Made by a program: the position numbers and the translations under genes
Part shown: one piece after another, positions 1 to 64,000 of the stretch
Layout: the number at the start of each line of letters is the position of its first letter
Numbering within the stretch: position 1 is the stretch's first letter
The notes under the pieces: model-generated
Databases searched by the model: none
What the model was told of the DNA's origin: nothing
The model's input: the letters and a program-made list of their open reading frames with translations, nothing else
NCBI RefSeq assembly: GCF_016901015.1
Contig: NZ_JAFEUP010000001.1
Location: 620,001 to 684,000 of the forward strand
From: Zestomonas insulae
Lineage (GTDB): Bacteria; Pseudomonadota; Gammaproteobacteria; Pseudomonadales; Pseudomonadaceae
Direction of reading: 5' to 3'
Length of the DNA: 64,000 nucleotides

Positions 1-1776
1 GTGCTGCAGGTGACCGTACAACTTGGCGTACAGGCCGCCGTCGGCGATCAGCTGTTGGTGGTCGCCATCCTCGGCGATGTGCCCGCCATCGAACACCAGC
101 ACGCGATCGGCCTGCTTCACCGCACTCAGGCGGTGGGCGATGATCAGCGTGGTGCGGCCATTGAGGAAGCGCCCGAGCGCCTGGTGCAGGGCATATTCGG
201 TGGCCGCATCGAGGGCCGAGGTGGCTTCGTCGAGGATCACCACCTTGGGTTCGGCGAGGACCATGCGGGCGATCGCCAGGCGCTGGCGCTGACCACCGGA
301 GAGGCGCACGCCGGAGCGTCCGACCACGCTGTCCAGGCCTTGCGGCAGGCCACGAATGGTCTCGGCCAACTGGGCGATTTCCAGCGCCCGCCAGCAGGCC
401 TCGTCGTCGCGCTCGCGGCCGAGGGTCAGGTTGGCGCGCACGCTGTCGTTGAACAGTGCCGGATGCTGCAGCACCACCGCGACGTTGTCGCGCACCCGTT
501 CCAGGCCGATCTCCTCCAAGCTGCTGCCGCCGAAGCGGATGTTACCGGCCTGCGCCGTGTACAGGCCGAGCAGCAGCTGCACCAGAGTGCTCTTGCCGCC
601 GCCGCTGGCGCCGACGATGGCGACTTTCTCGCCGGGCGCGATGGACAGGTTCAGGTCAGCCAGCACTGGCTCGTCGCGGTAGGCGAAGGTCAGCCCGCGC
701 ACTTCGACGCCAACCGTCTCGCGACCCTTGAACGGATCGACGCGCCCCTCGTGCTGCGGCTCGTCGGCGCGGGCCAGCAGCTCGTTGATGCGGAACAGCG
801 CGCCGCCCGCGGCGTAGAAGGCGTACTGCAGGCTGAGCAGCTGCTCGACCGGGCCGATCATGTACCAGAGGTAACTGAACACCGCGAGCATTTGCCCGAT
901 CGACAGGTCGGAGAGCAGCACGGTGAGCATCGCCGCGGCGCGAAACACGTCGATGCCGAACTGGAACAGCAGGCCGCTGGCGCGCCCGGCGGCGTCGCTC
1001 TTCCACATCGAGGCGACGGAGAAGTCGCGCACTTCACGGGCGCGCAGGCCCAGGCGGCCGAGGAAGAAGCCCTGACGGTTGCCGGCGCGCACTTCCTGGA
1101 TTGCTTCGAGGGTCTCGGTGAGCGCCTGGGTGAAGCGCGAGGTGCTGTCGTTCTCCAGCTTCTTCAGGTGTTTGACGCGCTTGCCCAGCTGCACCGTGGC
1201 GTAGATCACCAGCGGATTGAACAGCAGGATCAGCAGCGCCAGCTGCCAGTGCATCCACATCAGGATGGCGGCGGTGCCGGTGAGGGTCAGTACGGCGACG
1301 AGGAAACGACTGAGGGTTTCGCCGACGAACTTGTCGAGGGTGTCCAGATCGGTGACCAGGTGGGTGGTCACCGTGCCGCTGCCAAGGCTTTCGTACTCGC
1401 CGAGCGAGATGCGCTTGAGCCGCTCGATCAGGCGAATGCGGATGCGGTAGACGATGTCCTTCGACAGGCGCGCGAACAGCCGCGCCTGCAGCACGTTGAA
1501 GACCAGCGCCATGCTGCGCAGCAGCAGGGTCAACGCGACCATCAGGCCGATGTAGCCGAACGCACCCTGCCATGCGGTGGGCAGGAAATGGTCCATGACC
1601 TTGAGCGCGGCGTCGCCCTGCTTGAGCAGCACTTCGTCGACCAGCAAGGGCAGCAACAAGGGAATCGGCACGCTGCACAGGGTGGCCAGCACCGCGACCA
1701 GGTTGGCGAGGATCAGCGCCTGCTTGTGGCGCAGGGCCAGACGGCGGATTTCCGCCCAACTCAGACGATCAGACAT
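1..1776 (-). CDS. ABC exporter, fused membrane and ATPase domains (3' end outside window)
   Basis: The 592 visible residues start at ATG 1776 and continue past base 1, so the C-terminus is missing. The first roughly 310 residues are a six-helix exporter membrane domain. The nucleotide-binding domain follows, with Walker A GASGGGKST around K395, then the signature LSGGQRQR, Walker B VVILDEAT and an H-loop (IIAHRLS). This half-size architecture is that of MsbA/MdlB-like homodimeric exporters of lipids, drugs or peptides in the inner membrane. The substrate cannot be read from the sequence. The start overlaps the stop of the upstream DsbA-family gene by 8 bases, so the two are probably translationally coupled in an operon headed by trhO. 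Confidence 0.93.
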   Translation of the reverse strand, partial: MSDRLSWAEIRRLALRHKQALILANLVAVLATLCSVPIPLLLPLLVDEVLLKQGDAALKVMDHFLPTAWQGAFGYIGLMVALTLLLRSMALVFNVLQARLFARLSKDIVYRIRIRLIERLKRISLGEYESLGSGTVTTHLVTDLDTLDKFVGETLSRFLVAVLTLTGTAAILMWMHWQLALLILLFNPLVIYATVQLGKRVKHLKKLENDSTSRFTQALTETLEAIQEVRAGNRQGFFLGRLGLRAREVRDFSVASMWKSDAAGRASGLLFQFGIDVFRAAAMLTVLLSDLSIGQMLAVFSYLWYMIGPVEQLLSLQYAFYAAGGALFRINELLARADEPQHEGRVDPFKGRETVGVEVRGLTFAYRDEPVLADLNLSIAPGEKVAIVGASGGGKSTLVQLLLGLYTAQAGNIRFGGSSLEEIGLERVRDNVAVVLQHPALFNDSVRANLTLGRERDDEACWRALEIAQLAETIRGLPQGLDSVVGRSGVRLSGGQRQRLAIARMVLAEPKVVILDEATSALDAATEYALHQALGRFLNGRTTLIIAHRLSAVKQADRVLVFDGGHIAEDGDHQQLIADGGLYAKLYGHLQH

Positions 1777-2407
1777 GGGTGCCGCGCTCCAGCCAGCGCG
1801 CCAGCAACGGCGCCAGTTGGTCCAGCGGCTGATAACCGTTGGTGAGCAGGGCCAGTTGCCCGTCGCGCTCGGCCAGCAGCGTGGGGAAGCCGGCGATGCC
1901 AAGGTCCTGCACCCAGCTGAAGTCGGCGACCGTCGCCGCGCGCTGCTCGGCGCTGTCGAAGGCCTCGACGAACACCATGCGCGGCAATCCGGCCGCTTCC
2001 GCCAGTTCCGCCAGCACACCGGGTTGGCCGACGTCGCGACCTTCGATGTAGAAGGCCTGCTGGATCTGTTTGACCAGCGGCCAGACGCTTTGCGCATCCA
2101 GGCTGCGCGCGGCGACCAGCGCGCGGCAGGCCGGCTCGGTGTCGTAGACGAAGCCGTCGGGCAGCGCGCCCTCGAAGCGGAACGGCTGGCCGGTGGTGCG
2201 CAGCACCTCGTGCCAGTGTTCGAGAATGTAGCGCCGGGTGGTCGGGTCCAGCGCCGCGCCGCCGCCGGTGCGCAAGCCGCCCGCGATCAGCTGGATGCCG
2301 ACGCCGGCCGCCGCTGCCTGCGCGGCGAGCGCCTCGACCACCGGGGCGAAGCCCCAGCACCAGGAGCACATGGGGTCCATCACATACAGCAGACGGGCTT
2401 CGCGCAC
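1769..2407 (-). CDS. DsbA-family (FrnE-like) thiol oxidoreductase
   Basis: This 212-residue protein has the redox motif CSWC at residues 14-17, directly after the first beta strand (LLYVMDPMCSWC), and the helical insertion of the DsbA/2-hydroxychromene isomerase superfamily. A cis-proline region, GIAGFPTLL, lies near residue 175. There is no signal peptide, so it is probably cytoplasmic, like FrnE proteins, rather than a periplasmic DsbA. It lies 10 bases after trhO and overlaps the ABC exporter by 8 bases, consistent with one transcript. The physiological substrate is unknown. Confidence 0.85.
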   Translation of the reverse strand: MREARLLYVMDPMCSWCWGFAPVVEALAAQAAAAGVGIQLIAGGLRTGGGAALDPTTRRYILEHWHEVLRTTGQPFRFEGALPDGFVYDTEPACRALVAARSLDAQSVWPLVKQIQQAFYIEGRDVGQPGVLAELAEAAGLPRMVFVEAFDSAEQRAATVADFSWVQDLGIAGFPTLLAERDGQLALLTNGYQPLDQLAPLLARWLERGTHV

Positions 2408-2417
2408 GCTTCAGTCC

Positions 2418-3353
2418 TTAGCTTTCGAGAGCCTTGTAGTTGTACCCGATCGGGTGCGGCAGGTTACGCGCCTTGGCGATCTCGATCTGCCGCTGGCGCT
2501 CGCGCGCGCTGGTCCGGGTCTTCTCCGACAGGGTATCCCAGCAGTGCGGGCAACTGATCCCAGCCGCGTAGTGCTCGGACTGACGGTCCTCGATGGAGAT
2601 CGGGTTGCGGCAGGCGTGGCACTGGTCGTAGTCGCCTTCGCTGAGGTCGTGGCGCACGGTGACCCGGTTGTCGAACACGAAGCAGTCACCACGCCACTTG
2701 GTCTCGGCCTGCGGCACTTCCTCGAGGTATTTGAGGATGCCGCCCTTGAGGTGATAGACCTCTTCGAAGCCCTGACCGAGCATGTAGCTGGAAGCCTTCT
2801 CGCAACGGATGCCACCGGTGCAGAACATCGCCACTTTCTTGTGCTTGCTCGGGTCGAAGTGGGCCTTGATGTACTCGGGGAACTCGCGGAACGACTTGGT
2901 GCGCGGGTCGATGGCGCCGTCGAAGGTGCCGATCGCCACTTCGTAGTCGTTGCGAGTATCGATCAGCAGTACTTCCGGATCGCTGATCAGCGCGTTCCAG
3001 TCCTGCGGCTCGATGTAGGTGCCGACCTGCTGGTTGGGATCGACGCCCGGCACGCCGAGGGTGACGATTTCCTTCTTCAGCTTGACCTTGGTGCGATAGA
3101 ACGGCTGCTCGTCGCAATAGGATTCTTTGTGGTCGATATCAGCGAAGCGTGCGTCGAGCTTGAACCAGGCCAGCAGCGCGTCGATCCCCGCGCGGGTGCC
3201 GGAAACGGTGCCGTTGATGCCTTCTTCGGCGAGCAGCAGGGTGCCCTTGATATCGTGGTCGAGCAGGGTTTGCAGCAGGGGTTCGCGCAGCGCGAGGTAG
3301 TCCGGCAGAGAGACGAACTTATACAGCGCCGCCACGACTATGTTCGGAGTCAT
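2418..3353 (-). CDS. trhO: tRNA uridine(34) hydroxylase TrhO (rhodanese-like)
   Basis: This 311-residue YceA/TrhO protein belongs to a family that hydroxylates U34 of tRNA on the way to 5-methoxy- or carboxymethoxy-uridine. An N-terminal acylphosphatase-like region (residues 1-95) precedes a rhodanese domain with the active-site loop CTGGIRC, Cys178 and Cys184. The C-terminal part carries two CxxC pairs (CHAC and CPHC) that look like a zinc site. It is the first gene of a leftward operon with the DsbA-family and ABC genes. The start ATG at 3353 gives the expected N-terminus, [13 protein letters not shown]. Confidence 0.93.
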
Positions 3354-3406
3354 GCGGGTACTTCCTTCCAGTGGTCACCCTCGCAAAGGGCGGACCGGTT
3401 AAACGA

Positions 3407-3431
3407 CAACGCCGGCTGCGAGCCGGCGTTG
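3407..3431 (-). terminator. Hairpin terminator after bolA-like gene
   Basis: An 11-bp perfect stem (CAACGCCGGCT / AGCCGGCGTTG) with a 3-base loop lies between the end of the BolA gene and the start of trhO. Read leftward it is followed by TCGTTTAA, a weak U-tract, so it probably ends the DUF2059-bolA transcript. Confidence 0.6.
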
Positions 3432-3468
3432 GCGGATTCTACCCCAGGGAGCCGCACGGGCAAAACGG

Positions 3469-3774
3469 CTAGTGGTCGTGCTGGCTGCCGCCGCGACAGG
3501 TCGGCGAGTCAGGCGCCTGCCCCTGCACCGCCCATTCCTCTGGGGTGTAGGTGTGCAGCGCCAGGGCATGGAACTGGCCCATCAGCTCGCCGAGGCTGGC
3601 GTAGACCTTCTGGTGGCGCTTGACCGCGTTCAGCCCGGCAAACACCGGGCTGACCACCACCGCCTTGAAGTGGGTTTCCAGGCCACGGCTGTGCATGTGG
3701 CTCTCGTCCTGCACCTCGAGGTGCTGGGGCTCGAGCGCGGCCAGCGCAGTCTGGATACGTTCACGCATGGACAT
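3469..3774 (-). CDS. BolA family protein
   Basis: This 101-residue protein shows the BolA pattern: an N-terminal helix with RIQTALAALEP, the strand LEVQDESHMHSRG, and a helix-turn-helix-like core, NAVKRHQKVYASLGELM. BolA proteins bind monothiol glutaredoxins and iron-sulfur clusters and influence cell shape and transcription. The C-terminal tail is histidine- and cysteine-rich (SPTCRGGSQHDH) beyond the family core. The start at 3774 has a GGAG six bases upstream. It follows the DUF2059 gene by 12 bases and is probably co-transcribed with it. Confidence 0.88.
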   Translation of the reverse strand: MSMRERIQTALAALEPQHLEVQDESHMHSRGLETHFKAVVVSPVFAGLNAVKRHQKVYASLGELMGQFHALALHTYTPEEWAVQGQAPDSPTCRGGSQHDH

Positions 3775-3786
3775 GCAGGACTCCGC

Positions 3787-4302
3787 TTACTTCTTCTTCG
3801 CCGGTGCCGCTTTTGGCTCCAGCTCGGCGGTCATGTCGGACAGCAGCTTGTTGACCTGCGGTACGGCGGCTTCCAGCTTGGACTGGGTCAGCTGGGCGGA
3901 CTGCTGGGTCAGGCCCGGCATCTTCTCCAGCATCTTCTTGCCCAACGGCGAGTCGTAGAAGGCCAGCAGGTCCTTCAGCTCCTGTTCGGTGAACGCGCCG
4001 GTGTACAGCTTGACCATGTCCGGCTTGATCTTGTCCCAGCCCACCGCATTGTCCAGGGCGGCGTTGGCCTTGGCCTGGTAGCTCTCGAGCAGCGGCTTCT
4101 TGGCTTCCGGCGCTTTGGTCTGGGCGAAGCGCTGGGCGAACATCTGTTGCACTTGGGCGTACACCGGCACGGTCAGCTTGTCGGCGTGGGCCAGCTTGAG
4201 GAAGCGCTCGGCGTTGGCGGCGTGGCTGGCCGCGTCCGCCAGAACCTGGCCACTCAAGCCGACGAGAAGAACGGCGGTGCAGAACGCGCGGATCGGAGTC
4301 AT
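3787..4302 (-). CDS. DUF2059 domain periplasmic protein
   Basis: The protein has 171 residues, with a cleavable signal peptide (MTPIRAFCTAVLLVGLSGQVLADA) ending near residue 23. The helical DUF2059 domain contains the recognisable LYTGAFTEQELKDLLAFYDSPLGKK region. The tail is lysine-rich (AAPAKKK). It is probably exported to the periplasm. The function of the family is not known to me. It heads the leftward pair with bolA, and an AGGGAA ribosome site precedes the start. Confidence 0.82.
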   Translation of the reverse strand: MTPIRAFCTAVLLVGLSGQVLADAASHAANAERFLKLAHADKLTVPVYAQVQQMFAQRFAQTKAPEAKKPLLESYQAKANAALDNAVGWDKIKPDMVKLYTGAFTEQELKDLLAFYDSPLGKKMLEKMPGLTQQSAQLTQSKLEAAVPQVNKLLSDMTAELEPKAAPAKKK

Positions 4303-4403
4303 GTAATTTCCCTAGTGATTGGAGAAGCGGATGGCGGACAAGTCTTGCGGGAAGCCATTCTGCGCCGTCGCCGGGTGTCGCTCAAGCGGTGCGCTCGGGA
4401 GGC

Positions 4404-4427
4404 CAGGCGCCAGGCGCTTGGCGCCTG
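4404..4427. repeat. Inverted repeat in intergenic region
   Basis: A 9-bp perfect inverted repeat, CAGGCGCCA / TGGCGCCTG, with a 6-base spacer lies between the divergent DUF2059 and DUF2804 genes. It has no T-tract. It could be an operator or a structured leader; nothing in the sequence decides between them. Confidence 0.4.
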
Positions 4428-4583
4428 AAAATCCTACGTTGTCAAATGGCCATTACTTGCCCATCCTTTGGTCGGGGCGGCATGCTTTGGTGCAATCGCG
4501 CTAGCCGCCCGTATGAGTCGACCGCGCAATGATGGTCAAGTTGCATGAACGCCGGCTGCAAACCGCACACATGGACGTGCTCG

Positions 4584-5597
4584 ATGAACAGTATTCTCAC
4601 CCCGCCCACGGCTACTCCCTTGCTGCCTCTTTGTGACGCCAACGGCGACCTGCTGCGCGAAGCGATCGGCTGGTCGCCGCGCCCTCGCGTGCAATGCGCC
4701 CTGCCCGGCCACTTCGGTCGGCGCAAGCGCTGGAACCACTGGTGCATCACCACACCGGGCTGGATGCTGTCGCTGACCGTCGCCGACCTCGACTACCTGA
4801 GCTACGGCGCCGCCTACTTCCTCGACATGAGCAGCGGTGAGGCGGTCGCCCACACCCAATTGCGCGCCCTCGGCCGTGGCTGCGAGCTGCCCGATACACC
4901 GCTGGCCAGCCATGCGTTCTGCCATCCGCGCCTGCAACTGCGCGCCGATGCGCAACCCGGGCGCCTGCGCCTGATCGTGCAGGCGCCGGATATCGGTGGC
5001 CAGGCGCTGAACGTGGCGCTGGATATTCAGCGCCCGGCGCACCTCGACTCGGTCAACCTGGTGGTGCCGTTCGAGGGTAAGGGCTTTCACGCCACCTCGC
5101 GGCATCTCGGCCTGCCCACCGCCGGCAGCGTACAGCTGGGCAACCGGCAGTACACCTGCGAGGCCGGGCAGAGCTTCGCCTCGCTGGACTTCGGCCGCGG
5201 CATCTGGCCATTCCACAGCAACTGGACGCGTGCCGCCTTCGCCGCCCCGGGTGGCGTGGCCGGCAACTTCGGTTCGGGCTGGACGGATGCCAGCGGCCTC
5301 TCGGAAAACGCCCTGTGGTTCGGCGGCAACCTGATGCACCTGGAAAGCGCCATACGCCTGGAGCAGGCGCCGCACGGCCCGCTGGCACCCTGGCAGCTGA
5401 GCACCGACGACGGCCGCGTCGACCTGGAGTTCACCCCGCGCCAACACCACCTGGCGCGCCCGAGCTTTGGGCCGTTCCATGCCTCGACCGGCCAGTGGTT
5501 CGGGCATTTCGACGGCGTGTTGCGTGGCCCGGACGACGAGCGTGTGCCGGTCAATCGGGCGCTCGGCTGGCTCGGCCACACCGACGCGCGCTGGTAA
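4584..5597 (+). CDS. DUF2804 family protein
   Basis: A protein of 337 residues from ATG 4584. An upstream in-frame ATG at 4545 would add 13 residues; neither start has a strong ribosome site. The N-terminus (PLCDANGDLLREAIGWSPRPR) and the conserved core (GHFGRRKRWNHWC, GRGIWPFHSNWTRAAF) match the DUF2804 family as I remember it. The chain is a beta-rich, lipocalin-like or glycosidase-like fold with no transmembrane segment or signal peptide. The biochemical role is unknown. It stands alone between a divergent gene and fumC. Confidence 0.8.
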   Translation: MNSILTPPTATPLLPLCDANGDLLREAIGWSPRPRVQCALPGHFGRRKRWNHWCITTPGWMLSLTVADLDYLSYGAAYFLDMSSGEAVAHTQLRALGRGCELPDTPLASHAFCHPRLQLRADAQPGRLRLIVQAPDIGGQALNVALDIQRPAHLDSVNLVVPFEGKGFHATSRHLGLPTAGSVQLGNRQYTCEAGQSFASLDFGRGIWPFHSNWTRAAFAAPGGVAGNFGSGWTDASGLSENALWFGGNLMHLESAIRLEQAPHGPLAPWQLSTDDGRVDLEFTPRQHHLARPSFGPFHASTGQWFGHFDGVLRGPDDERVPVNRALGWLGHTDARW

Positions 5598-5666
5598 TTC
5601 CGTCACTCCGGAACCCGCGGCGGAACAGGCGGCCTAAACTGCCGGAAGACTATCCGGAGAATCAGC

Positions 5667-7053
<1,387 letters not shown>

Positions 7054-7061
<8 letters not shown>

Positions 7062-7674
7062 AGCCGCGAAGCATGGCGCCACGCCGCTGGAAGGCGACGG
7101 CAAACGTATTCTGATGATCTTCGGCACGCCCAAGGCCGAGGGGCTCTGTCATGCGCTGGGCGAAGCCTACGCGCTGGGCGCGCGGCGCGAAGGCCACGTG
7201 GTGCGCCAGCTGAAGCTCGGCGAGCTGCACTTCGACCCGGTGCTGCGCGGTGGCTACGACCACAACCAGAACCTTGAAGCCGACTTGCTCGAAGCGCAGC
7301 GGCAGATCCACTGGGCCGAGCATCTGGTAATCGTCTACCCGGTCTGGTGGGGCGGCCTGCCGGCGCTGCTGCAGGGCTTCTTCGACCGGGTATTCATGCC
7401 CGGTTTCGCCTTCAAGTACCGCGGGCGCTCGCCGCACTGGGAGAAACTGCTGAGCGGCCGCACCGCCGACCTGCTGGTGACCCTGGACACCCCGCGCTGG
7501 TACTTCCGCTGGCTGTACGGCGCGCCGGCGCACCGGCAGATGGTCCGCGTGGTGCTGGGCTCCTGCGGGATCAAGACCCAGCGCCTGACCAGCTTCTCGC
7601 CGGTGCGCACCTCCTCGGAAACCCAGCGGCAGAACTGGCTGCGCAAGGCCGAGGCGCTCGGCAGTCGCGCCTAG
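7054..7674 (+). CDS. NAD(P)H-dependent flavodoxin-fold oxidoreductase
   Basis: A protein of 206 residues from ATG 7054, overlapping the end of fumC. It has the NQO1/KefF-type flavodoxin fold: a first strand with [12 protein letters not shown] for FMN phosphate binding, then [31 protein letters not shown], the family's hallmark flavin-binding region. It probably reduces quinones or related electrophiles in the cytosol using NAD(P)H. The stop overlaps the stop of the convergent EamA gene by three bases. Confidence 0.88.
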
Positions 7675-8627
7675 CCGGCGGTCGCTGCACGCCGCGCGCG
7701 CAGCCCGGCGAGCAGCGACGGGCCCATGGCGGTGAACGCCGAGCCGAGCACCACCAGCACCGCCCCGATGTACGCCAGCGTGTTGATCAGTTCCGGCTGC
7801 ACATGCTCCGGCCACAGGCTGGCGGCCAGCGCCACCGAGGCGAAGGTCACCAGCGGGGTAATCGCCAGCGTCGCACTGACCCGCGACGCTTCCCAATGCG
7901 CCAGCGCCTCGGCGAAGGCGCCGTAGGCGACCAGGGTGTTCAGGCAGCAGGCCAGCAGCAGCCAGCCCTGCAGCGGACTGAGCTCCAGCACCTGTTGCGG
8001 ATGCGCCCAGGGCGTCAGCAAGGCGGCGCAGGCCAGGTAGATCACCATCATCACCTGCACCGAGTTCCACACCGTCAGCAGCTGCTTCTGCGCCAGGCCG
8101 TAGAAGGTCCAGACGAACGCCGCTGCGAGCACCACCAGCACCCCGGTGGTGTAGGCGGTCAGCGACGACAGCAGCTCATCCAGGCGCTGATTGAAGAACA
8201 AGCCGAAGCCCAGCAGCATCACCAGCAGACCGATCGCCTGGCCGACGCTGAACGACTCACGAAAGATGAACAGGCTGCTGATCAGAAACAGCACCGGGGC
8301 GAGCTGGATCACCAGCTGCGTGGTGCCCGGGCTGAGCAGCTCGAGGCCGAACAGATAGAGCACGTAGTTGCCGGTCAGCCCGGCGATCGCCAGCACCAGC
8401 AGGCGTCGGCCGTTACGACCCAGCGCGGCGAAACTCGGCAGGCGCCGCGTCGCGGCGAGGTAGCCGAGCAGGATCGAACCGGCGACGAGCAGGCGATACC
8501 AGGTGACGGTGACCGGGTCCATCACCTGCAGCACTTCCTTGAGTTTGATCGGCAGGATGCCCCAGAGCACGGCGGTGACCAGGGCGAGCAGGAAGCCGTA
8601 AAGCCAACGGCCGGAGGAAATGTGCAT
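7671..8627 (-). CDS. EamA (DMT) family transporter
   Basis: This 318-residue integral membrane protein has about ten hydrophobic helices in two EamA repeats: FLLALVTAVLWGILPIKLKEVL at the start and a second repeat from VVLAAAFVWTFYGLAQKQLL. The start is ATG 8627 (MHISSGRW). The RarD-like beginning suggests export of a small metabolite or amino acid; the substrate is not known. A dyad about 80-105 bases upstream could be its operator. It converges on the oxidoreductase gene with overlapping stop codons. Confidence 0.88.
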   Translation of the reverse strand: MHISSGRWLYGFLLALVTAVLWGILPIKLKEVLQVMDPVTVTWYRLLVAGSILLGYLAATRRLPSFAALGRNGRRLLVLAIAGLTGNYVLYLFGLELLSPGTTQLVIQLAPVLFLISSLFIFRESFSVGQAIGLLVMLLGFGLFFNQRLDELLSSLTAYTTGVLVVLAAAFVWTFYGLAQKQLLTVWNSVQVMMVIYLACAALLTPWAHPQQVLELSPLQGWLLLACCLNTLVAYGAFAEALAHWEASRVSATLAITPLVTFASVALAASLWPEHVQPELINTLAYIGAVLVVLGSAFTAMGPSLLAGLRARRAATAG

Positions 8628-8702
8628 GGCAGTCTCGAAGCAGGCGGGTCCGGAAATCCGGTAAAGCCGCATTCTAGGCGGCTGCCGGAGATCGACACAG
8701 GG

Positions 8703-8732
8703 ACAGTTGCCGGTACTGTTGCAGGCAACTGT
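8703..8732. promoter_or_regulatory. Candidate operator dyad upstream of EamA gene
   Basis: A perfect 9-bp inverted repeat, ACAGTTGCC / GGCAACTGT, is separated by 12 bases that contain a further partial copy (ACTGTTGC). It lies 76-105 bases before the EamA start in an otherwise featureless intergenic region. The arrangement fits a dimeric regulator site, such as GntR/MocR or LysR type, but no regulator gene is adjacent. Confidence 0.45.
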
Positions 8733-8885
8733 ACGGGTCGCGTCAGAAAATCGGCGTAAACCGGCGTTTTTCGATACCAATAAGCCACTAAAAATCAGCC
8801 ACTTGTCGCCAGACCCGGCAAATCGGCCAACCCCGGTTAGACTCCAAACAAGAGTGATTTGCAGCATTCCACGGGAGTAACGCTC

Positions 8886-9095
8886 ATGTACGGGCAACGC
8901 GAAGCAGACCTCAATGCCGCCACGCATTACCGCAGCGATCGCGTCAGCTCGATCAACGGCCAGTTCTTCTTCGCCACCCGCGAGGGCACCCTGGAAGGCC
9001 CGTACTTCAATCGCGGCGACGTCGAGCGCGAGATTCAGCGCTACATCCAGCGCTATCAGCAGGCCGCCGGGCTGATCGAAAGCCGCAGCTTCTGA
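8886..9095 (+). CDS. Small conserved protein, DUF6316-like
   Basis: This 69-residue protein starts at ATG 8886 with GGGAG eight bases upstream. It contains the pattern RSDRVSSINGQFFFATREGTLEGPY followed by an amphipathic helix (DVEREIQRYIQRYQQ). Similar short proteins are common in Pseudomonas with no known function; the DUF6316 name is from memory. It is cytoplasmic by composition. A strong bidirectional terminator follows. Confidence 0.75.
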   Translation: MYGQREADLNAATHYRSDRVSSINGQFFFATREGTLEGPYFNRGDVEREIQRYIQRYQQAAGLIESRSF

Positions 9096-9112
9096 GCCGC
9101 TCCCGCAGGCAT

Positions 9113-9141
9113 AAAAAAACCGCGCCGAGGCGCGGTTTTTT
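9113..9141. terminator. Bidirectional intrinsic terminator
   Basis: A 7-bp GC stem, CCGCGCC / GGCGCGG, is flanked by A7 on the left and T6 on the right, between the small gene at 8886 and the convergent thiolase gene. It should stop transcripts from both sides. Confidence 0.92.
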
Positions 9142-9156
9142 GTGGCCGGCGCTAAC

Positions 9157-10341
9157 TCAGCGCACCGCCTCGAACAGGCCGGTGGCGCCCATGCCGCCGC
9201 CGACACACATGGTCACGATGCCGTAGCGCAGGTTGCGGCGCTGCAGTTCGCGGACGATGTGGCCGACCTGGCGCGAGCCGGTCATGCCGAACGGGTGGCC
9301 GATGGAGATCGAGCCGCCGTTGACGTTGTACTTCGCGTTGTCGATGCCCAGGCGATCGCGGGCATACAGGCACTGCGAGGCGAAGGCTTCGTTGAGCTCC
9401 CACAGGTCGATGTCGGCGATCTGCAGACCCTTGGCCTTGAGCAGTTTCGGCACCGAGAACACCGGGCCGATGCCCATTTCGTCCGGCTCGCAGCCGGCGA
9501 CGGTGAAGCCGCGGAAGAACGCCTTGGGCTTGAGGCCCAGTTCCAGGGCTTTCTCCAGACTCATCACCAGGGTCATCGAGGCGCCGTCGGACAGCTGCGA
9601 GGCGTTGCCGGCGGTGACCGAACCGTCTTCGGCGAACACCGGCTTCAGCGAATTGAGGCTTTCGATGGTGGTGTCCGGACGGTTGCAATCGTCACGGTCG
9701 ACCACGCCGTCGAGGATCGACTTCTCGCCGGTGGCCTTGTCTTCAACCTGATACTTGACGTTCATCGGCACGATTTCGTCGTTGAACAGCCCGGCGGCCT
9801 GGGCCTGCGCGGTGCGCTGCTGGCTCTGCAGGGCGTACAGGTCCTGCTGCTCGCGGGTCACGTTGTAGCGACGGGCGACAATCTCGGCGGTCTGGCCCAT
9901 CGGGTAGTAGATGCCGGGGTGTTCGAGTTGCAGGCGCGGGTTGACGAAGTTGTCGCGGTTCTGGCTCTTCGCGGTCAGGGTGATCGACTCCACGCCGCCG
10001 GCGACGATGATGTCGCTGCAGCCGGAAGCCACCTGGTTGGCGGCGATGGCGATGGCCTGCAGGCCCGAGGAGCAGTAGCGGTTGAGGGTCATGCCGGCCA
10101 CGCCGATGCCCAGACCAGACAGCACCGCGACGTTGCGGCCAATGTTGTGGCCCTGGGCGCCCTCGTTGGAGCCGGCGCCAACCACGCAGTCGTCGACCAG
10201 CGCCGGATCGATGCCGGTGCGCGCCAGCAGCGCGTTGACGCAGTGTGCCGCCATGTCGTCAGGACGGGTCATGTTGAACTTGCCACGGAAGGACTTGGCC
10301 AGGCCAGTCCGCACGCTGTCGACTATCACCACTTCACGCAT
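9157..10341 (-). CDS. Acetyl-CoA C-acyltransferase (thiolase)
   Basis: This 394-residue thiolase has the nucleophilic cysteine in NRYCSSGLQAIAIAA near residue 89, the histidine motif GHPFGMTGSRQ near residue 349 and the C-terminal CVGGGMGATGLFE with the second active cysteine. It condenses or cleaves acyl-CoA in fatty acid or related degradation. There is no partner hydratase/dehydrogenase gene next to it, so whether it is degradative or acetoacetyl-CoA forming is undecided. It is transcribed leftward alone. Confidence 0.93.
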   Translation of the reverse strand: MREVVIVDSVRTGLAKSFRGKFNMTRPDDMAAHCVNALLARTGIDPALVDDCVVGAGSNEGAQGHNIGRNVAVLSGLGIGVAGMTLNRYCSSGLQAIAIAANQVASGCSDIIVAGGVESITLTAKSQNRDNFVNPRLQLEHPGIYYPMGQTAEIVARRYNVTREQQDLYALQSQQRTAQAQAAGLFNDEIVPMNVKYQVEDKATGEKSILDGVVDRDDCNRPDTTIESLNSLKPVFAEDGSVTAGNASQLSDGASMTLVMSLEKALELGLKPKAFFRGFTVAGCEPDEMGIGPVFSVPKLLKAKGLQIADIDLWELNEAFASQCLYARDRLGIDNAKYNVNGGSISIGHPFGMTGSRQVGHIVRELQRRNLRYGIVTMCVGGGMGATGLFEAVR

Positions 10342-10462
10342 GGCACACCTCGTTGTTGTCTTCTTGAGCCAATGAATGGAAACCGACGGCGATCATAAGC
10401 GCGACGCCGGAATTCCTGCGACGATCATTCATAACGCATATGCGCAGCCATCCGAGGGGCGC

Positions 10463-11950
10463 TCAGCCGCGCTCGAACGCCGCTTCCAGGGCGTCGTTGA
10501 TGGTGCGCAGCACCTTGACCCGCGCATAGCGCTTGTCGTTCGCCTCGACCAGCGTCCACGGCGCGATCGCGGTGCTGGTACGGTCGACCATGTCGCCCAC
10601 GGCGTCGACGTACTGGTCCCATTTTTCGCGGTTGCGCCAGTCTTCCTCGGTGATTTTGTAGCGCTTGAAGGCGATCTGCTCGCGCTCGGAGAAGCGTGCC
10701 ATCTGGGTCTCCTGGTCAATCGACAGCCAGAACTTCACCACCACCACGCCGTAGTCGCGCAGCTGCTCCTCGAAGTCGTTGATCTCGCCATAGGCGCGCA
10801 GCCAGTCAGCCTCGGAGCAGAAGCCCTCGACCCGCTCGACCAGCACCCGGCCGTACCAGGAACGGTCGAAGATGGTGAACTGCCGCTTGCCCGGCACATG
10901 TCGCCAGAAACGCCACAGGTAGGGCTGCGCGCGCTCTTCTTCAGTCGGCGCGGCGATCGGCACAATGTGGTACTGACGTGGATCGAGCGCCCCGGTGACA
11001 CGGCGGATCGCACCGCCCTTGCCGGCCGCATCGTTGCCCTCGAACACCGCGACCAGCGCATGGCGGCGGAAGCGCTTGTCGGCGATCAGCTTGGCCAGCC
11101 GCGCCTGTTCGCTGGCCAGCTGCCGCTGGTAGTCGTCCTTGCTCAGGCTGAGGCTCAGGTCGAGGCTGTCGAGCAGGCCGCGATTGTCCAGGCTGGACAC
11201 CAGCGGCGCCGCATGCGGACTCGGCTCACGGGCGCGCTTGCTCTTCAGCGCCGCCTGCAGGCTTTCCAGGAGGATGCGCCCGACGCTCAGGCTGCGGTAA
11301 TAGGCATCGACGCCCTCGATCACGTACCAGGGCGCGAAGTCGCGGTTGGTGCGGCGCAGGATCAGCTCGGCGGCGTCGACGATCTTGTCGTAGACCTTGG
11401 CCTGCTTCCAATCCAGCACGCTGACCTGCCACTTGTGACGCGGATCGTCCTCCAATTCCTTCTGGCGTTTCTTCAGCTGCTTCTTGGACAGGTGGAACCA
11501 GAACTTGAGGATCAACGCGCCCTCGTCGCTGAACATTCGCTCGGTGCGTACCGACTCCTCGATGACCTGCTCCAGCTCGCTGTCCTTGAGCTGGCCGTTG
11601 ACCCGGCCGAGCAGCATCTGGCTGTACCAGTTGCCGAACAGGATGCCGATCCGCCCCTTCGGCGGCAGCTTGCGCCAGTAGCGCCACTGCGGCGGCCGCG
11701 CCAGCTCCTCGTCGGTCGGCAGCAGGAAGCTCTCGACCTGCACCAGGCGCGGGTCGAGCCACTCGTTGAGCAGCTTGACCGTCTCGCCCTTGCCGGCGCC
11801 CTCGATGCCGTTGATCAGCAACAGCACCGGGAAGCGCGCCTGCTGCTTGAGCTCCAGCTGCGCCTCGAGCAACGCCTCGCGCAGCGCGACGACCGCCGCC
11901 TCGTAGGTTTCCTTGTCGATGGCATGACCGATTTCTGCGGATTCGAACAT
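10463..11950 (-). CDS. pap: Polyphosphate:AMP phosphotransferase (two-domain PPK2)
   Basis: This 495-residue protein is built of two tandem PPK2 domains. The first has a Walker A loop, NGIEGAGKGET, at residues 47-57; the second has FEGNDAAGKGGA at residues 303-314. Both have lid/Walker B elements (WYSQMLLGRVNG and DRSWYGRVLVERVEG). Two-domain class II PPK2 enzymes transfer phosphate from polyphosphate to AMP, making ADP. The start has GGGAG upstream. It is divergent from mnmC, sharing a 110-base intergenic region. Confidence 0.93.
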   Translation of the reverse strand: MFESAEIGHAIDKETYEAAVVALREALLEAQLELKQQARFPVLLLINGIEGAGKGETVKLLNEWLDPRLVQVESFLLPTDEELARPPQWRYWRKLPPKGRIGILFGNWYSQMLLGRVNGQLKDSELEQVIEESVRTERMFSDEGALILKFWFHLSKKQLKKRQKELEDDPRHKWQVSVLDWKQAKVYDKIVDAAELILRRTNRDFAPWYVIEGVDAYYRSLSVGRILLESLQAALKSKRAREPSPHAAPLVSSLDNRGLLDSLDLSLSLSKDDYQRQLASEQARLAKLIADKRFRRHALVAVFEGNDAAGKGGAIRRVTGALDPRQYHIVPIAAPTEEERAQPYLWRFWRHVPGKRQFTIFDRSWYGRVLVERVEGFCSEADWLRAYGEINDFEEQLRDYGVVVVKFWLSIDQETQMARFSEREQIAFKRYKITEEDWRNREKWDQYVDAVGDMVDRTSTAIAPWTLVEANDKRYARVKVLRTINDALEAAFERG

Positions 11951-12060
11951 ATGACACTCCCTGACTGGACCCGATCAGCCTAGCGGATAAGCCGTCCGGC
12001 TGCGTGCGGCGGATCGGCTAGAATGCGCCACCCACGCCCGCGAGAACCGTCAGAGCGACC

Positions 12061-14040
12061 ATGTCCGAGAATTTCAGCCACGCCCAGATCACCTGGGACG
12101 ACCAGGGCCTGCCGCACTCGCCGGCGTTCGACGACGTGTACTTCTCCAGCCTCGACGGCCTCGCCGAAACCCGTTACGTGTTCCTCGCCAACAACGACCT
12201 GCCGGCGCGTTTCGCCGCGCTGCCGGCGGACGGCCGCCTGGTGATCGGTGAAACCGGCTTCGGCACCGGCCTGAACTTCCTCTGCGCCTGGCAGCTGTTC
12301 GACCAGGTGGCGCCGCCGGGCGCGCAACTGCACTTCGTCAGCGTCGAGAAATACCCGCTGACCCACGCCGATCTGCAGCGCGCCCTGGCCCTGTGGCCGG
12401 AGTTCGCCGCCTATTCCGAGCCGCTGCTGGCGCAGTACCGGGCCATCCATCCGGGCTTCCAGCGCCTGATCCTGGCCGGCGGCCGGGTGGTGCTGACGCT
12501 GCTGATAGGTGAAGCGCTTGAATGCCTGCCGCAGCTCGACGCGCAGGTCGATGCCTGGTTTCTCGACGGCTTCGCCCCGGCGAAGAATCCACAGATGTGG
12601 AACGACGCGCTGTACGCCGAAGTGGCGCGGCTGTCGGCTCCGGGCGCCACGCTAGGCACCTTCACCAGCGCCGGCTTCGTCCGGCGTGGCTTGATCGCTG
12701 CCGGCTTCAAGATCAAACGCATGCCCGGCCTCGGCAAGAAATGGGAAGTGGCGCGCGGCTGGTTCCAGGGTGCCGCGCCGGCACCAGGCAAGCCCTGGTT
12801 CGCCCGCCCGTTGCGCCCTGCTACGCCGCGCCACGCGCTGGTGATCGGCGCCGGCCTGGCCGGCTGCGCCACGGCGGCCAGCCTGGCGGCGCGCGGCTGG
12901 CAGGTGAGCCTGCTGGAGCGCCACGCCGAGCTGGCCCAAGAAGCCTCCGGCAACCCGCAGGGCGTGCTCTACCTCAAGCTGTCGGCGCACGGCACGGCGC
13001 TGTCGCGGTTGATCGTCAGCGGCTTCGGCCACACCCGTCGGCTGCTCGAAGCGCTGCCGCGCGGCGACGCCTGGGACGCCTGCGGCGTGCTGCAATTGGC
13101 CTTCGACGCCCAGGAGCAGGCGCGCCAGGCGAAGCTGGCCGCGGCCTTCCCCGCCGACTTGCTGCAGCCGCTTGAGCAGGCCGAGGCCGAGCTCCAGGCC
13201 GGAGTCGCCCTGCCCAGCGGCGGGCTGTTCTATCCGGACGCCGGCTGGGTGCACCCGCCGGCGCTGTGCCGCGCCCTCGCCGACCACCCGAACATCCGCC
13301 TGCTGACCCATCGCGATGCGCTGGAGCTGCGCCGTGACGGCGCCGACTGGCAGGCCTGGAACGGCGCGCAGCTGCTCGCCAGCGCCCCGGTGGTGGTGCT
13401 GGCCGGCGCCGCCGAGGTGCAGCGCTTCGCCGCCGCGGCGGCGCTGCCGCTCAAGCGCATTCGCGGGCAGATCACCCGTCTGCCGAAGACCAGCGCCAGC
13501 GCCGCGCTGCGCACGGTGGTCTGCGCCGAGGGCTATGTCGCCCCGGCGCGCGACGGCGAACACACCCTCGGCGCCAGCTTCGACTTCCACAGCAGCGACC
13601 TGACCCCGACCCTCGCCGAGCACCAGAGCAACCTCGCCCTGCTCGCCGAAATATCCCCCGACCTGGCCGCACGCCTGCAGGTCGAGCAGCTCAGCAGCGC
13701 ACAGCTGGCCGGGCGCGCCGCGTTCCGCTGCACCAGCCCCGACTACCTGCCAATCGTCGGCCCGCTGGCCGATGCCGAAGCGTTCGCCGACCGCTACGCC
13801 GCGCTGGCCAAGGATGCGCGGCAAACCCCGGATACCCCCTGCCCCTGGCTCGACGGCCTGTACGTCAACAGCGGCCACGGCTCGCGCGGGCTGATCACCG
13901 CACCGCTGTCCGGCGAATTGCTCGCCGCCTGGCTCAACGACGAACCGCTGCCGCTGCCACGCGAAGTCGCCGAAGCCTGCCACCCGAACCGCTTCCTGCT
14001 GCGCCGGCTGATTCGCGGCGAACGCTCGCGCGCCGAGTGA
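12061..14040 (+). CDS. mnmC: Bifunctional tRNA mnm5s2U34 biosynthesis protein MnmC
   Basis: This 659-residue protein has an N-terminal SAM methyltransferase (MnmD part, residues about 1-240, with GETGFGTGLNFL and DAWFLDGFAPAKNP) fused to a C-terminal FAD-dependent oxidase beginning at the dinucleotide motif VIGAGLAGCATA (residues 261-272). It removes the carboxymethyl group from cmnm5s2U34 and then methylates the product at the tRNA wobble position. The length is close to the 668 residues of the Escherichia coli enzyme. It is transcribed alone, divergent from pap. Confidence 0.95.
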   Translation: MSENFSHAQITWDDQGLPHSPAFDDVYFSSLDGLAETRYVFLANNDLPARFAALPADGRLVIGETGFGTGLNFLCAWQLFDQVAPPGAQLHFVSVEKYPLTHADLQRALALWPEFAAYSEPLLAQYRAIHPGFQRLILAGGRVVLTLLIGEALECLPQLDAQVDAWFLDGFAPAKNPQMWNDALYAEVARLSAPGATLGTFTSAGFVRRGLIAAGFKIKRMPGLGKKWEVARGWFQGAAPAPGKPWFARPLRPATPRHALVIGAGLAGCATAASLAARGWQVSLLERHAELAQEASGNPQGVLYLKLSAHGTALSRLIVSGFGHTRRLLEALPRGDAWDACGVLQLAFDAQEQARQAKLAAAFPADLLQPLEQAEAELQAGVALPSGGLFYPDAGWVHPPALCRALADHPNIRLLTHRDALELRRDGADWQAWNGAQLLASAPVVVLAGAAEVQRFAAAAALPLKRIRGQITRLPKTSASAALRTVVCAEGYVAPARDGEHTLGASFDFHSSDLTPTLAEHQSNLALLAEISPDLAARLQVEQLSSAQLAGRAAFRCTSPDYLPIVGPLADAEAFADRYAALAKDARQTPDTPCPWLDGLYVNSGHGSRGLITAPLSGELLAAWLNDEPLPLPREVAEACHPNRFLLRRLIRGERSRAE

Positions 14041-14249
14041 CGCGCCATTGATCGAGATCAGCACGCCCGGCCACCACTGCAGTTGAATGGCGCCAGCGCA
14101 GTCGCAGAGTCGCGCCGCAAGCATTGATCTGCGCCGGCGACCCCGGCAGGCTGTCGCCCACGACAGCGCGACCGCCATACGGTGCGCACCGTTTACCTGC
14201 GAGTTTCCATGCCCCGATTCCACGCTGTACCCCCGCGGCGGCCACGCTG

Positions 14250-15005
14250 ATGCCGCCACTGATTGTCGAAGCCCTGGCGATTGGCGCCCTGCTCGGCGTG
14301 CTGCTCGGCCTGACTGGCGCCGGCGGTTCGCTGGTCGCCCTGCCGCTGCTGCTCAGCCTGCACCTGCCGCTGCGCGACGCGATTGGCGTCAGCCTCGCCG
14401 CGGTCGCTCTCACCGCACTGATCGGCGCCGTGCCGCGCGCCCGTCAGGGCCAGGTGCACTGGCGTTCGGTGCTGCTGCTCAGCGTCAGCGGCCTGCCGGG
14501 CAACGCCTGTGGGCAGTGGCTCGGCCACTTTGTCCCCGAGGCGCTGCTGATCATCGGTTTCTGCCTGCTGGTGCTCTGGTCGGCCTGGCGCATGTGGCGC
14601 AGCGCCGCGTTGCCGCGCGGCGGCCAGGGCCCGTTGCGCAGCCTGCCGCTGGTTGGCATCGGCCTCGGCGTCGGCCTGTTGTCCGGGCTGATGGGCGTGG
14701 GCGGCGGCTTCCTGGTGGTGCCGGCGCTGCTGTGGTTCACCCCGCTGTCCATGCTGGCCGCGACAGCCACGTCGATGGCGGTAATCGCGGTGGTCTCCGG
14801 CGGCGGCTTCCTGCTTTATCTGAGTGCCGCGCAGCCGTCACCGCTGCTGCTCGGCGGCCTGGCCCTCGGCGGCGGGCTCGGCGTGCTGCTCGGCAACCAG
14901 CTGGCGCACCGCCTCGGCGGCCCGGTGCTGCAACGCATCTTCGCCGTGCTGCTGGTGGCCACCAGCCTGTCACTGGCCGCGCAGAAACTGTTCGGCGGCG
15001 CCTGA
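14250..15005 (+). CDS. TSUP (TauE/SafE) family membrane transporter
   Basis: This 251-residue protein has about eight hydrophobic helices in two repeats. Each starts with the family's glycine motif: GLTGAGGSLVALPLLL near residue 23 and GLMGVGGGFLVVPALL near residue 150. Family members export sulfite, sulfoacetate or other small anions across the inner membrane. The start ATG 14250 was chosen because upstream in-frame residues are not hydrophobic or family-like. The substrate is unknown. Confidence 0.88.
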   Translation: MPPLIVEALAIGALLGVLLGLTGAGGSLVALPLLLSLHLPLRDAIGVSLAAVALTALIGAVPRARQGQVHWRSVLLLSVSGLPGNACGQWLGHFVPEALLIIGFCLLVLWSAWRMWRSAALPRGGQGPLRSLPLVGIGLGVGLLSGLMGVGGGFLVVPALLWFTPLSMLAATATSMAVIAVVSGGGFLLYLSAAQPSPLLLGGLALGGGLGVLLGNQLAHRLGGPVLQRIFAVLLVATSLSLAAQKLFGGA

Positions 15006-15133
15006 CCGGCGCCGCCCACCCCACCCTCGCCGCATATAACTCATCGGTCTAAACGATCCGGTTGATCGCCTGTCGGAAACTTACTGCCTGCCTGTCGGGC
15101 AGCTTTCCCCAACGGCAAAACCGGTAAGGACTT

Positions 15134-16906
15134 ATGTGCGGAATCGCTGGAGAGTTACGTTTCGACCATCAACCGGCCGACCTGGCCGCCCTTGAACGCA
15201 TCACCCACCACATGGCGCCGCGCGGCCCCGACGCCTGGGGTTTTCACAGCCAGGGGCCGATCGGCCTGGGGCATCGCCGGCTGAAGATCATGGAGCTGTC
15301 CGATGCCTCGGCGCAGCCGATGATCGACAGCGACCACGGCCTGGCACTGGCCTTCAACGGCGCGATCTACAACTACCCGGAACTGCGCAGCGAGCTGCAG
15401 GCACTGGGCTACCGCTTCCACTCCGACGGCGACACCGAGGTGCTGCTCAAGGGCTATCACGCCTGGGGCACCGAGCTGCTGCCCAAGCTCAACGGCATGT
15501 TCGCCTTCGCCATCTGGGAACGCGACACCCAACAGCTGTTCCTCGCCCGCGACCGCCTTGGCGTCAAGCCGCTGTATCTGACGCAGACCGCCGAGCGCCT
15601 GCGCTTCGCCTCGAGCCTGCCGGCGCTGCTGCAAGGCGGCGGGGTCGACACCTGCCTCGACCCGGTGGCCCTCAACCACTACCTGAACTTCCACGCCGTG
15701 GTGCCGGCGCCACGCACCCTGCTCGCCGGCGTCGAGAAGCTGCCGCCGGCCAGCTGGCTGCGCATCGACGCCCAGGGCCGCCGCGAACAGCAGACCTGGT
15801 GGCAGCTTGACTACGGCCCACGCGCCGACGAGCACGGCTTCGGCCTGGACGACTGGCGCGACCTGACCCTCGACGCCCTGCGCCAGGCGGTGGCGATCCG
15901 TCAGCGCGCCGCCGTAGATGTCGGCGTGCTGCTGTCCGGCGGGGTGGACTCAAGCCTGCTGGTCGGCCTGCTGCGCGAGGTCGGCGTGCAAGGCCTGTCG
16001 ACCTTCTCGATCGGCTTCGAGGACGCCGGCGGCGAGCGCGGCGACGAGTTCCACTACTCCGACCTGATCGCCGAGCACTACGCCACCCGCCACCACCAGC
16101 TGCGCATCGCCGAGAGCGAAATCCTCACCCAGCTGCCGGCAGCGTTCCGCGCCATGAGCGAGCCGATGGTCAGCCACGACTGCATCGCCTTCTACCTGCT
16201 GTCGCGCGAAGTCGCCAAGCACTGCAAGGTGGTGCAGAGCGGCCAGGGCGCCGACGAACTGTTCGCCGGCTACCACTGGTACCCGCTGGTGGACGGCGCC
16301 GACGACGCCTTCAGTGCCTACCGCAGCGCGTTCTTCGACCGCGAGCACACCGACTACGCGGCCTGCGTGCAGCAGGCCTGGCTGACCGACGACCACGCTG
16401 GGGCGTTCGTCCGCGAGCACTTCGCCCGCCCCGGCGCGTCCGCCGCGGTGGACAAGGCGCTGCGCCTGGACAGCACGGTGATGCTGGTCGACGACCCGGT
16501 CAAACGGGTCGACAACATGACCATGGCCTGGGGCCTGGAGGCTCGCACGCCGTTCCTCGACTACCAGCTGGTCGAGCTCTCGGCGCGCATCCCGGCACGC
16601 TTCAAACTCCCCGACGGCGGCAAGCAGGTGCTCAAAGCCGCCGCCCGCCAGGTGATCCCGCATGCGGTGATCGACCGCCCGAAAGGCTACTTCCCGGTGC
16701 CCGGCCTCAAGCACCTGGAGGGCGCCACGCTGGACTGGGTGCGCGAACTGCTGCTCGACCCCAGCCAAGACCGCGGGCTGTTCAACCCGAGCATGCTCGA
16801 TCGGCTGCTCAGCGATCCGCATGGCCAACTCACTCCGCTGCGCGGCTCCAAGCTGTGGCAGCTCGCCGCCCTCAACCTGTGGCTCAGCGAACAAGGAATC
16901 TCGTGA
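15134..16906 (+). CDS. N-acetylglutaminylglutamine amidotransferase (NAGGN synthesis)
   Basis: This 590-residue class II amidotransferase resembles AsnB. Cys2 (MCGIAGELRFD) is the glutaminase nucleophile, and the synthetase half has the PP-loop LLSGGVDSSLLVGLL near residue 270. The next gene, with 1-base overlap, is the fused GNAT/ATP-grasp synthetase, and the M42 peptidase follows. That trio identifies the osmoprotectant N-acetylglutaminylglutamine amide system rather than true asparagine synthesis. A TAAGGA ribosome site precedes the start. The operon is presumably induced by high osmolarity. Confidence 0.93.
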   Translation: MCGIAGELRFDHQPADLAALERITHHMAPRGPDAWGFHSQGPIGLGHRRLKIMELSDASAQPMIDSDHGLALAFNGAIYNYPELRSELQALGYRFHSDGDTEVLLKGYHAWGTELLPKLNGMFAFAIWERDTQQLFLARDRLGVKPLYLTQTAERLRFASSLPALLQGGGVDTCLDPVALNHYLNFHAVVPAPRTLLAGVEKLPPASWLRIDAQGRREQQTWWQLDYGPRADEHGFGLDDWRDLTLDALRQAVAIRQRAAVDVGVLLSGGVDSSLLVGLLREVGVQGLSTFSIGFEDAGGERGDEFHYSDLIAEHYATRHHQLRIAESEILTQLPAAFRAMSEPMVSHDCIAFYLLSREVAKHCKVVQSGQGADELFAGYHWYPLVDGADDAFSAYRSAFFDREHTDYAACVQQAWLTDDHAGAFVREHFARPGASAAVDKALRLDSTVMLVDDPVKRVDNMTMAWGLEARTPFLDYQLVELSARIPARFKLPDGGKQVLKAAARQVIPHAVIDRPKGYFPVPGLKHLEGATLDWVRELLLDPSQDRGLFNPSMLDRLLSDPHGQLTPLRGSKLWQLAALNLWLSEQGIS

Positions 16907-18648
16907 TGCGCGCCCACCCGCCAATCAACCAACGCCTGCTGCGCGGCCAGACGCCGTCCTACGCCCGCCTGCAGGCGCGCTTCGCCGAGGACGGCACCCA
17001 GCAGCCCGGCGAGCCGCTGGCCCTGCACTGCGGCTGGGGGCGCCTGCTGATCGGCCACACCTTCCCCGACGCGCGCAGCCTGGCCGGCGAACTGCTCAAC
17101 GAGCAGGCCGGCGAGCGGGATATCGCCCTGTACGTCGCCGCGCCGCAGAAGGTGCTGTCCTACGCCCCGCAGCAGCTGTTCCTCGACCCCTCGGACACCC
17201 TGCGCCTGTGGTTCAGCGACTACCGCCAGGCGACCCGCACCTTCCGCGGTTTCCGCATCCGCCGCGCGCACCACGACAGCGACTGGCGGGCGATCAACGG
17301 CCTGTACCAGAGCCGCGGCATGCTGCCGATCAAACCCGAGCGCCTCACCCCGCGCCACGAGGGCGGCCCGGTGTACTGGCTGGCCGAGGACGAGGACAGC
17401 GGCGCGGTGATCGGCAGCGTGATGGGCCTCGACCACCGCAAGGCGTTCAACGACCCGGAAGCCGGCAGCAGCCTGTGGTGCCTGGCGGTCGACCCGAACT
17501 GCACGCGCCCGGGGGTCGGCGAAGTGCTGGTGCGCCACCTGGTCGAGCACTTCATCGGCCGCGGCCTGGCCTACCTCGACCTCTCGGTGATGCACGACAA
17601 CCGCCACGCCAAGGCGCTGTACGCCAAGCTCGGCTTCCGCGAGCTGCCGACCTTCGCGGTCAAGCGCAAGAACATGATCAACGAGGCGCTGTTCCTCGGC
17701 CCCGGCCCGGAGGCCGAGCTCAACCCCTACGCGCGGATCATCATCGACGAGGCACGCCGGCGCGGCATCGAGGTGCAGATCGACGACGCCGAGGGTGGCC
17801 TGTTCACCCTCAGCCACGGCGGCCGCCGGCTGCGCTGCCGCGAGTCGCTGAGCGACCTGACCAGCGCGGTGAGCATGACCCTCTGCCAGGACAAGCAGCT
17901 GACCCACCGCACCCTGTCGCGCGTCGGCATCGCGCTGCCGGCGCAGCAGCTGGCCGGCAGCGCGGCGGCCAACGCCGACTTCCTCGCCCAGCACCGCCGC
18001 CTGGTGGTCAAGCCGGTGAACGGCGAACAGGGCCAGGGCGTGGCCGTCGACCTGCGCACCGAGGAGGAACTGGAGACCGCCATCGAGCGGGCCAGCCACT
18101 TCGACAGCCGGGTGCTGCTGGAAAGCTGCCACGACGGCGCCGACCTGCGCATCGTGGTGATCGGCTTCGAGGTGGTCGCCGCGGCGATCCGCCGCCCGCC
18201 CGAAGTGGTCGGCGATGGTCGTCACAGCGTCGGCGCGCTGATCGAGGCGCTGAGCCGCCGTCGTCAGGCCGCCACCGGCGGCGAGAGCCGCATCCCGCTG
18301 GACGCCGAAACCCAGCGCACGCTGCGCGCCGCCGGTTACGACTACGACAAGGTGCTGGCCAACGGCGAGCGCCTGGCCGTGCGGCGTACCGCCAACCTGC
18401 ACACCGGCGGCAGCCTCGAGGACGTCACCGCGATCCTCCACCCGAGCCTGGCCGAGGCGGCGATCCGCGCCGCGCGGGCGCTGGACATCCCGGTGGTCGG
18501 CGTCGACCTGCTGGTGCCGGCCGCCGACCAGCCGGAGTACGTGTTCATCGAAGCCAACGAACGCGCCGGGCTGGCCAACCACGACCCGCAGCCGACCGCC
18601 GAGCGCTTCATCGATCTGCTGTTTCCGTTGAGCCAAGGCGTCGGCTGA
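16906..18648 (+). CDS. ngg: N-acetylglutaminylglutamine synthetase (GNAT + ATP-grasp)
   Basis: A 580-residue fusion. Residues about 105-255 form a GNAT acetyltransferase (FRIRRAHHDSDW start, acetyl-CoA loop TRPGVGEVLV). Residues about 305-575 form an ATP-grasp ligase related to cyanophycin synthetase (LVVKPVNGEQGQGVAVDL, ESCHDGADLRIVVIG, FIEANERAGLANHD). Together they can acetylate one glutamine and join it to another. The start ATG overlaps the TGA of the amidotransferase by one base. A REP-like palindrome separates it from the M42 peptidase. Confidence 0.93.
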   Translation: MRAHPPINQRLLRGQTPSYARLQARFAEDGTQQPGEPLALHCGWGRLLIGHTFPDARSLAGELLNEQAGERDIALYVAAPQKVLSYAPQQLFLDPSDTLRLWFSDYRQATRTFRGFRIRRAHHDSDWRAINGLYQSRGMLPIKPERLTPRHEGGPVYWLAEDEDSGAVIGSVMGLDHRKAFNDPEAGSSLWCLAVDPNCTRPGVGEVLVRHLVEHFIGRGLAYLDLSVMHDNRHAKALYAKLGFRELPTFAVKRKNMINEALFLGPGPEAELNPYARIIIDEARRRGIEVQIDDAEGGLFTLSHGGRRLRCRESLSDLTSAVSMTLCQDKQLTHRTLSRVGIALPAQQLAGSAAANADFLAQHRRLVVKPVNGEQGQGVAVDLRTEEELETAIERASHFDSRVLLESCHDGADLRIVVIGFEVVAAAIRRPPEVVGDGRHSVGALIEALSRRRQAATGGESRIPLDAETQRTLRAAGYDYDKVLANGERLAVRRTANLHTGGSLEDVTAILHPSLAEAAIRAARALDIPVVGVDLLVPAADQPEYVFIEANERAGLANHDPQPTAERFIDLLFPLSQGVG

Positions 18649-18657
18649 CCGGACGAG

Positions 18658-18717
18658 GTAGGAGCGAACTCATTCGCGAAGCAGTGATACGCGGATCGGG
18701 AATGAGTTCGCTCCTAC
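18658..18717. repeat. REP-like palindromic element
   Basis: An 18-bp perfect inverted repeat, GTAGGAGCGAACTCATTC, returns at the other end of the element, with 24 bases between. The outer AGGAGCG is shared with the palindrome at 35406. This is the style of Pseudomonas REP sequences found between genes. It sits inside the NAGGN operon and could stabilise the upstream message or lower readthrough into the peptidase. Confidence 0.8.
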
Positions 18718-18735
18718 AAATACCAGGAGTTTCCC

Positions 18736-19926
18736 ATGCCCAAACTGCCCGAACCCGACCTCGACTACCTCAAGCGCGTACTGCTCGAGATGCTCGCCAT
18801 CCCCAGCCCGACCGGCTTCACCGACACCATCGTGCGCTACGTCGCCGAGCGCCTCGAGGAGCTCGGCGTGCCGTTCGAGCTGACCCGTCGCGGCAACATC
18901 CGCGCGACGCTGCAGGGCCGCCAGTCCAGCCCCGACCGCGCGGTGTCGGCGCACCTCGACACCATCGGCGCGATCGTCCGCGAGCTGAAGGACAACGGCC
19001 GCCTCGGCCTGGCGCCGGTGGGCTGCTGGTCGAGCCGCTTCGCCGAGGGCAGCCGGGTCAGCCTGTTCACCGACAACGGCGTGCTGCGCGGCAGCGTGTT
19101 GCCGCTGATGGCCTCCGGGCATGCCTTCAACACCCAGGTCGACGCCCTGCCGATCAGCTGGGATCACGTCGAGCTGCGCGTCGATGCCTACTGCACGACC
19201 CGCGCCGACTGCGAAACGCTGGGCATCTCGGTGGGTGATTTCGTCGCCTTCGACCCACTCCCGGAGTACACCGAAAGCGGCCACATCAGCGCGCGTCACC
19301 TGGATGACAAGGCCGGCGTCGCCGCCCTGCTCTGCGCCTTGAAGCTGCTCAGCGAAGCCAAGCTGCAGCCGCTGATCGACTGCCACCCGATCTTCACCAT
19401 CACCGAGGAGGTCGGCTCCGGCGCGGCGGCGACGCTGCCGTGGGATGTCAGCGAGTTCGTCGGCATCGACATCGCCCCGGTCGCCCCCGGCCAGCAGTCC
19501 AGCGAACACACGGTCAGCGTGGCCATGCAGGATTCCGGCGGCCCGTATGACTACCACTTGTCGCGCCATCTGCTGAAACTCGCCGCGCAGTACGAGATCC
19601 CGGTGCGCCGCGATCTGTTCCGCTACTACCACAGTGACGCGCAGTCGGCGGTGACCGCCGGCCACGATATCCGCACCGCGCTGCTGGCGTTCGGCTGCGA
19701 TGCCACACATGGCTACGAACGCACCCACATCGACAGTCTGGCCGCCCTCACCCGCCTGCTCGCGCGCTACCTGCTGAGCCCGCCGGTGTTCGCCAGCGAC
19801 GCCCACCCGTCACCCGATTCGCTGGAGAGTTTCAGCCACCAGCTGGAGCACGACGCGCAACTGGAAAGCGATACCCGCGTACCGCCCGTCGAAAGTGTGG
19901 TCGGGCAACGCGATCAGGGAACTTGA
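18736..19926 (+). CDS. M42-family peptidase of the NAGGN osmolyte system
   Basis: This 396-residue metallopeptidase has the M42/M20 metal ligands in SAHLDTIGA (His73, Asp75), HLDDKAGVAAL, ITEEVGSGAA and a late histidine in THGYERTH. The gene regularly accompanies the NAGGN amidotransferase and synthetase in Pseudomonas; a role in turnover or processing of the dipeptide is inferred from context, not shown. It is soluble and cytoplasmic by composition. The ribosome site CAGGAG precedes the start. Confidence 0.9.
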   Translation: MPKLPEPDLDYLKRVLLEMLAIPSPTGFTDTIVRYVAERLEELGVPFELTRRGNIRATLQGRQSSPDRAVSAHLDTIGAIVRELKDNGRLGLAPVGCWSSRFAEGSRVSLFTDNGVLRGSVLPLMASGHAFNTQVDALPISWDHVELRVDAYCTTRADCETLGISVGDFVAFDPLPEYTESGHISARHLDDKAGVAALLCALKLLSEAKLQPLIDCHPIFTITEEVGSGAAATLPWDVSEFVGIDIAPVAPGQQSSEHTVSVAMQDSGGPYDYHLSRHLLKLAAQYEIPVRRDLFRYYHSDAQSAVTAGHDIRTALLAFGCDATHGYERTHIDSLAALTRLLARYLLSPPVFASDAHPSPDSLESFSHQLEHDAQLESDTRVPPVESVVGQRDQGT

Positions 19927-19980
19927 AGGCCGGCCGGCAGAGGCGCAAAGTGCCACTAAAAAATGCGCGGAGGTGCATGG

Positions 19981-22740
19981 ATGCCTCGTCTCTGTCTGGC
20001 CCTGCTGTTGCTCTGCTGCGCACTCCCGAACTGGGCCGCGTCCACACCCCTGGCGCCGCTGGACCGTGAGGAGCTGCGCCTGTCGCTGGCGCCTTATCTG
20101 AGCGTTTATGAAGATCGCGACGGCAGTCTCGATCTCGACCAGGCACGCGCCCTGCCCGACGACGCCTACGCGCCGATCAAGGGTGAGCACGCCAACCTCG
20201 GCAAGAACCACTCGACCTGGTGGTTCAAGGTGCGCCTCAACAACCTGCGCGCCCACCAGCTAGCCGGCTACCTGGAGATCAACTACCCACTGCTCGACGA
20301 CCTGCAGCTGTATCTGCTCGGCCCGGACGGACGGGTCAGCCACCAGGCTGGCGGTGACCTGCAGCCCTTCGATCAGCGCGCCGTGCAGGTGCGCAACTTC
20401 TGGTTCCCGCTGCAACTCGAGCCCGGCGCCTCGACCCTGCTGATCCGCGTACACAGCACCAGTACGGTGTTCCTGCCGCTGTACTTCAGCACCTACGCCG
20501 CCAACGCCGCCGCCCAGGAAGTGCTGATGGGCGCCAACGGCGCGTTCTATGGCGTGCTGTTCGCGATGTTCTTCTACAACCTGTTCCTGTTCATTTCCCT
20601 GCGCGAGCGCAGCTACTTCTGGTACCTGGTGTACATCCTCAACGTCGGCCTGCTGGCCAGCAGCTTCGACGGCTTGCTGTTTCAGCTGCTGCCCCAGCAG
20701 GTGGAGCTGGAAGCGATCGGCATCTACCTCTTCATGTTCAGCCATTGCCTGGCGGCACTGCAGTTCAGCCGGCACTTCCTGCACACCCAGCGCTTCGCCC
20801 CGCAGCTCGACCTGAGCCTGCGCGTGCTGATGCTACTGGTGTTCGCCGCCGTGTTGTCCGGCCCGCTGATCGGCCAGGAGCACTGGAGCGTGCTGGCCAG
20901 CCTGACCACCCTGCTGGCGTCCTTCTACCTGCTGCTGTGCGGCGGCTACGTGTGGCGCAAGGGCCTGCGCTACGGCTTCTACTACATGCTGGCGTGGGGC
21001 ATCCTGCTGTTCGCATTTATCCAGATCACCACTGACTCACTGGGCCTTGAGCTGTTCGGCATCTTCGGCGCCTCGGTGGTCAAGACTGGGGTGATCATCG
21101 AGCTGATCACCCTGTCGATTGGCCTCGCCGACCGCATCAACCTGCTCAAGGAAGAAGGTTTCCGCTCGCACCAGGCGGCCATCCAGGCCGACAGCGAGAA
21201 CAAGGCCAAGAGCCGCTTCCTGGCCAAGATGAGCCACGAGATCCGCACCCCGCTGAACGGTGTGCTGGGCATGCTGCACCTGCTCAAGGAAACCCCGCTG
21301 GACCGCAACCAGCGCTTTTACGTGGAAACCATCTCCAGCTCCGGCAGCTCGCTGATGGCGGTGATCAACGACATCCTCGACTACGCGCGCATCGAGTCCG
21401 GCAAGCTCAGCCTGGAACACATCGAGTTCGACCTCGAAGACCTGCTGTCCGACACCGTCAGCCTGTTCACCGCCCAGGCACTGGCCAAGAACCTGCGCCT
21501 CTACGTCAGCCTCGAGGGCGGCGTACCGCAACGTTTGCGCGGCGACCCGACGCGCCTCAAGCAGGTGCTGATGAACCTGCTGAGCAACGCAGTGAAGTTC
21601 ACCGCCGAGGGCCACGTGGCGATCAACGTCTGCCGCCGCGCCGGCTCGCACGGTGCCGAGCGCCTGGTGTTCAGTGTCAGCGATAGCGGCATTGGCATTC
21701 CCGAGCACGCGCAGCTGCAGCTGTTCGAATCCTTCGCCCAGGGCGACTCCAGCACCACGCGCCGCTACGGCGGCAGCGGTTTGGGCCTGGCGATCAGCAA
21801 GGAGCTGGTGGAGATGATGGGCGGCTGCATCGAGGTGCAGAGCAGCAGCCAGCAGGGCACGCGCTTCAGCTTCGACATCCCGCTGGACCGCGGCGAGGCC
21901 AGCGAGGACGAGCTCGGCACGCTGCTGCGCGGGCGTACCGCGCTGCTCTGCTCGGTCGACGGCCACGGCCTGGACGCCCTGGAGCGTCTGCTGCTGCGCT
22001 GGGGCATGCGCGTCGAGCGCTGCCGCAACCCCGAGCACCTGCTGGACTGCTTCGACGATTTCGCCACCCCGCCGCTGCTGGTGCTGATGTCACCCTGGCC
22101 AGGCAGCGCCGAGCACTGGCTGGATACCCTCAGCCCGAGCCTGGAAAGCGGCCAGCGGGTTCTCCTCCTGTGCCCACCGGACTACAGTCATCCCTTACCG
22201 AATCGGCGCGACCTGCGCCTGCTCGGCCTGACCCTGCCCTTGACTCTTCGGCCACTGCGGGAAACCCTGCTGGAGCTCTTCATGGAACGTCGCAGCGCAG
22301 CTCGTCCTGGCGTCGTCGCCCCGCTTCGCGAAAGCGGCCAAGCCCCGTGCATCCTGGTCGCCGAGGACAACCCGGTGAACCAGATGGTGGTGCAGGGCTT
22401 CCTCAAGAAGCGCGGTTATCAGGTGCGCCTGGTCAGCAACGGCCGCGCGGCGCTCAACGAGTACCAGGCCAATCCGCACAGCATCGACCTGATCCTGATG
22501 GACTGCGAAATGCCGGAAATGGACGGCTTCGAGGCCACCCAGCAGATCCGCCGCCTTGAGCAGCGCGAACGTCTAAGCGCGGTGCCGATCATCGCCCTGA
22601 CCGCGCACATTCTCGACGAGCACCGCCAGCAGGGGCTCGCCGCCGGCATGGACGACTTCCTCGGCAAGCCGCTCGACAGCGGTCTGCTCTACGCCACGCT
22701 GGACCGCTTCCTGATCGGTCAACCGCTGACCAATGAGTGA
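19981..22740 (+). CDS. 7TMR-DISM hybrid sensor histidine kinase/response regulator
   Basis: A 919-residue protein from ATG 19981 (GGAGG seven bases upstream; an in-frame ATG at 19963 is less well placed). In order: a signal peptide, a periplasmic 7TMR-DISMED2 sensor domain (about 25-165), a seven-helix 7TM-DISM region (about 175-390), HisKA with [10 protein letters not shown] and phospho-acceptor His419, HATPase_c ([18 protein letters not shown]), a degenerate receiver-like segment (about 640-760) and a C-terminal receiver with Asp841 ([12 protein letters not shown]). The layout is that of RetS/LadS relatives. Its place directly after the NAGGN operon hints at an osmotic or envelope signal. 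The ligand is unknown. Confidence 0.9.
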
Positions 22741-22770
22741 TAGCATCGGCGCCCGCGACGGAGTACCGCC

Positions 22771-23007
22771 ATGCTGATTCCCCACGACCTGCTCGAAGCC
22801 GACACCCTGACCCGCCTGATCGAGGATTTCGTCACCCGCGACGGCACCGACAATGGCGATGAGACGCCGCTGCAGACGCGCGTCGAACGCGTGCGCCGGG
22901 CGCTGGACAAGGGCGAGGCGGTAATCGTCTTCGATGCCGACAGCAGCCAGTGCCAGCTGGCCATGAAGCGCGACGTGCCGAAGGAATGGCTGGAGCAGGA
23001 CGACTAG
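22771..23007 (+). CDS. YheU family protein (UPF0270)
   Basis: This 78-residue protein has the conserved start MLIPHDLLEADTLTRLIEDFVTRDGTDNG and the segment KGEAVIVFDADSSQCQL characteristic of YheU/UPF0270. It is a small cytoplasmic protein of unknown function. It follows the hybrid kinase by 30 bases and may be in the same transcript; an ACGGAG site precedes the start. Confidence 0.9.
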   Translation: MLIPHDLLEADTLTRLIEDFVTRDGTDNGDETPLQTRVERVRRALDKGEAVIVFDADSSQCQLAMKRDVPKEWLEQDD

Positions 23008-23017
23008 CGCGAGCGGT

Positions 23018-23350
23018 TCAGCTCGACGAAAAGCGCGGCCCGAACAGCACGATGCTGGCGCCCAGCACGCACAGCGCCGCGCCCAGCCAGTCGCTGGCCA
23101 GCGGGCGGGTGCGCTCGATGGCCATCAGCCAGAGCAGTGACGCGACGATATAGATGCCGCCATAGGCGGCGTAGGCACGCCCCGCATACGCCGCCTCGGC
23201 GCGCGTCAGCAGCAGGGCGAACAGCGTCAGGCTGAGCAGCCCGGGGGCCATCCACCAGGCGCTCTTACCCAGCCGCAGCCACATCCAGAAGGCGTAGCAG
23301 CCGGCGATCTCGAACAGCGCGGCGAGGAAGAACCACAGGTAATTGAGCAT
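23018..23350 (-). CDS. YnfA family membrane protein (UPF0060)
   Basis: This 110-residue protein has four hydrophobic helices and the family core [24 protein letters not shown] together with [15 protein letters not shown]. The fold is related to small multidrug resistance transporters; transport activity for this member is not established. It converges on the yheU-like gene with 10 bases between the stops and lies 9 bases after the upstream leftward gene at 23360. Confidence 0.9.
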
Positions 23351-23359
23351 GAGGAAGTC

Positions 23360-23785
23360 CTACCCGTGCAGGTTGCCTTCACGTTCCCAGGCACAGCGCA
23401 CGCGCAAGCTGTCCTGCGGACTGTGGAAGCCTTTTTCCGACTCCCAGCGGAAGGTGTGGGTACCGTTCAGTTCGGTCTCCAGGTGCACCACCGCGCTGGC
23501 CCAGTACAGGCGGCGTAGCAGCTCCTCGAAGCGCTCGACCCACAGCTTCCACTCGTACTCCACCGCGCGGTAGCTGGCACCGAAATGAATCAGCTGGGTC
23601 TGGTACAGACCCTGACCCGGCTGCTCGCAGAAGGAGAACATCTCGCGGCCGAGAAACGGCCAGGCGTCGCCGCGCGGCAAGCTGTCCAGCTCGCGGCGGT
23701 TGCTGGCCCGGCGCAGGCGGCGCTCGTCCGCATCGGCCGAGGGCCAATCGCGGATGCAGCCATAGACGAGGGACTCGGATTCCAC
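23360..23785 (-). CDS. Conserved hypothetical protein
   Basis: I do not recognise this 141-residue protein. The GTG start at 23785 is preferred over an upstream TTG at 23800 because GGAG lies seven bases before it. The chain is soluble and aromatic-rich, with FSFCEQPGQGLYQTQLIHFGASYRAVEYEWKLWVERFEELLRRLYW in the middle and no membrane segment. The periodic acid/aromatic helix suggests a compact alpha/beta protein. It precedes ynfA by 9 bases in the same direction. Confidence 0.6.
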   Translation of the reverse strand: MESESLVYGCIRDWPSADADERRLRRASNRRELDSLPRGDAWPFLGREMFSFCEQPGQGLYQTQLIHFGASYRAVEYEWKLWVERFEELLRRLYWASAVVHLETELNGTHTFRWESEKGFHSPQDSLRVRCAWEREGNLHG

Positions 23786-23881
23786 GCAATCACTCCACAA
23801 CAGGAACGCAGCCTTCTAACACAGGCCTGGGCCAGGGGAAACCGTCAGCGCGGCAAACCATGCACAGGTTGGCGCGGACAA

Positions 23882-23910
23882 AACAAAGGCGCCATTACGG
23901 CGCCTTTGTT
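23882..23910 (-). terminator. Intrinsic terminator of the phosphate transporter gene
   Basis: A 12-bp perfect stem, AACAAAGGCGCC / GGCGCCTTTGTT, with a 5-base loop lies just past the stop of the PiT gene. Read leftward it is followed by TTTG. It may also act on rightward transcripts. Confidence 0.85.
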
Positions 23911-23924
23911 CAGCGGCTGAATGC

Positions 23925-25400
23925 TCAGCCGACGAAGCGCGTGGCCAGCCAGAACAGGCCGGCGGCCAGGCACATCGAGGTCGGCAGGGTCAGCACCCAG
24001 GCCATCAGGATGGTGCGCACGGTGCCGCCCTGTAGGCCGCTCTTGTTGGCGACCATGGTCCCGGCGACGCCGGAGGACAGTACGTGGGTGGTCGACACCG
24101 GCAGGCTGAACACGTTGGCCAGGCCAATGGCGCAGGCCGCGGTGATCTGCGCCGACATGCCCTGGGCGTAGGTCATGCCCTGCTTGCCGATCTTCTCGCC
24201 GACGGTCAGCACCACGCGCTTCCAGCCGACCATGGTGCCGATGCCGAGCGCCAGGGCGACGGCGATGATCACCCAGAACGGTGCGTATTCGGTGGTCGCG
24301 GTGAGGTCCTTGCGCAGCTTGTCGAGGTCGGCCTTCTCGCGCGCCGCCAGCCCTTCCAGCTTGCCGACCTTCTTCGCGGTGTCATCCAGGCAGAGCAGGT
24401 GACGACGCACCTCGATGCGCTTTTCAGCGTCCAAGGCGTTGTAGTCGGTCACGCCCTTGAGGGTGGACAGCAGCGAGGCAATGGTCGGTTCGGTCAGCTT
24501 GGGATCGCAGCGGAACTGCTTGGGCAGGTCGGTCGTACCGTTGGTCTTGCCCAGCGCCAGGTACTCGCTGAGCGAATCGCTGTTGCGCTCATAGAACTGG
24601 CTGAGGTGCAGGGTGGCGTCGCGGGTCCGTTCGATCTGGTAGGTGGTGCTGTTCAGATCGAGCACGAACAGGCCAGGCACGATACCGATCAGCACCAGCA
24701 TGATCAGGCCGATGCCCTTCTGACCGTCGTTGGAGCCGTGCACGAAGCTCACCGCCATGGCCGAGAGAACCAGCACCAGACGGTTCCAGAACGGCGGATG
24801 CTTCTTGCCCTTGACCTCTTTGCGGCTTTCCGGGGTGTTGTGCATCTTCGAGGCCGGCAGCCACCACTTCAGGCCCAGCAGGATCAATGCGGCGACCGCG
24901 AAGCCCGCCATCGGCGAGACCACCAGGGAGATGCCGATGTCGATCGCCTTCTGCCAGTTGACCCCATCGGCCAGGGAAATTTCGGTGATCAGCGCGTTGG
25001 CCAGGCCGACGCCGAGAATCGAACCGATCAGGGTGTGCGAACTGGAGGCCGGAATGCCGAAGTACCAAGTGCCGAGGTTCCAGGCGATGGCCGCCGTCAG
25101 CAGCGAGAACACCATGGCCAGACCGTGACCGGTGTTGACGTTGATCAGCAGCTCGACCGGCAGCAGGTGGACGATGGCGTAGGCCACTCCGACGCCACCG
25201 AGCAGCACGCCGAGGAAGTTGAAGATCCCCGAGAGAATCACCGCCAGATGCGCCGGCATCGCTTTGGTGTAGATGACCGTGGCCACCGCGTTGGCGGTGT
25301 CGTGGAAACCATTGATGAACTCGAAGAACAGCACGAAGGCCAATGCGAGCACGAGGCTGACGAGCACCCAGGCATCGAGGCCGCTGAGAAGATCGAACAT
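23925..25400 (-). CDS. pitA: PiT-family inorganic phosphate transporter
   Basis: This 491-residue membrane protein has the two PHO4 signatures, FINGFHDTANAVATVIYTKA near the N-terminus and VHGSNDGQKGIGLIML in the middle, plus the C-terminal repeat LPVSTTHVLSSGVAGT. A large hydrophilic loop (about residues 250-365) separates the membrane halves. PitA-type proteins import metal-phosphate complexes using the proton gradient and work constitutively at low affinity. It is transcribed alone, with its own terminator at 23882. Confidence 0.93.
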   Translation of the reverse strand: MFDLLSGLDAWVLVSLVLALAFVLFFEFINGFHDTANAVATVIYTKAMPAHLAVILSGIFNFLGVLLGGVGVAYAIVHLLPVELLINVNTGHGLAMVFSLLTAAIAWNLGTWYFGIPASSSHTLIGSILGVGLANALITEISLADGVNWQKAIDIGISLVVSPMAGFAVAALILLGLKWWLPASKMHNTPESRKEVKGKKHPPFWNRLVLVLSAMAVSFVHGSNDGQKGIGLIMLVLIGIVPGLFVLDLNSTTYQIERTRDATLHLSQFYERNSDSLSEYLALGKTNGTTDLPKQFRCDPKLTEPTIASLLSTLKGVTDYNALDAEKRIEVRRHLLCLDDTAKKVGKLEGLAAREKADLDKLRKDLTATTEYAPFWVIIAVALALGIGTMVGWKRVVLTVGEKIGKQGMTYAQGMSAQITAACAIGLANVFSLPVSTTHVLSSGVAGTMVANKSGLQGGTVRTILMAWVLTLPTSMCLAAGLFWLATRFVG

Positions 25401-25597
25401 AAGGTTGTTTAGACCCGGTCAAAAGGGGGCGGGATTATGCCAGATAAAGGCCGTGAACAAAGCCACAAACCGCTGGCAGGTAAAGCTAGCAGGGAAAACC
25501 CCCAGCGCACGTTCAACACCGCGCGGGCCGCGAATTCCCTGGCGCCTCACGCGCAATCCCGCACCGCAGAGCCGGCCGGGGAAAAACCCGGCAACAC

Positions 25598-26773
25598 TCA
25601 GGCCGGCCCTGCCCCGCTCGCCTTGCCACGCGGGCTGAGGCACCAGGCCAAACCGCTCATCAGCAGCGCCAGCACGCTCAGCACCAGGAACGGCAATTGG
25701 TAGGAGCCGGCTAGGTCGCGACCAAGGCCGGTGAGCACCGGCGCAAAACAGCCGATGCAGTAGCCGGCGAACAGCATCATCGCCGTCCAGCGGCTGACCG
25801 CCAGCGGCGTGTGCGCTTCATATAAAGGCAGCACCAGCGACAGCGCGAACGAGCCGCTGAGGCCGAGGCCGAGCAGCGCCGCCCAGACGTCCGGCAGGAA
25901 GGTCGGCACGAAGGTGATCAGCGTCAGGCACAGGGCCGAGGACAGCCCGCAGATCATCAGCAGCAGGTAACGGTTGTCATAACGCTGCGCCAGCCAGGGC
26001 AGCAGGTAGGCGCTGACCAGGCCGACCAGCATGAAGCTGCTGAACAGCGCGTTGCTGTGCAGCGCGCTCAGGCCGGCCTCGTGGTAGCGCGCCACCAGCC
26101 AGGTGGTCAGCGCGTAGAACAGCCCCGCCTGGATGGCGAAGAAGCCGGTGACCAGCCAGGCCCGCGGTTCGCGCCAGGGCAGCCCGCCGCTCGTCGCCTC
26201 ACTGGCACTCTCGCGGGTGTTGGGGACGAACAGCCAGAGCAGCATCGCACCTAGCGCCGGAAGCGCCCAGAACGCCAACCCGTGAGCCCAGTCGTCGCCG
26301 AGCAGGTGCATCGCCGGGGTGGTCAGCACCGCGCCGGCTGCACCGCCGACCGTCATGCACAACGAATAGAGGCCGACCACGCGACCGACCTGACCGACGA
26401 AATGACGCTTGATGAAGCCGGACAGCAGCGGCCCGGCTACCGCGATGCCGGCGCCGACCAGCACCGAGCTGCCGATCAGGATCAGGCTCGAATGGCCGGC
26501 CAGACGCACGCCCAGGGCCACGCCGATCAGCCCGAGGCAGACGAGAATGGTGCGTTCCAGGCCGAAGCGCAGGGCAATCCGCGGCGCCAGCGGCGCGAGC
26601 AGGCCCATGCACAAAACCGGCAACGCGGTGGTCAGGCTGACCAGACCGCGGCTCAGGCCGAGTTCGGCGGCGATCCGTTCGATCAGTGGTGCGAGGGAGG
26701 TGATGCCAGGACGCAGGTTGATCGCCGCCAGCAACAGCGCGAGCAACAGCAGCACGCGGGACAGTGGTTTCAC
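25598..26773 (-). CDS. MFS transporter, CynX/NimT type
   Basis: A 391-residue protein with twelve predicted helices. It opens with LLALLLAAINLRPGITSLAPLIERI, the region where CynX/NimT proteins carry their conserved R-x-x-x-T-S pattern. The start is GTG at 26773, with GGAG five bases upstream; the longer open frame upstream is not hydrophobic. CynX-type carriers move cyanate or nitroimidazole-like compounds, but no cyanase gene is nearby, so the substrate is open. Confidence 0.85.
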   Translation of the reverse strand: MKPLSRVLLLLALLLAAINLRPGITSLAPLIERIAAELGLSRGLVSLTTALPVLCMGLLAPLAPRIALRFGLERTILVCLGLIGVALGVRLAGHSSLILIGSSVLVGAGIAVAGPLLSGFIKRHFVGQVGRVVGLYSLCMTVGGAAGAVLTTPAMHLLGDDWAHGLAFWALPALGAMLLWLFVPNTRESASEATSGGLPWREPRAWLVTGFFAIQAGLFYALTTWLVARYHEAGLSALHSNALFSSFMLVGLVSAYLLPWLAQRYDNRYLLLMICGLSSALCLTLITFVPTFLPDVWAALLGLGLSGSFALSLVLPLYEAHTPLAVSRWTAMMLFAGYCIGCFAPVLTGLGRDLAGSYQLPFLVLSVLALLMSGLAWCLSPRGKASGAGPA

Positions 26774-26879
26774 GACAGCTCCAACCGGACCGAGGGGCAG
26801 CCACCCTACCCCTCGTGCCGTCCGTCGGGCAACCCCGACGGTGCAAAACCTGACCACCTGGACAGTGGTCAGCGGCCGG

Positions 26880-27683
26880 TTACTTGGCCTTGGCGCGCAT
26901 CTTCACGGCCATCGAGGCCATTTCGTCGTACAGCGCCTGCGGGTTCTGCTGCTTGATCTTCCAGGCGGCGCGACCCATTTCGTGCGGCAGGATCATGAAC
27001 TCGCCCTTGGCCACTTCGGCATGGATGTAGTCGGCGATGTCGGCGGCGCTGATCGGCGAGCCTTCGAGCAGCTTGCCGATCTGCGACTTCATTTCCGGGT
27101 GCGGGCCGCGGAACGAGTCGAGCAGGTTGGTCTGGAAGAACGACGGGCAGACCACGTGCACACCCACTTCGCGCTGCTTGAACTCGACCAGCAGGCTTTC
27201 CGACAGGGCCACCACACCGGCCTTGGCGACGTTGTAGTTGGCCATTGCCGGGCCCTGCATCAGCGCCGCCATCGAGGCGATGTTGATGATCTTGCCCTTG
27301 CTACGCTCGAGCAGCGGCAGGAAGGCCTTGCAACCTTTGACCACGCCCATCAGGTTGATCGCGATCTGCCAGTCCCAATCCTCCAGCGACAGCTCCTCGA
27401 AGAAGCCGCCCGAGGCCACGCCGGCGTTGTTGACGATCACGTCGACGCCGCCGAACTGCTGCTCGCAGGACTGCGCCAAAGCGGTCAGCTGGCTGTAATC
27501 GCGGACATCGCAGCGCTGGGTGAAGCCGTCACCGCCGGCTTCGCGCACCAGCTTGAGGGTTTCCGCCAGCCCCGCCTCGTTGACGTCAGCCAGCGCCAGT
27601 CGGGCGCCATCACGGGCCCAACGCAGGGCGATTTCCCGGCCGAGACCGGAACCAGCACCAGTAATCATGATGCGATTTTGCAT
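26880..27683 (-). CDS. Short-chain dehydrogenase/reductase
   Basis: This 267-residue SDR has the cofactor motif TGAGSGLGREIA at residues 8-19, NNAGVA near residue 89, and the catalytic Ser-Tyr-Lys set in NIASMAALMQG and YNVAKAG. The acidic residue in LALADVN after the second strand suggests preference for NAD(H). A C-terminal extension (MGRAAWKIKQQNPQALYDEM) is typical of a lipid- or ketone-acting subgroup, though the substrate is unknown. It is transcribed alone. Confidence 0.9.
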   Translation of the reverse strand: MQNRIMITGAGSGLGREIALRWARDGARLALADVNEAGLAETLKLVREAGGDGFTQRCDVRDYSQLTALAQSCEQQFGGVDVIVNNAGVASGGFFEELSLEDWDWQIAINLMGVVKGCKAFLPLLERSKGKIINIASMAALMQGPAMANYNVAKAGVVALSESLLVEFKQREVGVHVVCPSFFQTNLLDSFRGPHPEMKSQIGKLLEGSPISAADIADYIHAEVAKGEFMILPHEMGRAAWKIKQQNPQALYDEMASMAVKMRAKAK

Positions 27684-27807
27684 GGATGAGGCTGCCTTTC
27701 TTATGTGCGGGGGAAGTTGCTCGCAGTGTAGCGAAGGTAATGTCGCGGCCGCCGCACAATCAAAATGCTGAATGATCAGAGCAAAAATGCCTCGCCCCAC
27801 GCGCCCT

Positions 27808-28182
27808 TCAGGCACGCCAGCGACGCAGCACGAACAGGTACACCGCGGCATTCACCAGCACCACCACGAGGCCCAGCCATAGCTGAATCTGCACGGTGAG
27901 CCCGGCCGGATAGATCAGCGGGATCAGGTACTGCTCGACAAAGCCGCCGGGATAGCCCGCCTCGCCGGCGGCCAGGCGCAGGCGGTTCTCCAGCGGCGTC
28001 AGCGGGCAGCGCCAGTGCATCAACTCGACCAGCATGCCCCAGGCCACCGCCGGCAGGTGCAGCCAGGCCAGCCTGCGCCAGCGCAGCACCAGCAGACCGC
28101 CGGCGAGGACGAAGAGAATGAACAGGCCATGCACCAGCACCACGCCATCGGCGAGCAGCCGGTAGCTCAGACCGCCGTCCAT
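27808..28182 (-). CDS. DUF2784 family membrane protein
   Basis: This 124-residue protein has four hydrophobic helices. The family pattern is visible: a first helix with DGVVLVHGLFILFVLAGGLL, then LVELMHWRCPLTPLENRLR with the conserved CPLT, and GGFVEQYLIPLIYP. The function is unknown. It lies in the inner membrane, transcribed leftward and divergent from the DUF3309-like small gene. Confidence 0.87.
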   Translation of the reverse strand: MDGGLSYRLLADGVVLVHGLFILFVLAGGLLVLRWRRLAWLHLPAVAWGMLVELMHWRCPLTPLENRLRLAAGEAGYPGGFVEQYLIPLIYPAGLTVQIQLWLGLVVVLVNAAVYLFVLRRWRA

Positions 28183-28320
28183 GCCCCGCCCCGGCGCGCC
28201 AACCCGGCTGAATCTTTACCGAACGGCGCAGTCGGACCTAGTAAGCGTGCCATCACTCTGCCCCACCGGATGGCAATGCCGAACCAATCCCAAACAGAGT
28301 TGTGAACAAGGAGTTCCACT

Positions 28321-28479
28321 ATGAGCCTCGGCACTATCCTGATCATCATCTTGATCCTGCTGCTGATTGGTGGCCTGCCAGTCTTCCCCCACTCGCGCAG
28401 CTGGGGTTACGGGCCGTCCGGTATTCTCGGCGTTGTACTGGTCGTCATCCTGATTCTGGTCCTGCTTGGCAGGATATAG
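28321..28479 (+). CDS. DUF3309-like small membrane protein
   Basis: A 52-residue protein: MSLGTILIIILILLLIGG at the start, a central segment PHSRSWGYGPSG, and a second helix VVLVVILILVLLG. AAGGAG lies seven bases before the ATG and a strong terminator follows 14 bases after the stop, so this is a genuine one-gene unit. The two-helix hairpin with the conserved Trp-Gly-Tyr-Gly-Pro turn matches DUF3309 (from memory). It is often stress-associated in Pseudomonas, which is inference here. Confidence 0.85.
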   Translation: MSLGTILIIILILLLIGGLPVFPHSRSWGYGPSGILGVVLVVILILVLLGRI

Positions 28480-28492
28480 CCCCGCCCCACGC

Positions 28493-28519
28493 AAAAAGCC
28501 CCGCTCGACGGGGCTTTTT
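28493..28519 (+). terminator. Intrinsic terminator of the DUF3309-like gene
   Basis: An 11-bp perfect stem, AAAAAGCCCCG / CGGGGCTTTTT, with a 5-base loop and T5 run follows the small membrane protein gene. Confidence 0.92.
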
Positions 28520-28530
28520 CTTGCGCCATG

Positions 28531-28556
28531 AAAAAGGGCAGCCCGAAGGCTGCCCC
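28531..28556 (-). terminator. Intrinsic terminator of the actP operon
   Basis: Read leftward, the stem GGGCAGCC / GGCTGCCC with a TTCG tetraloop is followed by five T. It lies 20 bases beyond the actP stop and is separate from the neighbouring rightward terminator. Confidence 0.92.
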
Positions 28557-28576
28557 GTTGCTCCAGCGGTTGTCGA

Positions 28577-30235
28577 TCAGTGGGCCACGGCACCACTGGC
28601 GCCCAGGCCGGTCTGCGAACGGACGAACTGGGAGAAGAAGCGCCCGCGTTCTTCGTTGGCGGCGGTGGACTTGTCGGTGACCGAGAAGAACCAGATGCCG
28701 ACGAACGCGACGATCATCGAGAACAGCGCCGGATACTCATAGGGGTAGATCGGCTTGGCGTTGCCGAGGATCTGCACCCAGATGGTTGGGCCGAGGATCA
28801 TCAGCGCCACCGCGGTGAGCAGGCCGAGCCAGCCGCCGATCATCGCGCCACGGGTGGTCAGGCGTTTCCAGTACATCGAGAGGATCAGCACCGGGAAGTT
28901 GCAGCTCGCCGCGATGGAGAAGGCCAGGCCGACCATGAAGGCGATGTTCTGCTTCTCGAACAGGATGCCCAGGCCGATGGCCAGCACACCGAGGATCACG
29001 GTGGTGATCTTCGACACGCGCAGCTCATCCTTCTCGACCGCCTTGCCCTTCTTGATCACGCTGGCATACAGGTCGTGGGACACCGCCGAGGCGCCGGACA
29101 GGGTCAGGCCGGCGACCACCGCGAGGATGGTGGCGAAGGCCACCGCCGAGATGAAGCCGAGGAACAGGCTGCCGCCCACCGCGTCGGCCAGGTGCACCGC
29201 CGCCATGTTGTTGCCGCCCAGCAGTGCGCCTGCGGCGTCCTTGAAGGTCGGGTTGGTGCTGACCAGAAGGATCGCGCCGAAGCCAATGATGAAGGTCAGG
29301 ATATAGAAGTAGCCGATGAAGCCGGTGGCGAAGAACACCGATTTGCGGGCTTCCTTGGCGTCGCCGACGGTGAAGAAGCGCATCAGGATGTGCGGCAGGC
29401 CGGCGGTGCCGAACATCAGCGCCAGGCCGAGCGAGATCGCCGAGATCGGGTCCTTGACCAGGCCGCCGGGGCTCATGATCGCCTCGCCTTTCGGGTGGAC
29501 CTTGATGGCTTCGCTGAACAGCGCGCTGATATCGAAGTTGACGTGAGCCAACACCATAATCGCCATGAACGAAGCGCCGGAGAGCAGCAGCACGGCCTTG
29601 ATGATCTGCACCCAGGTGGTCGCCAGCATGCCGCCGAACAGCACGTAGAGCACCATCAGGACGCCGACCAGCACCACCGCGACGTGGTAGTTGAGGCCGA
29701 ACAGCAACTCGATCAGCTTGCCGGCACCGACCATCTGCGCGATCAGGTAGAAGGCCACCACCACCAGGGTGCCGCACGCCGACAGGCTGCGGATCTGCAC
29801 CTGGCCGAGGCGATAGGAGGCGACGTCGGCGAAGGTGTACTTGCCGAGGTTGCGCAGGCGTTCCGCGATCAGGAACAGGATGATCGGCCAGCCGACCAGA
29901 AAGCCGATCGAGTAGATCAGGCCGTCGTAGCCGGAGGCGAACACCAATGCGGAAATACCCAGGAACGACGCCGCCGACATGTAATCGCCGGCGATCGCCA
30001 GGCCGTTCTGGAAGCCGGTGATGCGGCCGCCGGCGGAATAGAAGTCGGAGGTCGACTTGCTGCGCTTGGCCGCCCAATAGGTGATGCCCAGGGTCAGGCC
30101 GACGAAGGCGACGAACATCACGATGGCGGAGAGGTTGAGCGGCTGACGCTGCACCTCGCCTTCGATCGCGCCTGCCGCCCAGAGAGTCGGCGCCACGGCC
30201 AGCAGGCCGAGGCTGGTAAGAATGCGCCCGATCAT
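28577..30235 (-). CDS. actP: Cation/acetate symporter ActP
   Basis: This 552-residue sodium:solute symporter (SLC5 family) has an N-terminal signal-like segment and about thirteen helices. The recognisable regions are [40 protein letters not shown] and [27 protein letters not shown]. It imports acetate and related short carboxylates. The start overlaps the DUF485 stop by four bases (ATGA), the standard yjcH-actP arrangement. A tandem dyad lies upstream of the operon, and the CrbS/MxtR-type kinase at 59395 is the likely regulator by family knowledge. Confidence 0.95.
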
Positions 30236-30543
30236 TGTTGCGCCTCCTTGAGGATCAGCTTGTTCATCTCGTCGAACTCGCCGTTGGCGCGCCGCACGTA
30301 GATGCCGGTGAGCACGAAGGCGGAGAGGATCAGGCCGACGCCGATCGGGATGCCCCAGGTGACGGGCGAGCCGTCGCTGATGCGCGCGCCGAGTACCTGA
30401 GGCTCGAAGGCGATCAGCAGGATGAAGGCGACGTACAGGCCAAGCATGAGAAAGGAGAGTGTCCAGGCGAAGCGTTCGCGCTTGGCCACCAGGTCTTTGA
30501 AGCGCGGATTCTGGTCAATCCGCTTGTAGATGCTGTCGTTCAT
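30232..30543 (-). CDS. DUF485 membrane protein, partner of ActP (YjcH)
   Basis: This 103-residue protein has two hydrophobic helices and the family core [39 protein letters not shown], ending in [20 protein letters not shown]. The start ATG 30543 gives the family length; GGAGG lies 11 bases before it, and an in-frame GTG at 30561 would overlap that site. DUF485 proteins are nearly always cotranscribed with ActP and are thought to help the permease. Confidence 0.92.
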
Positions 30544-30615
30544 TTTGTTGTTGTCCTCCACAGCAGCACGGGTTGCTGGTGGACCAACTGTAGGGCGACG
30601 CCAGCGCCACGACAG

Positions 30616-30658
30616 ACGACCTTAGTCGTATTCGCCGGGGGTTCGCGACTAAGGTCGT
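30616..30658. promoter_or_regulatory. Tandem CGAC-N4-GTCG dyads upstream of the acetate permease operon
   Basis: A perfect 13-bp inverted repeat: ACGACCTTAGTCG at 30616-30628 and CGACTAAGGTCGT at 30646-30658, 17 bases apart. Each half is itself a dyad, CGAC-N4-GTCG. The pair lies 73-115 bases upstream of the DUF485 start, just beyond a possible -10 (TACAGT). This position suits an activator of the permease operon. A near-identical single site is found upstream of the hybrid kinase at 59395. Confidence 0.65.
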
Positions 30659-30813
30659 AGAGACCTGCGGGCGGCCGAATCGCACCTGCGCGGCACCCAT
30701 CCATCGATTGAGCATGGCTATCAGAACCATGAGAAAGCACTGCTTTATCCCTATCGATCGAGCACCTACTCTGAGCACAACCAAGAAGCGTTCTCAGGTA
30801 GGAGAAAGCCATC

Positions 30814-31038
30814 ATGCTCAAGACCGTCACCTTCACCGTCATGCACTTCTGCATCGCGTTCAGCGTCGCCTACGCGCTGACCGGCAGCATTGCCGTCGGC
30901 GGCCTGGTCGCCGCGGTCGAGCCGCTTTGCAATTCGGTGGGTTTCTACTTCCACGAGAAGCTGTGGAAACGCTTCGAAACCAATAAGGCACCGCAAGCGG
31001 AGATTCCCAAGCACGCCTGGCTGCACCACCACGCCTGA
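30814..31038 (+). CDS. DUF2061 small membrane protein
   Basis: This 74-residue protein has two hydrophobic helices: KTVTFTVMHFCIAFSVAYALTGS and IAVGGLVAAVEPLCNSVGFYFHEKLW. The conserved KxxTFTxxH and EPxxNxxxxxxHEKxW patterns match DUF2061. GGAG lies nine bases before ATG 30814. It is divergent from the acetate permease operon and shares its upstream region, so it might respond to the same dyads. The function is unknown. Confidence 0.88.
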   Translation: MLKTVTFTVMHFCIAFSVAYALTGSIAVGGLVAAVEPLCNSVGFYFHEKLWKRFETNKAPQAEIPKHAWLHHHA

Positions 31039-31105
31039 TGCGTTCCGCAGCGGCGGGCGAATCCGCTAAGATGCGCGGCCTTATCGTCCATGCCGCGCAG
31101 CCCTC

Positions 31106-32692
31106 ATGACCGCACACGCACGCTTTCCGGTTCTGCCCTACATCTTCGCCTGCCTGCTTGCCGTGCTGGCCCTCGCCGGGCTCTGGTATGGCCTCGGCAA
31201 ACCCGTGACCCTGCCCGACGCGGCAACCCCGACGCACAAACTGCAGTGCGCCTCCTACACGCCGTTCGACAAGGACCAGTCGCCGTTCGACACGCCGTTC
31301 GCCCTGCGCCCAGAGCGCATGGACGCCGACCTGGCGCTGCTCGCCACGCGCTTCCACTGCATCCGCACCTATTCGATGACCGGCCTCGAAGGCATCCCCG
31401 CGCTGGCCCAGAAGCACGGCCTCAAGCTGCTGCTCGGCGCCTGGGTGAATGCCAACCCGGTCGACACCCGCAAGGAAGTCGACGCGCTGATCAAGGCCGC
31501 CAACGAGTACCCGGACGTGGTCGAAGGGGTGATCGTCGGCAACGAGGCGCTGCTGCGCAAAGAAGTCACCGGCGCGCAACTGGCCAAGCTGATCGGCGAA
31601 GTGAAGGCCAAGGTCAGCCAGCCGGTGACCTACGCCGACGTCTGGGAGTTCTGGCTCAAGCACCCGGAAGTGGCGCCGGCCGTAGACTTCCTGACCATCC
31701 ACTTGCTGCCCTATTGGGAAGACAATCCGACCGGCATCGACGCGGCGCTCGAACATGTCGGCGAGATCCGCCGGGTGTTCGGCAACAAGTTCGCGCCGAA
31801 GGACATCCTGATCGGCGAAACCGGCTGGCCGAGCGAAGGCCGCCAGCGCGAGACCGCCCTGCCCAGCCGGGTCAACGAAGCCAAGTTCATCCGCGGCTTC
31901 GTCGCCATGGCCGAGCAGAACGGCTGGCGCTACAACTTGATCGAGGCCTTCGACCAGCCGTGGAAGCGCGAAAGCGAAGGCGCGGTGGGCGGCTACTGGG
32001 GCCTGTTCGACGCCGACCGCCAGGAGAAAGGCGTGCTCGCCGGCCCGGTCAGCAACCTGCCGTTGTGGCCGCAGTGGCTGGCCGTCGGCGGCGTGATCTT
32101 CCTGCTCACCCTGCTGCTCGCCGGCCGCCCGGCCTCGTCGCGTGCCGCCCTGGCGCTGCCGCTGCTCGCCGCCCTGGGGGCCGGTTGCATCGGTCTGTGG
32201 GGCGAGCTGGCGCGCGTCACCAGCCGCTACGTCGGCGAGTGGGCGTGGGCCGCGCTGCTGGTCGGCCTCAACCTGATCGTCCTCGCCTACGCCGCCTTGG
32301 CCCTGGCGCAGCGCCAAGGCTGGCGCGCGCGGCTGTTCGCCTGGCTCGAAGCGCGCGCCAGCTGGTGGCTGCTGGCCGCCGGCTTCGCCGCCGCGGTGAT
32401 GATGACCGCGCTGGTGTTCGACCCGCGCTATCGCAGCTTCCCGAGCGCCGCGCTGCTGCTGCCGGCGCTGGTCTACCTGTGCCGCCCAGTGGCCGCGCCG
32501 CGCCGTGAGATCGCAGTGCTGACGCTGTTCGTTGCCGCTGGCATCGTCCCGCAGCTGGTGCAGGAAACCCTGTCCAACGTGCAGGCGATCGGCTGGGCCG
32601 CGGTCGGCACGCTGATGGTCGCTGCCCTGTGGCGCAGCCTGCGGGTCACCGCCGCGGCGCCCGTGCCAGCGGTCGCCGCCCAGGCCCACTGA
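31106..32692 (+). CDS. GH17-type membrane beta-glucan enzyme
   Basis: A 528-residue protein with an N-terminal signal anchor (about residues 10-30), an exported GH17 domain and a C-terminal membrane region of about six helices from residue 328. The GH17 catalytic glutamates are visible: Glu147 in VIVGNEALLR (acid) and Glu238 in ILIGETGWPSEG (nucleophile). Pseudomonas GH17 proteins, including the NdvB domain, act as beta-1,3-glucan glucosyltransferases in periplasmic glucan remodelling. This protein lacks the NdvB GT2 domain, so it may act on its own or with a separate synthase. Confidence 0.85.
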   Translation: MTAHARFPVLPYIFACLLAVLALAGLWYGLGKPVTLPDAATPTHKLQCASYTPFDKDQSPFDTPFALRPERMDADLALLATRFHCIRTYSMTGLEGIPALAQKHGLKLLLGAWVNANPVDTRKEVDALIKAANEYPDVVEGVIVGNEALLRKEVTGAQLAKLIGEVKAKVSQPVTYADVWEFWLKHPEVAPAVDFLTIHLLPYWEDNPTGIDAALEHVGEIRRVFGNKFAPKDILIGETGWPSEGRQRETALPSRVNEAKFIRGFVAMAEQNGWRYNLIEAFDQPWKRESEGAVGGYWGLFDADRQEKGVLAGPVSNLPLWPQWLAVGGVIFLLTLLLAGRPASSRAALALPLLAALGAGCIGLWGELARVTSRYVGEWAWAALLVGLNLIVLAYAALALAQRQGWRARLFAWLEARASWWLLAAGFAAAVMMTALVFDPRYRSFPSAALLLPALVYLCRPVAAPRREIAVLTLFVAAGIVPQLVQETLSNVQAIGWAAVGTLMVAALWRSLRVTAAAPVPAVAAQAH

Positions 32693-32712
32693 AGGCGCCT
32701 CACCGCGCAATA

Positions 32713-32740
32713 AAAAAGGGATGCCGCGGCATCCCTTTTT
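32713..32740. terminator. Bidirectional intrinsic terminator
   Basis: A 13-bp perfect stem, AAAAAGGGATGCC / GGCATCCCTTTTT, with a 2-base gap lies between the GH17 gene and the convergent membrane protein gene. It has A/T runs on both sides. Confidence 0.93.
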
Positions 32741-32757
32741 GTTGACCCGCAGTTCGA

Positions 32758-33129
32758 TCAGACGGCGACGCGGGGCGCCCGCACCGCACGCAGCGCGGCG
32801 ATCACCAGAGCGAACACCGCCAGGCTGGCGCTATACAGCACCAGTGCCGGCAGCGCGACGAACAGCGCCGCCACCGCCAGCAGCCAGCCGGCACGCCCCG
32901 GCAGGAAGAACGCCAGCAGCGCGCCGAGCAGCGCCGTCCAGGCGATCACCCGGAAGTGGATCAGCAGCCCCAGCCCGGCACGCACCTGGCATTCCCAGCG
33001 CTGCGCCTCATCGACGCACAGGCCGACCCACTTACCGTCCTCCATCAGGGCGAAACGCAGCCCGTAACAGCCGGCCAACCAGAGCGCCAGGGCAATCAGC
33101 AAGATAACGAGGGACGTACGGCGGGACAT
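32758..33129 (-). CDS. Hypothetical membrane protein
   Basis: I do not recognise this 123-residue protein. It has an N-terminal hydrophobic helix (LVILLIALALWLAGCYGLRF), a short polar loop with two cysteines (VGLCVDEAQRWECQVR), then two or three further helices to the C-terminus. The paired loop cysteines on the presumed periplasmic side could form a disulfide. It has its own terminator at 32713 and is divergent from the alpha/beta hydrolase gene. Confidence 0.7.
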   Translation of the reverse strand: MSRRTSLVILLIALALWLAGCYGLRFALMEDGKWVGLCVDEAQRWECQVRAGLGLLIHFRVIAWTALLGALLAFFLPGRAGWLLAVAALFVALPALVLYSASLAVFALVIAALRAVRAPRVAV

Positions 33130-33320
33130 GTGGCGCTCCGAGGGGGTGAAAAAGCGGCGCTCAGGATAATCCGCCAGCGGCGGTATGCAAGCCTCATCGG
33201 CAAACCGGGCACTTGGCGAACTTCTCGCCCGGCCACCGTTCGAAAGGCCGAGTGCGAATTACTTGCGGATGCCGCCAACGCAGGTTTCACTCAGCACACT
33301 TCACCTAAAGGGATTTTGCA

Positions 33321-34622
33321 ATGTCCGGCCTGTCCCGCTTTGCCGCCCTCCTTGGCGGGCTCCTGTTGAGCACCCCGTTGTGGGCAGCCGTCGATCTGGA
33401 CGCGACCAGTTACGGCTATCCGCTGACCAACCCCTTCGAAGCCACCATCGCCACCACGCCGCCCGAGCTGCGCCCCAAGCTGCCCGCCGACGAGGACATC
33501 AAGCAGGCCGACTACGCCGTCAAGTTGCGCCCGGAGCGCGAGTTCGAGCTGCCGGCCAACTTCTGGCCGGTGACCAAACTGCACTACCGCCTGGCCCGCC
33601 AGGACAAGCCCGCGCCGCTGGTGTTCATCATCGCCGGCACCGGCGCGCCCTACTCCAGCAGCCTGGCCGAGTACCTGAAGAAGCTGTTCTACAGCGACGG
33701 CTACCACGTCGTGCAGCTGTCCTCGCCGACCAGCTACGACTTCATGGCCGCCGCCTCGCGGCATGCCACGCCGGGGGTATCGACCGAGGACGCCGACGAC
33801 CTGTACCGGGTCATGCAGGCCGTGCGCGCGCAGCACCCGGACCTGCCGATCACCGACTACTACCTGACCGGCTACAGCCTCGGCGCGCTGGACGCCGCCT
33901 TCGTCAGCAAACTCGACGAGACGCGGCGCAGCTTCAATTTCAAGCGCGTGTTGCTGCTCAACCCGCCGGTCAACCTGTACACCTCGATCACCAACCTCGA
34001 CCGCCTGGTGGAAACCCGGGTCAAGGGCGTCGACAACGACACCACCTTCTACCAACTGGTGCTCGGCAAGCTGACTCGTTACTTCCAGCAGAAGGGCTAC
34101 ATCGACCTCAACGACGCCCTGCTCTACGACTTCCAGGAGTCCAAGCAGCACCTCAGCAACGAGCAGATGGCGATGCTGATCGGCACCTCGTTCCGCTTCT
34201 CCTCGGCGGACATCGCCTTCACCTCCGACCTGATCAACCGCCGCGGGCTGATCACCCCGCCGAACTACCCGATCAACGACGGCACCAGCCTCACACCGTT
34301 CTTCAAGCGTGCCCTGCAGTGCGACTTCGACTGCTACATCGCTGAACAACTGGTGCCGATGTGGCGCAAGCGCACCGGCGGCGGCAGCCTGCTGCAACTG
34401 ATCGATCAGGTCAGCCTGTACGGCCTGGAGGACTACCTGAAGAACAGTCCGAAGATCGCCGTGATGCACAACGCCGACGACGTGATCCTCGGCCCCGGCG
34501 ACCTCGGCTTCCTGCGCCGCACCATGGGCAAGCGCCTGACCCTGTACCCCCACGGGGGCCACTGCGGCAACCTGAATTACCGCATCAACGCCCTCAACAT
34601 GCTGGAGTTCTTCCGTGGCTAA
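33321..34622 (+). CDS. Secreted alpha/beta hydrolase
   Basis: This 433-residue protein has a signal peptide ending near residue 22 (STPLWA-AV). The alpha/beta hydrolase core shows an oxyanion strand LVFIIAGTGAP, the nucleophile elbow GYSLGA (Ser186), a candidate acid in HNADDVI and a late histidine in YPHGGHCGN. Homologues are sometimes mislabelled as protein kinases; no kinase motif is present. The stop overlaps the mlaA start by 8 bases, so a role in envelope lipid handling is a reasonable inference. Confidence 0.85.
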   Translation: MSGLSRFAALLGGLLLSTPLWAAVDLDATSYGYPLTNPFEATIATTPPELRPKLPADEDIKQADYAVKLRPEREFELPANFWPVTKLHYRLARQDKPAPLVFIIAGTGAPYSSSLAEYLKKLFYSDGYHVVQLSSPTSYDFMAAASRHATPGVSTEDADDLYRVMQAVRAQHPDLPITDYYLTGYSLGALDAAFVSKLDETRRSFNFKRVLLLNPPVNLYTSITNLDRLVETRVKGVDNDTTFYQLVLGKLTRYFQQKGYIDLNDALLYDFQESKQHLSNEQMAMLIGTSFRFSSADIAFTSDLINRRGLITPPNYPINDGTSLTPFFKRALQCDFDCYIAEQLVPMWRKRTGGGSLLQLIDQVSLYGLEDYLKNSPKIAVMHNADDVILGPGDLGFLRRTMGKRLTLYPHGGHCGNLNYRINALNMLEFFRG

Positions 34623-35391
34623 CCGACACCTGCTGCTTGCCCTGCTGCTCTCCAGCGCGCTGGCCCACGGCGAATCCGGTGAACCGCGCGCCGACCAGGA
34701 CGGCTTCACCACGCCGCTGGAACAGCTGCAGTTCAATCCCGGCCTCGACCAGCGCGAGTTCGAGCGCTCGACCTTCGACGCGATCAACGTCTACGACCCG
34801 CTGGAGTCGTGGAACCGCCGGGTCTACCACTTCAACTACCGCTTCGACGAATGGGTATTCGTTCCGGTGATCCACGGCTATCGCTACGTCACCCCGCACT
34901 TCGTGCGCAGCGGGGTGAGCAATTTCTTCAGCAACCTCGGCGATGTGCCCAACCTGCTCAACAGCCTGCTGCAGTTCAAGGGCCAGCGCTCGCTGGAAAT
35001 CACCGGGCGCCTGCTGCTCAACACCACCCTGGGCGTAGTCGGCCTGTGGGACCCGGCGAGCAAGATGGGCCTGCCCAAGCAGAACGAGGACTTCGGCCAG
35101 ACCCTCGGTTTCTACGGCGTGCCGGATGGTCCGTACCTGATGCTGCCGCTGTTCGGGCCATCCAACGTGCGCGACACCGGCGGGCTGGTGGTGGATTTCG
35201 CCGCCGACTACCAGATCAACTTCCTCAACGTCCCGGAAACCAGCAGCGATCACCCGGAGATCACCCTGCTGCGCGCGGTGGACAAGCGCTACACCACCAA
35301 CTTCCGCTACGGCCAGACCAACTCGCCCTTCGAGTACGAGAAGATCCGTTACGTCTACACCGAGGCACGCAAGCTGCAGATCGCCGAGTAG
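34615..35391 (+). CDS. mlaA: MlaA (VacJ) family protein
   Basis: This 258-residue protein has the MlaA core: DPLESWNRRVYHFNYRFDEWVFVPVIHGYRYVTPHFVRSGVSNFFSNLGD and YGVPDGPYLMLPLFGPSNVRDTGG. MlaA removes misplaced phospholipids from the outer leaflet of the outer membrane and passes them to MlaC. The N-terminal signal (MANRHLLLALLLSSALAHGES) contains no lipobox cysteine, unlike classical MlaA lipoproteins. It overlaps the upstream hydrolase gene, which implies coupled translation. Confidence 0.92.
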   Translation: MANRHLLLALLLSSALAHGESGEPRADQDGFTTPLEQLQFNPGLDQREFERSTFDAINVYDPLESWNRRVYHFNYRFDEWVFVPVIHGYRYVTPHFVRSGVSNFFSNLGDVPNLLNSLLQFKGQRSLEITGRLLLNTTLGVVGLWDPASKMGLPKQNEDFGQTLGFYGVPDGPYLMLPLFGPSNVRDTGGLVVDFAADYQINFLNVPETSSDHPEITLLRAVDKRYTTNFRYGQTNSPFEYEKIRYVYTEARKLQIAE

Positions 35392-35405
35392 CCAAACCTT
35401 TTTGC

Positions 35406-35459
35406 AGGAGCGGCCCATGGCCGCGAAAGACCGCTTTTTCGCGGCCATGGACCGCTCCT
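35406..35459. repeat. REP-like palindromic element
   Basis: A 23-bp inverted repeat with one mismatch and an 8-base loop. The outer arms read AGGAGCGG / CCGCTCCT and the inner arms CATGGCCGCGAAA / TTTCGCGGCCATG. It starts 15 bases after the mlaA stop. The outer AGGAGCG ends match the element at 18658. It can fold into a long hairpin and may also act as a terminator or mRNA stabiliser. Confidence 0.8.
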
Positions 35460-35569
35460 ACAAGACCCAGACCAATCTACGTAATCGATATTAACTACGC
35501 AAAACTCGCGTACATCCATCCAATTAATTGCCCTAGCATGGCCACATCCACCTGACAGGAGCTGTCGCC

Positions 35570-36415
35570 ATGACCCTGCGTTCCATCCTCGCCATCCAGC
35601 CCGGCCAACCCGCCTCCGACGGCGCCGGCGTGCGCCTGACCCGCGTGATCGGCGGCGCCGGCCTCGAGCGCTTCGACCCGTTCCTGATGCTCGACGAATT
35701 CGGCTCGGACAACCCGAACGACTACATCGCCGGCTTCCCGCCGCACCCGCACCGCGGCTTCGAAACCATCACCTACATGATCGAAGGGCGCATGCGCCAC
35801 AAAGACCACATGGGCAACGTCGGCCTGTTGCAGAACGGCGGCGTGCAGTGGATGACCGCCGCGCGCGGGGTGATTCACAGCGAGATGCCCGAGCAGGAAG
35901 AAGGCGTGATGCGCGGCTTCCAGCTGTGGCTCAACCTGCCGGCCAAGGACAAGCTCGGCGACCCCGCCTACCGCGACTACGCGCCGCAGGAGATTCCGCG
36001 CCTGCACACCGCCGCCGGTGTCGAGGCAATAGTGATTGCCGGACGTTTCGACGACGGCCAGTTGCAGCAGGATGGCGCCGTACAGCGCCCGCACACCGAA
36101 CCGCAGTTGTTCGACCTGCACCTGCCGGCTGAAGGCGCGATTGCTCCGCGCCTGCCGGACGGTCACCGGGTGATGCTCTACGTCTACGACGGCGAACTGC
36201 AGGTCAACGGCAAGACGGTCGGCACCAGCCGCCTGGTGCGCCTCGGCGATCAGGGTGAGCTGCAGCTGCGCAGCGCGGCGGGCGCCAAGGTGCTGCTGGT
36301 CGCCGGCAAGCCGCTGGGTGAGCCGATCGTGCAGTACGGCCCGTTCGTGATGAACAGTCGCGAGGAAATCGAGCAGGCGCTGCGCGACTTTCGGGACGAC
36401 CGGCTGACCGCCTGA
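35570..36415 (+). CDS. Pirin family protein
   Basis: This 281-residue bicupin has the pirin signature: DPFLMLDEFGSDNPNDYIAGFPPHPHRGFETITYMIEGRMRHKDHMGNVGLLQNGGVQWMTAARGVIHSEMPE. It contains the metal-binding His and Glu residues. The C-terminal part has NPGxP-like KPLGEPIVQYGPFVMNSREEIEQA. Some pirins are quercetin dioxygenases or redox regulators; the role here is unknown. It is transcribed alone after the REP element. Confidence 0.93.
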   Translation: MTLRSILAIQPGQPASDGAGVRLTRVIGGAGLERFDPFLMLDEFGSDNPNDYIAGFPPHPHRGFETITYMIEGRMRHKDHMGNVGLLQNGGVQWMTAARGVIHSEMPEQEEGVMRGFQLWLNLPAKDKLGDPAYRDYAPQEIPRLHTAAGVEAIVIAGRFDDGQLQQDGAVQRPHTEPQLFDLHLPAEGAIAPRLPDGHRVMLYVYDGELQVNGKTVGTSRLVRLGDQGELQLRSAAGAKVLLVAGKPLGEPIVQYGPFVMNSREEIEQALRDFRDDRLTA

Positions 36416-36445
36416 GCCAACCGCGCGCTTGCCGGCGCGCTTCGC

Positions 36446-37627
36446 TTAGGGCGCCGGCGGCGCGCCATCGAGGTTGAGAAAGCGGCGAATCGCCGCCTGC
36501 TGGGCCAGCGCATCCTGGTAGCCCAGCTCGATCAGTGCGTTGCAGTAGCCCGGCTCGAACAGCAGGTAGCTGAGCACCGCCCCACCGCTGGAGCGGGTTG
36601 CCCCTGAGCCGTAGAGAAACGGCCGCACCGCCCGCGGCAGCTCGTGGCGAAAGCGCGCGGCGATCTGGTCGAGCGGCTGACTCGGCGAGATCACCAGCAC
36701 GTCGACCGGACGAATGCCCAGGCGCGCCCGTGCCACGTCCGGCAGCAAGCGGCTGAGCAAGTTGATCCGCTCGAGCGACTCGATATCGCTTTCCAGGCTG
36801 TCGATGAAGGTGCTGTTGAGCATGTGCCCGCCGATCTGCGCCAGACTCGGCGGCTGGGCGCCGCGCACCCGGCTCACCACGGCGTTGGCGTCCTCGTGCT
36901 GCAGGTTGCCGCTGACGCCGATCACCAGCACGCGGCTCGCCCCCAGGTGCAGCGCCGGACTGATCGGTGCCGCCTGGCGCACCGCACCATCGCCGAAGTA
37001 CTCACGGTTGACCTTGACCGGCGGGAAGATCAGCGGAATCGATGCGCTGGCCAACAGGTGGTCGAGCTTCAGGCGCGTCGGCACGCCCACGCGGCGGTGA
37101 CGAAACCACGGGTCGATGGTCGCGCGGCCCTGGTAGAAGGTCACTGCCTGGCCGGACTCGTAACCGAACGCGGTGATCGCCACCGCGTGCAGCTGGCGCT
37201 GGCGCACGGCCGCAGCGATCCCGGAAAAATCCAGCTCGCGCTCGAGCAGCGCGCGCAACGGGCGGTTGTCGAGCAGCGCCACCGGCGCGCTCCCGGCGAA
37301 ACCGAGCATGTGCTGGGCGATGAAGCGGCTGGCCTGACCGACTACCCCGCTCCAGTCGCTGCGATACACCATGTTGCTGTGGAAGGCGCGCCAGACATTG
37401 GTCAGGCGCTGGATCGCCTCGCGAAACTGCAGCGCACCGCAGGCCAGGCCGACCGCATTCACCGCCCCGGCCGAGGTGCCGACGATCACCGGGAAGGGGT
37501 TGTACTCGGCGTTCGGCAACAGCTCGGCAATCGCCGCCAGCACGCCGACCTGGTAGGCCGCCCGTGCCCCGCCGCCAGAGAGAATCAAACCAGTCATCGG
37601 TTGCGGCAAACGGTCGATCGGGGGCAT
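36446..37627 (-). CDS. Patatin-like phospholipase
   Basis: A 393-residue protein with the patatin oxyanion motif SGGGARAAYQVGVL (residues 17-30), the nucleophile GTSAG (Ser52) and the catalytic aspartate in FGDGAVRQ. This Ser-Asp dyad hydrolyses acyl ester bonds in phospholipids. No signal peptide is visible. It is leftward, 29 bases beyond the LpxL-type acyltransferase gene, and the two may form a lipid-related operon. Confidence 0.92.
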   Translation of the reverse strand: MPPIDRLPQPMTGLILSGGGARAAYQVGVLAAIAELLPNAEYNPFPVIVGTSAGAVNAVGLACGALQFREAIQRLTNVWRAFHSNMVYRSDWSGVVGQASRFIAQHMLGFAGSAPVALLDNRPLRALLERELDFSGIAAAVRQRQLHAVAITAFGYESGQAVTFYQGRATIDPWFRHRRVGVPTRLKLDHLLASASIPLIFPPVKVNREYFGDGAVRQAAPISPALHLGASRVLVIGVSGNLQHEDANAVVSRVRGAQPPSLAQIGGHMLNSTFIDSLESDIESLERINLLSRLLPDVARARLGIRPVDVLVISPSQPLDQIAARFRHELPRAVRPFLYGSGATRSSGGAVLSYLLFEPGYCNALIELGYQDALAQQAAIRRFLNLDGAPPAP

Positions 37628-37656
37628 GCGGCCTTCCTTGTGCGGTTCTGCCGAGT

Positions 37657-38586
37657 CTAGCGCTTGCGGTACAGCCCCGGCTCGCCCTCAGGGCGGGTCT
37701 TGAAGCGGCGATGCGCCCACAGGTACTGCTCGGGACACTCGCGAATGGCGCTTTCCACCCATTGATTGATGCGCAGGCAGTCGGCGTCCTCGCTCTCGCC
37801 GGGGAAGTCGCTCAGCGGCGGGTGAATCACCAGCCGATAACCGGAGCCGTCGGCCAGGCGCTGCTGGGTGAACGGCAGCACGCGGGCACGACCGAGGCGG
37901 GCGAACTTGCTGGTCGCGGTAACGGTGGCCGCCTGGATGCCGAACAGCGGCACGAACAGACTCTGCTTGCGGCCGTAGTCCTGATCCGGCGCATACCAGA
38001 TCGCCCGGCCGGCGCGCAGCAGCTTGAGCATGCCGCGCACGTCCTCGCGCTCGACCGCCGTGGCGTCCAGGTTGTGGCGCTCGCGCCCGCTGCGCTGGAT
38101 GAAGTCGAACAGCGGGTTGTCGTGCTCGCGGTACATGCCGTCGATGGTGTGCTGCTGACCGAGCAATGCGGCGCCGATTTCCAGGGTGGTGAAGTGCACC
38201 GCCATGAGAATCACACCCTGCCCTTCGGTCTGCGCCTGCTTGAGCAGTTCCAGACCCTCGATGTGCGCCAACGGGCGCAGGCGCTTCTTCGGCCACCACC
38301 AGCTCATCGCCATTTCGAAGAAGGCGATGCCGGTCGAGGCGAAGTTCTCCTTGAGCAGGCGCTTGCGCTCGGCTTCGCTCAACGCGGGGAAGCACAGTTC
38401 CAGGTTGCGCGCAGCGATCTGCCGGCGCGACACCGCCAGGCTGTACATCAGCGCGCCGAGCAGCCGGCCCAAACGCAGCAGCACGCGATACGGCAACTGG
38501 ACAATCAACCAGAGCAGGCCAAGCCCCAGCCACAGCACCCAGAAGCGCGGGTGCAGGAAGTAGGCGCGAAATTGCGGACGATCCAT
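37657..38586 (-). CDS. LpxL/HtrB-type lipid A acyltransferase
   Basis: This 309-residue protein has an N-terminal membrane anchor ([21 protein letters not shown]) and the lysophospholipid acyltransferase motif HFTTLE (His131, Glu136), followed by [17 protein letters not shown]. It is expected to add a secondary laurate (or similar chain) to lipid A on the inner membrane. The start ATG 38586 has GGAAG upstream and gives the family N-terminus MDRPQFR. It is divergent from minC. Confidence 0.9.
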
Positions 38587-38638
38587 CAGAGCTTCCGGAC
38601 TAGGAATACAGCCGGGCATTCTACACGGCGCACGCGGC

Positions 38639-38667
38639 TTGCGACCCTGCGGCGATCTCGCTATAAG
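38639..38667 (+). promoter_or_regulatory. Sigma-70 type promoter of minCDE
   Basis: TTGCGA (38639-38644), a 17-base spacer and TATAAG (38662-38667) lie 38 bases before the minC start. Spacing and both hexamers fit a housekeeping promoter. Confidence 0.65.
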
Positions 38668-38704
38668 TCCGGGCTACTTCAGACCATCCCGCACACAGGC
38701 CCCA

Positions 38705-39451
38705 ATGAGCCAAGCCGACCTCCTCGACCAAGACCCCGTGTTCCAGCTCAAGGGCAGCATGCTCGCCATCACCGTGCTGGAACTGGTGCACACCGACCTC
38801 GCCCGCCTCGACTCGCAGCTGCTGGCCAAGGTCGCCCAGGCGCCGAACTTCTTCAGCAACATCCCGCTGGTCCTGGCCCTCGACAAACTGCCGGCCGACG
38901 CCGAGCTCGACCTCGACGAGCTGCAGGCGCTGTGCAAGCGACACGGCCTGCGCATCATGGCCATCCGCTCGAGCAGCGAGACGCATATCGCCCTGGCCAA
39001 CGAGCGCGACATCGCCGTGCTGCCATCCTCGAGCGCCCGGGAAAAACTGATCGAACCGGTGGAAAGCGCCGAAGCGCGGCGCAAGGCGGAAAAGCCGCCG
39101 GAGCCGCCGAAACCCGAGGTCAAGCCGACCAAGGTGATCACCTCGCCGGTACGTGGCGGCATGCAGGTCTACGCCGAAGGCGGCGACCTGGTAGTCCTGG
39201 CGCCGGTGAGCCCGGGCGCGGAACTTCTCGCCGATGGCAACATCCATGTGTACGGTCCGATGCGCGGACGTGCCCTGGCCGGGGTCAAGGGCAACGTCAA
39301 GGCCCGTATTTTCTGCCAGCAGATGGGTGCGGAAATGCTCTCCATCGCCGGTCAGTACAAGGTTGCCGAGGACCTGCGCCGCGACCCGAACTGGGGCGAC
39401 GCAGTGCACGTCAGCCTGTCGGGAGACGTGTTGAAGATCACCCGGCTTTAA
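38705..39451 (+). CDS. minC: Septum site-determining protein MinC
   Basis: This 248-residue division inhibitor has an N-terminal FtsZ-inhibiting domain (residues 1-105) and a C-terminal beta-helix domain (about 140-248) with [28 protein letters not shown] and [17 protein letters not shown], which bind MinD. A proline- and lysine-rich linker joins them. With MinD it blocks Z-ring formation near the poles. The start ATG 38705 gives [17 protein letters not shown], the family N-terminus. First gene of minCDE. Confidence 0.96.
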
Positions 39452-39508
39452 CGGATACTGCCGCTCATTTTCAAGGACCAGAAATCCTTCCATTAGGGGT
39501 GAAACACC

Positions 39509-40324
39509 TTGGCCAAGATCCTCGTAGTCACTTCCGGCAAGGGTGGGGTGGGCAAGACCACCACCAGCGCCGCCCTCGGCACCGGCCTGGCCCTGCGCGG
39601 GCACAAGACTGTCATCGTCGACTTCGACGTCGGTCTGCGTAATCTCGACCTGATCATGGGCTGCGAACGTCGCGTCGTGTATGACTTCGTCAACGTCATC
39701 AACGGCGAAGCAACGCTGACCCAGGCGCTGATCAAAGACAAACGCCTGGAGAACCTCTACGTTCTCGCGGCCAGCCAGACCCGTGACAAGGACGCGCTGA
39801 CCCAGGAAGGCGTGGAGAAAGTCATCAGCGAACTGCGCGAGAACTTCGAGTACGTCGTCTGCGACTCGCCGGCGGGCATCGAGAAAGGCGCCCACCTGGC
39901 CATGTACTTCGCCGACGAAGCGGTGGTGGTGACCAACCCGGAAGTCTCCTCGGTACGCGACTCCGACCGCATGCTCGGCCTGCTGGCGAGCAAGTCGCGC
40001 CGCGCCGAAAAAGGCGAAGAGCCGATCAAGGAACACCTGCTGCTGACCCGCTACAACCCTGAGCGCGTTACCAAGGGTGAAATGCTTGGCGTCGAAGACG
40101 TCGAGGAAATCCTCGCCATCCGCCTGCTCGGCGTAATCCCGGAATCCCAGGCGGTGCTCAAGGCATCCAACCAGGGCGTACCGGTGATCCTCGACGACCA
40201 AAGCGACGCCGGTCAGGCGTACAGCGATGCCGTCGACCGCTTGCTCGGCAAAGAGGTAGCGCACCGCTTCCTCGACGTGCAGAAGAAAGGACTCTTGCAA
40301 CGCCTGTTCGGAGGTCGTGAATGA
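39509..40324 (+). CDS. minD: Septum site-determining ATPase MinD
   Basis: This 271-residue protein starts at TTG 39509; AGGGG nine bases upstream and the family N-terminus [18 protein letters not shown] fix this start. The deviant Walker A motif GKGGVGKT has Lys11 and Lys16. The C-terminal amphipathic helix [10 protein letters not shown] is the membrane-targeting sequence. MinD recruits MinC and is released from the membrane by MinE. The stop overlaps the minE start by four bases. Confidence 0.97.
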
Positions 40325-40575
40325 ATATTTTTGACTTCTTTCGTGAACGCAAGAAGCAGTCCTCTGCTTCCGTCGCGAAAGAGCGTCTGCAGATCATCGT
40401 CGCCCACGAACGCGGGCAGCGCAGCAAACCAGACTACCTGCCGGACTTGCAGAAAGAGCTGGTCGAAGTGATCCGCAAATACGTCAACATCGATATCGAC
40501 CAGGTGCAAGTCGCGTTGGAAAACCAAGGCAGCTGCTCGATCCTCGAACTCAACATCACCCTGCCGGATCGCTGA
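40321..40575 (+). CDS. minE: Cell division topological specificity factor MinE
   Basis: This 84-residue protein has the N-terminal membrane-binding and MinD-contact segment [31 protein letters not shown] and a C-terminal dimerisation domain. It stimulates MinD ATPase and drives pole-to-pole oscillation. It overlaps minD by four bases and is followed by an intrinsic terminator. Confidence 0.97.
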
Positions 40576-40588
40576 GATCCCGGCGCGT

Positions 40589-40616
40589 GAAAACGGCGGC
40601 CCAGGCCGCCGTTTTC
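40589..40616 (+). terminator. Intrinsic terminator of minCDE
   Basis: A 12-bp perfect stem, GAAAACGGCGGC / GCCGCCGTTTTC, with a 4-base loop follows minE by 13 bases. The T4 is inside the stem, followed by ATTT. It also argues against rluA starts upstream of 40632. Confidence 0.88.
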
Positions 40617-40631
40617 ATTTGCGGAACGCCC

Positions 40632-41267
40632 ATGCCCCTGTCGAACGTCGAAATCCTGCATCAAGACGCTGCCATTCTGGTGATCAACAAGCCCACCCTG
40701 CTGCTGTCCGTCCCCGGCCGCGCCGATGACAACAAGGACTGCCTGATCACCCGTCTGCAGGAAAATGGCTACCCGGAGGCGCGCATCGTCCATCGCCTGG
40801 ACTGGGAAACCTCGGGCCTGATCCTGCTCGCCCGCGACGCCGACAGCCATCGCGAGCTGTCCCGCCAGTTCCACGACCGCGAGACCGAAAAGGCCTACAC
40901 CGCGCTGTGCTGGGGCGAACCGGAGCTGGACAGCGGGCGCATCGACCTGCCGCTGCGTTACGACCCGCCGACCAAGCCGCGCCACGTGGTCTGCCACGAG
41001 CACGGCCGCCATGCGCTGACCTTCTGGCGGGTACTGGAGCGTTGCGGCAACTACAGCCGGGTCGAACTGACGCCGATCACCGGCCGCTCCCATCAATTGC
41101 GCGTGCACATGCTGTCGATCGGTCATCCGCTGCTCGGCGACCGCCTGTATGCGCATGCCGACGCCCTGGCCGCCCACGAGCGCCTGTGCCTGCACGCCAG
41201 CATGCTCACCTTCAGCCATCCACAGAGCGGCGAGCGCCTGCGTTTCGACTGCCCGGCACCGTTCTGA
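40632..41267 (+). CDS. rluA: RluA-type pseudouridine synthase
   Basis: This 211-residue protein has the catalytic motif [15 protein letters not shown] with nucleophilic Asp57 and the RluA-family end [25 protein letters not shown]. By family it modifies U746 of 23S rRNA and U32 of tRNAs; the length is close to that of Escherichia coli RluA. The start ATG 40632 lies after the minE terminator. The M18 aminopeptidase gene follows by 46 bases. Confidence 0.93.
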
Positions 41268-41313
41268 TTCGGCGGATGCGGTAAACTCGGGCCATCGTTG
41301 CTTGGAGTCACCT

Positions 41314-42606
41314 ATGTCTGCCGAACTGAACCAAGGCCTGATCGACTTCCTCAAGGCCTCGCCCACCCCGTTCCACGCCACCGCGAGCCTGGCCCAGCGC
41401 CTGGAAGCGGCCGGTTTCCAGCACCTCGATGAACGCGAGACCTGGCGAACCGAAGCCGGTGGACGCTACTACGTCACTCGCAACGACTCCTCGATCATCG
41501 CCGTGCGCCTCGGCAAACGCGCGCCGCTGGATGGCGGCCTGCGTCTGGTGGGCGCCCACACCGACAGCCCATGCCTGCGCGTCAAACCGCACCCGGAGCT
41601 GCAGCGCCAAGGCTTCCTGCAACTCGGTGTGGAAGTTTACGGCGGCACCCTGCTCGCCCCCTGGTTCGACCGCGACCTGTCACTGGCCGGCCGGGTCACC
41701 TTCCGTCGCGACGGCAAGGTGGAAAGTCAGCTGATCGACTTCCAACAGCCGATCGCCATCATTCCCAATCTGGCCATCCACCTGAATCGGGAAGCCAACC
41801 AGGGCTGGCCGATCAACGCGCAGAATGAATTGCCGCCGATCCTCGCCCAGGTGCCGGCGGCCGAGCCATACGACTTCCGCGCCCTGCTCGCCGAACAGCT
41901 GACCCGCGAACACGGCTTCAACGCCGACACCGTACTGGACTACGAACTGAGCTTCTACGACACCCAGGGCGCCGCAGTAATCGGCCTGACCGGTGATTTC
42001 ATCGCCGGCGCACGCCTGGACAACCTGCTGTCCTGCTACGCGGGCCTGCAAGCCCTGCTGCATGCCGATGGTGACGAAACTTGTGTGCTGGTCTGCACCG
42101 ACCATGAAGAAGTCGGTTCCTGCTCGGCCTGCGGTGCCGATGGCCCGTTCCTCGAACAGGTCCTCCGCCGCCTGCTCTCCGAGGGAGAAGACAGCTTCAC
42201 CCGCACCCTGCAGAAATCCCTGCTGGTGTCCGCCGACAACGCCCACGGCGTGCACCCGAACTACGCCGAGAAGCACGACGGTAACCACGGCCCAAAGCTC
42301 AACGCCGGCCCGGTGATCAAGATCAACAACAACCAGCGCTACGCCACTAACAGCGAAACCGCGGGCTTCTTCCGCCATCTGTGCCTGGAAAACGAGGTGC
42401 CGGTGCAGAGCTTCGTGGTGCGCAGCGACATGGGTTGCGGCTCGACCATCGGTCCGATCACCGCCAGCCAGCTCGGCGTGCGCACCGTGGATATCGGCCT
42501 GCCGACCTTTGCCATGCACTCGATCCGCGAACTCGCCGGCAGCCAGGACCTCGCCCATCTGGTCAAGGTGCTGGCCGCCTTCTATTCGAGCCACGACCTG
42601 CCCTGA
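41314..42606 (+). CDS. apeB: M18 family aminopeptidase
   Basis: This 430-residue enzyme has the M18 metal ligands in [29 protein letters not shown] and the late MHSIRELAG, plus [17 protein letters not shown]. It is a zinc aminopeptidase preferring acidic N-terminal residues, cytoplasmic. TTGGAG precedes the start ATG 41314. It follows rluA and may be cotranscribed. Confidence 0.93.
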
Positions 42607-42613
42607 TCGTGAG

Positions 42614-42640
42614 GCCGCCCGCACCCAGCGGGCGGGCGGC
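42614..42640. other. GC hairpin between convergent genes
   Basis: A 9-bp perfect inverted repeat, GCCGCCCGC / GCGGGCGGC, with a 9-base loop lies in the 44 bases between the aminopeptidase stop and the quinone oxidoreductase stop. It has no T-tract, so it is at best a weak or rho-assisted terminator. Confidence 0.5.
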
Positions 42641-42650
42641 GTACGTCGAA

Positions 42651-43613
42651 TCAGCTCAGCGCTGGGTCGATGACCAGCACCAGCTTGCCGGAGACATTGT
42701 TGCCAGCCAGCTCGGCAAACGCCGCCTCGGCGTCCTCGACGGCAAAGGTGCGCTCCAGGCGCGGCGACAGCCGACCTTCGGTGAACAGCGGCCAGACGTG
42801 CTGCAGCAGATCGCCGAGCAGGTCGGCCTTGAACTGATCGTCGCGGGTGCGCAAGGTTGAGCCGAGCAACTGCACGCGCTTGCCGAGCAGCAGCGCTAGG
42901 TCGAGTTCCGCCTTGCGACCACCCATCAGGCCGATATTCACCCAGCGTCCGTCGCGCGCCAGCAACTCGAGGTTGAGTGCGGCGTAATTGCCGCCTACCG
43001 GATCGAGGATCACGTCGAAGGGCGCGAAGTCACGCAGGCTCTGCAGATCCTCGCCGCGCACCACCCCGCCCTGCGCGCCCAGCGCCTCGCAGTAGGCCAG
43101 CCGCTCGGCCGAACCGACACTGACCCAGCACGGGTTGCCGAACGCCTTGCACAGCTGGATCGCCGCCGAACCGACGCCGCTCGCGCCCGCGTGCAGCAAC
43201 ACCTTCTCGCCAGGCTTCAGCGCCGCCAGCTGATACAGGTTGAGCCAGGCGGTGGCATATACCTCGGGCAGCACCGCCGCTTCCTGCAGTGTCAGCCCTT
43301 CCGGAACCGGCAGGACGTGCCGCGCGTCGACCACCACCTCCTCGGCGATGCCACCGCCAGCCAGCAGAGTGCACACCCGCTCGCCGACCCGCCACGGACT
43401 GCCGGCGCCCACCTCGCTGATCACCCCGGCACATTCCAGGCCTAGGATGTCGCTGGCCCCCGGTGGCGGCGGATACAGACCAGCCCGCTGCAGCAGATCG
43501 GCACGGTTGAGTCCAGCGGCAGCGACCTTGATGCGAACCTGGCCGACATCGCAGCTCGGACTCGGCCGATCGCCCCATTCCACGCGTCCTTCCACGCCTT
43601 GCAATGCCTTCAC
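42651..43613 (-). CDS. NAD(P)H-quinone oxidoreductase, PIG3 family
   Basis: This 320-residue medium-chain reductase has the PIG3/QOR features GLNRADLLQRAGLYPPPPGASDILGLECAGVI and the cofactor strand LLHAGASGVGSAAIQLCKAFG. It lacks the zinc-binding cysteines of alcohol dehydrogenases. It probably reduces quinones with NADPH. It is transcribed leftward and divergent from prc; a rightward terminator lies 26 bases upstream of its start. Confidence 0.92.
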   Translation of the reverse strand: MKALQGVEGRVEWGDRPSPSCDVGQVRIKVAAAGLNRADLLQRAGLYPPPPGASDILGLECAGVISEVGAGSPWRVGERVCTLLAGGGIAEEVVVDARHVLPVPEGLTLQEAAVLPEVYATAWLNLYQLAALKPGEKVLLHAGASGVGSAAIQLCKAFGNPCWVSVGSAERLAYCEALGAQGGVVRGEDLQSLRDFAPFDVILDPVGGNYAALNLELLARDGRWVNIGLMGGRKAELDLALLLGKRVQLLGSTLRTRDDQFKADLLGDLLQHVWPLFTEGRLSPRLERTFAVEDAEAAFAELAGNNVSGKLVLVIDPALS

Positions 43614-43638
43614 GGTGCCTCCATAGTGAATTCAAACC

Positions 43639-43666
43639 AAGCCCGGTCTGCACCGCCGGGCTTTTT
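43639..43666 (+). terminator. Rightward intrinsic terminator between divergent genes
   Basis: An 8-bp perfect stem, AAGCCCGG / CCGGGCTT, with a 9-base loop and T5 lies between the divergent quinone oxidoreductase and prc genes. No annotated rightward gene ends here, so it could end a small RNA or act as an attenuator of prc. Confidence 0.7.
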
Positions 43667-43753
43667 GTATTACGCGACGGATTCCCATTGAACCGCCGCC
43701 CTCAAAGACGGCCTAATATGCGTTATCAACGGTCACCACGTCGAATCAGCAGC

Positions 43754-45835
43754 ATGAAGCGCATCCTCCCCTGCTCCGCCCTCGCCTTGGTCCTCGGGTT
43801 CAGCGCCCTGCCGGCGCTAGCCACCAGCAAAGCTGGGAATTCCTGGGACAACCTTCAGCCTGACCGCGAGCAGGTGATCGCCAGCCTCAACGTGGTGGAG
43901 CTGCTCAAACGCCACCACTACAGCAAGCCACCGCTCAACGATGCCCGCTCGGCGATCATCTATGACGGCTACCTGAAGCTGCTCGACCCGACCCGCAGCT
44001 TTTTCACCGCCGCGGACATCGCCGAATTCGACCAGTGGAAGACCAAGTTCGATGACCTGCTGAAAAGCGGCGACCTTGACCCCGGCTTCATCATCTACAA
44101 GCGTCATCTCGATCGCCTCAAGCAGCGCCTTGACTTTGTCCTGGCCGAGCTGAACAAAGGCGTCGACAAGATGGACTTCAACACCGAAGAAAGCCTGGAA
44201 ACCGAGCGCGAGAAGGCGCCGTGGGCGAAGAATTCGGCGGAGCTCGACGACCTCTGGCGCAAACGTCTGAAGGACGAAGTGCTGCGCCTGAAAATCGCCG
44301 GCAAGGACGACAAGGCCATTCAGGAACAGCTGACCAAGCGCTACAAGAATCAGCTGGCACGCCTGGACCAAACCCGCGGCGAAGACATCTTCCAGACCTA
44401 CATCAACGCCTTCGCGCAGTCCTACGACCCGCACACCAACTACCTGTCGCCGGATAGCGCCGAGAACTTCGACATCAACATGAGTCTGTCGCTGGAAGGC
44501 ATCGGCGCGGTGCTGCAGAACGACAACGACTACGTGAAGATCGTCCGCCTAGTGCCGGCTGGCCCGGCCGAGAAGAGCAAGCAGGTCGCTCCGGCCGACA
44601 AGATCATCGGCGTGGCCCAAGGCAACGGCGAAATGGTCGATGTGGTCGGCTGGCGCCTGGATGAAGTGGTCAAGCTGATTCGCGGTCCGAAAGGCTCGCT
44701 GGTGCGCCTGGAAGTGATTCCGGCGAGCAACGCGCCCAACGACCAGACCAGCAAGGTGGTGGGGATTACCCGCGAGGCGGTCAAGCTGGAAGAGCAGGCG
44801 GCGAAGAAATCGATCCTCAAGCTCGACCATGAGGGCAAGTCGTACACCCTCGGCGTGGTCGAAGTGCCGGCCTTCTACCTCGACTTCAAGGCGTTCCGCG
44901 CCGGCGATCCGACTTACAAGAGCACGACGCGCGACGTCAAACGCCTGATCGGCGAGCTGCAGAAAGAGAAGGTCGACGGCATCGTCATCGACCTGCGCAA
45001 CAACGGCGGCGGCTCGCTGCAGGAAGCCACCGAACTGACCGGCCTGTTCATTGGCGAAGGCCCGACCGTGCTGGTACGCAACAGCGACGGCCGCGTCGAC
45101 GTGCTGGCCGACGAGAGCACCGGTGCGTACTACACCGGTCCGCTGGCCGTGCTGGTCAACCGCCTGTCGGCCTCGGCCTCGGAAATCTTCGCCGGCGCCA
45201 TGCAGGACTACCACCGCGCGCTGATTCTCGGCGGCCAGACCTTCGGCAAGGGCACCGTGCAAACCATCCAGCCGCTCAACCACGGCGAGCTGAAACTCAC
45301 CCTGGCCAAGTTCTATCGCGTCTCCGGGCAAAGCACTCAGCATCAGGGTGTGATTCCGGACATCGAGTACCCGGCGGTCGTCGATACCAAGGAAATCGGC
45401 GAAAGCGCGCTGCCCGAAGCTATGCCGTGGGACAGCATCCGCCCGGCGATCAAGCCGGACAGCGACCCGTTCAAGCCGTTCCTGGTCGAGCTGAAGGCCC
45501 GCCATGACGCGCGCATCGCACAGAACCCGGACTTCGTGTTCACCCGCGACCGCCTGGCGCTGGCGCAGGAACTGATGCACGAGACCACCGTGAGCCTCAA
45601 CGAAGCCAAGCGCCGCGCCCAGCACGCCGACATCGAAGCCAAGCAACTGGCGATGGAGAACGTGCGCCGCAAGGCCAAGGGTGAGGATCAGCTCAAGGAG
45701 CTGAAGAAGGAGGACGAGGACGCGCTGCCGGTCGAGGATGAGAAACTCAAGCCGGAAGACGACGCCTACCTCGTGGAAACCGGGCAGATCATGCTCGACT
45801 ACCTGGGTCTCAGCTCGGCGGTAGCCAAGCACTGA
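43754..45835 (+). CDS. prc: Carboxy-terminal processing (tail-specific) protease Prc
   Basis: This 693-residue periplasmic S41 protease starts at ATG 43754, with signal peptide MKRILPCSALALVLGFSALPALA; an in-frame ATG at 43718 is a weaker option. It has an N-terminal helical domain, a PDZ domain (about 220-330) and the S41 core with catalytic Ser474 (RLSASASEIF) and Lys499 (TFGKGTVQ). Prc degrades or trims periplasmic proteins; in P. aeruginosa the homologue AlgO is linked to MucA and alginate control. A lysine/glutamate-rich C-terminal region is also present. Confidence 0.94.
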   Translation: MKRILPCSALALVLGFSALPALATSKAGNSWDNLQPDREQVIASLNVVELLKRHHYSKPPLNDARSAIIYDGYLKLLDPTRSFFTAADIAEFDQWKTKFDDLLKSGDLDPGFIIYKRHLDRLKQRLDFVLAELNKGVDKMDFNTEESLETEREKAPWAKNSAELDDLWRKRLKDEVLRLKIAGKDDKAIQEQLTKRYKNQLARLDQTRGEDIFQTYINAFAQSYDPHTNYLSPDSAENFDINMSLSLEGIGAVLQNDNDYVKIVRLVPAGPAEKSKQVAPADKIIGVAQGNGEMVDVVGWRLDEVVKLIRGPKGSLVRLEVIPASNAPNDQTSKVVGITREAVKLEEQAAKKSILKLDHEGKSYTLGVVEVPAFYLDFKAFRAGDPTYKSTTRDVKRLIGELQKEKVDGIVIDLRNNGGGSLQEATELTGLFIGEGPTVLVRNSDGRVDVLADESTGAYYTGPLAVLVNRLSASASEIFAGAMQDYHRALILGGQTFGKGTVQTIQPLNHGELKLTLAKFYRVSGQSTQHQGVIPDIEYPAVVDTKEIGESALPEAMPWDSIRPAIKPDSDPFKPFLVELKARHDARIAQNPDFVFTRDRLALAQELMHETTVSLNEAKRRAQHADIEAKQLAMENVRRKAKGEDQLKELKKEDEDALPVEDEKLKPEDDAYLVETGQIMLDYLGLSSAVAKH

Positions 45836-45868
45836 CATAAGAGCGTCACGCAACTGACGTCAAATGAG

Positions 45869-45898
45869 AGGGTTGATCTGCGGATCAACCCTTTTTTT
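45869..45898 (+). terminator. Intrinsic terminator of prc
   Basis: A 10-bp perfect stem, AGGGTTGATC / GATCAACCCT, with a 4-base loop and T7 lies 33 bases after the prc stop. Confidence 0.94.
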
Positions 45899-45917
45899 AT
45901 GCAGAAAGAGACCCCTC

Positions 45918-47678
45918 ATGACCGTCACCGAGCAGTTGAGCGCCCTGGACTCGATCCTCGCTCACGGCGACTTGCACAGCCTGTTTCAACCCATCGTATC
46001 CCTCGGTGAACGGCGCATCATTGGCTATGAAGCCCTGACCCGTGGCCCCTCCAACAGCCCCCTGCACTCCCCCATCAACCTGTTCGGCGTGGCCCGCCAC
46101 GCCGGACGCCTGAGCGAACTGGAACTGGCTTGCCGGCGCAGCGCCTGTCGCCGCTTCAGCGAGCAACGTCTGGAGGGGCGGCTGTTTCTCAACGTCTCGC
46201 CGGAATCGCTGCTGGATCCCGGCCACCAGCCCGGGCGCACCCTGCAGCTGCTGCAGAACTACGGGATCGCTCCGAGCCGCGTGGTGATCGAACTGACCGA
46301 ACAATCCCCCACGGAGGACTTCGACTTGCTCGACAACGCCCTGCACCACTACCGCGCCATGGGTTTCTCGATCGCCCTCGACGACCTGGGCGCCGGTTAC
46401 TCGAGCCTGCGCTTGTGGTCCGAACTGCGCCCCGACTTCGTCAAGATCGATCGGCATTTCATCGACGGCATCCACCAGGACGCGGTCAAGCGCGAGTTTG
46501 TCGATTCGATTCGCAAGATGGCCAAGGCCTCGCGGGCCGAGGTGATTGCCGAAGGCATCGAGCGCCCCGAGGAACTGGCGGTGCTCGCCGAGATGGGCAT
46601 CGACCTGGTTCAGGGCTACCTGATCAGCCGCCCGCAGGAGACGCCGCTGCGCGACGCCCACAACCTGCTGCCCAAGCTGCAGGCCAACAGCCCGCCCCTA
46701 GGTGAAGAAGGTTGCGATCTCAGCGCGCTGCTCAACGAACAACCTGCGGTGCAGCATGACCGCCCCGTCGCCGAAGTGCTGGAGGCGTTTCGCTCGCAGG
46801 CAAACCTGAACTCCTTGGCGGTACTCGACGAACAGCAGCAGCCGGTGGGCGTCGTCCATCGCCACTCGCTGTCGGAAGCCCTGCTCAAACCCTTCGCCAC
46901 CGACCTGCTGGCACGCAAGCCGGTCAGCCGGATCATGAGCCGCGATTTCCTCGCCGTGGAAATCGGCCAGTCCCTACAACGCGCTAGCCGACTGCTGACC
47001 AGTCGCGCCCGCCAGCGCATCGAGGAAGATTTCGTCATCACCCACAACGGCAACTATCTGGGACTCGGGCGGGTCATCGACGTGCTCAAGCTGATCACCG
47101 AGCTGAAGGTCCAGCAGGCCCGGCATGCCAACCCACTGACCCTGCTGCCGGGCAACGTGCCGATCCAGCAGTGCCTGACCCGGTTGTTGCAGCAGCAGCG
47201 CCAGGCGGTGGTCTGCTATGTCGACCTGGACAGCTTCAAGCCGTTCAACGATCTGTATGGCTATGCGAAAGGCGACGAGGTGCTGCTGTGCCTGGCGCAG
47301 TGCCTGAGCGAACGCGTCGACCCGGCCTGCGACTTCGTCGGCCATATCGGCGGCGACGACTTCCTCCTGGTGCTCGGTTCGGACGACTGGCGCGCGCGGC
47401 TCAATCTGCTGCTGGAAGACTTCCAAGGACAGGCGCGGCGCTTCTACACCAGCGAACACCTCGAAGCGGGTTGCATCCTGGCCTTGGACCGGCAAGGCAA
47501 GCGCCAGGAGTATCCGCTGCTGTCCCTGTCCGTCGGCGTGGTGCGCCTGCATCCGGACACCTGCGCGCAGCTGGACGCCGGACAGCTGGCCAGCCTGGCC
47601 TCGGAAGCCAAGCGCTACGCCAAGAACCTACCGGGCTACAGCCTGCACATCATCGACACGCAGAAGCTCTCGGCCTAG
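45918..47678 (+). CDS. EAL-CBS-GGDEF c-di-GMP protein
   Basis: A 586-residue protein. The EAL domain (about 20-250) has all key residues: YEALTRG, NVSPESL, IELTEQ, LDDLGAGYSS, VKIDRHF, AEGIER and LVQGYL, so phosphodiesterase activity is likely. A CBS pair (about 270-400) follows. The GGDEF domain (about 425-580) has the signature altered to GGDDF, so cyclase activity is doubtful. The order EAL-CBS-GGDEF is conserved next to prc in Pseudomonas as I recall. AAAGAG precedes the start. The stop overlaps that of the convergent Sel1 gene. Confidence 0.92.
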   Translation: MTVTEQLSALDSILAHGDLHSLFQPIVSLGERRIIGYEALTRGPSNSPLHSPINLFGVARHAGRLSELELACRRSACRRFSEQRLEGRLFLNVSPESLLDPGHQPGRTLQLLQNYGIAPSRVVIELTEQSPTEDFDLLDNALHHYRAMGFSIALDDLGAGYSSLRLWSELRPDFVKIDRHFIDGIHQDAVKREFVDSIRKMAKASRAEVIAEGIERPEELAVLAEMGIDLVQGYLISRPQETPLRDAHNLLPKLQANSPPLGEEGCDLSALLNEQPAVQHDRPVAEVLEAFRSQANLNSLAVLDEQQQPVGVVHRHSLSEALLKPFATDLLARKPVSRIMSRDFLAVEIGQSLQRASRLLTSRARQRIEEDFVITHNGNYLGLGRVIDVLKLITELKVQQARHANPLTLLPGNVPIQQCLTRLLQQQRQAVVCYVDLDSFKPFNDLYGYAKGDEVLLCLAQCLSERVDPACDFVGHIGGDDFLLVLGSDDWRARLNLLLEDFQGQARRFYTSEHLEAGCILALDRQGKRQEYPLLSLSVGVVRLHPDTCAQLDAGQLASLASEAKRYAKNLPGYSLHIIDTQKLSA

Positions 47679-48145
47679 AGCCCCAACTCACGCGCCCGTG
47701 CGGCGTAGCGTTCGGCCAGCGTCGGGTCGACCGCCTGGCCGTGGCCGCCGTCGCGGTACAGCTCGGCCAGACGCCTGCTTGCCAGCGGGTGCCCGGCATC
47801 GGCGGCCAGCCGCCACCAGCGCGCCGCCTCAAGTCCATCCGGCGCCTGGCGGCTGTCGCCGGCCAGGCTCAGCACGCCCAGCTGATAACCCGCCTTGGCA
47901 TCGCCGGCCGTGGCTGCCAAGCGCAGCAGGCGAATGCCTTCTTCGCGCGCGCCAAGGCCCTGACCGCGAAACAGCAACAAATGACCGTAGAAGCATTGCA
48001 CCGCCGGATCTCCCAGCGCTGCCATTCGCGCGAACTGGCCCTGCATCCAGTGCCAGACACGCGGCTGACGCACGCACCAGGACCAATGCAGCATGCGCCG
48101 CGCGCACAGGTAGCCGAGACGCGCACGCAGGCGCCAAAGCCACAT
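47675..48145 (-). CDS. Sel1-repeat protein
   Basis: A 156-residue protein with a basic, tryptophan-rich N-terminus (MWLWRLRARLGYLCARRMLHWSWCVRQPRVWHWMQGQFARMA) and about three Sel1 repeats (GDPAVQCFYGHLL, GDAKAGYQLGVLSL, GHPLASRRLAELY). Sel1 repeats are scaffolds for protein contacts. The N-terminal helix could associate with membrane. The ATG directly follows the stop of the unknown gene (TGAATG), so the two are translationally coupled. Confidence 0.85.
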   Translation of the reverse strand: MWLWRLRARLGYLCARRMLHWSWCVRQPRVWHWMQGQFARMAALGDPAVQCFYGHLLLFRGQGLGAREEGIRLLRLAATAGDAKAGYQLGVLSLAGDSRQAPDGLEAARWWRLAADAGHPLASRRLAELYRDGGHGQAVDPTLAERYAARARELGL

Positions 48146-48511
48146 TCAGACGTCCTCGGGGTAACTGAACTCGAAGACCCGCACCACCTCGGCCGCATGC
48201 CACGAGGCAGCCGCGACTCCATCCGAAGGACCTGGAAACCGCCCGAGACGGACAACGATATCGAAGAAGCCGGTGCGCGGCAGACGGCTGGCACCCTGGC
48301 TGATCACCAGCGCACTGCGCAGCGGGCGCTCGGCCCGCGCATCGAGCGCCGCCAGGTGCTCCAAGGCCGCCGTAAGTGTCTGCATCGCGGGTGTCGGAAG
48401 CTCCAGACGCTCGATCAGCGCCCGGTAAGTCAACAGGTGGCGCTGTCGCCGCGCCTCGTCGAGCTCGTGAAGCAAGGCCTGCCATTGCTGGCGGCTGATA
48501 CGTAAGCTCAC
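48146..48511 (-). CDS. Unknown protein in XRE-Sel1 operon
   Basis: I cannot name this 121-residue protein. The GTG start at 48511 overlaps the stop of the XRE gene by four bases (GTGA) and has GGGGAG seven bases upstream; an in-frame ATG at 48547 lacks such a site. The N-terminal half is helical (WQALLHELDEARRQRHLLTYRALIERLELPTPAMQTLTAALEHL), resembling a winged-helix. The second half has RPLRSALVISQGASRLPRTGFFDIVVRLGRF, a pattern I associate with an uncharacterised conserved family. No toxin active site is evident. Confidence 0.7.
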   Translation of the reverse strand: MSLRISRQQWQALLHELDEARRQRHLLTYRALIERLELPTPAMQTLTAALEHLAALDARAERPLRSALVISQGASRLPRTGFFDIVVRLGRFPGPSDGVAAASWHAAEVVRVFEFSYPEDV

Positions 48512-48840
48512 ATCTCGTCTCCCCAACCGTCCACGCCCAGATTCCATGACAGGGCTCGCCGGATTGCTGCATCCGGCTGACGCTCACCTCTTTCGATCAT
48601 AGCTAAGTAATGCGGACTGATCCCGACAGCGCGCGCCAGTTGCTCGGCGGATAGCCCTTTCTGCTCGCGCAAGGCAGCCAGCTGCGCGAGCATCGGCCGA
48701 TTGCTCGGCGCTGCAGCCGGCGTCGCGGCAACCTCAGGCACAGCCCGCCCAGCTGCGCGCAGCAGCTCCTGGTACTCGGCCCAGGGCAACACGGCGTATT
48801 CGGCCTCACCATCACGCTTGATCACTTGCACGTTCATCAT
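48508..48840 (-). CDS. XRE-type regulator with antitoxin-like N-terminus
   Basis: A 110-residue protein (starts at 48840 or 48837 are equivalent). Residues 1-30 (NVQVIKRDGEAEYAVLPWAEYQELLRA) resemble the short beta-alpha N-terminus of Phd/YefM-type antitoxins. An alanine/proline linker follows, and residues about 50-105 form a helix-turn-helix: LAALREQKGLSAEQLARAVGISPHYLAMIERGERQP. It probably binds its own promoter. First gene of a coupled three-gene leftward unit. Confidence 0.85.
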   Translation of the reverse strand: MMNVQVIKRDGEAEYAVLPWAEYQELLRAAGRAVPEVAATPAAAPSNRPMLAQLAALREQKGLSAEQLARAVGISPHYLAMIERGERQPDAAIRRALSWNLGVDGWGDEM

Positions 48841-48895
48841 CGATCTCTCACCGGACGTCGCGCCATCTTAACAGGCTGCTCGCGGTGTACAGCGG

Positions 48896-49330
48896 CTATG
48901 GCAGCGGCTTATCCGATGGAGCCGGCAACAGCAAAGCGGCCTGCTTGGCGGCCGACTGTGCGTCACGCCAGGCGCGAAAGGCGTCCAGCTCGCGGCGCCA
49001 GCTGCGCATCAACCAGGTGAGTACCGCGATATCGTCGAGATAGCCGACCCCCAGCAACACATCCGGGATCGCGTCCAGCGGCGAGAGGAAGTACACCAGC
49101 GCCGCGACCACCGCTACCAATGCGCCACGACTGACCGCGCGATACTCACCACGCCACCACGCCATACACAGCGCCTGCAACAGCAGCAGATCGTCCTTGA
49201 CCGCGGCGAGTCGGCCACCCTGCCGAGCATTCTTTCGAGCGACTGCCGCGAGTAAAAAAGGCAGCCGCCCACGGCTGAGGAAACGCTCCGCTATAGGGAG
49301 GTAACGCTTGAATTTCCACGGAGCGCTCAT
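48896..49330 (-). CDS. YkvA family (DUF1232) membrane protein
   Basis: A 144-residue protein from ATG 49330. It contains the DUF1232 core, VVAALVYFLSPLDAIPDVLLGVGYLDDIAVLTWLMRS, in a hydrophobic region preceded by a basic segment. The function is unknown. It lies 55 bases before the XRE gene start in the same direction, and its upstream region holds a pair of inverted DnaA-box sequences. Confidence 0.87.
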   Translation of the reverse strand: MSAPWKFKRYLPIAERFLSRGRLPFLLAAVARKNARQGGRLAAVKDDLLLLQALCMAWWRGEYRAVSRGALVAVVAALVYFLSPLDAIPDVLLGVGYLDDIAVLTWLMRSWRRELDAFRAWRDAQSAAKQAALLLPAPSDKPLP

Positions 49331-49370
49331 CGCCAAACCTCGCCAAACCGCACACTAAAGGGCTCGTCTC

Positions 49371-49397
49371 GGTTATCCACCGAAGCTGTGGATAACC
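49371..49397. promoter_or_regulatory. Inverted pair of DnaA boxes upstream of the YkvA-like gene
   Basis: A perfect 10-bp inverted repeat, GGTTATCCAC / GTGGATAACC, with a 7-base spacer. It contains TTATCCACC on the plus strand and TTATCCACA on the minus strand; the latter is a perfect DnaA-box consensus. The site lies 41-67 bases upstream of the YkvA-like start and next to an AT-rich tract. Confidence 0.55.
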
Positions 49398-49655
49398 TTG
49401 TAGACAAATACTGGATGAGTGAAGCAAACGCCCGGCCCACGGGCCTTCCACACAGATCGGCCATTTTTTATTCAGCTTAAAAATACAAATAAAATCAATT
49501 ACTTATTGAAAAATGAAAAAAAGTGGAACGGGTAGGTCCAACCAAATGCGAAACGATCGTGCAATGTGCATAACCGTAACACTGGAAACACCCGCGCACG
49601 CGATTGAGACTGCGCCAACCGCCAGCCGGTTCGCCTTTTCTACCCTCCAGAAACG

Positions 49656-49683
49656 ACAACGCCCCGTCGAGACGGGGCGTTGT
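49656..49683 (-). terminator. Hairpin terminator of the FKBP lipoprotein gene
   Basis: A 13-bp perfect stem, ACAACGCCCCGTC / GACGGGGCGTTGT, with a 2-base loop lies 20 bases past the FKBP stop. Read leftward it is followed by CGTTTC, a modest U-tract. Confidence 0.8.
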
Positions 49684-49702
49684 GCGCAGACCGCGTTGGC
49701 TT

Positions 49703-50422
49703 TTACGGCTGCTGTGCCGCTTCCGCCTTGGCCGGGTCCTTGATGCCGATCAGCTCGATGTTGAACACCAGCACTGAGTTAGCCGGAATCGCCGGGCTCG
49801 GGCTTTGGTCGCCATAGGCCAGCTCGCTAGGAATGTAGAACTTGTACTTCTCGCCGACGTGCATCAGCTGCAGACCTTCCACCCAGCCCGGGATCACGCC
49901 ACTGACCGGCAGATCGATCGGACTACCGCGCTCGACGGAGCTGTCGAACACCTTGCCATCGGTCAGCTTGCCTTCGTAGTGAACAGTCACCACGTCAGTC
50001 GGCTTTGGCTGCGCGCCGTCGGCTTTCTTCTCCACTTCGTACTGCAGGCCCGAGGCAGTGGTTACCACGCCTTCACGCTTGCCGTTCTCGGCGAGGAACT
50101 TCTTGCCAGCGGCAGCGCTTTCTTCGTTGAGCTTGGTCATGCGCTCTTCGGCACGCTTCTGCAGGAAAGCGAAGGCTTCAGCCAGCTCTTCGTCCTTGAG
50201 CTTCTGCTCTTTCTTGCCGATGGCGTCTTCGATGCCCTGGGCGACGGCTTTGGAATCGAGATCATCCATGCCTTCCTGGGCCAGGCTCTTGCCCATGTTC
50301 AGGCCGATGCCATAGGAGGCTTTCTGCGCCGGGGTCTTCAGTTCCACGCTGGCTTGCTTATCGCAACCTGCGAGAACCAGGCCGACCAGGGCGATCGCCG
50401 CCGCCAAACGATGCTGTCTCAT
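49703..50422 (-). CDS. FKBP-type peptidyl-prolyl isomerase, lipoprotein
   Basis: A 239-residue protein with a lipoprotein signal (lipobox LAGC, Cys20). A helical Mip/FkpA-like dimerisation region (about 30-125) follows, then an FKBP domain (about 130-230) with VTVHYEGKLTDGKVFDSSVERGSPIDLPVSGVIPGWVEGLQLM. It assists folding of envelope proteins in the periplasm, anchored to a membrane. It lies downstream of the tRNA genes in the same direction but is likely expressed from its own promoter. Confidence 0.93.
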   Translation of the reverse strand: MRQHRLAAAIALVGLVLAGCDKQASVELKTPAQKASYGIGLNMGKSLAQEGMDDLDSKAVAQGIEDAIGKKEQKLKDEELAEAFAFLQKRAEERMTKLNEESAAAGKKFLAENGKREGVVTTASGLQYEVEKKADGAQPKPTDVVTVHYEGKLTDGKVFDSSVERGSPIDLPVSGVIPGWVEGLQLMHVGEKYKFYIPSELAYGDQSPSPAIPANSVLVFNIELIGIKDPAKAEAAQQP

Positions 50423-50590
50423 GCTGTTTCCTTGTCCGTACGCCCGAGCAGGGCTATCGAGTGAAGCCGCGAGCTTAGCAGGCTGCGAGGATCACTGGCT
50501 ATGGCGATATGAACAGGAAAACCTGAATAAGCTCAGGTATTTGGGAGACTTAAAAAGTGGGATTTTGCGAGGTGAAGCGAGGAGAGAAAA

Positions 50591-50667
50591 TGGCGCAGCG
50601 GACGGGACTCGAACCCGCGACCCCCGGCGTGACAGGCCGGTATTCTAACCGACTGAACTACCGCTGC
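50591..50667 (-). tRNA. tRNA-Asp (GTC)
   Basis: A 77-base cloverleaf on the minus strand. The 7-bp acceptor is GCAGCGG / CCGCTGC with discriminator G and encoded CCA. The D-arm starts TAGTTCAGTCGGTTAGAA, the anticodon loop is CTGTCAC with GTC, and the T-arm contains GGTTCGAGTCC. It lies 20 bases downstream of tRNA-Val, so both are probably one transcript. Confidence 0.96.
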
Positions 50668-50687
50668 GCGTAACACTAAGAAGGAAT

Positions 50688-50763
50688 TGGTGGGTGATGA
50701 CGGGATCGAACCGCCGACCCTCTGCTTGTAAGGCAGATGCTCTCCCGGCTGAGCTAATCACCC
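50688..50763 (-). tRNA. tRNA-Val (TAC)
   Basis: A 76-base cloverleaf on the minus strand. The acceptor is GGGTGAT / ATCACCC with discriminator A and encoded CCA. The D-arm starts TAGCTCAGCCGGGAGA, the anticodon loop contains TAC (CTTACAA), and the T-arm contains GGTTCGATCCC. A good promoter is 22 bases upstream. Confidence 0.96.
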
Positions 50764-50784
50764 TTCACTCTCGGTGTGGCGCGC

Positions 50785-50813
50785 ATTCTACGGAGCACCT
50801 GCCACCCTGGCAA
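50785..50813 (-). promoter_or_regulatory. Sigma-70 promoter of the tRNA-Val/tRNA-Asp unit
   Basis: On the minus strand, TTGCCA, a 17-base spacer and TAGAAT are followed by GCGCGCC, the GC-rich discriminator typical of stringently controlled stable RNA promoters. The -10 ends 22 bases before the tRNA-Val 5' end. Confidence 0.85.
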
Positions 50814-50862
50814 GCCCTTTTTAAAATAATTTTCGCTGATGCGCCAAAGGCTTAGCGCAGGG

Positions 50863-50891
50863 TTGGCCTATTCAGGCGAGGGGAGAATAAT
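50863..50891 (+). promoter_or_regulatory. Possible promoter of rdgC
   Basis: TTGGCC, a 17-base spacer and AATAAT end 33 bases before the rdgC start. The hexamers are moderate matches to sigma-70. Confidence 0.45.
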
Positions 50892-50924
50892 GCGCGCTTT
50901 GCGTTATTTGGAGAGTCCCTCGTC

Positions 50925-51845
50925 ATGTGGTTCCGCAACCTGCTCGTCTACCGCCTCACCCAGGATACGCCGTTCGATGCCGAAGCCCTGGAGGCTGCGC
51001 TGGCCACCAAACCTGCCCGTCCGTGCGCCAGCCAGGAAGTGACTACTTATGGCTTCGTCGCGCCGTTCGGCAAAGGCGAAGACGCTCCGCTGGTGCATGT
51101 CAGCCAGGACTTCCTGCTGATCGCCGCGCGTAAAGAAGAACGCATCCTACCCGGCAGCGTGGTGAAAGATGCCCTAAAGGACAAGGTCGAAGAGATCGAG
51201 GCCGCGCAGATGCGCAAGGTCTATAAGAAGGAACGCGACCAGCTCAAGGACGAGATCATCCAGGCCTTCCTGCCGCGTGCGTTCATCCGCCGCTCGCAGA
51301 CAGTTGCTGCGATCGCGCCGAAGCTCGGCCTGATCCTGGTCAACAGCGCCAGCGCACGCCGCGCCGAAGACCTGCTGTCGACCCTGCGCGAAGCCATCGG
51401 CTCGCTGCCGGTGCGCCCGCTGACCGTGAAGGTCGCGCCGACCGCCACGCTCACCGAGTGGGTGAAGACCCAGCAGGCCGCCGCGGACTTCACCGTGCTC
51501 GACGAATGCGAGCTGCGTGACACCCACGAAGACGGTGGCGTAGTGCGCTGCAAGCGCCAGGACCTGACCAGCGAGGAGATTCAGCTGCACCTGTCCGCCG
51601 GCAAGGCGGTCACTCAGCTGTCGCTGGCCTGGCAGGACAAGCTGTCCTTCGTGCTCGACGACAAGACCATCATCAAGCGCCTGCGCTTCGAGGACCTGCT
51701 CACCGAGCAAGCCGAACAGGACGGTGGCGACGACGCCCTGGCGCAACAGGACGCCAGCTTCACTCTGATGATGCTGACCTTCAGCGAGTTCCTCCCGGCG
51801 CTGTTCGAAGCGCTCGGCGGCGAAGAGATCCCGCAGGGCATTTGA
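50925..51845 (+). CDS. rdgC: Recombination-associated protein RdgC
   Basis: This 306-residue protein begins with the family sequence [13 protein letters not shown] and shows [39 protein letters not shown] and the C-terminal [24 protein letters not shown]. RdgC forms a ring on double-stranded DNA and restrains RecA-mediated exchange. GGAGAG lies upstream of the start. It is transcribed alone. Confidence 0.95.
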
Positions 51846-51867
51846 GGCGTCCGCTGGGCAGGCGAAC

Positions 51868-51896
51868 TTGCCCATGCAGTCAGGAATTGCCAAAAT
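51868..51896 (+). promoter_or_regulatory. Possible promoter of riboswitch-sugE unit
   Basis: TTGCCC (51868-51873), 17 bases, then CAAAAT (51891-51896). Transcription from here would begin close to the 5' base of the first riboswitch hairpin, which supports the assignment. Confidence 0.4.
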
Positions 51897-51900
51897 GTAC

Positions 51901-51952
51901 AGCCGTCGAGGACGACCTCGGCGGCTAGCCTGATTTTGGGGACGACCCCGGT
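51901..51952 (+). promoter_or_regulatory. Guanidine-II (mini-ykkC) riboswitch
   Basis: Two hairpins, each capped by ACGA. P1 has an 11-bp stem, AGCCGTCGAGG / CCTCGGCGGCT (51901-51911 and 51916-51926, one G-U pair), with its loop at 51912-51915. P2 is GGGG / CCCC around ACGA at 51942-51945, extended by T-G pairs. P2 lies immediately before the ribosome site GGAGG (51960-51964) of sugE. Two ACGR-loop hairpins separated by a short linker before a sugE gene are the defining pattern of this class, which releases the ribosome site when guanidinium binds. Confidence 0.92.
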
Positions 51953-51969
51953 ACACACTGGAGGTCATC

Positions 51970-52284
51970 ATGTCCTGGATCATTCTGTTCTTCGCCGGCC
52001 TGTTCGAGGTCGGCTGGGCCGTCGGTCTGAAGTACACCGACGGCTTTACCCGCCCGCTACCCACCGCCCTCACCATCGCCGCGATGGCAGTCAGCCTCGG
52101 CCTGCTCGGCCTGGCCATGAAGGAACTGCCGCTCGGCACCGCCTACGCGGTATGGACCGGGGTCGGCGCGGTCGGCACGGTGATCGCCGGGATCATCCTG
52201 TTCGGAGAATCCATGGCGCTGATCCGCGTGGCCAGCGTGGCCTTGATCATCTGCGGGCTGATCGGCTTGAAGATCAGTCACTGA
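51970..52284 (+). CDS. sugE: SMR guanidinium exporter (SugE/Gdx)
   Basis: This 104-residue four-helix protein starts [29 protein letters not shown], with the essential membrane Glu13. It contains [30 protein letters not shown], the SugE/Gdx type of the SMR family. Such proteins export guanidinium in exchange for protons as dual-topology dimers. The guanidine-II riboswitch directly upstream supports this over a general multidrug role. A strong terminator follows. Confidence 0.95.
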
Positions 52285-52286
52285 AT

Positions 52287-52315
52287 AAAAAAAGCCGCCC
52301 TCGGGCGGCTTTTTT
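52287..52315. terminator. Bidirectional intrinsic terminator
   Basis: The stem GCCGCCC / GGGCGGC is flanked by A7 and T6, directly after the sugE stop and before the convergent MFS-PlsC gene. Confidence 0.93.
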
Positions 52316-52332
52316 CATCCTGCATCACGCGT

Positions 52333-54207
52333 TCAGCGCAGCCCGCCCCGCAACTCCGCCACCTGCGCCTGCAGGGTCTGCGGACTGGCCAGCTCCGGCG
52401 CCAGCGGCGTGCCGGCCACCAGGGTGATGCGCGACCACAGGCGTTTGAAGAAGCCCTTGCGCGGATCGCGGCTGAAGAAGCTGCCCCACAGGCCCTGCAG
52501 CGCCATCGGGATCACCGGCACCGGGTTTTCCTCGAGAATCCGCGCTACTCCGTTCTTGAACTCGTCGATCTCGCCATCGCCGGTCAGCTTGCCCTCGGGG
52601 AAGATGCACACCAGCTCACCTTCGCGCAGGTAGTCGCCGATGCGCTTGAACGCCGCGTCATACACCAGCAGGTCTTCACTGCGCCCGGCGATCGGCACCG
52701 CACCGGCGGTGCGGAACACGAAGTTGAGCACCGGCAGGTCGTAGATCTTGTAGTACATGACGAAGCGCACCGGCCGGCGCACCGCCCCGGCGATCAGCAG
52801 CGCATCGACGAACGACACGTGGTTGCACACCAGCAACGCGGCGCCCTCCTCCGGGATGCGATCCAGGTCGCGGTGTTCGACGCGGTACATGGAGTGGCCA
52901 AGCAGCCAGACCAGGAAGCGCATGGTGAACTCGGGGACGATCTTGAAGATGTAGCTGTTCACCGCGATGTTCATCAGCGACACCACCAGGAACAGCTGCG
53001 GAATGCTCAGCCCGGCGGTGCTGAGGAACAGGATCGAGGCGATCGCCGAGACCACCATGAACAGCGCGTTGAGGATGTTGTTGGCGGCGATCACCCGCGC
53101 CCGCTCGTTCTCCGCGGTGCGCGACTGCATCAGCGCATACAGCGGCACGATATAGAAGCCGCCGAACACGCCGATGCCGAGGATCGAGCCCAGCGCCCAC
53201 CAGGCCTGGCCATGGCCGAGCACCGCCAGCCAGCTCTGCGGGTCGGCCTGCGCGGGAAAGCCGCCGGAGTTCCACCACAGCAGCAGGCCGAACACCGTCA
53301 GGCCCACCGAGCCGAGCGGCACCAGGCCGATCTCCACCTTGCGCCCGGACAACCGCTCGCAAAGCATCGAACCGAGCGCGATGCCCACCGAGAACACCGT
53401 GAGGATCAGCGTCACCACGGTTTCGTCGCCGTGCATCCATTCCTTGGCGTACGCCGGGATCTGCGTCAGGTACACCGCACCGAGGAACCAGAACCACGAG
53501 CTGCCGACCAGCGAACGCGATACCGCCGGCGTCTGCCCGAGGCCCAGGCGCAGGATCGCCCAGGACTGGCGGAAGATGTTCCAGTCCACCGCCAGGCTCG
53601 GCAGCGCGGCGGCGGCGTGCGGAATGAAGCGGCTGCTGAGGTAGCCGCAGCAGGCCACCAGTACCACCGCGCCGGCCACCAGCGGCGCGTAGCCGCTCGT
53701 GGACATCATGATCCCGGCGCCGATGGTGCCGGCGAGAATCGCCAGGAAGGTGCCCATCTCCACCAATGCATTGCCGCCGACCAGCTCGTCCTCGCGCAGC
53801 GCCGCCGGCAGGATCGAATACTTCACCGGACCGAACAGCGCCGAGTGGGTGCCCATGCCGAACAGGGCGAGGAACATCAGCGGCAGGTTGTTGAACAGGA
53901 AGCCCGCCGCACCGACCGCCATGATCACGATCTCGGCCAGCTTGATCGCGCGGATCAGCGCGTGCTTGGCGAACTTCTCCCCGAACTGGCCGCCGAGCGC
54001 GGAGAACAGGAAGAACGGCAGGATGAACAGCAGCGCGCAGAGGTTGACCAGCACCGTGCGGTCGCCGCTGACGCTGAGCTTGAACAGGATGGCGAGGATC
54101 AGCGACTGCTTGAAGATGTTGTCGTTGAAGGCGCCGAGCAGCTGGGTGAGGAAAAACGGCAGGAAGCGTCGTTTGCCAAGCAGGGCGAATTGCGAGTGTT
54201 GGGTCAT
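52333..54207 (-). CDS. MFS (LplT-like) - acyltransferase (PlsC-like) fusion protein
   Basis: A 624-residue protein from ATG 54207. Residues about 1-415 are an LplT-like MFS domain with twelve helices (FFLTQLLGAFNDNIFKQSL near the start). Residues about 430-624 are a PlsC acyltransferase with NHVSFVD (HX4D) and FPEGKLTGDGEI. LplT flips lysophospholipids inward and PlsC-type domains reacylate them, so the fusion probably recycles lysophospholipids in the inner membrane. It lacks the acyl-ACP synthetase domain of Aas. Confidence 0.9.
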   Translation of the reverse strand: MTQHSQFALLGKRRFLPFFLTQLLGAFNDNIFKQSLILAILFKLSVSGDRTVLVNLCALLFILPFFLFSALGGQFGEKFAKHALIRAIKLAEIVIMAVGAAGFLFNNLPLMFLALFGMGTHSALFGPVKYSILPAALREDELVGGNALVEMGTFLAILAGTIGAGIMMSTSGYAPLVAGAVVLVACCGYLSSRFIPHAAAALPSLAVDWNIFRQSWAILRLGLGQTPAVSRSLVGSSWFWFLGAVYLTQIPAYAKEWMHGDETVVTLILTVFSVGIALGSMLCERLSGRKVEIGLVPLGSVGLTVFGLLLWWNSGGFPAQADPQSWLAVLGHGQAWWALGSILGIGVFGGFYIVPLYALMQSRTAENERARVIAANNILNALFMVVSAIASILFLSTAGLSIPQLFLVVSLMNIAVNSYIFKIVPEFTMRFLVWLLGHSMYRVEHRDLDRIPEEGAALLVCNHVSFVDALLIAGAVRRPVRFVMYYKIYDLPVLNFVFRTAGAVPIAGRSEDLLVYDAAFKRIGDYLREGELVCIFPEGKLTGDGEIDEFKNGVARILEENPVPVIPMALQGLWGSFFSRDPRKGFFKRLWSRITLVAGTPLAPELASPQTLQAQVAELRGGLR

Positions 54208-54330
54208 CGTCCTTGTCACCTTGAAGGGTCGTGGGGAAGCCGCGTGCGCGGCAAAACCGTCCAGCGCAGATAGGACGGCAAATGGCACACCACAAGCCAC
54301 AGTTTTTCCCAGGCGAATGACCGACGCATG

Positions 54331-54359
54331 AAAAAAGGGCGCCAGTGGCGCCCTTTTTT
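54331..54359. terminator. Bidirectional intrinsic terminator
   Basis: A 13-bp perfect stem, AAAAAAGGGCGCC / GGCGCCCTTTTTT, with a 3-base loop lies 12 bases past the TonB-dependent receptor stop. Confidence 0.93.
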
Positions 54360-54371
54360 AACCGCTGCAGA

Positions 54372-56504
54372 TCAGAAGCTGACCCCGGCCTGGACGAACA
54401 GCGTGCGCGGCTGACCGAGGTACTTGCCGTAGTTGTTGTCCAGCGAACGGGTGAAGTACTCGTGGCCGAGCAGGTTCTTCACCCCGACGCCGAGCGTCAG
54501 GTTCGACAGCTGCGGACCGAACGCGTACTCGCCGCGGGCGTTCCAGATCGCGTAGCCGGGGATGTCGCCGTAGCGGCCGTCGGCGGTCTCGTTGCGGTAG
54601 TAGATGCCGTTGGCGACGTCAGCGACGTACTGCTGCGACTGGGCGAAGCCATCGAGATTCCAGGTCCAGCGGTTGCGCGTGTAGCGCAGGCCGAGGATGG
54701 AGGTGATGCGCGAATAGAAGTTGAGGTCCTTGTCGGCGAACACACCCTTGTCGGCGGTGGCCTTGGTGTAGGTGAAGCTGGCGTAGGTGGACAGCCCGTC
54801 GAGGGCCGGATCAAGGCTGCCGAGGTCGTAGCTCAGCGCGGTCTCGATGCCTTCGTGGGTGGTCGCGCCGAGCTGCGTCCAGCCGTCCTGCTTGGCGTAC
54901 TGCAGCTGGCTGTCGAACTCGATGCGGAACAGTGTCACCTCGCCGCGCCAGGCGCCGTTGTCGTAGCGCGTGCCGAGCTCGTAGGTGTGCGCCTTCTCCG
55001 GCTCCAGGCCGGGGCCGACCTCGTTGCCGTAGGACGTCAGCGGCGCGCCGGGGTCCTGACCGAGCTGGAAGTACTGCAGGCTGCCGAACGAGGTGTTGTA
55101 GTTGGCGTACAGCTTCCACTCATCGGAGAGGTGGTACATGACGTTCAGCGACGGCAGCGGCTCGAGGTAGTTGACCTCGCGCTCGTAGCCTTTCAGGCGG
55201 TTGTGCCAGGTGGTGCGTACGCGCTCGTAGCGCAGCCCCGGAGTGAGCGTCCATCTGCCGACGTCGATGCGGTCGTCGATGTACACCGAGTGCGCCTCGG
55301 TGCCGCCGGTGTTGTCGGCGGTCTCGGTGAACGGCGTGGTGTATGGCGTGCCGCTGGCGCGGTTGTACACCGCGCTGCTCTTGGTCTGCTCGTGCATGCC
55401 TTCGTCGACGTAGCGGTAGCCGACGCCGACTTCATGGGCGACTTCGCCCCACAGGAACAGCTGCGAGTAGCGCGGCTCGATGCCGAACACGTGGTAGTTG
55501 CGCGGGTAGGACATCAGCTGGTCGTTAACCGCGCTGCGCTCGGTGACGATGTTGCTGCCGCGGTAGCTCTCGTAATAGTACGAACCCAGCTCGAAGGTGC
55601 GGTTGGCGTCCGGAGTGCGGGTGTACTTGAAAGAGAAATCCTTGCGCTCGCCTTCGAAGCTGTCGTACGGGCGCACCGACTGGTAGGGGTCGGCGTCGAA
55701 CTGCGCAGCGTTCAGGCCGCCGGGCATGTCGGCGTCGGCGCGGTAGTAGTGCAAGCTGGTCGCCAGCTCGTCGATCTCGCTGAGGGCGAACTTGTTCTTC
55801 AGCATGAAATCGTCGACCAGCGTGCCGTCGTTGTCATTCCGGTAGCCGGCGCCGCGAATCCCGGAATACAGCAGCGCCGCGCCCATGCCGTTGTCGGCGG
55901 TGCCGCCGAGGAAGGCGCTGGTCTGCGTCTTGAAACCGCCGTGGCCGGCCACTTCGGTGCCGACGTTGATATTGCCGGCCTGGGTCTCGGGAATCTCGCG
56001 GGTCACGAAGTTGATGATGCCGCCGACGTTCTGCGGGCCGTAGCGCACCGCGCCGCCGCCGCGCACCACGTCGATCTTCTCCAGGTTGCCGACCGCCACG
56101 GGGGCCAGCGACAGCTGCGGCTGGCCGTACGGCGCGAAGGCCATCGGCACGCCGTCGATGAGGATGGTCGAACGCGGCGACAGGCGCGCGGTGAGGCCGC
56201 GGGTGCCGACGTTGAGGGACAGGTCGCTGCCGCCAGTGCCGTTGCTTTCCTGCACCTGCAGGCCGGGAACCTTGCGCAGCAGTTCGCGGACCTGCTTGGC
56301 GCCGCTCTCCTCGATGGTCTGCTGGTCGACCACGCTGCGTGCGCCGGGGTGGTTCTTGACGTCCTCGTCGGTCGCCTCGCCCAGCCAGTCACCGACCACC
56401 TCGACGTTACCCAGTTCGAGCTCCTCGGCCGCGACCGACGTGATGGTACCCAGCGCCAGCGCGACGCCCAGAGCCAGGCGTGATGGCATTCCGACAGACT
56501 GCAT
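54372..56504 (-). CDS. FecA-like TonB-dependent outer membrane receptor
   Basis: A 710-residue receptor. The signal peptide ends near residue 26 and is followed at once by a TonB-box-like segment (NVEVVGDWL) and plug domain (NVGTRGLTARLSPRSTILIDGVPMAFAPYGQPQLSLAPVAVGNLEKIDVVRGGGAVRYGPQNVGGIINFVTR), which closely resembles FecA. A 22-strand barrel ends in the typical aromatic residue (FVQAGVSF). The N-terminal signalling domain of FecA is absent, so it should not work through a FecR/FecI system. The substrate, a ferric chelate or another metal complex, is not determined. Confidence 0.9.
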   Translation of the reverse strand: MQSVGMPSRLALGVALALGTITSVAAEELELGNVEVVGDWLGEATDEDVKNHPGARSVVDQQTIEESGAKQVRELLRKVPGLQVQESNGTGGSDLSLNVGTRGLTARLSPRSTILIDGVPMAFAPYGQPQLSLAPVAVGNLEKIDVVRGGGAVRYGPQNVGGIINFVTREIPETQAGNINVGTEVAGHGGFKTQTSAFLGGTADNGMGAALLYSGIRGAGYRNDNDGTLVDDFMLKNKFALSEIDELATSLHYYRADADMPGGLNAAQFDADPYQSVRPYDSFEGERKDFSFKYTRTPDANRTFELGSYYYESYRGSNIVTERSAVNDQLMSYPRNYHVFGIEPRYSQLFLWGEVAHEVGVGYRYVDEGMHEQTKSSAVYNRASGTPYTTPFTETADNTGGTEAHSVYIDDRIDVGRWTLTPGLRYERVRTTWHNRLKGYEREVNYLEPLPSLNVMYHLSDEWKLYANYNTSFGSLQYFQLGQDPGAPLTSYGNEVGPGLEPEKAHTYELGTRYDNGAWRGEVTLFRIEFDSQLQYAKQDGWTQLGATTHEGIETALSYDLGSLDPALDGLSTYASFTYTKATADKGVFADKDLNFYSRITSILGLRYTRNRWTWNLDGFAQSQQYVADVANGIYYRNETADGRYGDIPGYAIWNARGEYAFGPQLSNLTLGVGVKNLLGHEYFTRSLDNNYGKYLGQPRTLFVQAGVSF

Positions 56505-56621
56505 AACGTGTCTTCCCCAATCCGCGGCCCAGAGCGGGCCGTTAAAAAGGGGCGCAAATTACGCGAAAGGATTTCGGGCGTAAATACGATGAATTACCAA
56601 ATAGAACTACTTTCGCGACTT

Positions 56622-56951
56622 TCAGACGGGCAGTTGCCCGAAGGTCCAGCGCAGCAGGAAGAAGATCAGCAGGCCACCGAGGATGGTCCCCAGCAGATGG
56701 CGACTCAGCGCGGCGATGAGGATGGTCGCCAGACCGGCCAGCAGGAAGGCATTGTCCAGCGCCAGCTGCAGGTGCTGGCCATCGGGCATGAACATGCCCG
56801 GCACCACGATCGCCGTGAGCACCGCGGTCGGCACATAGTGCAGGCCCTGGCGCACCACCGACGGGAAGCGCAGGTCCGGCCAGGCGAACAGGCTGTAGCG
56901 GATCGCGAAAGTGATCGCCGCCATGCCGAGAATCAGCCACCAGGTCTGCAT
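56622..56951 (-). CDS. azlD: AzlD family branched-chain amino acid transport subunit
   Basis: This 109-residue membrane protein has about four helices: WWLILGMAAITFAIRYSLF, a central VPTAVLTAIVVPGMF, and a C-terminal LLGTILGGLLIFFLLRW. ATG 56951 overlaps the azlC stop by one base (TGATG). AzlC and AzlD together export branched-chain amino acids or related compounds across the inner membrane. Confidence 0.9.
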   Translation of the reverse strand: MQTWWLILGMAAITFAIRYSLFAWPDLRFPSVVRQGLHYVPTAVLTAIVVPGMFMPDGQHLQLALDNAFLLAGLATILIAALSRHLLGTILGGLLIFFLLRWTFGQLPV

Positions 56952-57664
56952 CACACGCCCTCCTCGTCCAGCTGCCAGGCGGCACGGCGCTCCAGCACGG
57001 TGCCCACGGCGATACCCGACAAGGCCGCGGCCATCAGGCCGAGCTTGTACGGCCAGTCGTTACACAGCAGCGCGGCCGCGCCGGCGACCAGCGCCGCCGC
57101 GACCTGTGGGCGGTTCTTGAGCATCGGCACGACGATGCCGATGAAAGTCGCCAACATGGCGAAATCCAGGCCCCAGGCCGCCAGGTTGGGCACCGTCTGG
57201 CCGAACAGCACGCCGACCACCGTGGCCAACTGCCAGTCGACATACATGGTCAGCGCCGCACCGCAGAAGTACCAATGCTTGTGCGGCGAGGCATCCGGCT
57301 CGGCGTAACGATGCTGGACCACGGCGAAGGCTTCGTCGGTCAGCATGAACGCCAGCGGCATGCGCCAGCGTTTCGGCAGATGGCGCACGAAGGGTTGCAG
57401 CGTGGCGCTGTACAGCGCGTGGCGCAGGTTGACCACGAAGGTGGTGAGCAGCACCACGACCACCCCGGCGCCGCCGCCGATCAGGGTGATGGCGATGAAC
57501 TGCGCCGAGCCGGCGAACACCAGCAGCGACATGGCCAGGGCCTGCCAGATCGACAGCCCGTAGGCGCCGGCCAGCGAGCCGAAGATGATGCCGAACGGAA
57601 TGCCGCCCATCACCAATGGGAGAACGTCGCGGGCGCCTTGCAGAAACTCGTGTTGACGGGACAT
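56951..57664 (-). CDS. azlC: AzlC family branched-chain amino acid exporter
   Basis: This 237-residue membrane protein has the AzlC start GARDVLPLVMGGIPFGIIFGSLAGAYGLS and LVFAGSAQFIAITLIGGGAG. The hydrophilic LTDEAFAV motif is also present. It is the large subunit paired with azlD, with which it overlaps. An AraC-type regulator and a GNAT enzyme lie upstream in the same direction and could be in the same unit (96-base gap). Confidence 0.92.
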   Translation of the reverse strand: MSRQHEFLQGARDVLPLVMGGIPFGIIFGSLAGAYGLSIWQALAMSLLVFAGSAQFIAITLIGGGAGVVVVLLTTFVVNLRHALYSATLQPFVRHLPKRWRMPLAFMLTDEAFAVVQHRYAEPDASPHKHWYFCGAALTMYVDWQLATVVGVLFGQTVPNLAAWGLDFAMLATFIGIVVPMLKNRPQVAAALVAGAAALLCNDWPYKLGLMAAALSGIAVGTVLERRAAWQLDEEGV

Positions 57665-57760
57665 GCCACCTCCTTGAACGGCTGAGGTTAGCGTGCGGGT
57701 CGCAGAGCGTCTTGAACGATCTTGCTACTCGCCGGATGCCTGCCGTGCGGCGTGCGCCGG

Positions 57761-58588
57761 CTAGCGGGCGCAGGCCTTGCGGTACTCGCCCGGCGCCACG
57801 CCGTAGGCCTGCTTGAACTGGCGATTGAGGTGGCTCTGGTCGGCGAAGCCCAGCTGCGCGGCCACGCCGATCGGCGCGCAACCGGCCTTGAGCAACAGGC
57901 GCGCCTGCTCCAGGCGGCGCTGCTTGAGCCAGGCGTGCGGCGGCAGCCCGGTCGCGGCGCGGAATACCCGGGCGAAATGGAACGGCGACAGATTCACCGC
58001 CGCCGCCAACTCTTCCAGCGACGGCGGCTCGGCCAGCTGGCTGTTCAGCAGTTCCTTGGCCTGCACCACCGCGCGCGGCTCGCGGCCCGGCTCGAGCGCC
58101 AGCGGCAGCCGCGCATGGCGCTGGAACAGCAGCAGAATCGCTTCGCGCCAGGCGGTCTGCTGCTGCAGCGCGCTGGCGCCGCCATCCAGCAGGCGGTGCA
58201 GCGCGGCGAAGGCGCTGTGCAATTGCGGGTCCTGCAGCACGCTGCTGGCGAACGACGGCAAGCCGCCGCGGGCCAGGCCCAGCTCGCCGAGCACCCCGCC
58301 GACCTGGGCGCTGTCGGGATAGAAGGCCCGGTAGCGCCAGCCCAGTTCATGCGCCTTGGAGCCGGTGTGCACTTCGTCCGGGTTGATCAGCACCATGCTG
58401 CCGACCGGCGCCAGGTGATCGCTGCCACGGTGACGGAAACGCTGCGCGCCGTGCTCGATCACGGTGAACACGTAGCCCTCGTGTACATGCGGGGCGAAGC
58501 GCTGCTCGACGTAATGCGCGTGCAGCAACTCGACGCCCGGCAAGGCATCCGCCTGCCAGAAGTGGGTCTGCTCACGCACCGCGCTCAT
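57761..58588 (-). CDS. AraC family transcriptional regulator
   Basis: A 275-residue protein. The N-terminal cupin-like sensor domain (residues 1-150) contains HYVEQRFAPHVHEGYVFTVIEHGAQRFRHRG. The C-terminal double helix-turn-helix (about 175-275) contains LEELAAAVNLSPFHFARVFRAATGLPPHAWLKQRRLEQARLLL and IGVAAQLGFADQSHLNRQFKQAYGVAPGEYR. This type often controls an adjacent amino-acid exporter, so azlCD is the likely target (inference). It lies two bases after the GNAT gene. Confidence 0.92.
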   Translation of the reverse strand: MSAVREQTHFWQADALPGVELLHAHYVEQRFAPHVHEGYVFTVIEHGAQRFRHRGSDHLAPVGSMVLINPDEVHTGSKAHELGWRYRAFYPDSAQVGGVLGELGLARGGLPSFASSVLQDPQLHSAFAALHRLLDGGASALQQQTAWREAILLLFQRHARLPLALEPGREPRAVVQAKELLNSQLAEPPSLEELAAAVNLSPFHFARVFRAATGLPPHAWLKQRRLEQARLLLKAGCAPIGVAAQLGFADQSHLNRQFKQAYGVAPGEYRKACAR

Positions 58589-58590
58589 CC

Positions 58591-59160
58591 TCAGGCGCCG
58601 AAGCGCGCCTCCAGGCCAGCCTTGACCTGCGGCCAGTCGCCGTCGGTGATGCTGTACATCACCGTGTCGTCGAGGCGCCCATCGGCCAGGCGCCGATGAT
58701 TACGCAGCAGCCCTTCGCGCTGCGCACCGAGCTTCTCGATGGCACGCTGCGAACGCAGGTTGCTGGCGGCGGTCTTCAGCTGCACGCGGACCATCCGCCA
58801 GTTCTCGAAGGCATGACGCAGCATCAGGTACTTGATGCTGTCATTCAGGCCGGTGCCGTGCTGGCCGCGGTCCAGCCAGGTCCAGCCGATTTCCGCGGCC
58901 GGCAGGATGTTCATGAAGTCGGCGAAGCGCGTGGTACCGACCAGCCGATCGCCGAGGCGGATGACGAACACCACGGCCAGGCCTTCGCGCTGATCGCTCA
59001 ACGCGCTGCGGTACCAATCCAGGCGCAGCGGGCCGTTCAGGTAGACCAGCTCGTCGCGGTTGGCCTCGGCCAGGTCAACCAGGGCGGGGATGTCCGCTTC
59101 GAGCAGCGGCTCCAGGCGCAGGGCGCCGCGCTGCAGCGCGACCAGTTGCGGCTTGAACAT
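58591..59160 (-). CDS. GNAT family N-acetyltransferase (RimJ/RimL-like)
   Basis: This 189-residue enzyme has LVGTTRFADFMNILPAAEIGWTWLDRGQHGTGLNDSIKYLMLRHAFENWRMVRVQLKTAASNLRSQRAIEKLGAQREG, the layout of RimJ/RimL-type acetyltransferases. It probably acetylates an amino group on a peptide or small molecule. The ATG at 59160 gives MFKPQLVALQRGALRLEPL; sequence upstream of this is not family-like. It is divergent from the hybrid kinase gene. Confidence 0.88.
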   Translation of the reverse strand: MFKPQLVALQRGALRLEPLLEADIPALVDLAEANRDELVYLNGPLRLDWYRSALSDQREGLAVVFVIRLGDRLVGTTRFADFMNILPAAEIGWTWLDRGQHGTGLNDSIKYLMLRHAFENWRMVRVQLKTAASNLRSQRAIEKLGAQREGLLRNHRRLADGRLDDTVMYSITDGDWPQVKAGLEARFGA

Positions 59161-59281
59161 GAACACGTCCTCACTAAAGGTGGCAGCGGCGCCAGGTACT
59201 GCGGGCGCAGGCCAGCTGCAACAGCTGCCATTCGACGCCGTGCGCCGCAGCTTGAACAGTGCGGCCCGACCGGCGTGCTTG

Positions 59282-59293
59282 CGACCATAGTCG
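59282..59293. promoter_or_regulatory. CGAC-N4-GTCG dyad upstream of the hybrid kinase
   Basis: CGACCATAGTCG differs in one centre base from the actP-side site CGACCTTAGTCG at 30617. It extends to GCGAC-CATA-GTCGC. It lies 102-113 bases upstream of the kinase start, in the region shared with the divergent GNAT gene. It is a candidate site for the same regulator. Confidence 0.5.
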
Positions 59294-59394
59294 CGACTGA
59301 CTGAATTGTACTTTGGTGCGACACTGAACGGGACTTGAGTGTATCGCTCGCCCGGTCTATGTCGCGGCGCCGCGCCCGTTGATCTGGAGTTCAC

Positions 59395-62300
59395 ATGTCG
59401 CTGTCCGGTGGGCTGATCGCAGCAGTCGCCCTCTCCTACATGGCCATCCTGTTCGCCATCGCCTTCTATGGCGACCGCCGCCGTGCGCCCTTGCCGGTGC
59501 CGGTGCGCGCGCTGGTCTACAGCCTGTCGCTGGCGGTGTACTGCACCAGCTGGACGTTCTTCGGCGCGGTCGGCCAGTCGGCCGAGCAGCTCTGGTCGTT
59601 CCTGCCGATCTACCTCGGGCCGATGCTGCTGATGCTGTTCGCCCCCTGGGTGCTGCAGAAGATGGTGCTGATCAGCAAGCAGGAGAACATCACCTCGATC
59701 GCCGACTTCATTGCCGCGCGCTACGGCAAGTCGCAGACCCTGGCGGTGGTGGTGGCACTGATCTGTCTGGTCGGCGTGCTGCCCTACATCGCCCTGCAGC
59801 TCAAGGGAATCGTCCTCGGCGTCAACCTGCTGACCGGCGCCGGAGCCGACTCCACCGGCACCCGCGCGCAGGACACCGCGCTGATCGTTTCGCTGATCCT
59901 TGCCCTGTTCACCATCCTGTTCGGCACCCGCAACCTCGACGTCACCGAGCACCACCGCGGCATGGTCATGGCCATCGCCTTCGAGTCGCTGGTCAAGCTG
60001 CTGGCCTTCCTCGCGGTCGGTGCCTACGTCACGTACGGCCTGTACAACGGCTTCGACGACCTGCTCCTGCAGGCGCGCAATACCCCGGCGCTCGCCGACT
60101 TCTGGGACGAGACGGTGAACTGGCCGTCGATGTTCGTGCAGATCGGCGTGGCGATGATGGCGATCATCTGCCTGCCGCGGCAGTTCCACGTCGGCGTGGT
60201 GGAGAACATCGAGCCCAAGGACCTGCGCCTGGCGCGCTGGGTGTTCCCCGCCTACCTGGCGCTGGCCGCGCTGTTTGTGGTGCCGATCGCCCTGGCCGGG
60301 CAGATGCTGCTGCCGTCCGGGGTGATGCCCGATTCCTTCGTGATCAGCCTGCCGCTCGCCGAGGCGCACCCGGCGCTGGCGCTGCTGGCATTCATCGGCG
60401 GCGCCTCGGCGGCCACCGGGATGGTCATCGTCGAAGCGGTGGCGCTGTCGACCATGGTCTCCAACGACATGCTGTTGCCGCTGCTGCTGCGCCGCAAGAA
60501 CGCCGAGCGGCCGTTCGAGCTGTTCCGCCACTGGATGCTCTCGGTGCGCCGGGTGAGCATCGTGCTGATCATCCTGCTGGCCTACGTCAGCTACCGCCTG
60601 CTCGGCTCCAACGCCAGCCTGGCGACCATCGGGCAGATCTCCTTCGCCGCGGTGACCCAGCTGGCGCCGGCGATGTTCGGCGCCCTGCTGTGGAAACAGG
60701 CCAACCGCCGTGGCGTGTTTGCCGGCCTGGCCGCCGGCGCCGCAGTGTGGTTCTACCTGCTGGTGCTGCCCGTGGTGGCGCGCAGCCTGGGCTGGTCGCT
60801 GAGCAGTTTCCCGCTGCTCGAACCGCTGCTGCATCAGCCGATCGGCGTGCATGTCGAACCGCTGACCCGCGGCGTGGTGCTGTCGCTAGCCAGCAACTTC
60901 CTGCTGTTCGTCTGGGTCTCCTACTTCTCGCGCACTCGCGTCTCCGAGCACTGGCAGGCCGGGCGCTTCATCGGCCAGGACTTCGGCCACAAACCGAGCA
61001 GCCGCAGCCTGCTGGCGGTGCAGGTGGAAGACCTGCTGGTGCTGGCCAGCCGCTTCGTCGGCGAGGAACGCTCGCGGCAGAGCTTCCTGCGCTTCGCCTA
61101 CCGCCTGGGGCGCAGCTTCAACCCCAACCAGCCGGCCAACGGCGAATGGATCGCCCACACCGAACGCCTGCTCGCCGGGGTGCTCGGCGCCTCGTCGGCG
61201 CGCGCGGTGGTGAAGGCCGCCATCGAAGGCCGCGAGATGCAGGTCGAAGACGTGGTGCGCATCGTCGACGAAGCCTCCGAGGTGCTGCAGTTCAACCGCG
61301 CGCTGCTGCAGGGTGCGATCGAGAACATCACCCAGGGCATCAGCGTGGTCGACCAGTCGCTGCGCCTGGTGGCCTGGAACCGCCGCTACCTGGAACTGTT
61401 CCAGTACCCGGACGACCTGATCAGCGTCGGCCGGCCGATCGCCGACATCATCCGCCACAACGCCGAACGCGGACTGTGTGGGCCGGGCGACGTCGAATCG
61501 CACGTGGAGAAGCGCCTGTACTGGATGCGTGAAGGCACCGCGCACACCTCCGAGCGGCTGTTCCCCAACGGCCGGGTGATCGAGCTGATCGGCAACCCGA
61601 TGCCGGGCGGCGGCTTCGTCATGAGCTTCACCGACATCACCGCGTTCCGCGAGGCCGAACAGGCCTTAAAGGAAGCCAACGAGGGCCTCGAACAGCGCGT
61701 CGAGGAACGCACCCGCGAGCTCTCCGAACTCAACCAGGAACTCGGCCAGGCGAAGGCCGTGGCGGAGTCCGCCAACCAGTCGAAAACGCGTTTCCTCGCC
61801 GCCGTCAGCCACGACCTGATGCAGCCGCTGAACGCCGCGCGGCTGTTCTCCGCTGCGCTCGGTCACCAGCCGGAACAGCTGCCGCGCGACGCCCGTGAGC
61901 TGGTCAGCCACCTGGACAGCTCGCTGCGTTCGGCGGAAGACCTGATCAGCGATCTGCTCGACATCTCGCGCCTGGAGAACGGCCGCATCACCCCGGAGCG
62001 CACGCCCTTCCCGCTCGACGAGCTGTTCAACGCGCTGGGCGCGGAGTTCAAGGCGCTGGCCCAGGAACATGGGGTCAACTTCCGCCTGCACGGCAGCCGC
62101 CTGCGCGTGGACAGTGACATCAAGCTGCTGCGCCGCGTGCTGCAGAACTTCCTGACCAACGCCTTCCGCTACGCCAAGGGCGACGTGCTGCTCGGCGTGC
62201 GCCGCGTGGCCGGCGGCCTGCGCCTGGAAGTCTGGGACCGCGGACCGGGGATTCCGGCCGACAAGCGCAAGGAAATCTTCGAGGAGTTCAAGCGCCTCGA

Positions 62301-62871
62301 CAGCCACCAGACCCGCGCCGAGAAGGGCCTGGGCCTCGGCCTGGCGATCGCCGACGGCCTCTGCCGGGTGCTCGGCCACTCGCTGGAAGTACGCTCCTGG
62401 CCGGGCAAGGGCAGCGTGTTCAGCGTTGACGTGCCGCTTGCCAAAGCCCCCGCGCCGCTGCTCAAGCACGCGGTCGGCGAGGTCAACGGCAACGCCCTGC
62501 AGGGCACCCAGGTGCTGTGCATCGACAACGAGGACAGCATCCTCACCGGCATGCACAGCCTGCTGTCGCGCTGGGGCTGCCAGGTGTGGACGGCGCGCAA
62601 CCGCCTGGAATGCGAACACCTGATCGACGAGGAAGTGCGCCCGCAAGTGGCGCTGGTCGATTACCACCTCGACGAGGGCGAGACCGGCACCGAACTGATG
62701 GCCTGGCTGCGCACCAAGCTCGGCGAACCGGTGCCCGGCGTGGTGATCAGCGCCGATGGCCGCCCCGAGCTGATCGCCCAGGTGCATGCCGCCGGTCTCG
62801 ACTACCTGGCCAAACCAGTCAAGCCGGCCGCCCTGCGCGCCCTGCTGAGCCGTCACCTGCCGCTGCGCTGA
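59395..62871 (+). CDS. SLC5-domain hybrid sensor kinase, CrbS/MxtR type
   Basis: A 1158-residue protein. Residues about 1-500 form a sodium:solute symporter-like (SLC5) membrane domain of about thirteen helices. A short linker of STAC type (about 540-640), a PAS domain (IENITQGISVVDQSLRLVAWNRRYLELF, about 640-760), a coiled coil, HisKA with His806 (AVSHDLMQPLNAARLF), HATPase (GLGLGLAIADGLCRVLGHS) and a C-terminal receiver with Asp1089 (ALVDYHLDEGETG) follow. The architecture matches CrbS/MxtR, which with the response regulator ErdR/CrbR controls acetate uptake and acs. CbrA is a related alternative but has a different neighbour (cbrB), not seen here. Confidence 0.9.
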   Translation: MSLSGGLIAAVALSYMAILFAIAFYGDRRRAPLPVPVRALVYSLSLAVYCTSWTFFGAVGQSAEQLWSFLPIYLGPMLLMLFAPWVLQKMVLISKQENITSIADFIAARYGKSQTLAVVVALICLVGVLPYIALQLKGIVLGVNLLTGAGADSTGTRAQDTALIVSLILALFTILFGTRNLDVTEHHRGMVMAIAFESLVKLLAFLAVGAYVTYGLYNGFDDLLLQARNTPALADFWDETVNWPSMFVQIGVAMMAIICLPRQFHVGVVENIEPKDLRLARWVFPAYLALAALFVVPIALAGQMLLPSGVMPDSFVISLPLAEAHPALALLAFIGGASAATGMVIVEAVALSTMVSNDMLLPLLLRRKNAERPFELFRHWMLSVRRVSIVLIILLAYVSYRLLGSNASLATIGQISFAAVTQLAPAMFGALLWKQANRRGVFAGLAAGAAVWFYLLVLPVVARSLGWSLSSFPLLEPLLHQPIGVHVEPLTRGVVLSLASNFLLFVWVSYFSRTRVSEHWQAGRFIGQDFGHKPSSRSLLAVQVEDLLVLASRFVGEERSRQSFLRFAYRLGRSFNPNQPANGEWIAHTERLLAGVLGASSARAVVKAAIEGREMQVEDVVRIVDEASEVLQFNRALLQGAIENITQGISVVDQSLRLVAWNRRYLELFQYPDDLISVGRPIADIIRHNAERGLCGPGDVESHVEKRLYWMREGTAHTSERLFPNGRVIELIGNPMPGGGFVMSFTDITAFREAEQALKEANEGLEQRVEERTRELSELNQELGQAKAVAESANQSKTRFLAAVSHDLMQPLNAARLFSAALGHQPEQLPRDARELVSHLDSSLRSAEDLISDLLDISRLENGRITPERTPFPLDELFNALGAEFKALAQEHGVNFRLHGSRLRVDSDIKLLRRVLQNFLTNAFRYAKGDVLLGVRRVAGGLRLEVWDRGPGIPADKRKEIFEEFKRLDSHQTRAEKGLGLGLAIADGLCRVLGHSLEVRSWPGKGSVFSVDVPLAKAPAPLLKHAVGEVNGNALQGTQVLCIDNEDSILTGMHSLLSRWGCQVWTARNRLECEHLIDEEVRPQVALVDYHLDEGETGTELMAWLRTKLGEPVPGVVISADGRPELIAQVHAAGLDYLAKPVKPAALRALLSRHLPLR

Positions 62872-62999
62872 GCGGCTCCGCGCCAACCCCCAAACGTCCT
62901 CACCAGCCTGGCGGCAGGCTGGCTGTGCTGAACGGGGAACTGATATAAAGATTCAGCGGCACGCACGGCCGCGGTGACCGTTGTTCAGGAGTAGTCACG

Positions 63000-64000
63000 A
63001 TGAATCTTTCCAGTGGAGCGGCGCCGCTGCCGGTCCACCTGCCCGAGCGTCCGGACGAGGACTATTTCGCCGAGCGCGTCGCCACGCTGTTCTCCACCAG
63101 CCCCTCGACTGCCGTCGGCAATCTGTTCTCGGCGTCGCTGATCTTCGGCGTCTATCACAGCAGCGTGCCGCTGGGCGGCCTGATCGTCTGGTGGTGCCTG
63201 CTGCTGGTGCTGATGTGCGTACGCCTCGGCCTGGTCCGCGCCTACCGCCGCAATCCGCGGCGCGTAGCGCCGCGCACCTGGGCGCGACTGACCAGCGTGC
63301 AGTGCGCCAGCGTCGGCCTGACCTGGGGCATCGGCGCGATCTGGCTGATGCACTACGGCACGCCGTTCGAGGACGTGGTCTACGGCTGCGTCGCGCTGAC
63401 CTCGGTGATGGTGGCGATGAGCAACGTCTCCTACTGGCCGGCGCACCTGTCATTCCACGTGCCAATGTTCTTCTTCCTCGGCATCGCCTATTTCCTCGAC
63501 CCGGAGCCGGTGTCGCACTTCCTCGCGATCGGCGCCTGGGTGGTCTGCCCGTTCATCGCCGAGATGGGCCGGCGCCTGCAGATGCGCTTCAACGCCGCGC
63601 TCAAGCTGGCCTGGGAGCACCAGGTGCTGGCGCACAAGTACGCGCTGGCCGCGCAGGAACTGGCGGTGCTCAGCCGCACCGACGACCTCACGCGCATCGC
63701 CAACAAGCGCCACCTCGACGAGACCCTCAGCCGCGAGTGGCATCGCTGCCTGCGCAACGGCGAGCCGCTCGGCGTGCTGATGCTGGATATCGACCACTTC
63801 AAGCGCTTCAACGACACCTACGGCCACCTCGCCGGCGACACCTGCATCCGCCAGGTGGCCGAGGCCATGCGCGGCAGCATTCGCGAACACTGCGACTTTG
63901 TCGCCCGCTTCGGTGGCGAGGAGTTCACCGTGGTGATGCCCGGTGCCGGGCTGGACACGGCGCTGGTCATCGCCGAACGCATTCGTGCGGCGGTCGAGGC
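63000..64000 (+). CDS. Membrane diguanylate cyclase (GGDEF), 3' end outside window
   Basis: About 333 residues are visible from ATG 63000, with AGGAG eight bases upstream. The N-terminal region has about five hydrophobic helices (residues 35-185). The GGDEF domain begins with LSRTDDLTRIANKRHLDETL and contains MLDIDHFKRFNDTYGHLAGD and the intact active site RFGGEEF (codons at 63906-63926). The usual upstream RxxD inhibitory site reads EHCD, so product inhibition may be absent. The frame is open at base 64000. It lies 128 bases after the hybrid kinase in the same direction. Confidence 0.93.
   Translation, partial: MNLSSGAAPLPVHLPERPDEDYFAERVATLFSTSPSTAVGNLFSASLIFGVYHSSVPLGGLIVWWCLLLVLMCVRLGLVRAYRRNPRRVAPRTWARLTSVQCASVGLTWGIGAIWLMHYGTPFEDVVYGCVALTSVMVAMSNVSYWPAHLSFHVPMFFFLGIAYFLDPEPVSHFLAIGAWVVCPFIAEMGRRLQMRFNAALKLAWEHQVLAHKYALAAQELAVLSRTDDLTRIANKRHLDETLSREWHRCLRNGEPLGVLMLDIDHFKRFNDTYGHLAGDTCIRQVAEAMRGSIREHCDFVARFGGEEFTVVMPGAGLDTALVIAERIRAAVE

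Follow-up and report, generated by a model that had tools for sequence, protein, structure and literature searches.

The intergenic region between the genes of an FKBP-type peptidyl-prolyl isomerase (49703–50422, minus strand) and a YkvA-like DUF1232 protein (48896–49336, minus strand) contains an element of about 200 bp, which, judging by its anatomy, is likely to be a DARS-type (DnaA-reactivating sequence) locus. In E. coli, DARS are loci exchanging ADP for ATP on DnaA, and Pseudomonas probably times DNA replication with a DARS-like switch. This reading is drawn from features visible in the sequences, namely, the DnaA boxes and their spacings, the Fis-type and IHF motifs, conservation in the genus, position in the middle of the chromosome arm and persistence in genomes without ykvA. 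Coordinates refer to the window, the whole 64-kb stretch of DNA analysed.

The core of the element is the dyad GGTTATCCAC-N7-GTGGATAACC, found by sequence match at 49371–49397. It holds, as had been predicted, one near-perfect and one perfect DnaA box in inverted orientation: box I, TTATCCACC (49373–49381, plus strand), and box II, TTATCCACA (49387–49395, minus strand), separated by a 5-bp gap. The YkvA-like gene lies on the box I side and the FKBP gene on the box III side; both are read leftward. The chance expectation for the dyad (8-bp arms, 7-bp gap), calculated from base composition, is 1.6e-6 per 64 kb and 1.2e-4 per genome. The whole genome contains one place with the 8-bp arms at gaps of 4–20 bp, the dyad itself, and none for the reversed-pattern control. 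Single DnaA boxes by themselves are unremarkable in the window, with 4 matches at one mismatch or fewer vs. 2.9 expected. The dyad is real and represents the best-conserved portion of the intergenic element.

Beyond the pair of the original prediction, four further features were found. Weak DnaA box III, TTGTCTACA (49399–49407, minus strand), differs from TTATCCACA by two changes, has the direction of box II, from which it is separated by a 3-bp gap, and occupies the position of box III of E. coli DARS1 and DARS2. A Fis-type site, GGCCATTTTTTATTC (49459–49473), begins at an offset of +86 from the start of box I. The IHF consensus WATCAANNNNTTR is matched without mismatch by AATCAATTACTTA (49493–49505, plus strand), and a fourth DnaA-box-like sequence, TTATGCACA, is located at 49565–49573 on the minus strand. 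The AT-rich tract at 49463–49525, which had been counted among the most AT-rich of the window, encloses the IHF site and the greater part of the Fis-type site; with 53 A+T of 63 bases it has the top value among all 63-bp stretches of the window.

Candidates of another nature were rejected. An RNA-family search of 48300–50700 gave a tRNA as the sole match above the gathering score, while matches to U7 snRNA (49368–49429, 17.9 bits against a threshold of 34) and mir-4449 (23.6 against 71) are at chance level. A mobile origin was considered on the basis of two plasmid records matching the dyad over 31–34 bases; their annotated neighbours are unrelated.

The layout of the core coincides with that of the E. 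coli loci. The intervals of the MG1655 genome that we take to hold DARS1 (bioD–uvrB) and DARS2 (rppH–mutH) were checked by core matches, which gave TTATCCACT-5-TGTGGATAA-3-TGTGTATTA for the DARS1 region and TTATTCACC-5-TGTGGATAG-3-TGTGAAGAA for DARS2; the Pseudomonas element in the same reading direction is TTATCCACN-5-TGTGGATAA-3-TGTGAACAG. The assignment of DARS2 agrees with the deletion primers printed in the available part of PMC4585315. According to the accessible passages of PMC5742627, DARS1 and DARS2 have in common three equally spaced boxes with box I opposite to boxes II and III, and DnaA is bound head to head on boxes I and II. Three DnaA boxes, I–III, with box I opposed to II and III and gaps of 5 and 3 bp, are present at 122 sites of the genus, and boxes I and II are strong and box III weak, as in E. 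coli.

Conservation of the dyad in related genomes, which had been named as a check, was found throughout: at the orthologous place, downstream of the FKBP gene, the pair is kept in all 125 genomes of the genus compared, in 122 of them as the strict core TTATCCACA-N5-NGTGGATAA and in three (L017, L187 and L207) with one change. The comparison covers 125 of the 199 genus genomes searched for YkvA. Thirty-seven of the 125 loci had been retrieved by the dyad or core pattern and match by construction; the other 88 were retrieved via YkvA similarity, and 87 of these contain the strict core together with a box-III-like sequence. Among the 59 loci L087–L145, 46 belong to genomes in which the longer-arm pattern had not been found; the full dyad with 10-bp arms, an exact inverted repeat, was found in 86 of 149 genus genomes (control 0). 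Ten loci were omitted as genome duplicates (L036, L038, L048, L049, L054, L055, L182, L183, L192 and L201), and L001, L002, the own-genome box loci L062–L086, L146–L149 and L209–L210 were also left out of the comparison. Loci with no FKBP match above 75%, namely, L047 and L053 (contig ends), L150–L179 and 10 non-orthologous loci, were omitted as well. In one further genome, G185, neither a core at one mismatch or fewer nor a YkvA match was detected.

At the 122 strict sites, box I is TTATCCAC followed by A (100 sites), C (12), T (8) or G (2). Box II is TTATCCACA at all 122, as the search pattern required, and box III is CTGTTCACA at 110 sites, the window having TTGTCTACA. Pairs of TTATCCAC and GTGGATAA within 60 bp have a gap of 7 in 122 of 122 cases.

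Conservation extends beyond box III. In terms of information content, it is 1.7–1.9 bits in the first 30 bases, about 0.7–1.1 bits from +40 to +79, 1.5–1.6 bits past this spacer, at +80 to +99, and declines to 0.13 bits by +160. The second conserved block starts 81–83 bases past the start of box I in 111 of 125 loci, as located by one pattern, and at +82 by eye in the remaining 14 rows. The motif G-N2-YR-W5-YR-N2-C, which we take to be that of Fis and which was fixed after the conserved block had been seen, occurs at +86 in 117 of the 125 loci and has no match in five; in 200 block shuffles any match was present in a mean of 2.8 and a maximum of 7 loci. Since the motif was chosen post hoc, the fit of this putative Fis site is a description of the block and no independent prediction.

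The IHF consensus without mismatch was found in 20 of the 125 loci, including the window, with 19 matches at +120 (shuffled mean 0.9, maximum 3), and with one mismatch in 31 loci (shuffled mean 17.4, maximum 27). Matches with two mismatches (114 loci) were rejected as evidence, the shuffled control being nearly as rich (mean 93.2, maximum 101). The perfect consensus is confined to the lineage of the window: all 20 loci fall among the 23 of 125 that carry TTATGCACA at +191 to +194, and the remaining 102 have a degenerate IHF position. The genome encodes a Fis homologue, 64% identical over residues 25–96, and an IHF-alpha scoring above the curated cut-off. DnaA is present in all 55 genomes searched; the genome of the window also carries a shorter DnaA-like frame, the product of which we infer to be Hda.

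The element persists in genomes lacking one of its neighbours. No match to YkvA was found by genome search in G105, G131, G195 and G197, and only a match of E 1.4e-5 in G115; the retrieved loci of all five contain no YkvA and retain the core beside FKBP. In all ten pairs of these genomes, the core is 100% identical, the Fis block 95–100% and the IHF region 88–97%, with 72–93% for the spacer and 24–55% for the former ykvA flank. Because the flanks are similar among the five, these genomes probably share one loss event. A natural partial loss was observed in G006 (C128:30760, locus L193), where only a fragment of YkvA adjoins an intact core. In G360, belonging to another genus of the family, the core is located ahead of YkvA, with no FKBP match in 3 kb. 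Kept without ykvA in five genomes and without an FKBP match in G360, the core is independent of either neighbour.

The position of the element on the chromosome was determined in 29 genomes, those with a known length and with dnaA, dif and the element located; dnaA served as the marker of oriC. In all 29 the element is chromosomal and lies outside oriC, at 0.59 +/- 0.07 of the oriC–dif arm (range 0.47–0.78). E. coli DARS1 is located near 0.66 and DARS2 near 0.41 of the arm. Conserved gene order alone could account for this mid-arm position. Synteny with the E. coli loci was considered and rejected: in the window and 20 stretches of 20 kb, ten per side, no match to E. coli UvrB, YbhK, RppH or MutH was found within 249 kb of the element on one side and 215 kb on the other.

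Several other functions of the dyad were weighed against a DARS-type locus. Control of the ykvA promoter, proposed in the original prediction, implies that DnaA on the dyad represses or activates transcription of ykvA and thereby ties it to the replication cycle. It agrees with the distance from the start of the box pair to the estimated ykvA start, 36–113 bp in 117 of 118 loci, a set in which some genomes are represented by two loci, and with the retention of the core before YkvA in G360; in four short-distance loci the core ends 19–20 bp before the first ykvA ATG, and bound DnaA would therefore cover the promoter or leader. However, the core is intact in the five ykvA-less genomes, even if these probably count as one loss, and in G006, and the conserved side is the one facing away from ykvA. 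Because the element survives the loss of ykvA, an operator of this gene is disfavoured as the main function and appears improbable, although binding of DnaA, as predicted from the boxes, may affect ykvA as a side effect. An operator of another protein that binds the dyad, with DnaA-box resemblance only, would account for the exact 10-bp inverted repeat in the 86 genomes. This reading is very unlikely: the constant bases are those of DnaA boxes, a third box is present and the layout is that of DARS. The dyad had also been viewed as a possible coincidental operator, which is unlikely because it is conserved genus-wide at fixed spacings.

A plain titration site for DnaA, or a datA-like site stimulating ATP hydrolysis by DnaA, could likewise contain three or four DnaA boxes and an IHF site; the minimal region of datA consists of boxes 2, 3 and 7 and one IHF site, as given in the available text of PMC5742627. 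Titration, however, requires neither the fixed 5-bp/3-bp geometry nor a Fis-type site at a constant distance, and at E. coli datA the closest pair of inverted boxes (two mismatches or fewer, within 40 bp) has a 3-bp gap, unlike DARS. Such a site is an unlikely primary role, and titration may be a side effect of a DARS-type element. A secondary or relic replication origin, in which the DnaA boxes serve an adjacent AT-rich unwinding tract, is suggested by the box cluster lying next to the window's most AT-rich tract, but is hardly credible: the element is 1.1–2.1 Mb from dnaA in the 29 genomes placed, conservation decays inside the AT-rich tract, and the boxes near dnaA in one relative do not have such geometry.

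The DARS-type reading implies the following sequence of events, by analogy with E. coli, from which binding of DnaA, nucleotide exchange and control by Fis and IHF are inferred. ADP-DnaA would bind boxes I, II and III; the inverted pair of boxes I and II with its 5-bp gap would bring two DnaA molecules into a head-to-head complex, which box III would extend. The flanking DNA would be bent by Fis (at about +94) and IHF (at about +126), and these two proteins would set when the complex acts. ADP would then be released, and apo-DnaA would depart and take up ATP, so that ATP-DnaA would increase before the next initiation.

Three-box cores were also found at other places. The strict core pattern is present in 152 of 369 genomes of the class (control 0) and 12 of 115 genomes of the order; both counts are lower bounds, as the window's own genome fails the strict pattern (0 and 0), its box III having TGTA, not TGTG. 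The own genome contains a second DARS-like place, L200 (C7:428136), near a lon-like gene, an ORF of 113 aa and a yqhA-like gene. This lon/yqhA place was also observed in L190, L198, L199, L202, L344–L350, L352–L354 and L356; it contains three-box cores with the same gaps, in which box I is often TTATCCCC. Two cores about 500 bp apart are present at nine of these loci, and the own genome has one. Within the genus, the strict pattern occurs in 17 of 199 genomes, in 15 of the 17 at the lon/yqhA place.

At the class level, the gene priA, encoding primosomal helicase, adjoins the core in 10 of 30 loci (L159–L162, L169–L171, L174, L175 and L177), with Pfam domains confirmed for two. These cores may represent DnaA control of priA or a relocated DARS. 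In L163, and likewise in L164 by its ends, the core is located between the genes of a 5'-3' exonuclease and a HemN-type radical SAM protein, and in L166 it adjoins a class II tRNA synthetase with an editing domain. Some of the class-level cores may be ordinary clusters of DnaA boxes. The core thus occurs at the FKBP–ykvA, lon/yqhA and priA places, none of them related to those of E. coli DARS1 and DARS2. A tentative proposal, possible but somewhat doubtful, is that DARS-type recharging moves around the chromosome in evolution and that Pseudomonas has a variant with Fis between the core and IHF.

Other gammaproteobacteria have already been reported to carry DARS-like sequences. In the portions of the papers available, DARS are described for a number of Gammaproteobacteria (PMC4451416, citing Fujimitsu 2009), DARS-like sequences of V. 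cholerae for the E. coli localization (PMC6090056, citing Fujimitsu 2009), and the core of DARS2 is described as conserved among gamma-proteobacteria related to E. coli (PMC4245941). As far as these portions go, the V. cholerae sequences are located at the uvrB and mutH places, whereas the Pseudomonas element lies between FKBP and ykvA. Searches of the open-access literature yielded no title on a Pseudomonas DARS; a link between DARS and Pseudomonas is absent from the available parts of PMC4285127, PMC10218098, PMC5397419, PMC4451416, PMC6090056, PMC6784150 and PMC7566177, and Pseudomonas is unmentioned in the main text of PMC12371093, PMC13220808 and PMC5742627. The novelty is, accordingly, limited to a Pseudomonas DARS at the FKBP–ykvA locus, which was not found in the open-access literature to the extent that its texts were available.

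In the accessible parts of the published work, tests of the recharging function are described for E. coli alone. Because the Pseudomonas element, about 200 bp long, keeps its place throughout the genus and some species have lost the gene next to it, a single small deletion would be enough to test this function in a distant group. How bending proteins trigger the release of ADP could be studied with the natural variant that its altered Fis–IHF order provides.

Comparison with the known systems supports one part of the proposal that the dyad is a site of the datA/DARS kind. The DARS form holds, as box order, orientation and both spacings are those of DARS1 and DARS2, while the geometry does not fit datA. 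With datA the element shares DnaA boxes and, putatively, an IHF site outside oriC; it differs in the gap of the inverted pair, and datA promotes ATP hydrolysis by DnaA, not the release of ADP, according to the excerpts of PMC5742627. DARS1 has the same core geometry and, like the window, a perfect box II and a box I one base off perfect; it differs in that no uvrB is located near the Pseudomonas element. The available passages of the same source describe IHF and Fis sites for DARS2; for DARS1 they mention no more than a stimulatory flank of about 50 bp (PMC5742627). Similar to DARS2, the Pseudomonas element contains a three-box core with gaps of 5 and 3 bp and reversed box I, putative sites for IHF and Fis beyond box III and additional DnaA boxes past the core; the genomic neighbours are different, and box II is CTATCCACA in DARS2 and TTATCCACA in Pseudomonas. 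E. coli DARS2 was found to have IHF-like sites (+93, +109) and, at +145, a weak Fis-like match, and in the accessible text of PMC4245941 the IHF sites are placed between the core and the Fis sites. The order core–IHF–Fis of DARS2 is thus opposite to the order core–Fis–IHF of the Pseudomonas element, which is therefore not assigned to the DARS2 subtype.
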